Shown piece after piece: positions 1-48,026 of a DNA stretch of 48,026 nucleotides; the first letter of the stretch is position 1; every line of letters starts with the position of its first letter. Origin of the DNA: Nitrospirae bacterium GWF2_44_13 (GTDB taxonomy: Bacteria > Nitrospirota > Thermodesulfovibrionia > Thermodesulfovibrionales > UBA1546); assembly GCA_001805105.1 (NCBI GenBank), contig MHEE01000006.1:1-48026 (forward strand), read 5' to 3'. Under the pieces are notes generated by a model, which did no database searches, was not told the origin of the DNA, and saw only the letters and a program-made list of their open reading frames with translations. The position numbers and the translations under genes were made by a program.

Positions 1-197
1 CTAATGGAACAGTAAAGTGGTTCAATGACTCAAAGGGTTTTGGCTTTATCACAAGCGAAGACGGCAGTGATGTTTTTGTACACCACACTTCAATCCAGGG
101 CAACGGCTTTAAGAGCCTTGCCGAGGGTGACTCAGTCAGCTTTGACACCGAAAAGGGACCGAAAGGCCCCAAGGCAATCAATGTAGCAAAGCTGTAA
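1..197 (+). CDS. Cold-shock protein (CspA family), 5'-truncated
   Basis: The window opens inside this gene; about 65 codons remain, read from base 3, ending in TAA at 195-197. The visible protein carries the RNP1-like stretch [11 protein letters not shown] and the RNP2-like stretch [10 protein letters not shown], followed by the usual C-terminal strand ending VAKL. These are the nucleic-acid-binding motifs of the five-stranded OB-fold cold-shock domain. CspA-type proteins bind single-stranded RNA and melt structure, and full family members are 65-70 residues, so only the first one or two residues are missing. Its promoter and 5' leader lie outside the window. A strong terminator follows directly. 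Confidence 0.95.
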
Positions 198-206
198 TTG
201 ACAGGC

Positions 207-238
207 AAAATCCCCCTTGCTTTTGCAGGGGGGATTTT
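207..238 (+). terminator. Rho-independent terminator of the cold-shock gene
   Basis: A 10-bp inverted repeat (AAAATCCCCC at 207-216, GGGGGATTTT at 229-238) begins 10 bases after the cold-shock stop codon and runs into a T-rich tail. The arms start with As and end with Ts, so it could also terminate on the minus strand, but no gene approaches from that side. Confidence 0.85.
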
Positions 239-254
239 ATTTTACGGGGGGACA

Positions 255-662
255 ATGGCAAACAGACAACATCACAGACAAAATCATGTCTTAAAGATGG
301 AATTAAAAAAGCAGGACAATATTGCTGCGGGTTTAGTTTCGGATCGATTCCCTACAGTTTCCGGCATCGTAATTCAGATAACATATTATCGCAAAGCGGC
401 AATTCCTCTTCTTATGGTGCGCACTGTTAATATTTGCCCTACCTCGTATGCCTATTTTAAAATGGACTGTATGATAAAGGGCTGTGACGGAGGCGGGTTT
501 GACCTCACTTCCGTAGTTATCAATATGATTAAAGCTCATAAGAAGATGAAGAGCGGGGCTCTCAATTGCAGCGGGACCGCTGATGCCATTGAGAGTGACC
601 ATGCGCGTATTGAGTATGCAGCCGTGATACAGTATAAAAGAGTCTCGGCCGTTAAGTCTTAA
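255..662 (+). CDS. Conserved small protein of unknown function
   Basis: I do not recognise a named family. The start is taken as ATG 255 because a G-run (246-251) sits just upstream as a ribosome binding site. The open frame extends to 198, but that would overlap the terminator. The 135-residue product has a basic N-terminus, no signal peptide and no membrane segment. It has four cysteines near residues 61, 72, 77 and 105, the middle two in a DCMIKGCDGG motif, which could bind metal or form a disulfide. The composition looks like a real coding region (alternating hydrophobic strands). The overlapping minus-strand ORF at 333-602 lacks such features. It probably has its own promoter, since it follows a terminator. 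Confidence 0.6.
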   Translation: MANRQHHRQNHVLKMELKKQDNIAAGLVSDRFPTVSGIVIQITYYRKAAIPLLMVRTVNICPTSYAYFKMDCMIKGCDGGGFDLTSVVINMIKAHKKMKSGALNCSGTADAIESDHARIEYAAVIQYKRVSAVKS

Positions 663-707
663 TTCATCTCGTTTAAACCACTTGTGGAATAAGTAGTAAG
701 CGAAGCC

Positions 708-2240
708 TCAAAACTGCCCCCTGTCCAATGTCCTGTACTGAATTGCCTCTGAGACGTGGTGGGACTGGATGCTCTCTGATGAATCAAGATCAGCGATTGT
801 TCTGGATAATTTGAGCGTCCTCGTATATGCCCTTGCCGAAAGCCCGAGCTTCTGCATCGCATTGTCAAGCAAAGACTGGGCGTCGGGTTTAAGCTTGCAG
901 TGTTTTTTGATATGCCTTGTTTTCATCTGTCCGTTTGAATAGACCTTATCGCTTTTAAATCTTTCCAGCTGGGCATCCCTTGCTTTTATAACCCGCTCTC
1001 TTATTGATGCTGATTTTTCTCCTGAATATTCTGTCGAGAGTTCTTTGTACGGCACAGCAGGCACTTCGATATGAATATCAATCCTGTCAAGCAGAGGGCC
1101 TGATACCCTGTGCCTGTACCTGTGTATCTGTCCCGGCGTGCATGTGCATTGATGCCTTGAATCTCCAAGATAACCGCAGGGGCATGGGTTCATTGCGGCA
1201 ACGAGCATGAAATTCGCAGGATAGGTTATTGATGCAACTGCCCTTGAGACTGTAACTTCCCCGTTTTCCAGAGGCTGTCTTAAGACCTCAAGGACATTCC
1301 TTTTGAATTCAGGAAGTTCATCCAAAAATAAAACGCCGTTATGCGCAAGGCTGACCTCGCCTGGTTTTGGGATAGTGCCGCCGCCTATCAGAGCGACATC
1401 CGAAATCGTGTGATGCGGCGACCTAAAAGTTCTCGTTGCAAGTAAAGACTGTCCTGTTTTCAGCAAGCCTGCAACGCTGTGGATCTTTGTTGCCTCCAAT
1501 GCCTCGTCAAAGGTCATCTTTGGAAGTATCGTTGGAAGCCTTTTTGAAAGCATTGTTTTTCCTGAACCCGGAGGCCCTATCATTAAAACATTGTGCCCTC
1601 CTGCCGCTGCGACCTCCAGCGCCCTCTTTGCATGTTCCTGCCCCTTGACTTCAGAAAAGTCATCTTCATACAGGGAATATTCTTCAAATGCTTTATCAAG
1701 GTCAAGGGTGAATATTTTTTCAGAGGAGCCGTTTTTCAGAAAATCTATTACATCTGGAAGGCTCTTCATCCCGAACACAGATACGCCTTTCACAACCGCC
1801 GCCTCAGATGCATTCTCCTCGGGAAGTATCACTCCTTTCAGCCCAAGGCTTTTTGCCGTTATAGCCATTGAGAGCGCGCCGCGCACAGGCTTTATCTTTC
1901 CGTCAAGCGACAGTTCTCCCGTAAAGAGATAGCCCTGTGTTGAATTCATCTCAAGGACGCCCTCTGCTGTGATTATTCCGATTGCAATCGGGAGGTCAAA
2001 AGATGAGCCTTCTTTTTTCAAATCAGCAGGCGCAAGATTAACGGTTATCTGCTTTAACGGAAAATTAAACCCGATGTTTTTAAGAGACGCCCTTACTCTG
2101 TCCCTGCTCTCTTTTACGGCAGCGTCAGGCAGCCCGACCATATTGAAATGCGGCAATCCCCTTGATGCAATGTCAACCTCAACGTCAACAGGATGCGCAT
2201 CAATCCCCACAACGCTTGCGCTAAGTATCTTGGAAAGCAT
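708..2240 (-). CDS. comM: YifB/ComM family Mg-chelatase-like AAA+ ATPase
   Basis: A 510-residue protein of the usual family length. The N-terminal ~180 residues form the Lon-protease-like (ChlI) fold typical of YifB. The Mg-chelatase AAA+ module follows, with Walker A GPPGSGKT at about 222-229 and Walker [12 protein letters not shown] at about 302-312, and a C-terminal Mg_chelatase_C helical part containing [19 protein letters not shown]. Between them is a Cys-rich loop ([10 protein letters not shown]...CTCTPGQ) that is a hallmark of this family. ComM in Haemophilus and relatives is a hexameric helicase that drives branch migration when transformed DNA is integrated. Whether this host is naturally competent cannot be read here, although a PilB-like ATPase lies 10 kb away. 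The gene stands alone, about 165 bp beyond the small lipoprotein gene. Confidence 0.93.
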
Positions 2241-2404
2241 TGTAGATTATATTTTCAAAGGCAGGGGAAATGCAAGGGAGCTTAAAAAACCTTCTCTGCG
2301 TCGTGGGACAAACTTAAAAGTTTTCTGAAGGAGATATTAGGGAAATAAAGGCAATGGCCTTGTTCAGAAAATCTTGTCCGCGTGTAAGAAAAACATCTCA
2401 GGGC

Positions 2405-2539
2405 TTAATGCTTTTCGTGTCCCGGATGCCCGGGGTGTTGCTCCCCTGTGCCCTTGTCATATGCTATAGTTCCACATCCTGATAAGCTTATGAATACAGT
2501 CAAAGCAACTGCCAAAACGATGAGGGAAATTTTTTTCAT
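2405..2539 (-). CDS. Tiny lipoprotein, His-rich tail
   Basis: A 44-codon ORF between clpX and comM. It starts MKKISLIVLAVAL, has a hydrophobic stretch and a lipobox LSGC (Cys22), then a short tail GEQHPGHPGHEKH with four histidines. Its ribosome binding site (AGGAGA) overlaps the clpX stop codon and the ATG is 11 bases after clpX, so it reads as the last cistron of the tig-clpP-clpX run. The processed lipoprotein would have only about 23 residues. The size and lipobox resemble entericidin-like peptides, but the His-rich tail is different and may bind metal. Function unknown. The remaining ~165 bp to comM holds nothing I can assign. Confidence 0.6.
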   Translation of the reverse strand: MKKISLIVLAVALTVFISLSGCGTIAYDKGTGEQHPGHPGHEKH

Positions 2540-2549
2540 GTCTTCTCTC

Positions 2550-3803
2550 CTATGCTGACTCTGCCTGTTTTTCGTATAGAAGGATGGGTTTTTCCTTTTT
2601 AATTATTGTATCTTCGTTTATAAGGCATTCTGTTATGTCTTTTTGTGATGGTATCTCATACATCACGTCAAGCATTATTTCTTCAAGGATTGCCCTTAAG
2701 CCGCGCGCTCCCGTCTTTCTCTCCGTCGCCTTTTTTGCAATTGCCCTGAGCGCGCCTTCCGTGAACCGCAGGCGCACATTATCAAAAGAAAGCAGTTTCT
2801 GATACTGTTTTATCAAGGCATTTTTAGGCTCTGTGAGTATCTTTACGAGCGCTGCCTCATCAAGCTCATCAAGGGTTGCAACAACAGGAAGCCTTCCAAC
2901 AAATTCAGGTATCATGCCGTACTTTATCAGGTCTTCAGGCTCTGCAATGCTTAAAACATCACCGATTTTTCTTTCTGAAGTCTTTAGAACCTTAGCGCCA
3001 AAGCCTACGGTTTTTTTGCCGGTCCGCTGTTTGATTATATCCTCCAGTCCGATAAATGCTCCGCCGCAGATAAAGAGTATGTTCGAGGTGTTGACCTGTA
3101 TAAACTCCTGCTGCGGATGTTTTCTTCCGCCCTGCGGCGGTATGTTTGCTGTTGTGCCCTCAATAATTTTAAGCAGCGCCTGCTGCACTCCTTCTCCGGA
3201 GACATCGCGCGTTATTGAGGGGTTTTCTGATTTTCTGCTTATCTTGTCAATCTCATCTATGTAAACTATTCCTCGCTGTGCCCTTTCAACGTCATAGTTT
3301 GCAGCCTGAAGGAGTTTGAGTATTATATTTTCAACATCCTCTCCTACATATCCTGCCTCTGTGAGTGTTGTTGCATCTGCCATTGTAAACGGCACATCAA
3401 GAAACCTGGCGAGCGTCTGAGCAAAGAGCGTCTTTCCTGTGCCTGTGGGGCCTATCAAAAGTATGTTGCTTTTTTGCAGTTCGACATCAGTTTTTGTCCC
3501 GGCTTTGACGGGATAAATCCTCTTGTAGTGATTGTGCACTGCAACTGAAAGTATCTTTTTCGCCTTTTCCTGTCCGATAACATAGTCATCAAGGAACTGA
3601 TAGATTTCTTTTGGCGCAGGCAGTTTTTTAAGCGCGGCTGTTTCTGCTGTTGGAAAAAGCTCGTCAGCCATTATCTCATTGCAGAGTTCCACGCATTCAT
3701 TGCATATGTAAACGGTAGGGCCTGCAATAAGTTTTTTTACCTCATCCTGTCCCTTGCCGCAGAACGAACATTTCAGGATATTTTCATCTTTCTTAGACAT
3801 CAA
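2550..3803 (-). CDS. clpX: ATP-dependent Clp protease ATP-binding subunit ClpX
   Basis: 417 residues, as usual for ClpX. The N-terminal C4 zinc-binding domain uses Cys12, Cys15, Cys34 and Cys37 (CSFC...CNEC). The AAA+ module has Walker A GPTGTGKT at 118-125, the pore loop GYVG at 151-154 and Walker B IVYIDEID at about 179-186. ClpX unfolds tagged substrates and feeds them into the ClpP chamber. The neighbouring clpP and tig genes give the classic order tig-clpP-clpX on one strand. The 93-bp gap to clpP contains repeated CACTGACAC words rather than an obvious promoter. Confidence 0.97.
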
Positions 3804-3896
3804 ACCTCCAAAATTCAGTGGCAGTCTCTTAAAGTATCAGTTTTTAGTGTCTGTGTCAGTAGACAATTTTTTACTGACACGAACCACTGACACTGC

Positions 3897-4487
3897 CTAC
3901 TTGCTTTTAATAGTATGTATTACCTCATCAACAAGTCCGTATTCTTTTGCCTCGGTTCCTGACATGAAGAAGTCTCTGTCCGTGTCAGTCTGTATTTTTT
4001 CCAGAGGCTGTCCTGTATGAGCGGTGAGTATCCTGTTAAGGGTGTCTTTCATCTTTAAGATTTCCCTCGCATGTATTTCCACGTCTGTTGCCTGTCCGTG
4101 AAATCCTCCCATGGGCTGATGAAGCATAATCCTTGAATGAGGAAGCGCAAACCTCTTGCCTTTGGCGCCTGCCGTAAGCAGAAGCGCACCCATGCTTGCC
4201 GCCTGTCCTATGCAGTAAGTTGCAATATCAGGTTTCACATACTGCATTGTATCGTAGATTGCAAGGCCTGAGGATACAATGCCGCCGGGAGAATTAACAT
4301 AGATGTGAATATCCTTATCGGGGTCATCAGACTGAAGAAAGAGAAGCTGCGCTATTACTGCATTTGCAACGCTGTCATCAATTGCCGTTCCAAGGAAAAT
4401 TATCCTGTCCTTAAGAAGCCTTGAGTAGATATCATAAGCCCGCTCTGTTCTTCCTGTCTGCTCAATTACAAATGGGATTATGCTCAC
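3897..4487 (-). CDS. clpP: ATP-dependent Clp protease proteolytic subunit ClpP
   Basis: A 196-residue serine protease with the complete catalytic triad: Ser98 in GQAASMGA, His123 in MLHQPMGG and Asp172 in TDRDFFMS. It forms the double heptameric chamber that partners ClpX. The start is GTG at 4487, one base after the tig stop, with an AAAGGAG ribosome binding site inside the end of tig, so the two genes are translationally coupled. No signal peptide. Highly conserved and complete. Confidence 0.97.
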
Positions 4488-4488
4488 A

Positions 4489-5739
4489 TTATTCTCCTTT
4501 CTCTACAACTGCTCTGGTAAGCAGGAGGTCTAAGACTTTTTGTTCATATATGTTATTTCTGAGTCCTTCCAGCGAACCGTCTCTCTGCGCATATATCTTT
4601 ATAAGGGATTCAGGCGTCATGGAAAGCTGCTGTGAAATTTCAAGAATTTTTTCTTTAAGCTCCTCGTCTGTTACTGTTACTCCTTCCTTTTCTCCGATAA
4701 CAGAGAGAAGAATCATTGCCCGTACATTTTTTATTGCATCAGGCTTTAATTCGTCACGGAGGGCAGCTTCATCCTTGTCGGATTTCTTTAATGTCTTTGC
4801 CTCGTGAACGATAGCTGCCAGCTCCTTTTCAAGCATTGATTCGGGAATGTCAAAATCATGCGAACCCGTGAGGGATTCAAGTATTTCATCCTTCTGTATT
4901 TTTTGTGTCTGTTCTTTTTTTGCCTTTTCAATCTCTTCCTTCGCGCCTGTCTTCAGCGCATCAAGGTTTTCAAACCCGAGGTCTTTTGCAAGCTCGTCGT
5001 CTATGGCAGGAAGGATTTTTTTCTTTACGGCATTAACGATATTTTTTATCAGAACCTTTTTCCCTGCAATAGCCTTTGCGTGGAAATCCTGGGGGAATTG
5101 CGCTTCAACCTCAGCGGCGTCGCCTGCTTTTTTGCCTATGAGGCTCTCTGAGATTTCCTTTGGCAGGCCTGTGAAACCTACCATAAAAACCTGATCTTTT
5201 GCAGTGGTTGTCTGGTCGTCATATTTCATTTCATAGTCAATGATTAATAAATCTCCGGCCTCTATCGCTTTGTCTGCAATCTCATAGGTGGCCTTGCCTT
5301 CCTGAAGCTTTTTTAATGAGTTCTCAACCTCTTCATCAGAGACGGTCACGGGAATATCTTTTGTTTTGATGCCTTCGTATTTCAGGTTTTCAATCTTCGG
5401 CCGTATCTCAAGGGTGAAAGACAGCGAAAGCGGATTGTTGCGCTCGAAGTTTACTCCTCCCTCAAGCTCAGGCCTTGCAACAGGCACGATAGCAGCTTCT
5501 TTTAATGCCCTGTCATAAAACTCAGGGATGACTTCTTCCAAAGCCTCTGCCTCAGCGCTCTTTCCATAGTGTTTTTCAATGATGTTCATAGGTGTTTTCC
5601 CGGGCCTGAACCCGGGTGTCTTTGCTTTCTGACGGGCTTTTTCAAGAGAGTTTTTAATCTTTTTTTCAATAGCCTCAGACGGTATTTCTATCTTCAGGCG
5701 TTTCTTCGTTGTGCTGAGATCTTCTACTGCTTTAAGCAA
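4489..5739 (-). CDS. tig: Trigger factor, ribosome-associated chaperone
   Basis: The longest frame begins at 5802, but a strong AAAGGAGG site lies a few bases before TTG 5739. Starting there gives the family-typical N-terminus (M)[19 protein letters not shown] and 416 residues. The ribosome-binding signature GFRPGK falls at about residues 43-48. A PPIase-like FKBP domain follows (about 150-240) and then the helical C-terminal cradle. Trigger factor docks at the ribosome exit tunnel and shields nascent chains. It is the first gene of tig-clpP-clpX, preceded by a good sigma70-type promoter. Confidence 0.95.
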
Positions 5740-5773
5740 ATAAGCCTCCTTTGGCAAATTATGTGATTCATTT

Positions 5774-5802
5774 AATATAAAATAATATGGAAACTTAGTC
5801 AA
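5774..5802 (-). promoter_or_regulatory. Sigma70-type promoter of tig-clpP-clpX
   Basis: On the minus strand, TTGACT (5802-5797) and TATATT (5779-5774) are separated by exactly 17 bp, about 35 bases upstream of the TTG start of tig. This is the best-looking promoter in the region and supports the shortened start of tig. Confidence 0.65.
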
Positions 5803-5862
5803 TTTGAGGGCTTTTCAGTAGGCTTGGGTAGAATACTTGACAGCGGGAGGAGGTAAACTTAT

Positions 5863-6117
5863 TCAAAATAGTGCACCCTGCAATTCTCGAGGCCTGCTGT
5901 CAATAGTGGACACAATTGGCTCATGCCGCAATTCTCTTTTCATAGAACTTTTTTGGGAATAGATACCCCACCTTTTCTGCTTCCCCTGCCTGTTGTAGAA
6001 GATTTCTATGTATTCTGTGATGTCCTCAGTAGCCTCCTGCCTAACCTCCTCCGTGTACTTCCCATACGGTATTCTCTCCATTAAGTTATTTTACCTCAAC
6101 CATGGTGTCCACTTTTT
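5863..6117 (-). mobile_element. Internally deleted IS3-family remnant (MITE-like)
   Basis: A 72-codon ORF (6081-5863) joins the start of an IS3-type OrfA (MERIPYGKYTEEVRQEA) directly to the end of OrfB/transposase (EDITEYIEIFYNRQGKQ), so all of the DDE catalytic core is missing. Terminal inverted repeats can be read: about 5902-5924 on the left and 6096-6117 on the right share AGTGGACAC perfectly and about 17 of 24 bases overall. The ORF reads through the left repeat into flanking DNA. The element is therefore non-autonomous and about 215 bp long. Its right end abuts the stop codon of the HNH gene. No clear target-site duplication could be made out. Confidence 0.65.
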
Positions 6118-6444
6118 TCAGCTTACCGCATAATCGCTTTTCATCCTCTCAATATATTCGTCCCATTCCATAGGCAGCATGTGTTTTTTTTTGCTGTTAC
6201 ACCCCTTGCAGGAGGGGACCATATTCCCTTTTGTTGATTTTCCTCCGCGTATGATGGGGACGATGTGGTCCATTGTGAGTTCTTTAGGACTGAATTTTTT
6301 GTTGCAGTAATAACACCTGCCTTCCGAACATTTTCTTTTCCACCACTGGGATTTTCTGAGTTCGCGGGCTTTTGCCCGTTCCCTCTTAATCTCATCTTCT
6401 GTGACGCAAGAAATAAAAAATTCCATTTCAGTTTTTGATTTCAT
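6118..6444 (-). CDS. HNH endonuclease
   Basis: The core reads CYYCNKKFS...LTMDHIVPIIRGG...NMVPSCKGCNSKKK: two CxxC zinc pairs flanking the DHIVP/GG/N pattern of the McrA-like HNH nuclease fold. Such small proteins are stand-alone nucleases of unclear role, often in mobile or defence contexts. The start is uncertain. ATG 6444 overlaps the end of the diguanylate cyclase gene, ATG 6426 lies just past its stop, and the frame is open to 6510. Only the shorter versions avoid deep overlap. The stop coincides with the end of the adjoining IS remnant, so the last residues may have been changed by that insertion. Confidence 0.8.
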   Translation of the reverse strand: MKSKTEMEFFISCVTEDEIKRERAKARELRKSQWWKRKCSEGRCYYCNKKFSPKELTMDHIVPIIRGGKSTKGNMVPSCKGCNSKKKHMLPMEWDEYIERMKSDYAVS

Positions 6445-8488
6445 TCCAGAGCACGCTCCGGTTCCTTCCATTGTGCTTTGCATAGTAAAGCGCCTCGTCA
6501 GCCTTCTCAATGAGTTCTTCCTTGGTTTTGGCGTCCGAAGGGGTGGTGGCTATGCCGATACTCAGCGTGACCTTGAGTTGCGAGGTATCGGAAGAAAAAG
6601 ATGCGCTCATGACAGCCTTTCTTAATCTCTCTGCGATGTTCATTGCCCCCTTGCTGTCTGTCCGCGGCAGTATTGCGGCAAATTCTTCCCCTCCGTACCG
6701 CGCGGGCATGTCTATGTCCCTTATTGCCTCTCTTATAATATTTGAAACTTCTTTGAGCACGAGATCTCCTGATGGATGTCCGTAGGTGTCGTTTATTTTT
6801 TTAAAGAAATCAATGTCTGCCAGAAGCAGAGAAGTGGGCTCCGAGTATCTGCTCAATTTTTTAAGTTCTTCGGAGAGTTTTTCCTGAAAAACCCTGTGAT
6901 TGAGAAGGCCGGTGAGGCCGTCTGTGGTTGCAAGTTTTTCTATCTCTGCATGCAGTTTGGCATTTGCGATGGATGTTGCCGCCTGATTGCACATTACTTT
7001 CAGCAGTTCCATCTGGAATGTATCAAGAAAGTCTGCTTTCCCTGAAGACATTACAAACAGTCCGAGCAGTTTGCTCTCGTAAATCAAGGGTATTACAAAA
7101 ATGGAGCGTATATCCTCTGCGCTGAAAGGCAGCACTGAAGCGCGGTAGTCTTTCATGTCAGCCATGTAAATGGGCTGTCTGTTTTCGACCGCAATATTAA
7201 TGAAGGCGCCTTTCAGGTCAAATATGGTTTTGTTCCCTGCCGTTTGCGACTCATGCAGAGATATCCTGTCTGTAGTGTATATTAATTCAAACTGTTTGCC
7301 TGATACCAGGAAGAAGAACGCATGCGAAGACGCAATCTTTCCAGCCCCTTCGCACAGCTTTTCAGCAATCACGTTTAAGTTGAGCGATGCAACAAGTTTG
7401 GAGCTTTCCTCATTTAATATTTTTAAGCCGTTGTAGTCGCGCTCAAGTTTCGGATAAATTCTCTCCCTCTCAATAATTCTGACGAGATGAGCGGCAAACA
7501 TCTGCATTGTATTCCTGACAGGCTCGCTGAAGGCATGATAAATGGGACTGTCGGCAGTAAGGACTCCGGTTAATGTATAGCTGTCCATTACAGGCATAAT
7601 AAGGATAGATGAAACCTTCTTATTTTTTATATAACCGATTTCAGAGATGCTTTTGTTTGCCTCGCCGGAGTAAAAAGTTTTTTTTGTTTTAAAGCATTCA
7701 GCAATGATGCCTTTGCCGATAGTAATTATATCGCCCTTCTCTTCGGTTGAGCATCTCAGCGTAAAACCTCCGCTTGAGGCGGACTGGTGCGGCACGAAAA
7801 AGTTTACTGAATCGGCAAAGACAGCATGTTTTATTGCCAGCAGAAGCTCTTTAATTTCCTCGTCTGCTTTGAGCATTGATGAAAAATAGTGTGATACGGC
7901 TTCATTGCCGTCTATTAAGTCCATGTCTGTTTCAGTAATAGCCTCGTCAGCGTGTTTAATTGTTTTCAGAGCAGCGTAATCTTTGCCTTTTCCCTGCCTG
8001 AACCGGTCAAGTATCACAGAGGAGATGACCGCTGTAAGCAGCAGTGAAGCCGAGAAAGCAATTTCCTCCCCGAGCAGCTCGGGGTTCACAAATAAAGCCT
8101 TCAGCCTGAGGAGCATGACAAGAAAAGACAGAGGCACAACAGTCTGCCAGCCATAAAAAACAGAGGCAGAGACAACAAGCGGGAAATAAACAGGCGTAAG
8201 CCACGCTAAATTTAGTGCGGTGATTATGCCTGCAAAGAGGAGAGCCATGGAAAAAAGAAACTCTACAGAGGCTTTTTTTCTTTTAGATGTGAAATGAAGT
8301 ATCGAATATACAATGGCTGTTGCCGCACTGAACGAGAACCACAGGACAGGCATTGTTGCGGGGAAATCTTTCAGGAGGCCCGCCCATGTCATGACAAGAC
8401 AAAGCAAGGGGATAGCCTTTTTTATCCAGAAGCCCTGCCCTTCTTTATCTCCTCTTCCCTGAAGAATTTTTTGTATAGCACTTCCCAC
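6428..8488 (-). CDS. Membrane-bound diguanylate cyclase (GAF-GAF-GGDEF)
   Basis: A 686-residue signalling enzyme that makes c-di-GMP from two GTP. About six membrane segments occupy residues 24-165. Two GAF-like domains follow (about 200-345 and 365-510), then a GGDEF domain with the active-site motif GGEEF at 599-603 and the inhibitory I-site RDID at 590-593, exactly five residues upstream. It is therefore expected to be active and feedback-inhibited. The start is GTG 8488, with GGGGAG six bases upstream, inside the 3' end of the DUF507 gene (67-nt overlap), implying coupling to the rpsF-ssb-rpsR run. The GAF ligand is unknown. Confidence 0.92.
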   Translation of the reverse strand: MGSAIQKILQGRGDKEGQGFWIKKAIPLLCLVMTWAGLLKDFPATMPVLWFSFSAATAIVYSILHFTSKRKKASVEFLFSMALLFAGIITALNLAWLTPVYFPLVVSASVFYGWQTVVPLSFLVMLLRLKALFVNPELLGEEIAFSASLLLTAVISSVILDRFRQGKGKDYAALKTIKHADEAITETDMDLIDGNEAVSHYFSSMLKADEEIKELLLAIKHAVFADSVNFFVPHQSASSGGFTLRCSTEEKGDIITIGKGIIAECFKTKKTFYSGEANKSISEIGYIKNKKVSSILIMPVMDSYTLTGVLTADSPIYHAFSEPVRNTMQMFAAHLVRIIERERIYPKLERDYNGLKILNEESSKLVASLNLNVIAEKLCEGAGKIASSHAFFFLVSGKQFELIYTTDRISLHESQTAGNKTIFDLKGAFINIAVENRQPIYMADMKDYRASVLPFSAEDIRSIFVIPLIYESKLLGLFVMSSGKADFLDTFQMELLKVMCNQAATSIANAKLHAEIEKLATTDGLTGLLNHRVFQEKLSEELKKLSRYSEPTSLLLADIDFFKKINDTYGHPSGDLVLKEVSNIIREAIRDIDMPARYGGEEFAAILPRTDSKGAMNIAERLRKAVMSASFSSDTSQLKVTLSIGIATTPSDAKTKEELIEKADEALYYAKHNGRNRSVLWNEIKN

Positions 8489-8706
8489 TCAGGACTCCCC
8501 TCAGATAATTTTTTTGAAAAGGATTGTAGCTTTTTTCTCACAGCTGAGTCTATATCCTCTCCAATCTTTAATTCATTAACGATGATTCTTTTAATCTCAC
8601 GCCTTATTTTTCCTTCCTCATCGTTAATATCAATTAAATTCCTGCTGATAAGCCCCTGAAGAAGCATATGCGTGAGGTGAGTTATCTTTTCCTCAGAAAG
8701 CATCAT
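8422..8706 (-). CDS. DUF507 family protein, copy B
   Basis: 94 residues, mostly charged helix, with the family pattern of an N-terminal hydrophobic helix (ITHLTHMLLQGLISRNLI) and an acidic or basic C-terminal half. DUF507 proteins have no established function. The gene overlaps its twin upstream by 4 nt and the diguanylate cyclase downstream by 67 nt. The two DUF507 proteins are divergent paralogues, which suggests a heterodimer. That is inference from adjacency and similar length only. Confidence 0.8.
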   Translation of the reverse strand: MMLSEEKITHLTHMLLQGLISRNLIDINDEEGKIRREIKRIIVNELKIGEDIDSAVRKKLQSFSKKLSEGSPEWEVLYKKFFREEEIKKGRASG

Positions 8707-8984
8707 AGGATGAGATTTCTCTCTTTCACGATCTTTTGTTTAGTCAGTTCGAAGAGTTTTCTGTAGTCAACTTTGCCGCGCTCTATCGCCGAATTATGCT
8801 TCCTGAGCATTTCTCTTACCTCATCGTTAATCCTGTCCTCGGCCATGAGCTCATCCATGATGAGCTCCTCTGTATTGGATAGTAACTGCGCTATCGGGAT
8901 GCGCGGAGTGATAAGCTGCTTTGAAATAATGCCATCTACGACTTTTTTAGTTATCAGAGACACCCATGTTTTGGGGATTCTCAT
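8703..8984 (-). CDS. DUF507 family protein, copy A
   Basis: 93 residues starting MRIPKTWVSLITKKVVDGI, similar in layout to the next gene (helix, LITPRIPIAQLL turn, then EELIMDELMAEDRINDEVREML). No membrane segment or catalytic motif. It starts three bases after rpsR and overlaps copy B by 4 nt, so both DUF507 genes travel with the S6-SSB-S18 operon at the position where rplI is found in many bacteria. Confidence 0.8.
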   Translation of the reverse strand: MRIPKTWVSLITKKVVDGIISKQLITPRIPIAQLLSNTEELIMDELMAEDRINDEVREMLRKHNSAIERGKVDYRKLFELTKQKIVKERNLIL

Positions 8985-8987
8985 GCC

Positions 8988-9236
8988 CTATTTTTCCACG
9001 AACGAAAGAAGCGCTATATTCCGGGCTCTCTTTATAGCCTCGGTCAGGCTTCTCTGATGTCTTGCGCAGGCCCCTGTCATCCGCCGTGGAAGAATTTTGC
9101 CCTTGTCTGTGAGGTAATACCTCATAATCCTGATATCTTTGTAGTCTATAAACTCTGCTTTTTCCGAGCAGAACCTGCAGAATTTTTTCCTTTGCATCCT
9201 TCTCTGCTGCAATGTTTTCTCCTTTCTATTGATCAT
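8988..9236 (-). CDS. rpsR: 30S ribosomal protein S18
   Basis: 82 residues with the S18 core KFCRFCSEK...[26 protein letters not shown]. Cys20, Cys23 and Cys57 with His60 make this a zinc-binding (C+) version. It binds next to S6 on the 16S platform, and its gene follows rpsF and ssb in the common order. ATG 9236 has only a weak upstream purine stretch. The internal ATG 13 codons later is an alternative start. Confidence 0.96.
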
Positions 9237-9256
9237 CGGGAATCTTTACCTTTAAT

Positions 9257-9661
9257 TTAGAACGGCTCTAAGTCCGTTGTTTCTTCAGGTGGAGCAATAT
9301 CTTCGGGAGGTGCGGACTCTCCTCCTGCCTCTCCGCCTCCGCTTTTCTTTGACAGAAATCTGACTGAACTTGCAACGACCTCCATCCTGCTATGCTTCTG
9401 CCCATCCTTTTCCCAGCTTCTCTCCTGCAGCCTGCCTTCAACAAGCACGGATCTGCCTTTGCTAAGGTACTGTCCCGCGCTTTCAGCCTGCTTGCCGAAT
9501 ACAACTACACCGATGAAGAGAGTCTCGTCTTTGAGTTCGCCGTGCTGTTTTATTTTTGAGTTTACAGCAATTCTGAATGAAGCTACTGCCGTGCCCTGCG
9601 GAGTATATCTGAGTTCAGGGTCTTTTGTCAGATTCCCTATTAAAATTATTTTATTGAACAC
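9257..9661 (-). CDS. ssb: Single-stranded DNA-binding protein
   Basis: 134 residues. The OB fold starts MFNKIILIGNLTKDPELRYTP and ends near residue 105. A short Gly/Pro/Glu-rich linker leads to the acidic tip DLEPF, which recruits partner proteins. The start is GTG 9661, only three bases after the rpsF stop, with the ribosome binding site in the end of rpsF. SSB coats single-stranded DNA in replication and repair. Confidence 0.96.
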   Translation of the reverse strand: MFNKIILIGNLTKDPELRYTPQGTAVASFRIAVNSKIKQHGELKDETLFIGVVVFGKQAESAGQYLSKGRSVLVEGRLQERSWEKDGQKHSRMEVVASSVRFLSKKSGGGEAGGESAPPEDIAPPEETTDLEPF

Positions 9662-9664
9662 GGG

Positions 9665-10066
9665 CTATGCCTCGCTCCCCGAGCTGATCGGGGCGACGTT
9701 TTTTTGCTCTGTTTTTTCAACAGGCGCAACCGTGGCTGCTTCCACAGCGGCGGTTGACTTCAATGCTGCCTCTGCCTGCTTCTTTTCCAGTTTAATGACC
9801 AGGTATTTCACCACAGGGTCAAAGACTTTATAATAGCCTTCAAGTTTTTTTATTGCTGCTGAGGGCGACTTAAAGACAAGGAGAAGATAAAAGCCTTTTT
9901 TCTGTTTCTTGATTTCATAGGCGAGTTTCCTTCTGCCCCACACGTCAGTCTTCAATATTTCTCCGCCGGAATTTGTTATGAGGTCTTTTATCTTGCCTGA
10001 GGCTGTTTCAATCTCTTCGTCGCTGAGAGATGCATTTAGGATTACGATGTTTTCATAGATGTTCAT
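9665..10066 (-). CDS. rpsF: 30S ribosomal protein S6
   Basis: 133 residues beginning MNIYENIVILNASLSDEEI, with the S6 signature around WGRRKLAYEIKKQKKGFYLLLVF. The last ~35 residues form an Ala/Val-rich extension (AALKSTAAVEAATVAPVEKTE) beyond the usual S6 core. The C-terminal coding sequence contains a palindrome CCCCGA-N5-TCGGGG (9677-9693), and almost the same 16-mer recurs in the leader of this gene (10092-10108). First gene of rpsF-ssb-rpsR, with a clear AAGGAGGTG ribosome binding site. Confidence 0.96.
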   Translation of the reverse strand: MNIYENIVILNASLSDEEIETASGKIKDLITNSGGEILKTDVWGRRKLAYEIKKQKKGFYLLLVFKSPSAAIKKLEGYYKVFDPVVKYLVIKLEKKQAEAALKSTAAVEAATVAPVEKTEQKNVAPISSGSEA

Positions 10067-10091
10067 AAGAACACCTCCTTATGGATTTTCA

Positions 10092-10108
10092 CCCCGAGCT
10101 GATCGGGA
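10092..10108. repeat. CCCGA/TCGGG palindrome in the rpsF leader
   Basis: CCCCGAGCTGATCGGG here is repeated exactly inside the 3' end of rpsF (9677-9692). A relative (CCCCGAGCAGCTCGGGG, 8067-8083) lies in the diguanylate cyclase gene. In the leader it would form a 5-6 bp RNA hairpin about 30 bases before the start codon and could act in S6:S18 autoregulation, but the copies inside genes argue for a dispersed repeat. Confidence 0.5.
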
Positions 10109-10179
10109 GTTATAGCCCTGTCCTCTAAGGAAGAGCAAGGAGTTGTTATTTATACCACAGAAGGCAAAATAAAATCAAC

Positions 10180-10461
10180 TTAGTTTGAATTCAGGAGTTC
10201 CCTGAGTTCTTTCCCAACCTTGAAGTGGAGCACCTTCTTGGAAGGCACGTCAACACTTTCGCCTGTCTTGGGGTTTCTTGCCTTTCTCGGATTTCTTGTC
10301 TTTAGCCTGAAATTCCCGAAGCCCCTTATCTCTATCTTTTCTCCCCTCTGAAGCGCTTCTTTTATGCTGTCAAAAACCGTTTCCATTACTATCTCTGTCT
10401 GTTTCCTTGTAAGTCCTTCAACTTTTTCAGATACTTTGTCCACAAGAACTGATCTTGTCAT
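10180..10461 (-). CDS. HU/IHF family DNA-bending protein
   Basis: 93 residues with the full family pattern: MTRSVLVDKVSEKVEGLTRKQ helices, the conserved GFGNFRLKTRNPRKARNPKTGE beta-arm with the intercalating Pro, and the C-terminal helix KVGKELREL. Whether it is HU or an IHF subunit cannot be decided from the sequence alone. It shapes the nucleoid and bends DNA. Stand-alone gene with its own upstream region of ~80 bp. Confidence 0.93.
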   Translation of the reverse strand: MTRSVLVDKVSEKVEGLTRKQTEIVMETVFDSIKEALQRGEKIEIRGFGNFRLKTRNPRKARNPKTGESVDVPSKKVLHFKVGKELRELLNSN

Positions 10462-10539
10462 AATACCTCCATTGCATGTGCAGAAGACTTAAATAACAGC
10501 CGCTAACTGGCATATAATAGATTGCCGGATATTATAAAA

Positions 10540-10731
10540 TCAAGCCTTTTTCTTCCTGCTCTCCTCGGCGAGTCCCGACTTGTCGGGATTGTTTTCTGCC
10601 CATACCTCTATTGCGAGTTCAGGACACATCTGGGCGCATAACGCGCATCCGGTGCATTTTCCCATGTGTTCAGGATGCCTGATATAAGGCAGGTGGGCAT
10701 GGAGGACAAGAATAAGATAACCTTTGCGCAC
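10540..10731 (-). CDS. Chimeric ORF: GH57 N-terminus fused to KorD ferredoxin C-terminus
   Basis: The 63-codon frame starts with GTG overlapping the mutL stop (TAGTG). Residues 1-22 are the first residues of the GH57 branching enzyme encoded at 25099 (64 of 65 bases match). The rest is the C-terminal half of the ferredoxin encoded at 29456-29728 (131 of 136 bases match). The switch lies in 13 bp (10666-10678) present in both parents. Only the second [4Fe-4S] motif (CTGCALCAQMCP) remains, with no GH57 catalytic residue. If translated it could be a one-cluster ferredoxin-like peptide. It may equally be a recent recombination scar that happens to stay open. Confidence 0.55.
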   Translation of the reverse strand: MRKGYLILVLHAHLPYIRHPEHMGKCTGCALCAQMCPELAIEVWAENNPDKSGLAEESRKKKA

Positions 10732-12410
10732 TACTTCCTCTTAAACATCCTCTTTAAATCATCCATAGAAAAGAAAATTCGTGTCGGCCTGCCGTGAGGG
10801 CACTGGTCTGGATGCTCTGTGTTTTCAAGGTCAGAAAGAAGCTGCGAGACCTCTGACTGGTTCAGTATCTCTTTTCCTCGCACTGACTTGTGGCAGGCAA
10901 TCCTTGCTGCAATCGCTTCCTTTAATGTTCTGTCCGGCCTGTCTCCTTCTATTATTGCTGATGCGGCATCAGAGAGTATTCCTCTAAGGTCACCCTCGGC
11001 AAGCGCGTCAGGAAGCGAACGTATAATTAATGCGTCATGCCCGAAATCATCAATCTCAATGCCAAGCTCATTCAGGAGATTTTTGTTTTCAAGGATAACC
11101 CTGTATTCCTTATGCGAAAGATTTACCTGTCTTGGAAAAAGCATCTGATGCGAGTCCAGATTTATTTTCTTAAGAAATTTTTCGTAGAGTATTCTTTCAT
11201 GGGCTGCGTGATGGTCTATAAGGCTCAGCCCTCCTCTGCCTGAAACAGCGATGAACGTATCGCCGAGATATACAAACGGCAGCAACGGCTTATACGGCAG
11301 TTCAAGATTCTCCGAGACATGAGAAGGCATCTCGCCTATTCCTTCATAATTTGCAGAGCCATACTGTATTGATGGGGATTCTGTAAATGGTTTTACATGT
11401 CCAGCCCTATCGCCTTTTACGGCATCGCGTATGCCTGTATTCACAAACCGGTAAACAGACTCTTTGTCTTCAAACCTGACCTCTCTCTTTGTTGGATGGA
11501 CATTAAAATCAATTTTCCGGGGGTCAAGCTCCAGGAAGAGAAAAAATACCGGGTGCTTATCTTTTGGAAGTATCCCTTCGTAAGCGCTGTATACCGCGTG
11601 GGAAAGCGAGGCATCTTTTATCGGCCGCTTATTTATGAATATGAATTGGTGCGCCTTACTGTTCCTGAAATTCCCTATGTCAGAGACAAATGCGCTTATT
11701 TTAACCCCCCTTAAATTAAGGGGGGAAACAGGGGGGTTTCTAACCTCTATCAGCCCGTTTACAAATTCATCGCCGTACACCTGCATCAGCCTTTCCCTGA
11801 GCCCTGACGCCTTTGGGAAAATCATGGTTTCCTGATTTTCAGTCAAAAGCCTGAATCCAATCTCATAATGCGAGAGGGCTTCCTTTGTTACGGTGTCAAT
11901 GATATGAAAAAGCTCTGTGCTGTTTGTCTTTAGGAATTTTTTTCTCGCAGGCGTGTTGAAGAATAAATCCTTCACCTCAACAGACGTCCCTGAAAAAGGG
12001 GATGCTTTTATCTCTTTTATTTCTCCTCCGGAGATTTCTACCGATATTCCGGAATCAGCGCCTTTTAAGCCTGTAATAAGTTTTATCCCTGCAACTGAAG
12101 CTATTGAAGGCAGCGCTTCTCCGCGAAATCCCATTGTCGTAATATTGAACAGGTCCGCATCACTGCTGATCTTGCTTGTGGCATGGCGCTCAAAACACAA
12201 ACGCGCGTCTTCTTCATCCATGCCTGTGCCGTTGTCCGAAACCCTGATTAGCCTCTTGCCGCCGTAAAGTATTTCTATATTTATCTCTGTGCTTTTAGCG
12301 TCAATTGCGTTTTCTATGAGTTCCTTCACAACAGAGGCAGGCCGTTCAACAACCTCTCCGGCAGCGATTTTATTTCTTAAGTCAACAGGAAGAACCTTTA
12401 TATCAGGCAT
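10731..12410 (-). CDS. mutL: DNA mismatch repair protein MutL, endonuclease type
   Basis: The frame is open to 12512, but the family start (M)PDIKVLPVDLRNKIAAGEVVERP is ATG 12410, giving 559 residues. The GHKL ATPase has Asn34 in ELIENAIDA, DNGTG at 59-63 and GFRGEAL. The C-terminal dimer/endonuclease part has DHHAAHERILYE, a variant of the DQHA(X)2E(X)4E metal-binding motif with His for Gln, plus ACHKSVRGKE and CPHGRPTRI. MutL couples MutS mismatch recognition to strand nicking, and hosts with such a motif usually lack MutH. A G/C-run palindrome (11705-11736) lies in frame in the coding sequence. The gene is divergent from the PilB-like gene across 100 bp. Confidence 0.95.
   Translation of the reverse strand: MPDIKVLPVDLRNKIAAGEVVERPASVVKELIENAIDAKSTEINIEILYGGKRLIRVSDNGTGMDEEDARLCFERHATSKISSDADLFNITTMGFRGEALPSIASVAGIKLITGLKGADSGISVEISGGEIKEIKASPFSGTSVEVKDLFFNTPARKKFLKTNSTELFHIIDTVTKEALSHYEIGFRLLTENQETMIFPKASGLRERLMQVYGDEFVNGLIEVRNPPVSPLNLRGVKISAFVSDIGNFRNSKAHQFIFINKRPIKDASLSHAVYSAYEGILPKDKHPVFFLFLELDPRKIDFNVHPTKREVRFEDKESVYRFVNTGIRDAVKGDRAGHVKPFTESPSIQYGSANYEGIGEMPSHVSENLELPYKPLLPFVYLGDTFIAVSGRGGLSLIDHHAAHERILYEKFLKKINLDSHQMLFPRQVNLSHKEYRVILENKNLLNELGIEIDDFGHDALIIRSLPDALAEGDLRGILSDAASAIIEGDRPDRTLKEAIAARIACHKSVRGKEILNQSEVSQLLSDLENTEHPDQCPHGRPTRIFFSMDDLKRMFKRK
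11705..11736. repeat. Palindromic C6/G6 repeat inside mutL
   Basis: Six Cs (11705-11710), TTAAATTAA, six Gs (11720-11725), AAACA, then six more Gs (11731-11736). The first two runs form a near-perfect 21-bp palindrome. It is read in frame and codes roughly NPPVSPLNLRG between two conserved strands of the MutL transducer domain. It resembles a REP-like palindrome tolerated within the gene. Confidence 0.6.
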
Positions 12411-12510
12411 AAGACATTTTAAAGTCAGGCAAAGGATTTGGCAATAGGGAACCCCATAAATTACGGTTGAAACTATCCTGTAATAGAGATATGATAAGGC
12501 AGGAGGCAAC

Positions 12511-14793
12511 ATGGCTGCTGAAAAAACCGGCGAGACATATAAGATTCAGATACTGGAGAAACAGCTTCAGTTCACTGAAAAGCTGAAATTTGTAACGAAC
12601 AGGATACACGCTGCCAACAATGTCAACGAGATTCTGTTCCAGCTTAAAAATGACATCTTAGGCCTGTTTGACGCCGAAGGAGTTACCATCTACCTCATAG
12701 ACCCCATAAAGCGGCAGCTTGTCTCAAAGTACCTCGTAGGTTCTGCCATCAAGGAAATACTGCTTCCCATATCTCATGCCAGCATTGCAGGATACACGGC
12801 GCATGACTTAAAAATGGTCAATATCGGAGACGTACATGACACAAAAGAACTGTTTGCCATAGACCCGAACTTGAAATTTGACAGCAGCTGGGACCAGAAA
12901 ACAGGGTACAGCACAAAACAGATTCTTACATCCCCGATACTCTTTGAAAATAAAATCCTTGGAGTCATACAGTTAATTAACAAAAAGAGCCAACCGAGAT
13001 TTACTAAAGTTGACGAAAAGAGCGTTGAGGAAATGGCGCGCGTGCTCGGTATTGCCTTCAGAAACCAGTCAAAGATGCTTCACACACGCTTTGATTATCT
13101 GATAAGCCACAATATCATTACGGATGAAGAGCTGAAGGCAGCTGCTGCGTTTGCCCGTGAACAGAAAAAAGAGACTGAAACAGTCCTGATGGAAAATTAC
13201 AAGGTCAAAAAGTCGGATATAGGGATGTCCCTCGGCATGTACTACAAATGCAAGTTTGTTGAGTACGGCCCCGGCGTATTTATCCAGAGAGAACTGCTGA
13301 AGGGCCTTAATGTCGCCTATCTCAAAAAAGCCTTCTGGGTGCCGCTCTCGCTCTCGAATAGAAAAGCGGTCATCCTGATAGATAATCCCAGAGACGCCAA
13401 GGTGCTTGATGTAAAAAATCTTATTAAGGCAAATGAGTATGAGTTTCAGGTTGCTTTAAGGGATGACATAATTAAATTCCTTGAAGCTCCTGAGTTTGAC
13501 TTCGGCGCTGCGGGTTCAATGTCAGACATCCTCGCAGAGATAGACGTCAAAAAAGAGGATGAGGATGAAATAGTTGCTGTAGAATCGGAGTACGATGAAC
13601 AGTCCAACACCATAGTGCGCCTTGTAAATCAGATAATTATTGATGCCTACGAGAAAGGGGCTTCGGATATTCATATCGAGCCGAGCAAAATCGCAAAGAA
13701 AACCTTTGTCCGCTACAGAGTGGACGGGGTATGCATGAGACATCTTGAGATACCTCTAACCTATTCCAGTCCTGTTGTGTCAAGGATAAAGATAATGGCG
13801 AGCCTTGATATTGCGGAAAGAAGACTGCCTCAGGACGGCAAGATTAAATTCGTTTACAAGAACAAGCCTGTTGAATTGCGCGTGGCTACGCTGCCTACAG
13901 TAGCAGGAGAAGATGTGGTTCTGAGGATTCTTGCCTCAGCTGAGGCGATGCCGTTGGAGGCCTTGCATCTCTCAGAGTCGGACTATACGAACTTAAAAGA
14001 AATAATCAGCCGTCCCTATGGCATCATTCTTGTTGTAGGCCCCACAGGTTCAGGCAAGACCACGACTCTTCATGCAGCCCTTGCCTATATAAATACACCG
14101 GAGAAAAAGATATGGACTGCTGAAGACCCGGTTGAAATAACGCAGGAAGGGCTCCGTCAGGTTGAGGTAAAGCCCAAGATAGAGTTTGATTTTGCAAGGG
14201 CGATGCGCTCATTTTTAAGGGCTAATCCTGATGTGATTATGGTCGGCGAGATGAGAGACCGCGAGACAGCGCATATCGGCATAGAAGCATCACTTACGGG
14301 CCATCTTGTCCTTTCAACGCTTCACACAAACAGCGCGCCTGAAACAATTACAAGGCTTATTGATATGGGGATAGACCCTCTTAACTTTGCGGATTCTATT
14401 TTAGGCATACTGGCACAGCGGCTTGTCCGAACTCTCTGCAAAAAATGTAAAGAACCTTATCACCCTGAGAGGGAAGAGTTTGAATCTCTCTCTCAATCTT
14501 ACGGCGAGCGGTTCCCTCAACTTGGAATAGTGTATGATGATAAGCTTGCTCTTTATAAGCCAAAGGGCTGCGATGAGTGCAATCACTCAGGTTACAAAGG
14601 CAGAGCCGGCATATACGAATTGTTAATAGGAACAAAAGATATAAAGAGGGTTATTGCAAAGCGGGGCACTGTTGAAGAGATACGGCAGCAGGCAATTAAA
14701 GACGGCATGAGAACTCTTTATCAGGACGGGATAGCAAAGGTGTTTTCCGGTCTCACGACCTATAAACAAGTCAGAAGCGTGTGTATACAGTAG
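12511..14793 (+). CDS. GAF-domain PilB/GspE-type assembly ATPase
   Basis: 760 residues. A GAF domain covers about residues 25-185 (IHAANNVNEILFQLKNDILG...ILGVIQLINKK), followed by a type II N-terminal domain (about 200-340) and a complete secretion ATPase with Walker A GPTGSGKT at 510-517, the Asp box and Walker B (ANPDVIMVGEMRD), the His box and the C-terminal zinc CxxC pairs (LCKKCK...CDECNHSGYKGRAG). PilB/GspE ATPases power type IV pilus or type II secretion assembly. The fused GAF sensor suggests ligand control. AGGAGG precedes ATG 12511. A promoter-like TTGAAA-17 bp-TATGAT lies at 12467-12495, which would give a very short leader. No other pil/gsp gene is in the window. Confidence 0.88.
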   Translation: MAAEKTGETYKIQILEKQLQFTEKLKFVTNRIHAANNVNEILFQLKNDILGLFDAEGVTIYLIDPIKRQLVSKYLVGSAIKEILLPISHASIAGYTAHDLKMVNIGDVHDTKELFAIDPNLKFDSSWDQKTGYSTKQILTSPILFENKILGVIQLINKKSQPRFTKVDEKSVEEMARVLGIAFRNQSKMLHTRFDYLISHNIITDEELKAAAAFAREQKKETETVLMENYKVKKSDIGMSLGMYYKCKFVEYGPGVFIQRELLKGLNVAYLKKAFWVPLSLSNRKAVILIDNPRDAKVLDVKNLIKANEYEFQVALRDDIIKFLEAPEFDFGAAGSMSDILAEIDVKKEDEDEIVAVESEYDEQSNTIVRLVNQIIIDAYEKGASDIHIEPSKIAKKTFVRYRVDGVCMRHLEIPLTYSSPVVSRIKIMASLDIAERRLPQDGKIKFVYKNKPVELRVATLPTVAGEDVVLRILASAEAMPLEALHLSESDYTNLKEIISRPYGIILVVGPTGSGKTTTLHAALAYINTPEKKIWTAEDPVEITQEGLRQVEVKPKIEFDFARAMRSFLRANPDVIMVGEMRDRETAHIGIEASLTGHLVLSTLHTNSAPETITRLIDMGIDPLNFADSILGILAQRLVRTLCKKCKEPYHPEREEFESLSQSYGERFPQLGIVYDDKLALYKPKGCDECNHSGYKGRAGIYELLIGTKDIKRVIAKRGTVEEIRQQAIKDGMRTLYQDGIAKVFSGLTTYKQVRSVCIQ

Positions 14794-14813
14794 GCTGCTT
14801 TCTATGGATAGGC

Positions 14814-15185
14814 TTAATTCTTTGCCTCTCTTAGTCTGCCGCTGACAAATTTATGAATTATGCTTGAAACATACGTCTGATAAGGCAGTCCTTCGCTTAT
14901 TGCCTTTTTTTGCAGTTCATTCAGGTCTTTTTCGGAAATTCTTATGTTTAGTCTTTTATCTTTCTTTAAGGTATTTCTTGCATAGCTCATCAGTTCGGCT
15001 TTTCTTTTTGCAAGATTCTTGACCGGAACCCATTCGCCTTTTTCAAAACTGTCCAATATTTCCTGTTCTTCTTTGGTTAATTTAGCTTTCATTTTAGCTC
15101 TTGACGTGTCAAGATATTTGGAAATATCTTTGCCTTCATCAAATTTTTTATCAAATTCTTTAGCTTTTATCTTCATAGATTTCAA
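14814..15185 (-). CDS. CopG/ribbon-helix-helix antitoxin, orphan
   Basis: 123 residues. The N-terminus KAKEFDKKFDEGKDISKYLD is the common start of CopG-type antitoxins that pair with RelE/BrnT-like toxins. The C-terminal half (KRLNIRISEKDLNELQKKAISEGLPYQTYVSSIIHKF) is the ribbon-helix-helix DNA-binding fold. AGGAGG lies just before the start. No toxin ORF is found on either side, so the antitoxin is orphaned or its toxin was lost. A decayed relative of the same protein lies at 24822-24989. It stands next to two cassette-like genes. Confidence 0.75.
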   Translation of the reverse strand: MKSMKIKAKEFDKKFDEGKDISKYLDTSRAKMKAKLTKEEQEILDSFEKGEWVPVKNLAKRKAELMSYARNTLKKDKRLNIRISEKDLNELQKKAISEGLPYQTYVSSIIHKFVSGRLREAKN

Positions 15186-15225
15186 CCTCCTCTTTAATTA
15201 TACCTATTGTCAACTGAATATTTTT

Positions 15226-15290
15226 GATTCTAACGCCGGAAATCAGCCACAGCACTTCACGCCGCCCGCATCCATTTTGGGGTTATCTGC
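15226..15290 (-). other. attC-like site after the TPR gene (weak)
   Basis: Read on the minus strand, the TPR stop codon TAA lies inside AGATAAC (5 of 7 to RYYYAAC). About 50 bases later comes GTTAGAA (6 of 7 to GTTRRRY), with partly complementary inner arms (CCCCAAAAT against the reverse complement of ATTTCCGGCG). This is the layout of an integron cassette recombination site, but the pairing is imperfect. Confidence 0.3.
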
Positions 15291-16569
15291 TTTGTAAAGC
15301 CTTCTGCAAATTCTCGCACCCCAGTTCATACCCCATATCACATCCCTTTTGAAAATCAGAAATCGCCCTGCCCATAACACCTTTCAAGGCATAAGCAGCC
15401 CCACGATTGGTGTAGGCTAAAGCATCATTCGGATCTAAGGCTATTGCCTTATTATAATCCTCGATCGCCCTGTCATATTGTCCTTTCTTATAATAGGCAT
15501 TCCCACGATTATTGTAGGCTCCAGCATAATTCGGATTTATAGATATTGCCTTGTTGAAATCCTCTATCGCCCTGTCATAGTGACCTTTCTCACCATAGGC
15601 ACTTCCACGATTAACATAGGCTATAGCAAGTAAATTTTTTGTGAATTTAAGAGAATAATCATAGTCAGTGGAAAAATTCCACTTCAAACCAATTGCCTTA
15701 TTATAATCCTCAATTGCCCTGTCAAATTGCTTTGTGGCTTCATAGAAAGCCCCTTTCTTGGAGTAAGTTTGACCCTTAGCATCATAGCGATTGCCCCGAT
15801 TGAAATAGGATGCGCCATCATTTGGGTCTATTGCAATTGCCTTGCTGTAGTCCTCAATAGCCATCGCCAGAAAAATCTCTGCGTCAAGATTAATATAGGA
15901 AGCGGCCCTCTGGTTATAGGCATCAGCAAAATTAGGATTAAATGCAATAGCAACGGTAAATGCCTCTCTTGCCTTATCGTACTCTTTACTCAAGAGATAT
16001 TTATTCCCTTTCTCAAACCACTCATTTGCCTGAAACATTCTCTCATCATCAGAAATCTTTGCCTCTACCTGTTTCTTCTCCTTCTTATCCTTTGTCTGTG
16101 CAAGCTGTTTCTTTAATTCCTTAATCTCTCTCTGACTCTTATCGTAAGCCTCCTGAATCTTTTTATAATCATCAACCACTGATTTATCTTTAACCTTCCT
16201 TGCCATCTCTTTAATATTATCTGAATTGACTCTTGTCTTTATCTTTACCCAAAAGCGAAAGCCGTCGCCGACAACAGTCCTTTTCTTGTCAAGTATCTCT
16301 ACCTCCATAATCCCTGATGTCAGAACCTGTATCTCATCTTTCGTTACTTGAATATTCTCCACCTTTGTATAACTCTCCACATAAGTTCCTGCCTGCTCAA
16401 GGGCAATCCTCTTTGCATTAAGCAATGCCCTGCTCTCTGCAACAGTCGGAGTCTCCCCATCGCCCATATTGTATGCCCCTTCTGAAACAATCTCCTTAAT
16501 CGTTGTAAAACCATGAGAGGGATAAAACAAAATAAGAGCAGTAATCATAATTGCAAAAATATGTCTCAT
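15283..16569 (-). CDS. Secreted protein with FlgT-like N-domain and TPR repeats
   Basis: Start ATG 16569 is chosen because GGAGG lies nine bases upstream; the open frame runs 5 codons further. The 428-residue product begins MRHIFAIMITALILFYP, a signal peptide ending near residue 20. Residues ~25-120 (ADEGAYNMGDGETP-like: EGAYNMGDGETPTVAESRAL) resemble the FlgT N-terminal/LPP20-type domain. A charged coiled coil (about 125-180) follows, then about six TPRs with the FNRG/YNNRG...AIEDYNKAI pattern. Probably a periplasmic scaffold, partner unknown. No operon partner. Both flanks look cassette-like. Confidence 0.8.
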   Translation of the reverse strand: MRHIFAIMITALILFYPSHGFTTIKEIVSEGAYNMGDGETPTVAESRALLNAKRIALEQAGTYVESYTKVENIQVTKDEIQVLTSGIMEVEILDKKRTVVGDGFRFWVKIKTRVNSDNIKEMARKVKDKSVVDDYKKIQEAYDKSQREIKELKKQLAQTKDKKEKKQVEAKISDDERMFQANEWFEKGNKYLLSKEYDKAREAFTVAIAFNPNFADAYNQRAASYINLDAEIFLAMAIEDYSKAIAIDPNDGASYFNRGNRYDAKGQTYSKKGAFYEATKQFDRAIEDYNKAIGLKWNFSTDYDYSLKFTKNLLAIAYVNRGSAYGEKGHYDRAIEDFNKAISINPNYAGAYNNRGNAYYKKGQYDRAIEDYNKAIALDPNDALAYTNRGAAYALKGVMGRAISDFQKGCDMGYELGCENLQKALQSR

Positions 16570-16653
16570 GTTATACCTCCACATAAACTATACTTCGGGC
16601 TGACAGTTTTTTTATGTGCCTTCTTTATACTTCCCTTAATCATGCTTTATCTT

Positions 16654-16708
16654 TAAGCGACAATGCCAAGGGGCGCGGCGGGCGTCCCTCTTGCGTGGCT
16701 TGTTAGCC
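16654..16708 (-). other. attC-like (59-base-element-like) site
   Basis: On the minus strand the stop codon of the preceding gene lies inside GGCTAAC (6 of 7 to RYYYAAC), followed by an imperfect hairpin typical of attC: arms GCCA..CAAGAGGGACGC (16699-16682) and GCGCCCCTTGGC (16676-16665), with the extra-helical bases on one arm that give attC its polarity. The distal R' box (TGTCGCTT) is poor (about 4 of 7), so the site is degenerate or non-functional. The motif CAAGAGGGAC is common in integron cassette sites. Confidence 0.5.
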
Positions 16709-17293
16709 CTTCCACTTTAGATTCCGCAAAGCAACCACAAAAGCACTTAAAAAAATAATTACAGCAATAACTATTGATGCGATTACTATAAGCGGGTTAT
16801 TGTTGAAAGCGGTAATTATTCTATCTTTGAGTGTCTTGCCTGTTTTTTCGTTTAATTCAGTAAAATATTTATCTACTTCAATAAAAAGCTCGGATTCTAT
16901 AGCCCCTATGCCTTTCTGAAGACGTATTGTTTCTAATAATCTCGCATTTGCTGTCTCATCAAACATTTTATTCAATTTCGATACTACTGCATTATCAATC
17001 TCGGAGACGCGTTTTTTTAGTAGTATTGCTGATTCAGTTTTTAAAATATCTTCTGATAGTCTCGGAAAATATAAGGAATGAATTTCCTTTGCTGTTTGCA
17101 AAATAACATTTGTTGATTGGACAGTCTCACATGCTACCACGTCTCTTATTTTGCACGCAGTAGCGTCGGAAACTATCATGCCCCTACTCTCCATTTCTTC
17201 AAAAACGTTTTGCATTGACCTCTGAAAGAGATAGTCTCTTTCTTGAAATCTTATCTTAGCTATCTCGTTTAATTTCTCACTAAATTTCAGCAT
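16703..17293 (-). CDS. Tail-anchored helical protein, unknown, cassette-like
   Basis: I do not recognise a family. The 196-residue product is almost entirely helical and soluble, rich in Glu/Lys, with three cysteines near residues 47-55, until a single C-terminal membrane segment at about 166-190 (NPLIVIASIVIAVIIFLSA) and a short basic tail, i.e. a C-tail-anchored protein with the bulk in the cytoplasm. Its TAA stop is part of an attC-like sequence. Isolated between intergenic regions of 205-215 bp, it looks like an accessory gene gained by transfer. Confidence 0.55.
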   Translation of the reverse strand: MLKFSEKLNEIAKIRFQERDYLFQRSMQNVFEEMESRGMIVSDATACKIRDVVACETVQSTNVILQTAKEIHSLYFPRLSEDILKTESAILLKKRVSEIDNAVVSKLNKMFDETANARLLETIRLQKGIGAIESELFIEVDKYFTELNEKTGKTLKDRIITAFNNNPLIVIASIVIAVIIFLSAFVVALRNLKWKG

Positions 17294-17507
17294 GGTTAAC
17301 TCATGATTATACCAATTGCACGTTTACGGCTTTCATGGGAAAAATATAGCATATTTTAGGATTTTGATAAAGGGGGAATTATTTAAATGCAATCGGGATG
17401 TAAACACGCTGCCTCGTATTATGTGGTAATATGGATAAAAAGCGGTTCGTATTTTATGGTGAAGAAGTATACTGGATATGCCAGCATAACAAAGAGGGTA
17501 TTCCCCG

Positions 17508-17729
17508 ATGAAAAAATTAAAGATAAAAGTAATCACAAATGCAAAGAGGAATGCAGTTGTTGAAGGAGAAGGGACGCTGAAGGTTTATGTAAATGCCCCT
17601 CCTGTTGACGGAAAGGCAAACAAGGTTGTGGCTGAAGTCCTGGCAGAACATTTTAAGGTAAGAAAAAGCAGCGTTAAGATACTCAGGGGCGAGAAGTCAA
17701 AGGAGAAGGTAATAGAAATTGATATGTAA
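17508..17729 (+). CDS. DUF167 / YggU family protein
   Basis: 73 residues with the family core KVITNAKRN...LKVYVNAPPVDGKANKVVAEVLAEHF and the terminal GEKSKEKVIEID. DUF167 proteins are small alpha/beta folds of unknown role found in all domains, often near yggT/proC. Here the gene is single and convergent with the L,D-transpeptidase gene five bases away. GTATTCCCCGATG offers only a weak ribosome binding site. Confidence 0.88.
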   Translation: MKKLKIKVITNAKRNAVVEGEGTLKVYVNAPPVDGKANKVVAEVLAEHFKVRKSSVKILRGEKSKEKVIEIDM

Positions 17730-17734
17730 GCCGG

Positions 17735-18598
17735 TTATAAGCTCACATCCCATACAAGCCCGTCTTTTTTCTCTATCGCCTCTTTGACTTTATTCCAGTC
17801 AACCTTTTCAAGCGCATTGAGTTCTTTAAGCTTTTCCTTTATCTTTTCATCGTAATTTACGCGCCTCTTATAAAAATCCTTATAAACCTCAATCACAATT
17901 CTGCCGTTAGAGTCCTTTGCCGCTTTTACCGGCTCATAAATTACAATCCCTTTTGTCCCGACAACTACATCTTTAAACAAGAATTCTGCCACCTCGGGCC
18001 TGAGCCGCATACAGCCGTGGCTTCTGAACTTATAAATGCTATGGGGTGAGTTTGTGCCGTGAAGCCCTATTCCTTCAAGTGAAAGCTGAAGCCAGTATTT
18101 CCCAAGCGGGTTTTCAGGGCCGGGAGGTATTTCTACGATAATATCCTGCCCATTATCCTCCATCTCCTTCTGTATTGACGGAGGAACATACCATGTCGGA
18201 TCTTTTGCCTTGCTCTTTATTATAAATTCGCCGAGTGGGGTCTGCCATGTAGGCTTGCCTGCCGCAATGAAATAATAATCCTTAAGTTTTCCGTCAGAAA
18301 ATCTGTAAAGCGTTCTGTCAGGTATATTTATGATTATGCCGTTGTCAATACGAGGCGGGATAATCCGCCTGAATTTTATATTTAATTTCTGCCCTATCTC
18401 AAGCGGAGCATTGTATTTGATTTGATTGCTTGAGGCAATATGGCTCCACTCAAGCCCGACTTTACCTTCAATCATCTCCCCGTAATCGCCTTTTACAACA
18501 GTATAAGCTATATCTTTTTCAATTATGCCTTCATCAGCATAAAGATTCATCGGGAGCACAAATAAAAATAACGGGAGTAAAATATACATTTTCATCAT
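17735..18598 (-). CDS. L,D-transpeptidase (YkuD) with LysM-like domain
   Basis: 287 residues. There is a signal peptide (to about residue 21), a LysM-like segment (YTVVKGDYGEMI...IASSNQI...LEIGQKLNI, 31-75), then a YkuD catalytic domain with His180 in HGTNSPHS and the active site SHGCMRLRP (His194, Cys196). It forms 3-3 crosslinks in peptidoglycan or attaches lipoproteins. A ~70-residue charged C-terminal tail follows the fold. The start overlaps the IMPase gene by 4 nt, so the two are co-transcribed. Confidence 0.93.
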   Translation of the reverse strand: MMKMYILLPLFLFVLPMNLYADEGIIEKDIAYTVVKGDYGEMIEGKVGLEWSHIASSNQIKYNAPLEIGQKLNIKFRRIIPPRIDNGIIINIPDRTLYRFSDGKLKDYYFIAAGKPTWQTPLGEFIIKSKAKDPTWYVPPSIQKEMEDNGQDIIVEIPPGPENPLGKYWLQLSLEGIGLHGTNSPHSIYKFRSHGCMRLRPEVAEFLFKDVVVGTKGIVIYEPVKAAKDSNGRIVIEVYKDFYKRRVNYDEKIKEKLKELNALEKVDWNKVKEAIEKKDGLVWDVSL

Positions 18599-19383
18599 TG
18601 CTTTAATAACTTAAGCGCCTCCTTATGCAGTTCTTCATTTCCTGCTGCAAGCAGAGATGTACTTTTTTTAAGGCTGATTTCCGCTGTCTCAATGGGATTG
18701 CCTTTTATATCCGTAAAAATTCCGCCTGCCTCTTTGACCAGAAGCCAGCCTCCTCCGAAATCAAAGCTCCTTGAAAGCGAAGGGTTCGCAAATATGCTGA
18801 TTGAACCGCAGGCAAGGTATGCAAGGTCAAGCGCTGTTGCACCAAGGCAGCGGGTTTTTCGTGACTTTGCCAGCAGTGGCATTATCCCCTGTATATCCCT
18901 TGCCGGAGTCTGCGCCTCGTACGCGATAAGATACATCTCTTTGTCTTTCTGTGTTGAAATTTTTTCACCGTTCAAAAAAGCGCCTTTATTTTTCTCCGCC
19001 CAGAACTCATCCCCATTAATAAGATTTACAACATAGGCTGTCTCAATATCTCCAATCGTATCCCCGTCTGCAACAGCAATTGATGCGCAATAAAACGGGA
19101 TCCCTGCTATGGCATTCTTGCTGCCGTCAATAGGGTCAATCAATACTTTCCTGCCGCCGCCTTTTATATCATAAATGCCGGCCTCTTCTGAGATAATGGT
19201 TAAAGGCTCTCCTGACGCCTCAAGGCCTGAGATGATAATCTCCTCAGCCCTTTTATCTATCGGAAAAGTTTTATCTCCTGAGGCGCCGACCCCGAGGGCT
19301 GTCTGCGTAAGGGGTTTTTGTTTTAGGATGGGAATCTCTTTCAGAAGCTGCCTGCCTATGTCTTGAAACAATTCTATCTTCAT
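18595..19383 (-). CDS. Inositol monophosphatase / FBPase-like phosphatase
   Basis: 262 residues of the lithium-sensitive phosphatase superfamily, with metal-binding motifs SEEAG (Glu66-67) and DPIDGSKN (83-90) and the later box FDFGGGWLLVKEAGG. The substrate is unsettled (inositol-1-P, fructose-1,6-bisphosphate or NADP), and the archaeal-like spacing makes dual IMPase/FBPase activity plausible. It is co-transcribed with the L,D-transpeptidase gene downstream. A 68-bp gap separates it from nrnA. Confidence 0.85.
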   Translation of the reverse strand: MKIELFQDIGRQLLKEIPILKQKPLTQTALGVGASGDKTFPIDKRAEEIIISGLEASGEPLTIISEEAGIYDIKGGGRKVLIDPIDGSKNAIAGIPFYCASIAVADGDTIGDIETAYVVNLINGDEFWAEKNKGAFLNGEKISTQKDKEMYLIAYEAQTPARDIQGIMPLLAKSRKTRCLGATALDLAYLACGSISIFANPSLSRSFDFGGGWLLVKEAGGIFTDIKGNPIETAEISLKKSTSLLAAGNEELHKEALKLLKQ

Positions 19384-19451
19384 AAAAATATTTTACGATA
19401 AGATTCAGGGATAGGCAACATTTAACTTTGATTTGGCAGGGAATTCTAAAA

Positions 19452-20420
19452 TCAGGCTGTCTCTCTTACAGCCTTCAAAAGCGCCTCTTTTGCCGCCTTA
19501 AAGTCTGCGCGTATCTTATATCCTGCTGCATTGCTGTGGCCGCCTCCACCGAATATCTCGGCTATTTTTGCGACATTTACATCTCTTCCTTTTGAGCGGA
19601 GGCTTATCTTATAGTGGTTATTCTCTATCTCCCTGAAGAGCGCGGAAATTTTTATGGACCTCAGCTTCCTTGGAAATCCCGGAAAAGTTTCCGTATCTGA
19701 GATTGCTGCGCCTGTTTCCCTGAACATATCAAGCGTAACGTGAGTGATTGCGATATCATTGTATATCTCAAGAGTGTTAAGAACCTTTTGAAGAAGCCTG
19801 AACCTGCCGTCTGTCCATGTTTCATACAGGTTTTCAGCAATATATGACGGGCCTGCTCCGGCTTCAATCAGTTCTGCTGACACCCGCAAAACAGCAGGCG
19901 TAGTATTGCTGTACCTGAAAGTGCCTGTGTCAATAGCAATGGCAGTATAAAGATTTGCGGCAATCGCTTTTGTTACGGTTACGCCCAATTCCTTTATCAA
20001 ATAAAAAATCATCAGACCGGTTGCAGGCGACTTTGGGTCTATCCACCTTATATCGCCGAAGTCCCTTGCTGTTTCGTGGTGGTCTATGACTGCCGAGGAA
20101 GCGAATTGCAACTTTTCTATCCCTGCGCGTTCAGCATCATTGCAGTCAATAAGGATTAAATTTTGAATTTTGGATTTTGAATTTGAAATTGAATCTGTAA
20201 ATCTTTCACTGCCCGGCAGAAATTTATAAAATTCAGGCACAGGATCTTTGTCATAGACTATTGTTTTTTTCCCGAGGGATTCAAGCGCCATTGATAGCGC
20301 AATGGAAGAGCCAAGCGCATCGCCGTCAGGGCTTATGTGCGCTGCGATTACAAAATTATTTTCTTTCTTTAAAAAGTGGAGCAGTTTTTTCGGAGGGATC
20401 ATTTTATTAGGACGAGACAT
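19452..20420 (-). CDS. nrnA: DHH/DHHA1 nano-RNase / pAp phosphatase NrnA-like
   Basis: 322 residues. DHH domain: HISPDGDALGSS (about 29-40), LIDCNDAE and AVIDHHETA supply the Mn-binding Asp/His set. The DHHA1 domain ends with GGGGHSNAAGYKI. Such enzymes degrade 2-5 nt RNAs and dephosphorylate pAp. The gene follows rbfA, as in many genomes (infB-rbfA-nrnA). A low-complexity stretch (20155-20200) inserts SISNSKSKIQNL in frame just before the second metal-binding strand. Confidence 0.93.
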   Translation of the reverse strand: MSRPNKMIPPKKLLHFLKKENNFVIAAHISPDGDALGSSIALSMALESLGKKTIVYDKDPVPEFYKFLPGSERFTDSISNSKSKIQNLILIDCNDAERAGIEKLQFASSAVIDHHETARDFGDIRWIDPKSPATGLMIFYLIKELGVTVTKAIAANLYTAIAIDTGTFRYSNTTPAVLRVSAELIEAGAGPSYIAENLYETWTDGRFRLLQKVLNTLEIYNDIAITHVTLDMFRETGAAISDTETFPGFPRKLRSIKISALFREIENNHYKISLRSKGRDVNVAKIAEIFGGGGHSNAAGYKIRADFKAAKEALLKAVRETA

Positions 20421-20429
20421 CTTTATGGT

Positions 20430-20777
20430 TTAGTCCTCCTTTTTTATCTCCCTTAGAAGTTTTTCAATCCTGACTCCGTATTCAAGGGATTCGTCTATTC
20501 TGAATGTAAGCGAAGGTATAAACTTCATTCTGAGCCTTTTTGCCAGCTCTGCGCGGATAAAACCTTTTGCTGAATTAAGCATCTCCAGAGTTGTTTCTTT
20601 TTCCTCTTCCTTCAGGATGCTTAGATAAATTGTCGCTATTTTCAGGTCTTCTGTTATCTTTGCTCCCGTGACTGTGACAAAACCCAGCCTTGGGTCTTTC
20701 ACTTTATTCATTATGATATCAGCGATTTCTTCTCTGATAAGGTCGCTGACTCTCTGTGAGCGTTTGTATGGAAGCAT
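20430..20777 (-). CDS. rbfA: Ribosome-binding factor A
   Basis: 115 residues beginning MLPYKRSQRVSDLIREEIADII, with the KH-like fold signature DPRLGFVTVTGAKITEDLKIATIYLS. It acts in late maturation of the 30S subunit. It sits between infB (upstream, across an 80-bp spacer made of repeated words) and nrnA. Confidence 0.95.
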   Translation of the reverse strand: MLPYKRSQRVSDLIREEIADIIMNKVKDPRLGFVTVTGAKITEDLKIATIYLSILKEEEKETTLEMLNSAKGFIRAELAKRLRMKFIPSLTFRIDESLEYGVRIEKLLREIKKED

Positions 20778-20857
20778 ATCATTTTGGGGATTGGTAACTG
20801 GTGATTGGGGATTAGTTTTAATGCCAACCCCTAATACCTAAACCCTAACCCCTGCCT
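20778..20857. repeat. Low-complexity word spacer between rbfA and infB
   Basis: The spacer is built of loosely repeated 7-9 bp words (ATTGGGGATT-type followed by CCTAATACCTAAACCCTAACCCC), with a partly inverted relation between its halves. No promoter is evident. Similar spacers of different word content occur elsewhere in the window. Confidence 0.5.
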
Positions 20858-23329
20858 TTAGAGTTTCCCTGCTATCTTCTCAATGACATAATTTTCAATG
20901 ATGTCTCCAACCTTCATGTCATTGTAATTCTCTATTGTGATGCCGCATTCGTATCCTGTCTGAACTTCCCTGACATCATCCTTGAATCTTTTTAAGGATG
21001 AGAGCTTGCCTTCATAAACAACGATATTGTCTCTGATAATCCTGATACCATCGCTTGCACGGCTGACAGCGCCGTCAATAACATAACAGCCTGCTATGGT
21101 CCCGATTTTTGACACCTGGAATGTCTGCCTTACTTCTGCCCTGCCGAGAATTTTTTCCTTGAGAGTGGGCTCAAGCAGTCCTTCAAGCGCTTTCTTCACG
21201 TCTTCTATGGCTTCATAAATGATATTGTAAAGCCTTATGTCAACGCCTTCCTTCTCTGCCGTATGAGACGCCTTTGTTTCAGGCCTTACATTGAACCCTA
21301 TTATAATGGCATTTGAGGCCGCAGCCAGCATAACATCTGATTCGTTAATCCCGCCCACTGCTGTATGTATGACCTTAACCTTAACCTGCGGATGCGTGAT
21401 GCGCTCCAGGGCATCACGTGTGGCTTCTACAGAGCCCTGAACATCACCCTTAATTATGATATTAAGATCTTTAACTTCCCCTTCTTTTATCTTTGCGTAG
21501 AGGTCGTCCAGCGTAAGTTTTCTTCTCTTTGCCATTTCTGCCAGTCTTTGTTTCTGCAGCCGTGTAAGCGCAATCTGCCTTGCGCGCTTTTCATCATCTA
21601 CGGCGCTGAAGGCATCTCCTGCTGTAGGGACCTCCGGAAAACCTATGACCTCAATGGGTGTTGAAGGGCCCGCGGTCTGAATGCGTTTTCCTGTGTCATC
21701 TATCAAAGCCCTTACTCTTCCAACGCTTGTGCCTGAAAGAAAATTATCGCCAATCTTAAGGGTGCCAGCCTGAACAAGCACTGTTGCCACAGGGCCTCTT
21801 CCTTTATCAAGCTTTGCCTCTATGATTGTCCCCTTTGCCAATTTGTCAGGGTTTGCCTTGAGTTCCATTACCTCTGCCTGAAGCAGTATCATCTCAAGAA
21901 GCTGTTCAATGCCGATGCGCTTCTTGGCGGATACCTCAACAAATATGTTCTGGCCGCCCCATTCTTCGGAGAGTATTCCCCTCTCTGCAAGTTCAGTTCT
22001 GACTTTCTGGGGATTTGCCTCGGGTTTATCTATTTTATTTATCGCTACGAGAATCGGCACGTTTGCAGCTTTTGCATGGTCTATCGCCTCTACTGTCTGC
22101 GGCATTACTCCGTCATCTGCGCCAACAACAAGCACAACTACATCCGTCACCTTTGCGCCCCTGGCCCGCAAGGCGGTAAAGGCTTCATGCCCGGGTGTAT
22201 CAAGAAATACTATATCTTTCCCTTTAAGCTTAACTTTGTATGCTCCGATATGCTGTGTTATTCCGCCTGCCTCTGTCTCTGTAACCTTTGTCTCTCTTAT
22301 CGCATCAAGCAAAGAGGTTTTGCCGTGATCAACATGTCCCATTATTGTGACTACGGGCGGCCTAAGGCTGAGTTTGGACAAATCCTCTGTTTCCTCTTCT
22401 GCAATTAATTCCTCTTCTACAGCCATTACTTCAAGTTTTATCCCAAAGCTGTCTGCGATGAGCATGGCAGCATCTATGTCTACAGGCTCATTGATTGTAG
22501 TCATATGCCCCAGTTCCATAAATTTTTTCATGACATCGGATACTTTTATGCTTATGAGTTCCGCAAATTCTTTTACTGTCATTCCTTCGCGCAGCTTTAA
22601 TGTCTTTTTCCGCGCTATGCCAGCCTGCAACTGCGGCCTTTGTTCTTCTCTGTGGATAAATCTGTCCCGGCTGTCCTTGCCGGTCCTTTTAAACTGTTTG
22701 GGGTCATGCCATTTCTTCGTCTCTATTTTTCTTATCGCCTGAAAGGCCCTTTGCATCTGCGGTTTTGCCTTAAATTTTTCGTCTTTTTCAGTTTCCAGTT
22801 CTTTCTTGAATCTGTCGGGAACCTTTTGCACAACCTCTTCCTCGGGCAGCGGCACAGCAGTCTCTGCAGGCAGCGCTTCCTCAACAGGCAGTGGTTTTTC
22901 CTCCGGAAATTTTATTTCCTTTGGCTGTTTTTTTTCTTCAATTGCCTTTACAGGCTCTTTAATCTTTTCCGGATGGACTACCGGCTGCACAGGCTTTTTA
23001 ACCTCTGCAACAGGTTCAGTTTTGGCTGCTAATCCAGGCTCAACAGGTTTCTTTACAGGCCGCGCAGCCTTTGCCGGTTTAGTTTTTTTCTCCTCAGCTT
23101 TCTTTTCTTCGGCAGGTTTCTTTTTCTCAGGCTTTGCAGTTGTCTTTCTAGGTTTAACTTGCGGCGCTGTCTTTTTCTTCAGCAGTTTTTCTATTTTTTC
23201 AGCGGCTTCGTCTTCTATTGTTGAGGAGTGCGTCTTGCCTTTAACCCCAAGGTCTGAAAGCGCTTTTACTATCTCTTTATTGTCAACGCCAAGTTTTTTG
23301 GCAAGTTCATGGACTCTTAATTTAGACAT
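20858..23329 (-). CDS. infB: Translation initiation factor IF-2
   Basis: 823 residues. The N-terminal IF2_N box is at 1-50, then a long Lys/Glu/Pro/Ala-rich linker (about 52-190) and a second IF2_N-like segment ([24 protein letters not shown]). The GTPase domain has G1 GHVDHGKTS at 331-339, G3 DTPGHEAF and G4 NKID, followed by beta-barrel domains and the fMet-tRNA-binding C2 domain. IF-2 delivers initiator tRNA to the 30S subunit. The usual upstream nusA is not present; the gene starts a new run divergent from rpmB. The open frame on the opposite strand is a low-complexity shadow of the linker. Confidence 0.97.
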
Positions 23330-23379
23330 ATAGCTTATTTGCCTCTTCCCCTCTGGACTAAGCCCCCTCGATGACAGGC

Positions 23380-23408
23380 TTGTAACATTGGTCTTAAAAT
23401 GTTATCAT
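23380..23408 (+). promoter_or_regulatory. Putative promoter of rpmB
   Basis: TTGTAA (23380-23385) and TATCAT (23403-23408) are 17 bp apart and about 55 bases before the rpmB start, in the divergent infB/rpmB region. Assigned by eye. Confidence 0.45.
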
Positions 23409-23462
23409 AAAAAACCTTTTTAAAGCAATTTCATGCAATGACTCTTGAAAGGAGGAAAAACG

Positions 23463-23651
23463 TTGGCAAGCTGTTTTGTATGTGGAAAGACAAGGACAAT
23501 AGGCAATAATGTAAGCCATGCAAACAACAGAACAAAGCGGCAGATACTTCCGAATCTGCAGAGGGCAAAGATAGTAACATCTCACGGCACAAAGAGAGAA
23601 TACGTCTGCACGCGGTGCCTGCGCTCAGGTAAAGTCAAAAAGGCTGTTTAG
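23463..23651 (+). CDS. rpmB: 50S ribosomal protein L28
   Basis: 62 residues when started at TTG 23463, which has AAAGGAGG eight bases upstream; an earlier in-frame TTG overlaps that site. The L28 pattern [16 protein letters not shown] is clear. Two cysteine pairs (CFVCGK and CTRC) indicate a zinc-binding version. Its stop overlaps the GTG start of the next gene (TAGTG). Confidence 0.95.
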
Positions 23652-24088
23652 TGAAAAGGGCTGATTCTCTGCTTGCTCCTCTGATTAAGAATCTTAAGCT
23701 GGAAGACGCGGTAAAACTGGGACGCATAAGGGCAGAGTGGCCGGATATTTTTGAAAAACCTGTCTCTCTTCACATGTTCCCTGCAATTCTGAAAGAGGGA
23801 GAACTGCTCATCAATGTAGATTCACCCATGTGGATGCAGCAGCTCAGTTTTTACAAAGATAAAATGGCTGATAAGCTTCAGGGCTTCGGAGTAAAAGCAG
23901 TCCGTCTCAGGCTGGGAAAGGTCACGCCATGGGAAAAAGAAAAAAAGGGGGAAGAAATTCTCCACAAGCCAATCACAGCGGATGACCGTTCTTACATAGA
24001 AAAAACTGTATCCCCGATACATGATGAAGAATTAAGAAACGGGATTAAAAAGGCAATAGAAAAATCAATTAGTTTCAAAAGGCCGTGA
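23651..24088 (+). CDS. DUF721 / DciA-like protein
   Basis: 145 residues with the DUF721 pattern: an N-terminal helix pair (LLAPLIKNLKLEDAVKLGRIRAEWPDIF), then strands LLINVDSPMWMQQLSFYKDKMADKL. DciA relatives load the replicative helicase in bacteria lacking DnaC. Function here is inferred from family only. It starts with GTG overlapping the rpmB stop and overlaps the next frame. Confidence 0.75.
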   Translation: MKRADSLLAPLIKNLKLEDAVKLGRIRAEWPDIFEKPVSLHMFPAILKEGELLINVDSPMWMQQLSFYKDKMADKLQGFGVKAVRLRLGKVTPWEKEKKGEEILHKPITADDRSYIEKTVSPIHDEELRNGIKKAIEKSISFKRP

Positions 24089-24105
24089 TAACACCCGGAG
24101 GCAAT

Positions 24106-24528
24106 ATGAAAAAGGCGCTAATCTTGCTGTTAATTGCAGTACTTCCACTTTTATCCTGCGGGAAAAAAGAAGTTAAAAAAGTTACCGACGAATCAAAAAC
24201 AGCTCAGGAGGCAATCGCCTTAGCAGAGGAAATCAAGGATGCCTACCTGAAAAAAGACCTTGCCGTTATTGAAAAGAACACAACAAAAGAAGGCTACAGG
24301 GAGCTTCTCGGCGCAATAAAGGGCTTTGATAAGGCAGAGCTTACGTTTTCTTCTAAATGGGTTCAGATAGAGAAAACATCTGTATCCATGAAAATCGCGT
24401 GGAACGGGAAATGGGTTGCGGGAGGGCAGACAACAGAGGAGCGCGGCACCGCACTGTTCATATTTGAAGGGAGCCCTCTGAAGCTAAGCCGCATTCTCAG
24501 GGCAAACCCGTTTAGACAGCCTGAATAA
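24106..24528 (+). CDS. Lipoprotein of unknown function
   Basis: ATG 24106 follows CGGAGGC; the frame is open to 24085. The 140-residue product has a signal peptide MKKALILLLIAVLPLLSC with Cys18 as lipidation site, then a soluble domain (about 30-135) with helix-strand order and YLKKDLAVIEKNTTKEGY, reminiscent of NTF2-like/DUF4878 folds. Family unproven. Last gene of rpmB-dciA-lipoprotein, convergent with fmdB-like. Confidence 0.65.
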   Translation: MKKALILLLIAVLPLLSCGKKEVKKVTDESKTAQEAIALAEEIKDAYLKKDLAVIEKNTTKEGYRELLGAIKGFDKAELTFSSKWVQIEKTSVSMKIAWNGKWVAGGQTTEERGTALFIFEGSPLKLSRILRANPFRQPE

Positions 24529-24535
24529 GTTTGGC

Positions 24536-24751
24536 TTAATGACAGCTGGTGCAAGTTGATTTGGTGCAGGATGAGCAGCTTGCAGATGATGAGCCTGCGA
24601 AAGGCTTTTCAACCCCGCTCATTCCGAATATGGACATCTTCTTTTTTATCTCTGAGGAATTGCATTTCGGGCATGTGACCTTCTGGCTCCCGAACACAAG
24701 CTTTTCAAAATCCTCTTTGCATTTTGTGCATTTATATTCATAAACAGGCAT
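24536..24751 (-). CDS. FmdB/CxxC_CxxC_SSSS zinc-ribbon protein
   Basis: 71 residues starting [18 protein letters not shown] with the second knuckle [14 protein letters not shown], the signature of the FmdB putative regulatory family. The tail is unusually Ser/Cys-rich ([14 protein letters not shown]). Possibly a small DNA- or protein-binding zinc protein. No functional partner is adjacent. Confidence 0.85.
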
Positions 24752-24821
24752 AAAATATTATAACACGCTGTCCAAGTCGGAACTATGCGGTAGGCAATAA
24801 TCGAGTGTTTTATTAAACTGC

Positions 24822-24989
24822 CTATCGACTAATAGACAGCTTCCCCTCATTGTATTTATGAATCAGCATTGAGATGAGGGTTTGATATGGTATGCCTTCT
24901 TCAATTGCTTTGGCCCGAATTTTCTTTAAATCCCTTTCGGTCATCCGAATATTGATCCGCTTTTGTTTGTTCAGGCTATAGCGGGCATA
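24822..24989 (-). pseudogene. Decayed CopG-type antitoxin
   Basis: On the minus strand, 55 codons encode YARYSLNKQKRINIRMTE and a ribbon-helix-helix ending LISMLIHKYNEGK, clearly related to the intact antitoxin at 14814-15185. The N-terminal half is lost: an in-frame TGA lies directly upstream (24992-24990) and no start codon is available. The remaining DNA of this 347-bp gap between fmdB-like and the GH57 gene shows nothing else recognisable; no toxin remnant was found. Confidence 0.7.
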
Positions 24990-25098
24990 TCACTCAGATT
25001 GCTTAACAGGATTTTCTCCAAGGCTTAAATTGTGTTATCCAGAGCTCCGACTTAAAGAAACAGTTGTCGCATCAATCCTTAATCGTGTATTTTAAAAG

Positions 25099-26706
25099 AT
25101 GCACAAAGGTTATCTTATTCTTGTCCTCCATGCCCACCTGCCTTATATCAGGCATCCTGAACACGAATACTTTCTTGAAGAAAACTGGCTTTACGAGGCG
25201 ATCACAGAGAGCTACATACCTCTGATTGATGTATTTGACAGGCTTCTGAACGACAATATTGATTTCAGAATTACACTCTCTCTGAGTCCGGCGCTTGTTG
25301 AGATGTTCAATGATTCTTTTCTAAGGGGAAGGTATTTGAGATATATAAACAATCTTATTGAGCTTTCGGAAAAAGAGCTTCTGAGAAACAGAGGGGATAT
25401 ATCCTTTGAGCCTCTTGCAAGGATGTATAACAACCGATTTAAAAGAGTCAGGTTTCTATACGAAGAGTCCTGCAAAAAAGACCTGGCTGCTGCCTTTAGA
25501 AGATTGGGGGAAACAGGAAAGGTTGAGATTATAACCACTGCTGCCACTCACTCGTATTTGCCTGTCCTGAGTATATATCCTCAGGCAGTAAGGGCTCAGC
25601 TAAGGGTTGCAAAGGAAAATCACATAAAAAACTTCGGGAAAGCGCCTGCCGGGGTATGGCTGCCTGAATGCGGCTATTACGATGGGGCAGACGGATTGTT
25701 GGCAGAAGCAGGCATAAAATTCTTTTTTATGGATACACATGGAATACTGAACGGAACGCCAACGCCGAGATACGGCGTATACAAGCCTGCGCACTGCCCT
25801 TCAGGAGTCAGCGCATTCGGAAGGGATATTGAGTCATCAAAACAGGTCTGGAGTTCAATAGAAGGCTATCCGGGGGATTTTGCTTACAGGGAGTTTTACA
25901 GGGATGCCGGATTTGACCTGCCGATGGATTATGTCAAACCACACATACATCCCGACGGCATAAGAATATATACAGGCATAAAATACTATCGGATAACAGG
26001 CAAGACAGAAAATAAGATGCCTTATGTAAGAGAACAGGCGTTAGTAAAAGCAGAAGAGCATGCTGAAAACTTTATGCTCAGCAAGAAGCGCCAGATAGAG
26101 TTTCTGTACAACAATGTGGGGTTTAAGCCCGCGATAACAGCTCCCTATGATACCGAACTTTTCGGACACTGGTGGTTTGAAGGGCCGGACTGGCTTGATT
26201 TCCTTATTAGAAAAATTGCGCGTACGCAAGATGTCTTTAGGACCATTACGCCGTCAGAATATTTAAGTGAACATAATGAGCTTCAGCGCATAGAGCCTTC
26301 AATGTCAAGCTGGGGCTATAAAGGGTATAACGAGGTGTGGCTTAACAGTTCAAACAGCTGGATTTACAGGCATCAGCACAGGGCAGCCGAAAAAATGACA
26401 GAGCTTGCAAATATGTTCCCTCATGCCGAAGGGCTGCTGAGGAGGGCGCTTAATCAGGCTGCAAGAGAAGTTCTTCTGTCACAGCATAGTGATTGGGCAT
26501 TTATAATAAAAACAGGCGCAGCAGCAGAATATGCGTCAAGTCGGCTTACTGGGCACATAGAGAGTTTTAACGGTTTATACGCGGCAATCAGGAAAGGCGA
26601 TATAGACGAGGCGCAGCTATCAGAGATTGAGAATAAAGATAACCCATTTCCGGAGATAGATTATCGCGCCTATTCAGACAGCGAAAGAAGGTTGTCAAAA
26701 GGATAA
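25099..26706 (+). CDS. GH57 family 1,4-alpha-glucan branching enzyme
   Basis: 535 residues, the length of the Thermus-type GH57 branching enzymes. Motif 1 is HAHLP (11-15), motif 3 GVWLPECGY with the catalytic nucleophile Glu190, and motif 4 APYDTELFGHWWFEGP with the acid/base Asp351. It makes alpha-1,6 branches in glycogen. The first 65 bases are duplicated in the chimeric ORF next to mutL. There is no clear Shine-Dalgarno before ATG 25099. The 3' end overlaps the convergent LysR gene by 37 bp. Confidence 0.92.
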   Translation: MHKGYLILVLHAHLPYIRHPEHEYFLEENWLYEAITESYIPLIDVFDRLLNDNIDFRITLSLSPALVEMFNDSFLRGRYLRYINNLIELSEKELLRNRGDISFEPLARMYNNRFKRVRFLYEESCKKDLAAAFRRLGETGKVEIITTAATHSYLPVLSIYPQAVRAQLRVAKENHIKNFGKAPAGVWLPECGYYDGADGLLAEAGIKFFFMDTHGILNGTPTPRYGVYKPAHCPSGVSAFGRDIESSKQVWSSIEGYPGDFAYREFYRDAGFDLPMDYVKPHIHPDGIRIYTGIKYYRITGKTENKMPYVREQALVKAEEHAENFMLSKKRQIEFLYNNVGFKPAITAPYDTELFGHWWFEGPDWLDFLIRKIARTQDVFRTITPSEYLSEHNELQRIEPSMSSWGYKGYNEVWLNSSNSWIYRHQHRAAEKMTELANMFPHAEGLLRRALNQAAREVLLSQHSDWAFIIKTGAAAEYASSRLTGHIESFNGLYAAIRKGDIDEAQLSEIENKDNPFPEIDYRAYSDSERRLSKG

Positions 26707-27593
26707 GCCCTAAGATATGACAGGAACTCATCCACTGCATGGGACGATATCGCCTTTTTCTGGAAGATTAAGGAGAAATCCCTCAGCATTTTCTCTTCTT
26801 TAAAGCTCAAAGGCCTTAACGTCCCGTATTTGATTTCTTTTCTTACAGCCCATCTTGACACAATGGCAATGCCCATGCCATTTTCAACCGATTCCTTTAT
26901 TGCTTCTGTGCTCCCCAACACCATGGAAATCATCATATTCTGAGGAATGATGCTGTATTTGCCGAGGTATTTTTCTATTACCTGCCTTGTGCCTGACCCT
27001 TCCTCTCTGAATATGAAGGGTTCTTTAGTAATTTCAAAGATAGAGATAGTTCTCTTTTTGGCCCATGGATGAACCGGAGGCACGATAAGCGCAAGCTCAT
27101 CACTGACAAGTTTATCAACAACCATCTTCTGCCTTGCGACATCTCCCTCTACAAGTCCAATATCAATATTGCCGGCATTCAACAACTCCACCACCCGCTT
27201 TGTGTTGCCGACAAGAAGGTGCATTTTTATTTTTGGGTGTGTCTTTCTGAAGGCTGCGATGACTCCGGGCATGAGGTAGTTTCCTATGGTTGAACTTGCG
27301 CCGACACTTATGCTGCCTTTCACGAAACCTGTTATTTCGCCTATGTTCTTTTCAGCAGCAGCATAAAGATTAAGTATCTCCTTTGCATACTTGTAGAGCA
27401 TCTCCCCCGCAGGCGTGAGGGTGACTGTATTGCTGGCCCTGTCAAAGAGTTTTGTCTCATATGTCTCCTCAATTGCCTGGATTAAAAGGCTGACAGCAGG
27501 CTGGGTGAGATATATTATCTCGGATGCCTTGGAAAAACTCTTTGTCTCCGCAACTGTGCAGAAAACCTTTAGCTTATGATCTTCCATGCCCAT
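26670..27593 (-). CDS. LysR-type transcriptional regulator
   Basis: 307 residues: an N-terminal winged helix-turn-helix (KSFSKASEIIYLTQPAVSLLIQAIEETYETKLFDR, about 18-53) and a two-lobe effector-binding domain starting near residue 92 (GSISVGASSTIGNYLMP). The closest look is to CysB/CbbR-like members; the effector is unknown. LysR genes often control a divergent neighbour, but here the upstream neighbour is rnhA on the same strand, so the target is not evident. It converges with and overlaps the GH57 gene. Confidence 0.9.
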   Translation of the reverse strand: MGMEDHKLKVFCTVAETKSFSKASEIIYLTQPAVSLLIQAIEETYETKLFDRASNTVTLTPAGEMLYKYAKEILNLYAAAEKNIGEITGFVKGSISVGASSTIGNYLMPGVIAAFRKTHPKIKMHLLVGNTKRVVELLNAGNIDIGLVEGDVARQKMVVDKLVSDELALIVPPVHPWAKKRTISIFEITKEPFIFREEGSGTRQVIEKYLGKYSIIPQNMMISMVLGSTEAIKESVENGMGIAIVSRWAVRKEIKYGTLRPLSFKEEKMLRDFSLIFQKKAISSHAVDEFLSYLRAYPFDNLLSLSE

Positions 27594-27630
27594 AACTTTT
27601 GTTAATTATAAAATAAAACAAAAAAATAAT

Positions 27631-28050
27631 TCAATGACAGGTTTTAGCTGCTGCTTTTTTCGCAAGGGCGTCTGCTTTTTTATTCTGTTCTCTGGGGATA
27701 TGACTGATAGTGTAAGCCTTAAAAGACTTCAGGTGCGATAGCGCTTCCTGATACAGCGCTTGCAGATGTTCATTTTTTACCTTATAGCTTCCTTGTATCT
27801 GTTTCACGATAAGCTCAGAATCAAGAAATATCTTTAGGTTTTCAGCCTTCAGCGCTTTTGCTCTGGAAAGCCCCTTTATAAGGGCCGTGTATTCTGCAAT
27901 GTTATTTGTTGCTGTTCCGATGTGTTCCGATATCTCGTATGTCTTGCCTTCAAGGAGAAGGACTGCGCCAATGCCTGATTCCCCGGGATTCCCGCTGGAT
28001 GCTCCGTCACAGTATAAAATACCTTCTCCCGGGCAGTTCGGGGCTTTCAT
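27631..28050 (-). CDS. rnhA: Ribonuclease HI
   Basis: 139 residues from ATG 28050, which overlaps the stop of the upstream gene (ATGA); the frame is open 15 codons further. Catalytic carboxylates: Asp15 in YCDGASSGNPG, Glu53 in NNIAEYTAL, Asp77 in FLDSELIVKQ and Asp127 in KKADALAKKA. It cuts the RNA strand of RNA:DNA hybrids. Coupled to the CT398-type zinc-ribbon gene, a frequent pair. Confidence 0.93.
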   Translation of the reverse strand: MKAPNCPGEGILYCDGASSGNPGESGIGAVLLLEGKTYEISEHIGTATNNIAEYTALIKGLSRAKALKAENLKIFLDSELIVKQIQGSYKVKNEHLQALYQEALSHLKSFKAYTISHIPREQNKKADALAKKAAAKTCH

Positions 28051-28760
28051 TCGCCGCTTTCTTTCCAGTAGAGGATTCTGTCGCACTGCTGGCACTGAAT
28101 TATCTCAATATTTTTCTTCAGCTCAACAAACATCTGCGGCGGTATGTTCATATTGCAGCCCTGACATATCTCATCCCTTGCCTCTACTACCGCAAGCCCA
28201 TTGCATTTTTCAAGCAAGGCCATATAATTACCGTACACATCAGGGTCAATCTTATCGGCTATCGCTATGCGCCTGACCTTGAGTTCTCCCATCTCCTTTT
28301 CTGCTTCCGCTATCTCCTGATCAACCTCTTTTCTGAAGGCCTCCACCTTATCTTTTTCGGCTTTCATTTTAAGCTCTTCAGCCTTTACCTCTTTTGCTGC
28401 AGCCTCAATGGCTTCCATAACGGAGAGTATCTCATCCTCTATCGCATACCGCTCTTTCTCTATGGTTTCAATCTCTTTAAGATGCGCCTGATATTCCTTG
28501 TTGGTTTTTATATCTGAAGCGCGGGCCTTTATTTTCTTTATCTTTTCATTTATATCCTCAATTCCCTTCTCCTTGTCCTTTTTTTTCTTCTCAAGAAGTT
28601 CGCATTTCTGTTTTTCTTTTTCATAGAGAGACCGGATTTCTTTAAATAATTTTTCAGCTGACGAGAGCTTGGAGGGCAGCGAATCAATAACGGCTTTTTT
28701 TCTTATGATAGTGGAATCTGCTTCTTGAAGTTCGATAAGTAGTCTTATGTTTTCTGGCAC
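28047..28760 (-). CDS. CT398-type coiled-coil zinc-ribbon protein (DUF164)
   Basis: 237 residues: a long charged coiled coil (about 10-180) and a C-terminal zinc ribbon CQGCNMNIPPQ...IQCQQCDRILYW. Family members dimerise as long hairpins. Proposed roles involve nucleic-acid processing; none is established. First gene of the pair with rnhA. Confidence 0.9.
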   Translation of the reverse strand: MPENIRLLIELQEADSTIIRKKAVIDSLPSKLSSAEKLFKEIRSLYEKEKQKCELLEKKKKDKEKGIEDINEKIKKIKARASDIKTNKEYQAHLKEIETIEKERYAIEDEILSVMEAIEAAAKEVKAEELKMKAEKDKVEAFRKEVDQEIAEAEKEMGELKVRRIAIADKIDPDVYGNYMALLEKCNGLAVVEARDEICQGCNMNIPPQMFVELKKNIEIIQCQQCDRILYWKESGE

Positions 28761-28778
28761 GCACCCTCCACCAACAGA

Positions 28779-28868
28779 AGTTAAAAGTTAAGAGTTTAAA
28801 ATTAAAAGTTGCTATATAGGAATCCGGAGTTTTAAATTTCAACTTCTAACTTTTCACTTTTAACTCTA
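28779..28868. repeat. Low-complexity word spacer (inverted)
   Basis: AAGTTAAAAGTTAAGAGTTTAAA words on the left and AACTTCTAACTTTTCACTTTTAACT words on the right form a loose inverted repeat around a GC-poor centre, between the tRNA gene and the zinc-ribbon gene. As RNA it could fold into a long weak hairpin. Confidence 0.55.
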
Positions 28869-28889
28869 ATTCCGCAAAGCGAAATTAGT

Positions 28890-28965
28890 TGGTGGGCCCA
28901 CCAGGACTCGAACCTGGGACCAACCGGTTATGAGCCGGTAGCTCTACCAACTGAGCTATGGGCCC
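28890..28965 (-). tRNA. tRNA with CAT anticodon (Met, or Ile2 with lysidine)
   Basis: 76 nt including an encoded CCA. Acceptor arms GGGCCC/GGGCCC, D arm AGCTCAGTTGGTAGAGCT, anticodon stem-loop ACCGG-CTCATAA-CCGGT with anticodon CAT, and T arm CCAGGTTCGAGTCCTGG are all present. Elongator Met is the default reading. The GGGCCCATAGCTCAG 5' half also resembles tRNA-Ile2, which is read after lysidine modification of C34. Confidence 0.95.
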
Positions 28966-28976
28966 TGCAAGTAGTA

Positions 28977-29006
28977 ATTGTAAATTTTAAGGAGCATTTT
29001 GGTCAA
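28977..29006 (-). promoter_or_regulatory. Putative tRNA promoter
   Basis: On the minus strand, TTGACC (29006-29001) and TACAAT (28982-28977) are 18 bp apart and about 11 bases from the mature tRNA 5' end. Confidence 0.5.
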
Positions 29007-29015
29007 GTGCGAATT

Positions 29016-29466
29016 GTCACAGTGTCAAGGCAAAATAGAAATGTGCTATTTTATGCTGCTACCTCCAAAGGAGGGTTGTTTGTCTTTGCTGCCGATTTTC
29101 TGTATGTTTTTCTCCATGGGTGATCCTGTGGAGAGATATATGTTGTTGGTCTGCGCCTTTTCATCTTTTGCTCTTTTGGCTTCATTTCTGGTCTCTGCTG
29201 AATGCTTTTGAACTTCACTCCCTTGCCATTATTTGTTATCTGCATTGTCCCGTCTATATGTCCCTCTGCTATTGCCTTCTTGTTTGTGATTGCCTCCTCT
29301 ATTTGATAGAGATTCCTGTTATGTGAGATTGTAAGGTCGTCCCTTGCCGAGCGCCCCGTCCTGATGTATCTCTGAAAGCTGTATTGTTCCTTAATATGTG
29401 TAAAATCTGAAATATGCCTTATAGGACATTTCTATTTTGGCGCAATAGGACATTATCATGTTGGCG
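29016..29466 (-). mobile_element. Internally deleted transposon remnant (HPWR-type transposase)
   Basis: Inverted ends: CAAAATAGAAATGT (from about 29030) and its complement (to about 29442), with 19 of 21 bases matching. Between them the minus strand is open as the C-terminal third of a transposase, readable from near 29420 through SFQRYIRTGRSARDDLTISH and LYQIEEAITNKKAIAEGHIDG to the tail YISPQDHPWRKTYRK, ending at 29051. The catalytic DDE core is gone, so this is a non-autonomous remnant. The HPWR tail suggests an ISNCY/IS481-like source. The right end reaches into the stop of korD. This element fills the 490-bp gap between the tRNA and korD. Confidence 0.65.
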
Positions 29467-29728
29467 TTACAGCCTTTTTCTTCCTACTCTCCTTGGCGAG
29501 TCCCGACCTGTCGGGATTGTTTTCTGCCCATACCTCTATCGCGAGTTCAGGACACATCTGGGCGCATAACGCGCATCCGGTGCATTTCCCCATGTGTTCA
29601 GGATGCGCAGTGAAATATCCCATTTTGTTGAATTGCTCTTCAATTACTATAACTCCTTTAGGACAGGACATCACACAGTATTTACAGCCCTTGCACAATT
29701 GGTTGTCTATTGCGATTTTTCCTTTCAT
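29456..29728 (-). CDS. 2x[4Fe-4S] ferredoxin, KorD/OorD type
   Basis: 90 residues with two cluster motifs, CKGCKYCVMSCP (12-23) and CTGCALCAQMCP (about 50-61), and the C-terminal ELAIEVWAENNP typical of the delta subunit of 2-oxoglutarate:ferredoxin oxidoreductase. The alpha/beta/gamma subunit genes are not downstream: a transposon remnant follows. The last four residues (VTPT) come from the transposon end; the copy in the chimeric ORF ends at KKKA. It overlaps recN by 4 nt. Either an isolated ferredoxin or a displaced kor operon gene. Confidence 0.85.
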   Translation of the reverse strand: MKGKIAIDNQLCKGCKYCVMSCPKGVIVIEEQFNKMGYFTAHPEHMGKCTGCALCAQMCPELAIEVWAENNPDRSGLAKESRKKKAVTPT

Positions 29729-31368
29729 GCGCTCCTTGCAAGCAGTTCTCCTGCGTGTTTTAAAGATACATCAGTTATCTTGCCGCTGAGCATGCGTGCT
29801 ATCTCAGCCGTGCGTTCATCTGGAGTGAGCTCCTTTATTTTTACGGAAGTGCTGTCTTTTTTCTGGGACTTTTCTGTCATTATATGAAAATCCGCTGCAG
29901 ATGCTATCTGAGGAAGGTGAGTTATGCATATAACCTGATGAGCCTTTGAAAGCCTTTTTAATTTCATGCCTACACTTTCAGCTGTTCGTCCCCCTATTCC
30001 AGCGTCAATCTCGTCAAATATAAGCACAGGGATGCTGTCAACGTCGGCAAGTATATTCTTCAGCGCAAGCATTATCCTTGAGAGTTCTCCTCCTGAAGCA
30101 ACCCTTGCCAGAGCCTTAAGAGGCTCTCCGGGGTTTGCTGAAAAAAGGAATTCAATTATATCAATGCCTGTGGAAGACAGCGGAGACGGCGTGACATCAA
30201 CTCTGAATCCGGCCTTTTCAAATGCAAGCTCTTTCAGTATCTTTTCTACCGCCTTACCTATGTCTTTTGCTGTCTGTTTTCTTTTTTCTGACAGATGTGT
30301 TGCTTCACTCAGGAGTTTTTCTTCCTTTTCTCTGAGTTGATTTTCAAGTATGTCAATTTTTTCATCAGAATGTTTTAAGGTTGAGAGTTCTTTTTCTGCC
30401 TCATCCCTGTAGCTGATTATTGAGTCAGCGCCGTCTCCGTATTTTTTCTCAAGTTTTTTTATGGTTTCAAGCCTTTCCTCTATGGTTTCAAGCCGCTTTG
30501 GGTCAAGGTCATATTTTTCCTTGAACCCCCTCAAAGACACTGCCCCGTCTTCAAGCAGAGGCTTTGCCGACTCCAGGAGGCCGAGAGTTTCATTAATGCC
30601 CGGGTCTATGGAAGCCATCTCGCGAAGTTTTGAGATTACACCATCCAGTTTTTCTGTGCATGCGCCTTCCGATGAGTAGAGCATTGTATATGCTGTTTCT
30701 ACAAGTTCGTTCAGCTTATTCAGGTTTGAAAGTATGACCTTCTCTTCTTCCAGAGCTTCCTTTTCCCCTTTTTTAAGCGAGGCAGAGTCTATTTCATTTA
30801 TCTGGAAACTCAGAAGGTCGATCCGCTGCATTCGTTCCTTCACATTTTCCTTAAGTTTGCCAAGTTCTTTTTTGAGCGACTGAACTTCATGGAACAGCGC
30901 CTCAACTTCTGCCCTTTTGTCGTGGAGTTTGCCGTAAAAATCCAGAAGGGTTCTCTGGTTATCCGTTGAAAGCAGGCTTTGGTGTTCATGCTGCCCGTGC
31001 ATGTCAACGAGAGTTTTGCCTATTGCGGACAGGCTCTGCATGTTAACAAGCGAATCGTTTATATAGGCCCTGCTCTTCCCTGCGGATGAGATATTCCGCC
31101 TTATTACAATCCCGTCTTCGGAGATAATGCCCATTTCCGTAAGCATCGGATGGCCTGACACTTCAAAAAACGCCTCAACAGACGCTTCATCCTTCCCGCT
31201 TTTAATCATCCCAGTCTGTGCCCTTTCTCCAAGCGCAAGGCCGAGGGCGTCGACAATTATCGATTTTCCCGCGCCTGTCTCTCCTGTTAAGACATTCAGG
31301 CCGGTTTCGAATTTTATTTTGAGGTCATCAATTATAGCGAGATTTTTTATCCTGAGTTCTTTAAGCAT
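29725..31368 (-). CDS. recN: DNA repair protein RecN
   Basis: 547 residues of SMC-like architecture: Walker A GETGAGKS (29-36), a central coiled coil (about 150-375), then the ABC signature region (ALARVASGGELSRIMLALK) and Walker B VLIFDEIDAGIGG. RecN helps hold broken DNA ends during double-strand break repair. The upstream 80 bp contains CAGTGTCAGT/CACTGACAC words. Confidence 0.95.
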   Translation of the reverse strand: MLKELRIKNLAIIDDLKIKFETGLNVLTGETGAGKSIIVDALGLALGERAQTGMIKSGKDEASVEAFFEVSGHPMLTEMGIISEDGIVIRRNISSAGKSRAYINDSLVNMQSLSAIGKTLVDMHGQHEHQSLLSTDNQRTLLDFYGKLHDKRAEVEALFHEVQSLKKELGKLKENVKERMQRIDLLSFQINEIDSASLKKGEKEALEEEKVILSNLNKLNELVETAYTMLYSSEGACTEKLDGVISKLREMASIDPGINETLGLLESAKPLLEDGAVSLRGFKEKYDLDPKRLETIEERLETIKKLEKKYGDGADSIISYRDEAEKELSTLKHSDEKIDILENQLREKEEKLLSEATHLSEKRKQTAKDIGKAVEKILKELAFEKAGFRVDVTPSPLSSTGIDIIEFLFSANPGEPLKALARVASGGELSRIMLALKNILADVDSIPVLIFDEIDAGIGGRTAESVGMKLKRLSKAHQVICITHLPQIASAADFHIMTEKSQKKDSTSVKIKELTPDERTAEIARMLSGKITDVSLKHAGELLARSA

Positions 31369-31451
31369 TGTTCCAAAAATGTGACAGTGTCAGTTTTCAG
31401 TGTTAGTTACTGATACTATTCACTGACACAGTTCACTGTATATGGCTTATT

Positions 31452-32180
31452 TCACTTTTTAAGAATAGTTCTGAGCTCCCTTGCATTTTTCGGAGCATAA
31501 CCACCGGCTTCATTATTGAAATACAGGAAAACGTCTTTGCCGTCTTTCAGAAATTTGTTTATGGCCTTTGCATCTGCTTTGAGCTGTTCAACTGTATAGC
31601 CATAGGCGTATTCCCCGTCGGCGCCGTGCCTCCTGATATATACGAAATCAGCAGTCGCAGGCGTGCCGCATAAAAAATCGGGCCAATCAGCGAGGCACAA
31701 TGCTGTATTGTTTTCCCCGAGAAGCGATATAATCTGTCTGTTTATCCAGCTTTTATCCCTGAATTCAAAGGTGTTTCTCACTTTATATTGGCTTAGCGCC
31801 TCAAGAAAATCTTTCAGTTTGCCGGTATCTGCCTTAAAGTCAGGAGGAAACTGCCACAGGACAACCCCAAGTTTCTCTCTAAGGGCGGTTATTCTTGAAA
31901 AGAATACATCCAGAGGTTCGGCAGGAGATTTTAATTTTTTTACATGGGTTATAAACCTGCTTCCCTTAAGTGAGATTATAAAGTCTTTGGGTGTTTCGCT
32001 GTACCACTTTGAAAATGTCTCTTTTTCGGGGACCCTGTGAAAAGTAACGTCAAGCTCAACAGTTGCGAATTTCCTGCAATAGTATTCAAGCCACTGTCTT
32101 TTGGAGAGTTCATTAGGATAGAATTTCCCCTGCCAGTCATCGTACAGGAAACCACTGCACCCTATCTTCACACAAGGCAT
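31452..32180 (-). CDS. DUF72 family protein (YecE-like)
   Basis: 242 residues from ATG 32180; the frame extends five codons upstream, and neither start has a good ribosome binding site. Family marks are KIGCSGFLYDDWQGKFYP at the N-terminus, VELDVTFHRVP, VVLWQFPPDFK, TFEFRDKSW and FLYFNNEAGGYAPKNA at the C-terminus. DUF72 is a TIM-barrel-like family without established biochemistry. Single gene. Confidence 0.88.
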   Translation of the reverse strand: MPCVKIGCSGFLYDDWQGKFYPNELSKRQWLEYYCRKFATVELDVTFHRVPEKETFSKWYSETPKDFIISLKGSRFITHVKKLKSPAEPLDVFFSRITALREKLGVVLWQFPPDFKADTGKLKDFLEALSQYKVRNTFEFRDKSWINRQIISLLGENNTALCLADWPDFLCGTPATADFVYIRRHGADGEYAYGYTVEQLKADAKAINKFLKDGKDVFLYFNNEAGGYAPKNARELRTILKK

Positions 32181-32340
32181 AAAACATTGTATCATATAAC
32201 TGCCCTATATTGAAAGGTTTTTTACTCTCATGAGAGGGCAAAACAGAGTAAACAGTATGGATTTAAGGGGTATGCAGAGAAGACTTTGATGGAAAATTAG
32301 ATGCAGGTGGTTTTATAATAATACATTCAGGAGGGTTTTT

Positions 32341-33555
32341 ATGGCTGATATAAAGAGAATCGGAATTATCACAAGCGGCGGAGACTGCGGAGGCTTAAAT
32401 GCAGTTATCAAGAGCGCTGCTCGGGAGGCCTATGCTCATGGAATTGAAACCGTAGTAATACCGAACGGTTATGCAGGACTTTATAACCTCGTTGACCTTG
32501 AAAATGTTGTAGTTCTGAATGCGGAGAGGGTAAGCCGCATTGAGGCATCCCTTGCAGGGTCCGAGGCAGGGCATTCAAGGGTAAAGATAAGCAAGATAAA
32601 AGACCCTAATACTTATGACAGGATTAAAGCAGGGCTTAAAAAGTTTAAAATAGACGCCCTGATTATAAGCGGCGGCGACGATACCGGAAGCGTTGTCATC
32701 GACCTGAATTCTCACGGCATACCTTGTGTTCATGTGCCTAAGACCATGGACCTGGACCTTCAGCCTTACAGTGTCGGAGGAGATTCTGCGGTAAACAGGA
32801 TAGCTCTTTTTACAAGGGACATAAAAACAACAGGGATGAGCCACAACAGGATTATTGTGATGGAAGTTTTCGGCAGATACGTGGGGCACACCGCCCTGCG
32901 CGGGGGCGTGGGCGCGGAGGCTGACTGCATCCTTCTTCCTGAGGTGCCTGTTGATTTTGATGTTGTCTATGAGCATATGAAGGCCACATACTTTGCGCGT
33001 GTGGAGAGGAGCGATGTTAAGGCAGGAACATATATTATTGTTGCGGCAGAGGGCATCAAGACCGCAAGTGGCGAGCTTCTCTATGACGAATCCGCCGGAG
33101 TAGATGCCTTTGGCCATAAGAAACTTGCAGGAGCAGGGAAATACGTAAAACAGCAGCTTGAAAAGAGACTGAAGGCAGACCCTGCTGTCAAAGAGTTTAT
33201 GAAGAGGGCGGGGATGTATGCGCCGGGTGTTTATGAGATACCCGAAGTCAGAGAAGTAATGCCGGGCCACCTTGTGCGTTCAGGGCCCTCGTCTGCTTAT
33301 GACGTTAATTTCGGGCAGAGGGCAGGGGCAGCCTCAGTACTGCTGTTGCTTGAAAGCAAGACAGGCAATACAGTGGTTGATGTGGAAGGCAGCAAGATAT
33401 TTTATATCGCTACATCAGAGGCTATAAAGAGAAGGGAAGTGGATATCAGCGAATTAGCGCTGTTTGAAAGCCTCGGCACCTGCTTTGGAAGAAAACCCGG
33501 GAAATTCGGATACGAGCTTGTGGAAACTAAAGGGGTGCCCAAAAGGCATCTATAA
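32341..33555 (+). CDS. 6-phosphofructokinase, PPi-type active site
   Basis: 404 residues, longer than E. coli PfkA. The phosphoryl-donor region reads SGGDCGG at 12-18. The GGDGS motif of ATP enzymes is GGDDT at 111-115, and the PGTIDND motif is PKTMDLDL at 133-140. Asp and Lys at these two places are the known marks of pyrophosphate-dependent enzymes, so reversible PPi-PFK is the best prediction. The Asn of TIDND is replaced by Leu, which is unusual. AGGAGG precedes ATG 32341. The gene is alone and ends in a perfect 18-bp palindrome. Confidence 0.9.
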   Translation: MADIKRIGIITSGGDCGGLNAVIKSAAREAYAHGIETVVIPNGYAGLYNLVDLENVVVLNAERVSRIEASLAGSEAGHSRVKISKIKDPNTYDRIKAGLKKFKIDALIISGGDDTGSVVIDLNSHGIPCVHVPKTMDLDLQPYSVGGDSAVNRIALFTRDIKTTGMSHNRIIVMEVFGRYVGHTALRGGVGAEADCILLPEVPVDFDVVYEHMKATYFARVERSDVKAGTYIIVAAEGIKTASGELLYDESAGVDAFGHKKLAGAGKYVKQQLEKRLKADPAVKEFMKRAGMYAPGVYEIPEVREVMPGHLVRSGPSSAYDVNFGQRAGAASVLLLLESKTGNTVVDVEGSKIFYIATSEAIKRREVDISELALFESLGTCFGRKPGKFGYELVETKGVPKRHL

Positions 33556-33571
33556 CCGATCAATTTAGATC

Positions 33572-33611
33572 CTTAACTCCGTTAGAAAGAAAGCTTTCTA
33601 ACGGAGTTAAG
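33572..33611. terminator. Perfect 18-bp inverted repeat after pfk
   Basis: Arms 33572-33589 and 33594-33611 match over all 18 bases (CTTAACTCCGTTAGAAAG and its complement) around an AAAG loop. It lies 17 bp after the pfk stop and before the convergent DgkA-PAP2 gene. There is no U-tract, so it may stop both convergent transcripts by another route or protect 3' ends. Confidence 0.6.
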
Positions 33612-33685
33612 AAATGATTCTGTCAGGTGGTAGAAGCAGTTACCTGAGAAAAAATACAGCAGCGCTTCCGACACGGATTGCTTAA

Positions 33686-34384
33686 TCACAGGAATGCTCT
33701 AAAGAGAAGAAACGTTACGACTGCTCCCATAAGGCTTCCGAGAAATACCTCCCACCACGTGTGAACCCTTGTTGTAACCCTGCTCTGAGCAATTATTACA
33801 GCAAGGATAAAAGACAGCAGGGAAGCGGTAAAGTTCTCTGCTATGAATGTTACGGCTGCCCATGCCGAGAATGCGAGCGCGGCATGTCCGCTTGGCATAC
33901 CGCCGCGCAGCGGATGCCCCTTACCGAAATACACCTTTGTTATTACAACAAGGATAAGGACTATAATAAATGAGATAATAGCAATCTCTTCTTTTGAGTG
34001 TTTTGCGATGTAGAGCCCCTGATGGAAAATATCACGGACGTAAGGGGATAAGACTATGTAACCGACAACTGCGGCTCCGAATGCAGTTACGAATACCGCG
34101 CCTGCGGCTATGTCTTTTACTATGCGTGCCTTTTCGCTGTGGTTAGGGGATATGATGTCAACTATAGCCTCTATCGCTGTATTAAACATCTCCGAGAGAA
34201 GCACTGCTATCACAGAGAGCGAGATTATCATAAATTCTGTTCGTGAAACGCCAAGGATATAACTTACAAGAAGAACTGTGGCAGCGCTGTAAAAATGATA
34301 CCGCAGATGTCTCTGCGTTCTGGCAGCATGAAGAATCCCTTCTATTGCAAAGTCCGCGCTCTTTAGCCATTTTCTTAGAGGCAT
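33686..34384 (-). CDS. DgkA-PAP2 fusion: prenol/diacylglycerol kinase plus phosphatase
   Basis: 232 residues. Residues 1-115 are a DgkA-type integral membrane kinase (AIEGILHAARTQRHLRYHF, then SEMFNTAIEAIVDIISPNHSEKARIVKDIAAGAV with the metal-binding Glu and Asp). Residues ~125-232 are a PAP2 phosphatase with the motifs KGHPLRG, PSGHAA and SRVTTRVHTWWEVFLGSLMG. Undecaprenol kinase and undecaprenyl-phosphate phosphatase act in opposite directions on the same lipid carrier, so the fusion is noteworthy. Several membrane segments in both halves. Single gene, convergent with pfk. Confidence 0.88.
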   Translation of the reverse strand: MPLRKWLKSADFAIEGILHAARTQRHLRYHFYSAATVLLVSYILGVSRTEFMIISLSVIAVLLSEMFNTAIEAIVDIISPNHSEKARIVKDIAAGAVFVTAFGAAVVGYIVLSPYVRDIFHQGLYIAKHSKEEIAIISFIIVLILVVITKVYFGKGHPLRGGMPSGHAALAFSAWAAVTFIAENFTASLLSFILAVIIAQSRVTTRVHTWWEVFLGSLMGAVVTFLLFRAFL

Positions 34385-34435
34385 ATAATATCTCCGGTTT
34401 TTTATATTCTATAAGATTGTCCAAAATTTTGTTTC

Positions 34436-34465
34436 TTCACAATATTGTCTTCTAAAGTATATAAT
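34436..34465 (+). promoter_or_regulatory. Putative promoter of ribH-nusB
   Basis: TTCACA (34436-34441) and a perfect TATAAT (34460-34465) are 18 bp apart, about 34 bases before the ribH start. No FMN riboswitch is visible. Confidence 0.5.
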
Positions 34466-34498
34466 AGTTGCATCTAATTTAAGCTGATGGGAGGTTTT

Positions 34499-34960
34499 AT
34501 GAAGATATTGGAAGGCGAACTTCAGGCAAAGGGATTAAAGTTTGCGATAATCGTAAGCAGGTTCAATGACTTTATCACGAGCAAACTCCTTGACGGAGCG
34601 AAGGATGCGCTGTTGAGACATGGAGCAAAGGAGGAAGACATAGATATTGCAAGGGTGCCGGGTTCTTTTGAGATTCCTCTGATCGCAAAAAAACTTGCAT
34701 CAAAAGGCACATATAATGCGGTGATATGCCTGGGCACAGTCATCAGGGGCGCAACCCCTCACTTTGAGTATGTTGCGGCTGAAGTGTCAAAGGGCGTTGC
34801 TGCGGCATCGATGGAGACAGGAGTTCCGATTGCATTCGGAGTCATCACTTCCGATACAATCGAACAGGCTGTTGAAAGGGCAGGGACAAAAAGTGGCAAT
34901 AAAGGGTTTGACGCTGCAATAACAGCAATCGAGATGGCACAACTGATGAAAAAAATATGA
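34499..34960 (+). CDS. ribH: 6,7-dimethyl-8-ribityllumazine synthase
   Basis: 153 residues from ATG 34499, which has GGGAGG seven bases upstream; an earlier ATG overlaps that site. Substrate-binding motifs [24 protein letters not shown] (catalytic His) and [13 protein letters not shown] are intact. It is the penultimate step of riboflavin synthesis. It precedes nusB, a conserved pair, although ribD, ribE and ribBA are absent here. Confidence 0.96.
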
Positions 34961-34965
34961 AACGG

Positions 34966-35000
34966 GATTTCATTCACCTATTCACCTATTCACCGTTTCA
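34966..35000. repeat. Low-complexity word spacer ribH/nusB
   Basis: ATTCACCTATTCACCTATTCACC: three TTCACC words in an 8-bp period. Related words (ATTCACCC, ATTCACCGG) occur in frame inside purL at 38017-38052. Confidence 0.6.
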
Positions 35001-35009
35001 CGTGTTGTA

Positions 35010-35435
35010 ATGAAACGTCGCAAGGCGAGGGAGTATGTTCTTCAGTTTCTATTTCAATCTGATTTCGGGAACCAAAGCGACACAGGCAGAAGCCTTAAGC
35101 AGTTCTGGGCTGACAAAGAAAAAGACGATGAAGTCAAAAAATTTGCAATAGAGATTATCAAAGGCACTCTTTCTTCCCTTGATGAGATAGACTCCGTAAT
35201 AAACAAATCGGCTGAACACTGGGTACTCCAGAGGATGGCTGCTGTTGACAGGAATATATTAAGGTTTGCCGTTTATGAACTCCTGCACCGAAAAGATATT
35301 CCTCCCGCTGTAACAATAAATGAGGCAATAGAGATTGCTAAGAAATATTCCACGCATGAATCAGCTTCATTTATCAACGGCATTCTGGACAAAATCGCCA
35401 AGGGAACAAAATCTCAGCAGAAAAAAGCGCAATGA
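35010..35435 (+). CDS. nusB: Transcription antitermination factor NusB
   Basis: 141 residues, all-helical, with family patterns RRKAREYVLQFLFQSD, HWVLQRMAAVDRNILRFAVYELL and PPAVTINEAIEIAKKYS...FINGILDKI. It forms a complex with NusE (S10) on boxA RNA to promote rRNA transcription. Co-transcribed with ribH. Confidence 0.95.
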   Translation: MKRRKAREYVLQFLFQSDFGNQSDTGRSLKQFWADKEKDDEVKKFAIEIIKGTLSSLDEIDSVINKSAEHWVLQRMAAVDRNILRFAVYELLHRKDIPPAVTINEAIEIAKKYSTHESASFINGILDKIAKGTKSQQKKAQ

Positions 35436-35530
35436 GCCGGAATTATGTTGTTATTAATGATGACAAAATTGAGATTGTAAGGGTAGAATATGGCATTCTT
35501 TCATGTAATTTTTAATAGAAGGAGATAAGT

Positions 35531-36823
35531 ATGATACCGCGTTATACAAGGCCGGTCATGGGAAAACTTTGGGAGCCTGAGAGCAGGTTCCAGAAATGGC
35601 TTGATGTCGAGATTGCTGTTTGCGAGGCATGGGCAGAACTTGCAGAGATTCCTGTTGATGCAGTAGTAAAAATAAAGAAAAAGGCAAGGTTCGACGTAAA
35701 AAGAATTGACGAAATAGAAAGCGTTGTTAAGCACGATGTTATTGCATTCCTCACATCAGTCGCAGAAAATGTAGGCCATGAGTCAAGGTTCATCCACAAA
35801 GGGCTTACATCATCTGATGTTGTTGATACCGCACTTTCCCTTTTGATGAAAGAGGCGGCAGACATTATTCTTAAAGACCTAAAGGAACTGATGTCTGTAC
35901 TTAAAAAACAGGCATACAAATATAAAAACACGCCTGCAATAGGAAGGAGCCACGGAGTCCATGCAGAGCCAATGACCTTCGGGCTTAAATTTGCCCTCTG
36001 GTATGAGGAGACGAAGAGGAATATTGCGAGGATGAAGCGTGCAAAGGATGTTGTGAGCATAGGCAAATTTTCCGGAGCTGTAGGCACATTTTCGAATATA
36101 CCTACAAAGATTGAAGAAAAGGTATGTAAAAAACTCGGCCTAAATCCCGAACCTGTCGCAACTCAGGTTGTTCAGAGAGACAGGCATGCAGAGTACCTCA
36201 CAACACTTTCGCTCATTGTAGGGTCAATAGAAAAAATCTCTGTTGAGATAAGGCATCTCCAGAGGACAGAAGTGCTTGAGGCAGAGGAGCCTTTCACAAA
36301 AGGGCAGAAGGGTTCATCGGCAATGCCCCATAAGAGAAATCCTGTCGGATGCGAGAACCTCTCAGGCCTTGCAAGGCTTGTGCGTTCAAATGCAATGGCA
36401 GGGCTGGAAAACATTGCCTTATGGCATGAGCGCGATATCTCGCATTCATCTGTTGAGCGGGTGATTATTCCAGACAGCACAATACTTGTTGATTATATGC
36501 TTAACAGATTAAAGGGAATCCTTGACGGCCTCCATGTATATCCTGACAGGATGCTTAAAAATATGAACCGCAGTTATGGCCTCTATAATTCACAGAGAGT
36601 TCTCCTTGCATTAACGGGCAGGGGAATGAGCCGTGAGGATGCGTATGAACTTGTCCAGAGGAATGCTATGCAGAGCTGGAAGAAGGGGATTGAGTTCAAA
36701 AAATTATTATTGAAGGATAAAGACGTCAAAAAATACCTCTCTTCAAAAGAAATAAAAAAAATCTTTGACCTTAAATATTACCTCAAGAATGTGGATTATA
36801 TATTCAAGAGGGTGTTTGGATAA
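35531..36823 (+). CDS. purB: Adenylosuccinate lyase
   Basis: 430 residues of the fumarase/aspartase superfamily. The signature loop GSSAMPHKRNP (catalytic Ser262/Ser263) is intact, as are HKGLTSSDVVDTA and SHGVHAEPMTFG. It catalyses two steps of purine synthesis (SAICAR to AICAR and adenylosuccinate to AMP). GAAGGAG precedes the ATG. It belongs functionally with purL and purF downstream. Confidence 0.96.
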   Translation: MIPRYTRPVMGKLWEPESRFQKWLDVEIAVCEAWAELAEIPVDAVVKIKKKARFDVKRIDEIESVVKHDVIAFLTSVAENVGHESRFIHKGLTSSDVVDTALSLLMKEAADIILKDLKELMSVLKKQAYKYKNTPAIGRSHGVHAEPMTFGLKFALWYEETKRNIARMKRAKDVVSIGKFSGAVGTFSNIPTKIEEKVCKKLGLNPEPVATQVVQRDRHAEYLTTLSLIVGSIEKISVEIRHLQRTEVLEAEEPFTKGQKGSSAMPHKRNPVGCENLSGLARLVRSNAMAGLENIALWHERDISHSSVERVIIPDSTILVDYMLNRLKGILDGLHVYPDRMLKNMNRSYGLYNSQRVLLALTGRGMSREDAYELVQRNAMQSWKKGIEFKKLLLKDKDVKKYLSSKEIKKIFDLKYYLKNVDYIFKRVFG

Positions 36824-36902
36824 TCTCCATTCCCTCAATATTCTCAGATTCGAGCCGTAAGGCGCTGCGAGACGTGCGGAAGGTTCAGAGTAGTAGAACA
36901 GT

Positions 36903-37097
36903 TTAAGCAAGTATCGTTTTTACACGGCCTATTTCTCCGCTTTCAAGGCGAACTTTGATTCCATGCGGATGTGCGGGTGAATTAGTTAAAATATCCCTTA
37001 CAATTCCTTCGGTGAGTTTCCCTGTCTGCTGGTCTTTTTTCAGCACGATTGAAACACGTAATCCACGTTTTATATCTGCGCGTCTGGTCCCATCCAT
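36903..37097 (-). CDS. YwbE family protein
   Basis: 64 residues beginning MDGTRRADIKRGLRVSIVLKKDQ with TGKLTEGIVRDILTNSPAHPHGIKVRLESG, the full pattern of the YwbE family (small beta-barrel of unknown role). No partner gene. Confidence 0.88.
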   Translation of the reverse strand: MDGTRRADIKRGLRVSIVLKKDQQTGKLTEGIVRDILTNSPAHPHGIKVRLESGEIGRVKTILA

Positions 37098-37156
37098 AAA
37101 GTGCTCTCCCGTAAGTTATTCTTTGACCGCATAATCTTGCTTAATTCTTATGGGCC

Positions 37157-37360
37157 TTATCTTCTTTTTTTATCTGATGTATCTTTCCGTGCGGTGCAGG
37201 TGATGATGAAATTTTCAGGCTCCAGATCGGGATTTTTCTCAAGCTCCTCAACAAAGATATTGATCGCCTTTCGCATGAAGGCTGAGAAGTTTATGCCCCT
37301 TGGCAATGTGTGGATCCTCTGACGCGTGTCTTCGTCTATTGATACTGTGTGCTTTGCCAT
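37157..37360 (-). CDS. Small ribbon-helix-helix-like protein
   Basis: 67 residues from ATG 37360 (AAGGAG five bases upstream). MAKHTVSIDEDTRQRIHTLPRG and INFSAFMRKAINIFVEEL fit a short strand plus two helices like antitoxin repressors, then a basic tail (KDTSDKKRR). No toxin gene adjoins. The following 263 bp up to purL hold no gene that I can see. Confidence 0.5.
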   Translation of the reverse strand: MAKHTVSIDEDTRQRIHTLPRGINFSAFMRKAINIFVEELEKNPDLEPENFIITCTARKDTSDKKRR

Positions 37361-37629
37361 AATCACTCCTTTTTCAATGAATGCCGTGAATGTTTAAAGA
37401 CGGCAGAGGCGTTGATAAGGCTGCCGGAGAAATAATCATATTTTCAGAAATCCTCAAATTTTTTCTTATCTTATCCCGTCCTGCTCAAAAAAGGCAAGAC
37501 CGAATGCAATAGTGTTCAAAGCGTCAAAGTGTCTCGCCTCAAGCGAGTCGCAGGGGAGACAGAGCAGCAAAGTCTCAGAGTTTGAAAAGCAGCCAAAAAG
37601 CTTTTTATCCCATGTTATAATTCAATGCT

Positions 37630-40600
37630 ATGGGGTTGTTGCATTTCTACCGAAAACCGGCGCTTTCTGAGACAAAGAAGAAGAGCCTTCTTCCGATTGT
37701 CAGACAAGGCGTCTCGCCCGATATTAATGATATAGAGACAGAGCACTGCTTCAATATTGAAGCAACTGCTCCGCTTACTACCGAAGAACTGAATATCCTC
37801 AGATGGCTTCTGGCAGAGACCTTCGAGCCTGAGAATTTTTCTGAAAGAAGCTTCTTAGCTTACAACTCTCAGCTATCAGCTTCTGTTCTTGAGGCTGGCC
37901 CCCGCATGAACTTCACAACAGCATGGTCAACAAATGCGGTATCTGTATGCCATGCCTGCGGATTAAAAAAGATTAGGAGGATAGAACGTTCCAGAAGATA
38001 TAGGTTAGTTGGATCTATTCACCCATTTACCGATTCATCCATTCACCGGTTCCTTGCGCTTGTTCACGACCGTATGACCGAGTGTCCGTATCCTGAAACT
38101 CTGGAGACGTTTGAGACAGGGATTAAGCCTGAGCCTGCTTATACAGTGCCATTAATTGAAGAAGGGCCTTCAGCATTGAAAAAAATTAACACAGAGATGG
38201 GCCTCGGGCTTGATGACTGGGACATAGAATATTACTACAGCCTATTTGTAAAAGACCTTAAACGCAATCCGACAAATGTTGAATGCTTTGATTTAAGCCA
38301 GTCAAACAGCGAACATTCGCGGCACTGGTTTTTCAGGGGGCAATTAATCGTAGACGGGAAAGAGATTTCTGAAAACCTGATGCAGATTATAAAACAGCCG
38401 TTAAAGGCAAATCCCAATAACAGCGTGATTGCATTCAAGGACAATTCAAGCGGCATTAAGGGATATAAGATTAAAACGATTATCCCTGAGAATGTCGGAA
38501 GGCATTCAAGATTCAAAGAGGCAGCCCTCAAATATCATTTAATCCTGACAGCAGAAACGCATAACTTTCCAAGCGGAGTTGCGCCATTCCCCGGCGCTGA
38601 GACTGGAACAGGCGGAAGGATAAGAGATGTTCAGGCAACAGGAAGAGGCGCCCATGTTATGGCAGGCACTGCTGCGTACTGTGTTGGAAATCTCAGAATT
38701 CCGGGATATAAACTCCCATGGGAAGATGAATCATTTGAGTATCCCAATAACCTTGCATCGCCTTTGCAGATAGAGATTGAGGCGAGCAACGGCGCATCTG
38801 ATTACGGCAACAAATTCGGCGAGCCGGTAATTCAGGGCTTTACGCGGTCATTCGGAATGAGGCTTGCTGACGGCGAAAGAAGGGAATGGATTAAGCCCAT
38901 AATGTTCACTGCCGGAATCGGCCAGATGGATGCAAGGCATATAGAAAAAGGCCAGCCTGAAAAAGGGATGCTTGTTACAAAGATAGGAGGCCCTGCATAC
39001 AGGATTGGAATGGGAGGCGGCGCTGCCTCAAGCATGATTCAGGGAGAAAACATTGCAGAGCTTGACTTCAATGCTGTCCAGCGCGGGGATGCGGAGATGG
39101 AGCAAAAACTTAACAGGGTAATCAGGGCCTGCGTTGAGCTTGGCAGTGATAATCCGATAATAAGCATCCATGACCAGGGAGCAGGCGGAAACTGCAATGT
39201 CGTAAAAGAGATAATCTATCCTGCGGGCGCAAAGATTGAGATACGAAAGATTCAGATTGGAGACAACACGCTCTCCGTGCTTGAGATATGGGGCGCGGAA
39301 TATCAGGAGCAGAATGCGCTTCTTATAAAACCTGATAAGGCAAATATATTTGAAGAACTTTGCAGAAGAGAAAAAGTCCCGTTCTCATTTATAGGACAGA
39401 TTACAGGCGACGGATACATTGTGCTTCATGATGAAAATGACGGAAGCGCGCCTGTAAATCTTGACCTTGAAAAAATACTCGGCGACATGCCTCAGAAGAC
39501 ATTCAAACTTGAAAGGGTTCAGCCGAAACTTGAACCTCTTAAACTTCCCGAGGACATTACTGTAAGGGATGCTCTGGACAGGGTTTTGAGGCTTGTCTCT
39601 GTCGGCTCAAAGAGATTCCTTACAAACAAGGTTGACAGAAGCGTTACAGGCCTCATTGCAAGGCAGCAGTGCGCGGGGCCATTGCATCTTACCGTATCTG
39701 ATGTTGCTGTTATTGCCCAAAGTCATTTCGGACTGACAGGCGCAGCGATTTCCATAGGCGAGCAGCCGATAAAGACGCTCATCAATCCATCTGCTACTGC
39801 TCGGCTTTCTGTCGGAGAGGCATTAACAAATATTGTATGGGCAAAGATAAGCAAACTTGAAGATATAAAATGCTCCGGCAACTGGATGTGGGCTGCAAAA
39901 CTTCCCGGCGAAGGCGCAAGACTCTATGATGCGGCAGTTGCATTAAGAGACTTAATGCTTGAACTTGGCATTGCAATTGACGGCGGAAAAGACAGCCTTT
40001 CAATGGCAGCAATAATCCCCAAGTCTTCAGGAGGGGGGTCTCATAGGGGGGACAGTAGTCCCACTTGCGACCTGACAGTGAAATCTCCGGGCACACTCGT
40101 AATCTCTGCTTATGCAACATGCCCTGATATTACAAAGGTAGTAACACCTGATATAAAGAAACCCGGAAAGAGCAGGCTTTTATTTATTGATCTCGGGAAT
40201 AGCAAAAACAGGCTCGGCGGAACAGCATTAGCACAGGTTTATAACCAGATTGGCAATGAATCGCCTGATGTTGATGACCCGAAATTATTGAAGAAAGCAT
40301 TCAACGCTGTACAGAAACTTATATCCGATAATTTAATCATAGCAGGGCATGACAGAAGCGACGGAGGATTAATCACGACACTCCTTGAGATGGCATTTGC
40401 AGGTAATTGCGGAGTGGAAGTAGAGATGCAGGATGCAGGATGCAGGATGCAGGATGAAATAATGTCGAGACTGTTCTCCGAAGAACTTGGGCTTGTGGTT
40501 GAATATCTTCCGAAGAATGAAAAGAAGATATTGGCGGAACTGAAGAATCAGAAAGTCCCGTGCCATGTAGTTGGCAGAACAACTGTTAATAAGAAAATTA

Positions 40601-41610
40601 AAGTTAAATCTAACGGCAAGCTGATTTTAAATGAAGACATGCGTGTACTCAGAGGCATCTGGGAGGAGACGAGTTATCAATTGGAAAGGCTTCAGATGAA
40701 TCCTGACTGTGCAGATGAGGAAAAGAAGAATATCTATGCAAGACGCAGCCCTCAATTCAAGATTACATTCAAGCCTGACATCACTTCCTCTGCAATTATC
40801 AAGAGGAAAAACAAGCCTTCGGTTGCAATAGTCCGTGAAGAAGGAAGCAACAGTGACAGGGAGATGACATCAGCTTTCTATCAGGCGGGGTTTGATGTGT
40901 GGGATACCACAATGACTGATTTCTTTGAAGGCAAGGTAAGCCTTGATAATTTCAAAGGCATGGCATTTGTAGGCGGATTCAGTTATGCGGATGTGCTTGA
41001 TTCAGCAAAGGGATGGGCAGGTGTTATAAAGTTCAATAAAGAGATTTATGAACAGTTTCAGAAATTTTACAACAGGCCTGACACATTCAGCCTTAGCGTA
41101 TGTAACGGATGTCAGCTTGCGGCATTGCTTGGATGGATTCCGTGGCAGGGGATTGAAGACAAATACCAGCCGAGGTTTATTCATAATGTCTCGGGAAGGT
41201 TTGAGTCAAGATTTTCTACAGTGAAGATATTCCCAAGCCCTTCAATTATGCTTAAGGGAATGGAAGGCTCTACTCTCGGAATCTGGGTTGCGCATGGTGA
41301 GGGGAGGGCTTATTTCCCGAAAGAAGACATTCTCAATAAAATAGGAAAAGACTCCCTTGCGCCTGTGCGCTATGTTGATGATAAGGGGAAAATCACGGAG
41401 AGTTACCCCTTCAATCCGAACGGCTCCGTAAACGGAATCGCTGCTTTATGCTCGCCTGACGGAAGGCACCTTGCAATCATGCCTCATCCTGAAAGGACCT
41501 TCCAAAAATGGAACTGGGCGTGGATGCCGGAAGAGTGGAAGAAAAACCTCAAGGCATCGCCGTGGCTAAGGCTTTTCCAAAATGCAAGGAAATGGTGCGA
41601 GGAGGAATAG
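37630..41610 (+). CDS. purL: Phosphoribosylformylglycinamidine synthase (large single-chain)
   Basis: 1326 residues: the large form with synthetase and PurQ-like glutaminase fused. The linker and N-domain are followed by the FGAM core (HNFPSGVAPFPGAETGTGGRIRD, GDAEMEQKLNRVIRACVELG, DQGAGGNCNVVKEIIYPAG). The C-terminal class I glutamine amidotransferase has nucleophile VCNGCQ and the PHPERTFQ His/Glu pair. Three low-complexity stretches are read in frame: 38017-38052, 40022-40060 and the 7-bp tandem repeat at 40426-40453. ATG 37630 lacks a ribosome binding site and lies only 8 bp after a TATAAT, so the transcript may be leaderless or the true start may lie a few codons in. Confidence 0.95.
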   Translation: MGLLHFYRKPALSETKKKSLLPIVRQGVSPDINDIETEHCFNIEATAPLTTEELNILRWLLAETFEPENFSERSFLAYNSQLSASVLEAGPRMNFTTAWSTNAVSVCHACGLKKIRRIERSRRYRLVGSIHPFTDSSIHRFLALVHDRMTECPYPETLETFETGIKPEPAYTVPLIEEGPSALKKINTEMGLGLDDWDIEYYYSLFVKDLKRNPTNVECFDLSQSNSEHSRHWFFRGQLIVDGKEISENLMQIIKQPLKANPNNSVIAFKDNSSGIKGYKIKTIIPENVGRHSRFKEAALKYHLILTAETHNFPSGVAPFPGAETGTGGRIRDVQATGRGAHVMAGTAAYCVGNLRIPGYKLPWEDESFEYPNNLASPLQIEIEASNGASDYGNKFGEPVIQGFTRSFGMRLADGERREWIKPIMFTAGIGQMDARHIEKGQPEKGMLVTKIGGPAYRIGMGGGAASSMIQGENIAELDFNAVQRGDAEMEQKLNRVIRACVELGSDNPIISIHDQGAGGNCNVVKEIIYPAGAKIEIRKIQIGDNTLSVLEIWGAEYQEQNALLIKPDKANIFEELCRREKVPFSFIGQITGDGYIVLHDENDGSAPVNLDLEKILGDMPQKTFKLERVQPKLEPLKLPEDITVRDALDRVLRLVSVGSKRFLTNKVDRSVTGLIARQQCAGPLHLTVSDVAVIAQSHFGLTGAAISIGEQPIKTLINPSATARLSVGEALTNIVWAKISKLEDIKCSGNWMWAAKLPGEGARLYDAAVALRDLMLELGIAIDGGKDSLSMAAIIPKSSGGGSHRGDSSPTCDLTVKSPGTLVISAYATCPDITKVVTPDIKKPGKSRLLFIDLGNSKNRLGGTALAQVYNQIGNESPDVDDPKLLKKAFNAVQKLISDNLIIAGHDRSDGGLITTLLEMAFAGNCGVEVEMQDAGCRMQDEIMSRLFSEELGLVVEYLPKNEKKILAELKNQKVPCHVVGRTTVNKKIKVKSNGKLILNEDMRVLRGIWEETSYQLERLQMNPDCADEEKKNIYARRSPQFKITFKPDITSSAIIKRKNKPSVAIVREEGSNSDREMTSAFYQAGFDVWDTTMTDFFEGKVSLDNFKGMAFVGGFSYADVLDSAKGWAGVIKFNKEIYEQFQKFYNRPDTFSLSVCNGCQLAALLGWIPWQGIEDKYQPRFIHNVSGRFESRFSTVKIFPSPSIMLKGMEGSTLGIWVAHGEGRAYFPKEDILNKIGKDSLAPVRYVDDKGKITESYPFNPNGSVNGIAALCSPDGRHLAIMPHPERTFQKWNWAWMPEEWKKNLKASPWLRLFQNARKWCEEE
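40426..40453. repeat. 7-bp tandem repeat (4 x ATGCAGG) inside purL
   Basis: Four perfect ATGCAGG units run from 40426 to 40453 and code MQDAGCRMQD in frame between conserved parts of the synthetase domain. The unit is 7 bp, so a gain or loss of one copy would shift the frame of this essential-pathway enzyme. Confidence 0.9.
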
Positions 41611-41611
41611 A

Positions 41612-43015
41612 TTATTTAAGAAAAAGCTCCATCTGAGCAAGGTGCTCGCCCGGAAAGCTTATCGGATAATTGTCATCAAAACAAGCTGTGCAGAAGTTAT
41701 GTGATTCAGGGACAATGTTTTTCAGTCCTTCAAGGCTCAGATAGGCAAGCGTGTCGGCAGTTATGAATTTTCTTATCTCTTCAACGCTATGTGAAGATGC
41801 GATAAGCTCCTGCCTTGTAGGAGTGTCAATGCCGTAAAAACACGGCCCTATTGTCGGCGGAGAGCTTATCCTCATATGAACTTCTTTTGCGCCGCCCCCC
41901 TCTCTAAGCATCTTCACGATCTTTTTGCTTGTTGTTCCTCTGACAATAGAGTCGTCTACCACCAGCACCCTTTTGCCTTCAAGAAGTTTTCTTACGGGAT
42001 TAAGTTTTATTTTTACGCCGAAATGCCTTATGTTCTGTTTCGGCTCTATGAAGGTCCTGCCGATGTAATGGTTTCTTATGAGGCCGAAATCAAATGGAAG
42101 TTTGCTTTCTTCTGCAAATCCTATTGCGGCAGGCACGCCTGAATCAGGCACTGCGATCACAAGGTCGGCGTCAACGCCTGATTCCCTTGCAAGCTGGGCT
42201 CCGAATTTCTTTCTCATCTCATTAACATTTTTCTCGCCGAAGATATAGCTGTCAGGGCGCGAAAAATATATAAATTCAAATATGCAGGACGCCTGTCTCG
42301 GAGCAACCAGCGGTTTCATTGACCGTAAGCCGTTCTCATTGATGATAAGGAGTTCTCCGGGCTCTACATCGCGGATATATGTTGCGCCGATAAGATCAAG
42401 AGCGCATGTCTCTGATGCTACGACGTATGCGCCGTCAACCTGTCCGAGGCTCAGGGGCCTAACACCATACGGGTCTCTTACGGCAATGAGTTCTCTTTCC
42501 CTCAGTATCAGAAGGCTGAATGCGCCGCTGACCTGCCTTAACGCCTGAATTACCTTATCGTAAAAATCGCCGGTCTTTGAATGCGCTATGAGGTGCACTA
42601 TAACTTCGCTGTCGGATGTTGACTGGAATATTGCGCCTTCTTTTTCAAGTTCTTCCCGTATCTCTCCGGCATTCACAAGATTGCCGTTATGGGCTATGGC
42701 CAATGGCCCCAAGGCAAAATTTACCAGTATCGGCTGGACGTTTTTAAGGGCGCTGCTTCCTGCCGTTGAATAGCGGTTATGGCCTATCGCAATATGGCCG
42801 GGGAGTTTTTTCAGGCGCTTTTCGCTGAATATGTCTGCGACAAGCCCCATTGATTTCTCAAGATGAAGATGCCTGCCGTCAGATGAACAAATGCCTGCGC
42901 CTTCCTGCCCCCTGTGCTGGAGCGCGTATAAGCCGAGATATGCGAGGTTGGATGCCTCGGGATGCCCGTAAACCCCGAAGACTCCGCATTCCTCATGGAT
43001 ATCGTGGAACAACAT
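41612..43015 (-). CDS. purF: Amidophosphoribosyltransferase, Fe-S type
   Basis: 467 residues. Cys10 ([11 protein letters not shown]) becomes the N-terminal nucleophile after removal of a 9-residue propeptide. The PRPP loop is [13 protein letters not shown]. Cysteines in SCIFEF, GPCFYG and FCTACF match the [4Fe-4S] ligands of the Bacillus-type enzyme, which is oxygen-sensitive. It catalyses the first committed step of purine synthesis. Convergent with purL with one base between them, so no terminator fits between the two. Confidence 0.96.
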
Positions 43016-43119
43016 TTTTTATTTTAACATATATTTTAAGATGCTGATGAGTTTTCTATGCCTGAGCCGTGTCATGGCTGAAACAGAATTTTGCAAAACT
43101 TGCTAAACAGCGATAGAGT

Positions 43120-43215
43120 TTGCTCAAAGCATTTTATTCTTCGTGCTGACCATTTTGACAGTCACATTTACAGGCGTGATAGGGCTTTATCCAAACCTGA
43201 TACCTTGGTTTAACA
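43120..43215 (+). pseudogene. Possible cydB (cytochrome bd subunit II) relic
   Basis: Plus-strand reading gives FAQSILFFVLTILTVTFTG and then VIGLYPNLIPWF: a membrane helix followed by a GLYPNLIP motif reminiscent of the last segment of CydB. There is no start and the frame is short. Could be chance. The rest of 43016-43229 shows nothing. Confidence 0.25.
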
Positions 43216-43229
43216 ACAGGGCGTTTATT

Positions 43230-43571
43230 TCATTTCATCTCCAGTGGATATTCAGCCTTTCTCCATGCGCCCCAGCCGCCCTTAAGAGCTGATACCTCTT
43301 TGAAGCCTTCCTCAATCAAAATGCCTGCCACACGGGCGCTGGCATGCTCTTCTTTTCAGGTGCAGTAGGTAACAATGGCGTTGTTTTTGTCCAATCTCTT
43401 TGCGAATTCCTTTATCGCAGCATCATTATCAGGGTCAAGATATACAGAGCCCTTTATCTTTTTGTGGCTGCTTGCGTATGCCTCCTGCCTGCGGACATCA
43501 AGGATTAAAACAGGCTCACCTTTATCCATCATTGCCTTCAGTTCATCAACTGTGATTCTTGGATATTCCAT
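43230..43571 (-). CDS. Rhodanese-domain protein with in-frame TGA, candidate selenoprotein
   Basis: The frame reads MEYPRITVDELKAMMD...VLILDVRRQEAYASSHKKI and reaches VTYCT, then TGA (43358-43356). It then continues without frameshift through KEEHASARVAGILIEEGF and ALKGGWGAWRKAEYPLEMK to a real stop at 43232-43230: 113 residues in all. Related single-domain rhodaneses carry YC-x-C-P-x-E-x-x-SAR here, so the TGA occupies the place of the second Cys. A hairpin (UGCCA/UGGCA, 43344-43326) with a loop starting in G begins 11 nt after the TGA, as expected for a bacterial SECIS. The alternative is a nonsense-mutated pseudogene. AAAGGAG precedes the ATG. Confidence 0.6.
43326..43344 (-). promoter_or_regulatory. 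Candidate bacterial SECIS hairpin
   Basis: On the minus strand UGCCA pairs with UGGCA around the loop GCGCCCGUG, extended after one A-G mismatch by a GC/GC pair. It starts 11 nt after the in-frame UGA of the rhodanese gene. Loop position and leading G suit SelB recognition, but the stem is short. Confidence 0.4.
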
Positions 43572-43618
43572 TTTATATCTCCTTTCAGTTAATTATTACA
43601 AACTGAAAAACCCTACTT

Positions 43619-44191
43619 TTAAATTGCAGTCCCTCTCCCAATAGAAAACGCCTCGCCAAGATAATCGCCGACTTTGTGGTAAGCGCGCGTCTCAGGACTA
43701 AAGAGAATAGGCTTTACTTTTTCTATATCCGGAAGCCCTTTTTCATTAAGCGCAGATTCATCAGCTTTAACATCCATGATTTCTCCGACAAACTGTGTAT
43801 GCAGCCCGATTTCTAATGTCTGGATTACCTTGCACTCCACAATCAAAGGGAATTCCTTTACATAAGGGGCGTCAACCATATCGCTTTTTTCGGGCGTAAG
43901 CCCTGTGGTAGAAAACTTGTCCGTGTCTTTCCCTGAGACCATTCCAAAATAGTCAGCCTCTTTGGCATATGCCTCGGAAGGAACATTTACGGTGAATGCT
44001 TTTCTCTCAATGATATTCCCGTAAGTATAGGTTGCCTTCCTTATGGAAATCGCAACGCAGGGAGGCTTGGAACAGCAGATTCCTCCCCATGCAATAGTCA
44101 TGACATTAGGCTTCCCGGCCTTGTCATAAGTTCCAATAACCCAGACAGGTGTAGGGTAAATCAGCGTCCTCGGGCCAAATGATTTCTTCAT
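43619..44191 (-). CDS. Flavin reductase-like FMN-binding protein (flavoredoxin type)
   Basis: 190 residues of the flavin reductase split-barrel family: [52 protein letters not shown] and the later YHKVGDYLG. Binds FMN and transfers electrons from NAD(P)H or reduced partners; the physiological partner is unknown. It lies upstream of, and on the same strand as, the rhodanese gene, 47 bp apart. Confidence 0.88.
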
Positions 44192-44313
44192 AGTATCCTC
44201 CTGATGATTTTTCGTGATTATAAACAGATTATATCAAGTTTTTGGGCTGGATGTTAGAGGAGTGAGGTTTAAGGGCAAAATGAATTGGCGAAGGGGGTGA
44301 GAGGCGAATATTA

Positions 44314-44868
44314 TTAAATTTGTCTCTGTATATTTTTAAAAGTCTCCCTAAACTTTTTACTTTCTGAAATCTTGTCAAATTCTGCAAGCCATTTTTTTAC
44401 ATAGGATATATCACAGCCAGGATTTTTTATAAGAATTGCCCTTACATCTTCTATGTCTTGCGCACGGCCTGAAAAGATCTTGTGAATTATAATGTCTTCT
44501 GCGGTTGCAAATTTAACTTTGACTCCTGATATAGTAACGTCGGTTGCCCTTTCAATAGCATGCCTTTCATACGGGGTGTAGGAAAATATAAAATCAACCC
44601 TTAGGCCTGTTTTTTCATCTTTCGCGGGCAGGACAAAAGTTTTTTGTACAAAATCCTCAATGTTTTCAGGAATGCTTTTGAGCCCTGCGTCCCTGATTGC
44701 TTTGCCTGCGAGTGACAGCTTGTCTGTGCTTATGCCGAGTGTTATATCTATGTCTCTTGTCAGCCGCGGTGTACCGTAAAGCAGCACTGCCTGTCCGCCA
44801 ATAATCATATAAGGGATTCCATGTTTCTTAAGGGAAGATGCTACTTTTACTATGAGCTTTTCAAACAT
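44314..44868 (-). CDS. Nucleotidyltransferase (MNT/AbiEii-like)
   Basis: 184 residues with the minimal nucleotidyltransferase signature GGQAVLLYG (24-32) and RLTRDIDITL (Asp39, Asp41), a third acidic strand LRVDFIFS and a helical C-terminus. Such proteins act as toxin or antitoxin partners (AbiE, HEPN/MNT) or as tRNA/protein nucleotidylating enzymes. It overlaps the small upstream gene by 19 nt, giving a two-gene unit of toxin-antitoxin shape. Confidence 0.8.
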   Translation of the reverse strand: MFEKLIVKVASSLKKHGIPYMIIGGQAVLLYGTPRLTRDIDITLGISTDKLSLAGKAIRDAGLKSIPENIEDFVQKTFVLPAKDEKTGLRVDFIFSYTPYERHAIERATDVTISGVKVKFATAEDIIIHKIFSGRAQDIEDVRAILIKNPGCDISYVKKWLAEFDKISESKKFRETFKNIQRQI

Positions 44869-45059
44869 GAGTTTAAAACTTTGGCAAGTTTTATATTGGT
44901 TTCGATGCCTTCCAAGGGGTTTTTTGAAGGTAACACGCCAAGGCTTACAGCCTCATGCCACATTGCTTCAAATATTTTCAATGCCTCTTTGTAGGAAAGC
45001 TTTTCTTTCCTTAATTCTTCATTTTCAAACCGGACAAGAAGCTTTGAGTTCTTTACCAT
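44850..45059 (-). CDS. Small helical partner of the nucleotidyltransferase
   Basis: 69 residues (MVKNSKLLVRFENEELRKEKLSYKEALKIFEAMWHEAVSLGVLP...), charged and helical, without a recognised family. The YKEALKIFEAMWHEAVSLG stretch is the type seen in small ORFs that precede AbiEii-like nucleotidyltransferases. The 19-nt overlap and order (small gene first) suggest a coupled pair. Confidence 0.6.
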   Translation of the reverse strand: MVKNSKLLVRFENEELRKEKLSYKEALKIFEAMWHEAVSLGVLPSKNPLEGIETNIKLAKVLNSCLKSS

Positions 45060-45113
45060 GACTAATTATAGCAACAAACAATGACTTTAGGAAAATGAAA
45101 AATGTTGCCTAAC

Positions 45114-45203
45114 TGGCGGAGGGGGTGAGATTCGAACTCACGGTAGAGTTGCCCCTACAACGATTTTCAAGACCGTCGCCTTCAACCGCTCAGCCACCCC
45201 TCC
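45114..45203 (-). tRNA. tRNA-Ser (TGA anticodon)
   Basis: 90 nt including encoded CCA. Acceptor GGAGGGG/CCCCTCC, D arm GCTGAGCGGTTGAAGGC, anticodon stem-loop ACGGT-CTTGAAA-ATCGT with anticodon TGA, a long class II variable arm and T arm GTGAGTTCGAATCTCAC are all readable. It decodes UCN serine codons, chiefly UCA. It is not a selenocysteine tRNA, whose acceptor-T arms are longer. Confidence 0.95.
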
Positions 45204-45302
45204 AATGAAAAGCTATAAGCTCTAAGCTTCCAGCTAACAGTAAAAGCAGTAATTATTATAGCAAATACAGGTCATCACGGCACGGTTTTGCTGGGCCTAA
45301 TA

Positions 45303-45327
45303 AAAAAGCCCTCAAAAAGGGCTTTTT
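45303..45327 (-). terminator. Rho-independent terminator of the rnf operon
   Basis: Nine-bp arms AAAAAGCCC (45303-45311) and GGGCTTTTT (45319-45327) around a 7-base loop. Read on the minus strand, it lies about 45 bases after the rnfB stop and runs into a T-rich tail. Confidence 0.85.
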
Positions 45328-45334
45328 GTTTTAC

Positions 45335-45362
45335 TGAAAGCTGACTGCTGAAAGCTGATTGC
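45335..45362. repeat. Low-complexity word spacer after rnfB
   Basis: CTGAAAGCTGA occurs twice in tandem with one base variants. Another word cluster (GCTATAAGCTCTAAGCTTCCAGCTAA) lies at 45212-45237 beside tRNA-Ser. Confidence 0.5.
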
Positions 45363-45370
45363 TTTTGTCC

Positions 45371-46531
45371 TTACGCTGCTTCAGCTTTTTTCTTTTTCTT
45401 TTCTGCCGCGGCTGCAAAGACCTCTGATGCATTGAATGTGCCGTCTATTGCCTGAACAGGGCACCTTGCCGTGCAGATTCCGCAGCCGATACATTTATCT
45501 TTGTCAATCAAGTGCTTTTTCTTCAACTCGCCTGATGCTGCGTCAACAGGGCAGACCTTTGTGCATATCTGGCATCCGATGCAGTTGTCCATTATGAATG
45601 CCTTTGACCTGTGAGGTATGTAATCTCTGATTGCCTTTGTCGGACATTTTGGAACGCATAAGCCGCATACCTTGCACTTGTTTATATCAATCCTTGAAAG
45701 GTTGTTCTCAACAGAAGGCGCATCAAACGGGCAGACCTTAACGCAGATGCCGCATGCAATGCATCCTACCTGACAGTTCTTCCTTGTGTCTCCGCCTTTG
45801 TCTTTTGAATGGCAGGCAACCAAGACCTGCCTTGATGCAGGCAACACCTCTATAACCTTTGTCGGACATGCTGCTTCGCATTTCCTGCAGCCTGTGCATT
45901 TCACTATATCAACAACAGGAAGATGGCCAGCGCTCATTGTTATTGCGCCGAACGGGCATACCCTTGCGCATGTTCCGTATCCTAGGCATCCGTATCTGCA
46001 TGCCTTGTCACCGCCTCCTGCGAGTATCGCAGCCCTGCAGTCCTGCACGCCTTCGTATCTGAATCTCTTGACTGATTTAAACCAGTTTCCCTGACACATA
46101 ATCCTTGCAAAGTTAGGCTCTAACGCAGATGCAGCCTTGCCTGTTATCCTTGCAACTGCTGCTGCAACGCTGCCTTTGCCCGGAGCGCAGAGATTTGGCG
46201 CCACATCAGGATTTATTACCACAGCCTCTGCATATCCCTGACACCCTGCAAATCCGCAGGCGCCGCAGTTTGCGCCCGGAAGAACATCTCTTACCTGTTC
46301 AACCTTGGGGTCTGTTTTTACGGCGAATTTTGCTGCTGCAAATGCAAGCCCCACTCCGAATACGATTCCAAGACCGCCGAGGAAAAGGAATGTAAAAATC
46401 AGAAGCTCCTTGATATTTATTGGCCCTGAGACATCTATCTCACCGCCGACTCCGGCGTAAGAAACAGAGCAGAAAAGTATTAATGCAGAGGTAAGCACCG
46501 CAGTCTTTTTTATCTTAGAAACGTTAAACAT
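45371..46531 (-). CDS. rnfB: Electron transport complex subunit RnfB, ferredoxin-rich form
   Basis: 386 residues from ATG 46531 (GGAAGGTG upstream); the frame continues into repeated words upstream that are not likely coding. An N-terminal signal/anchor and membrane helix (about 8-75) are followed by the RnfB Fe-S motif CGACGFAGCQGYAEA, then six more cluster motifs: CRYGCLGYGTCARVCP, CTGCRKCEAACP, CGICVKVCP, CKVCGLCVPKCP, CIGCQICTKVCP and CIGCGICTARCP, and a Lys/Ala-rich tail. It passes electrons from reduced ferredoxin into the Rnf complex, which pumps Na+ or H+ while reducing NAD+. Last gene of the operon. Confidence 0.94.
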   Translation of the reverse strand: MFNVSKIKKTAVLTSALILFCSVSYAGVGGEIDVSGPINIKELLIFTFLFLGGLGIVFGVGLAFAAAKFAVKTDPKVEQVRDVLPGANCGACGFAGCQGYAEAVVINPDVAPNLCAPGKGSVAAAVARITGKAASALEPNFARIMCQGNWFKSVKRFRYEGVQDCRAAILAGGGDKACRYGCLGYGTCARVCPFGAITMSAGHLPVVDIVKCTGCRKCEAACPTKVIEVLPASRQVLVACHSKDKGGDTRKNCQVGCIACGICVKVCPFDAPSVENNLSRIDINKCKVCGLCVPKCPTKAIRDYIPHRSKAFIMDNCIGCQICTKVCPVDAASGELKKKHLIDKDKCIGCGICTARCPVQAIDGTFNASEVFAAAAEKKKKKAEAA

Positions 46532-46544
46532 CTTTACACCTTCC

Positions 46545-46590
46545 GATTCGATCCGATACATGATGCACGATACACGATGCATGATTTTTT
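46545..46590. repeat. Low-complexity word spacer rnfA/rnfB
   Basis: GATACATGATGCACGATACACGATGCATGAT words repeat with a period of 7-9 bp between rnfA and rnfB and extend the apparent rnfB frame upstream. Confidence 0.5.
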
Positions 46591-46619
46591 GCCCTGAATC
46601 CTGTATCTTTTTTATTATA

Positions 46620-47207
46620 TCAGAGCGTAATCAAGCCTGAGAAGCCCATGAAAGCCAGCGCAATCAAGCCTGTTATTATGAATGATATCGGCAGTCCCTG
46701 AAATGCCTTTGGCACATCTGCAAGCTCCAGTTTTTCCCTTATGCTTGCCATTATTATCATTGCGAGGCTGAAACCAACGCCTGAGCCGAAGCCAAAGAAC
46801 ATGCTCTCCATAAAACTATAACCCTCGCTGACATTAAGCAAAGGCACGGCAAGGATTATGCAGTTTGTAGTTATCAAAGCAAGGTAGATGCCGAGTTTGT
46901 AATACAGTCCCGGCGACACCTTCTTCATTATAGTGTCTGCTGCCTGAACAAATCCTGCAACAACGCCTATGAATATAACTATCTCAAGGAATCCGAGTCC
47001 CAATGGAATCATGATAAACTTGTAGATAATCCAGTTGAGCGCGGCGCTTATGACCATGACAGATGTGAATGTAATGCTCATGCCGATTGATGTGTCCATC
47101 TTCTTTGTAACGCCGAAGAAGATGCAGAGGCCGAGGTATCTCGTGAAAACAAAATTGTTTATGAGAGCGGCTGCTATAAAAAGTTCAAAGAGTTTGCCGA
47201 ATTCCAT
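46620..47207 (-). CDS. rnfA: Electron transport complex subunit RnfA
   Basis: 195 residues, six membrane helices, with the family start ELFIAAALINNFVFTRYLGLC and the later NCIILAVPLLN, both conserved in RnfA/RnfE. The Cys in LGLC and NCII hold the intramembrane [2Fe-2S] cluster shared with RnfE. Translation probably coupled to rnfE, 10 bp apart. Confidence 0.95.
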   Translation of the reverse strand: MEFGKLFELFIAAALINNFVFTRYLGLCIFFGVTKKMDTSIGMSITFTSVMVISAALNWIIYKFIMIPLGLGFLEIVIFIGVVAGFVQAADTIMKKVSPGLYYKLGIYLALITTNCIILAVPLLNVSEGYSFMESMFFGFGSGVGFSLAMIIMASIREKLELADVPKAFQGLPISFIITGLIALAFMGFSGLITL

Positions 47208-47216
47208 TGCTTTCTC

Positions 47217-47855
47217 CTAATGTCCGCCGCCGGAAGCGCCGCCTCCTCCGAAGAATTTCATGTCTATCCAGTTAAAAAGCCCCATGAGTATTCCCACAGC
47301 AAAAAATCCGCCTGTCGGCAGGATCATAATCAACAACGGTTTTGTGTTAACTATCGGATAACCCCAGAGCGAGCCTTTGCCGAGAAGCTCTCTGAAGAAG
47401 CCGATGATGACAAGCGCAAGGAGAAATCCTATTCCATTGCCAAGGCCGTCAAAGAATGAAGGCGTAATCTTTTGTTTGCTTGCAAACAATTCTGCCCTTG
47501 AAAGTATTATTGCAAAGGCTACAATGAGTTTTATGTAAAGCCCCATCTGCGCATATATGTCCCGCACAAATGCAGCCATTGAAAGGTCTGTCACGGTAAC
47601 CCATGTGGCGATTATGAACATGTAAGACGGGATTCTCACCTTAGGATGTATGAATTTTCTGACTATGGAAACAGTGACGTTGACCATTATCTGAACGAAA
47701 AGCACGGCAATGCCCATCATAAAACCGTTTTTCACTCCGCTTGTGACTGCAACCGCGGGGCAGAGGCTCAGGGCAACCCTGAATATCGGGTTTTCAGAGA
47801 ATATACCGTTCTTGACTAACCCTATATAGCTTATCTTGTTTTCTGTGCCATTCAT
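47217..47855 (-). CDS. rnfE: Electron transport complex subunit RnfE
   Basis: 212 residues, six membrane helices, starting NGIFSENPIFRVALSLCPAVAVT, with TDLSMAAF and SFFDGLGNGIGFLLAL. It is the pseudo-symmetric partner of RnfA. The Gly-rich C-terminus (FFGGGGASGGGH) is unusual. Its ATG overlaps the rnfG stop by 2 nt. Confidence 0.95.
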   Translation of the reverse strand: MNGTENKISYIGLVKNGIFSENPIFRVALSLCPAVAVTSGVKNGFMMGIAVLFVQIMVNVTVSIVRKFIHPKVRIPSYMFIIATWVTVTDLSMAAFVRDIYAQMGLYIKLIVAFAIILSRAELFASKQKITPSFFDGLGNGIGFLLALVIIGFFRELLGKGSLWGYPIVNTKPLLIMILPTGGFFAVGILMGLFNWIDMKFFGGGGASGGGH

Positions 47856-48026
47856 TTTGCCACCCCTGAGTATTTTTCTTTAAGGAGTTTAACAGACTCT
47901 CTCACGCCGTTTGTCACCGCGCGGCTTGAGATTGTTGCGCCTGAGATTGCCTGAATCTTGTCTGTGCCCTCTATTTTAACTACTTCAAGCTGTTCCAGAG
48001 ACTTGCCCTCGAAGCGTTTCTTGAAG
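47852..48026 (-). CDS. rnfG: RnfG, C-terminal part (cut by window end)
   Basis: The last ~57 codons are visible: FKKRFEGKSLEQLEVVKIEG, then ISGATISSRAVTNGVRESVKLL. The SGAT motif carries the Thr that is covalently linked to FMN by ApbE. The order G-E-A-B agrees with the common rnfCDGEAB operon, so rnfC and rnfD should lie just beyond the window. Confidence 0.9.
   Translation of the reverse strand, partial: FKKRFEGKSLEQLEVVKIEGTDKIQAISGATISSRAVTNGVRESVKLLKEKYSGVAK

Follow-up and report, generated by a model that had tools for sequence, protein, structure and literature searches.

Whether an in-frame TGA within a rhodanese gene terminates translation or encodes selenocysteine (Sec) is the question raised by a locus on contig MHEE01000006.1 of Nitrospirae bacterium GWF2_44_13, the whole 48,026-nt stretch of which was analysed and is called the window here. 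The frame opens with an ATG at 43571 on the minus strand, closes with a terminal TGA at 43232–43230, and is broken solely by one further TGA (Table 1), after which 41 intact codons follow; no damage other than this TGA was seen. Read through, it yields a product of 113 aa (MEYPRITVDELK...IVTYCTUKEEHASARVAGILIEEGFKEVSALKGGWGAWRKAEYPLEMK), in which the Pfam Rhodanese domain covers residues 7–105 and spans the TGA (3.8e-19). The codons TGC ACC TGA give YCTU, that is, the CxU motif of the NCBIfam family NF041203, with an active-site-type Cys70 (TGC, 43364–43362) and U72 two residues on. The coordinates, motif and downstream residues given for this TGA in a preliminary description of the locus were all exact. 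Its reasoning that the TGA lies beside the active-site Cys, two residues after it, also holds, but its title was ambiguous, as the active-site Cys itself is not replaced. A gene caller treating TGA as a stop would return a 71-residue fragment or no gene. The pattern TACTGNRCCTGA matched two further sites in the host, of which the one that was read, on contig 1, is non-rhodanese in that frame.

Table 1. Features of the rhodanese locus within the window.
Feature	Position	Strand	Details
Rhodanese gene, predicted selenoprotein	43230..43571	−	113 codons + stop; Sec = codon 72; PF00581, NF041203
In-frame TGA, predicted U72	43356..43358	−	Column holds TGA in Sec relatives and a Cys codon (TGT/TGC) in DedA-fused homologues
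Shine-Dalgarno-like AGGAG	43579..43583	−	Sequence; 7 nt upstream of ATG
Flavin-reductase-like gene	43619..44191	−	Upstream, 47-nt gap, same strand; PF01613, 1.1e-35
Conserved apical SECIS hairpin	43325..43339	−	Stem +17–21/+27–31, loop +22–26 CGTGT, G23 U24 = 43333–43332
Alternative hairpin UGCCA/UGGCA (preliminary description)	43326..43344	−	Loop of 9 nt, first base G; TGA-to-loop distance 16 nt

The family was surveyed by a six-frame search of 176 genomes of the host's order with the NF041203 cut-off. All of the matches above the cut-off (35/35) carried one or two in-frame TGA codons and none was TGA-free; the Y[C/U]xU motif was present in those that were read, and the motif position was always TGA, never TAA or TAG, in many genomes. 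Since homologues in many genomes have TGA at the same column, a chance TGA is excluded. Distant homologues in the phylum share a loop of the form [YF]C[ATN]CPN[ED]..[SA]A (e.g. YCACPNE..SAR), in which a standard Cys codon occupies the Sec72 column. Their frames are longer, mostly 310–410 codons, and include a hydrophobic stretch immediately upstream, an arrangement like that of DedA-rhodanese fusions. At the level of sequence, TGA and Cys codons sharing one column is the classical Sec/Cys pairing. Across 38 aligned homologues, Tyr69, position 70 (Cys/Sec), position 72 (Sec/Cys), Ser78, Gly98, Gly99, Trp103 and Pro109 were invariant.

Close copies occur in a single genome from the host's family and in several genomes from the order's other families, in unrelated contexts, and this patchy spread suggests horizontal transfer or repeated loss. 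A related-locus search of genome contigs returned ordinary distant rhodaneses only, and a plasmid search returned only distant homologues (<40% identical), two of those listed being annotated as DedA/GlpE fusions. In the seven same-genus genomes sampled there was no match at the order-wide threshold, G001 and G007 giving distant matches only, and the nearest comparison therefore comes from another genus. This absence, as well as the weakness of the family-conserved hairpin in the window copy (see below), would be in keeping with the TGA being a real stop, leaving a decaying pseudogene or a 71-residue fragment; it has to be set against the same-motif TGA in many genomes and the intact frame beyond it, which retains the invariant Ser78, Gly98, Gly99, Trp103 and Pro109.

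The host assembly, which is the window's own (1.99 Mb, 18 contigs, 100% complete), encodes SelA (626.6 bits), SelB (385.8 bits) and SelD (362.9 bits), all above the curated cut-offs and with this SelB the sole one above its cut-off, together with a tRNA-Sec of anticodon UCA on contig 2 (66.6 bits). The bacterial Sec-decoding trait (selA, selB, selC with UCA, selD) is thus present in the host. Elsewhere, selB was detected in 9/9 other TGA-bearing genomes tested, and also in 5/6 genomes that lack the Sec gene or have the Cys form, so that the presence of selB alone is non-discriminating. The host selD (L047:1501–2427, minus strand) is itself a selenoprotein gene, with an in-frame TGA in the motif SSCAGUAAK; Sec-containing SelD is a well-known selenoprotein.

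The host additionally has a tRNA-Sec-like tRNA with the Cys anticodon GCA at G000:C18:15600–15691 (= L127:1597–1692, minus strand), which scores 60.3 bits to the Rfam tRNA-Sec model, over the cut-off, and is located directly upstream of, and on the same strand as, the selenium-metabolism gene yedF (TIGR03527, 202 bits). It resembles the published selC* tRNA-Cys, which was reported in Nitrospirae among others (PMC7609411). Such a tRNA offers a route by which the UGA might be read as cysteine, as proposed for some deltaproteobacteria; nevertheless, its anticodon is GCA and not UCA, on which ground this reading was rejected, and a single SelB above cut-off is found together with a normal UCA tRNA-Sec and SelA. 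Decoding as cysteine is therefore regarded as exceedingly improbable.

The preliminary description had pointed to a hairpin with a G-starting loop 11 nt downstream of the TGA. That hairpin (UGCCA/UGGCA, loop of 9 nt) exists and dominates the computed ensemble of the window mRNA (pair probabilities 0.72–0.92), but its register is poorly kept among relatives, and the family-conserved hairpin lies 5 nt further 3′. The latter emerged from a gap-free alignment 3′ of the Sec TGA of 52 distinct sequences, with 15 Cys homologues as contrast: G23 was present in 52/52 and U24 in 45/52 Sec sequences, compared with 9 and 0, respectively, of the 15 Cys homologues. GT at +23/24 was found in 45 sequences, while a codon null gave a mean of 5 and a maximum of 12. 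The mean number of pairs per sequence was 4.44 against 3.15 under a synonymous codon resampling null (maximum 3.65, 2000 draws), and fell to 1.1–2.8 when the partner strand was slid by 1–3 bases. Both partners of the +18/+30 pair are third codon positions, and their changes are mostly synonymous (Ser AGC/AGT with Ala GCA/GCG), the pair being CG in 19, TA in 23, CA in 6, TG in 1 and other in 3 of the 52 sequences. Standard pairs at this position numbered 43, versus 34 expected by shuffling, and 0/10,000 shuffles reached 43, which, the sequences being related, is not a strict probability. On this comparison, the better-supported register lies about 5 nt away from that of the UGCCA/UGGCA hairpin.

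Published limits for the bacterial SECIS are a G at one of the first two positions of the loop, a loop of 3–9 nt, a UGA-to-loop distance of 16–37 nt, an upper stem of at least 4 bp and an MFE of −7.5 kcal/mol or lower (PMC13188914 Fig. 2A). Both registers fit the loop limits, the family register with CGTGT, G at position 2 and 21 nt, and the earlier one with GCGCCCGTG, G at position 1 and 16 nt. The MFE is −10.5, and the stem has 5 bp in the earlier register and 3 bp in the family-conserved one, since in the window copy three of the five family-stem pairs form (GCC/GGC, loop CGUGU), fewer than the published minimum of 4 bp. The 3.54 pairs of the leaderless clade to which the window gene belongs (see below) lie within the codon null (mean 3.23, maximum 4.15); G23/U24 was present in 13/13 of its sequences compared with 0.9 under the codon null, and the window loop encodes G23-U24 through CGT, which accounts for 5% of Arg codons in the window.

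The conserved TGA column and the RNA covariation at third codon positions led us to reject the pseudogene or true-stop reading, which we regard as very improbable. Two of the checks that the preliminary description had proposed, namely a search of the host for selA, selB, selC and selD and an alignment of homologues, returned all four genes (selC with anticodon UCA) and TGA or Cys in the Sec72 column. Together with the conserved SECIS and its third-position covariation, these results support its reading of the TGA as selenocysteine, and we consider with high confidence that the gene is a true rhodanese selenoprotein, with Sec incorporation at the TGA predicted from sequence.

The preliminary description had also stated that rhodanese-related proteins are known among bacterial selenoproteins, and a CxU rhodanese family is indeed already catalogued. 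NF041203 (rhodanese_LYCAU) is an NCBIfam equivalog described as 'rhodanese-related (seleno)protein'. With the TGA read as Cys, the window protein scored 118.1 bits against the curated equivalog cut-off of 115; the same gene scored 112.8 bits in the six-frame genome search, below the cut-off of 115. In the accessible parts of two reviews, the corresponding entries are 'rhodanese-like domain-containing protein form 3, CxU', under NF041203, in 2026 (PMC13188914), and 'COG0607 form 2, CxU' in 2022 (PMC9312934). The gene is a further member of this published CxU rhodanese selenoprotein family, and is not new as a family because NF041203 and the review tables already hold CxU rhodanese. The window protein shares the domain and the YCxU motif with the family, but has TYCTU instead of LYCAU, has no signal peptide (it aligns from model position 19), and has close relatives with UxU. 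Text searches for LYCAU found no description, most subscription journals being outside their coverage.

Other rhodanese systems are more distant. In fusions with DedA-type membrane proteins (one being annotated as such), CxC rhodanese domains have the same loop, YC-x-C-P-N-E-x-x-[SA]-A, but differ from the window gene in carrying Cys for Sec, in U24 (0/15) and in the membrane segment upstream. The ChrE-type rhodanese (NF033833) was the second-best NCBIfam match, at 48 bits far under its 120-bit cut-off. The TsoB rhodanese/DsbD fusion (NF045694) is likewise a rhodanese-containing selenoprotein, but it is a large fusion, listed in a review table with UxxxxU spacing, in contrast to CxU here, and the window protein scored 30.2 bits against its cut-off of 805.

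Within the order, several other arrangements were observed. A rhodanese group (L109, L111, L114–L118 and L126), mostly with signal peptides, has TGA in motifs like YCRGxGUGLS (Cys-x4-Sec), and TsoB was the best NCBIfam match, far under cut-off, for the two of them that were scanned. L013, L014 and L125 are rhodaneses with TGA seemingly at the active-site Cys position (IUMFDKRSP). L108 has TGA in YCTUPNEASSARVA and, upstream, a membrane segment resembling that of the DedA-fused Cys forms; as this Sec form falls among the CxC clade, it suggests a separate Cys/Sec conversion.

The phylogeny, built by a quick method from 107 columns with both motif positions masked and with many open forks, placed the window gene in a clade of 14 sequences (SH-aLRT 97) that start at or near the rhodanese domain without a hydrophobic leader. 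The majority of the remaining Sec members begin with a signal peptide or a lipobox-like leader, as judged by hydrophobicity, and proteins of the leaderless clade are probably cytosolic. The nearest relative, L084, is 79–80% identical and is a UxU form (TAT TGA ACC TGA), so that the window CxU gene and its UxU sister differ at the motif by one Cys/Sec codon. The tree has 13 UxU rows, which represent several families of the order, with L141–L143 coming from outside it. CxU and UxU are interleaved; well-supported branches require at least 4 changes, and parsimony requires 9.

NF041203 scores UxU proteins above its cut-off (L084, 125.5 bits; L142, 131.7 bits), and its authors may therefore be aware of them. 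No UxU rhodanese was found in the accessible parts of the 2022 and 2026 reviews (PMC9312934, PMC13188914) or in text searches, whose coverage excludes most subscription journals. On balance, we favour the view that in the leaderless clade the catalytic Cys repeatedly converts to or from Sec, and that at least 13 TGA-NNN-TGA sequences, in which a single SECIS 3′ of the motif apparently serves both codons, represent a double-selenocysteine rhodanese absent from the review tables as far as these are accessible.

An AlphaFold2 model with Cys replacing Sec (pLDDT 91.2) aligned with solved rhodanese domains at Z 13–17 (VIA-align 2) and has the rhodanese fold. In this model, strand 65–69 leads through the Cys70-x-Sec72 loop into helix 76–87, a predicted layout that fits, as expected, the rhodanese active-site loop. 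The active-site Cys of rhodaneses is expected to carry a persulfide. We propose that SelB and Sec-tRNA-Sec would decode the UGA as selenocysteine, guided by the hairpin just downstream, to give a small single-domain rhodanese, presumably cytosolic, with the active-site motif Cys70-Thr-Sec72. Cys70, at the rhodanese active-site position, would take sulfane sulfur as a persulfide, and Sec72, two residues on, could resolve the persulfide rapidly or receive the sulfur as a second carrier, either by attacking the persulfide or by forming a Cys-Sec selenenylsulfide that would then be reduced. The cycle may result in fast sulfur transfer or polysulfide reduction. The 'Cys-x-Sec redox or sulfur-transfer centre' of the preliminary description appears reasonable, and the specific Cys70/Sec72 chemistry proposed here is moderately probable.

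The flavin-reductase-like gene is possibly co-transcribed with the rhodanese gene, but was not evident beside rhodanese relatives, and no shared neighbours were evident by eye around 12 clade members. With no conserved gene neighbourhood evident, substrate and partner are without guidance from gene context. In a variant of the selenoprotein explanation, the protein would serve selenium metabolism by carrying perselenide towards SelD, rather than act as a sulfurtransferase or polysulfide reductase. Selenium metabolism does involve rhodanese domains, E. coli YbbB being an example cited in PMC1794560, and the host also has YedF, but linkage to sel genes is not evident here or in relatives, and the wide occurrence of membrane-fused Cys homologues in the phylum suggests a role that is not selenium-specific; this variant seems unlikely.

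The window gene adds another clean case of Sec use in a sulfurtransferase-type protein. Its UxU sisters provide a test case for one bacterial SECIS serving two UGAs one codon apart, and the occurrence of CxC, CxU and UxU on one scaffold offers a natural comparison of the contribution of each selenium atom.
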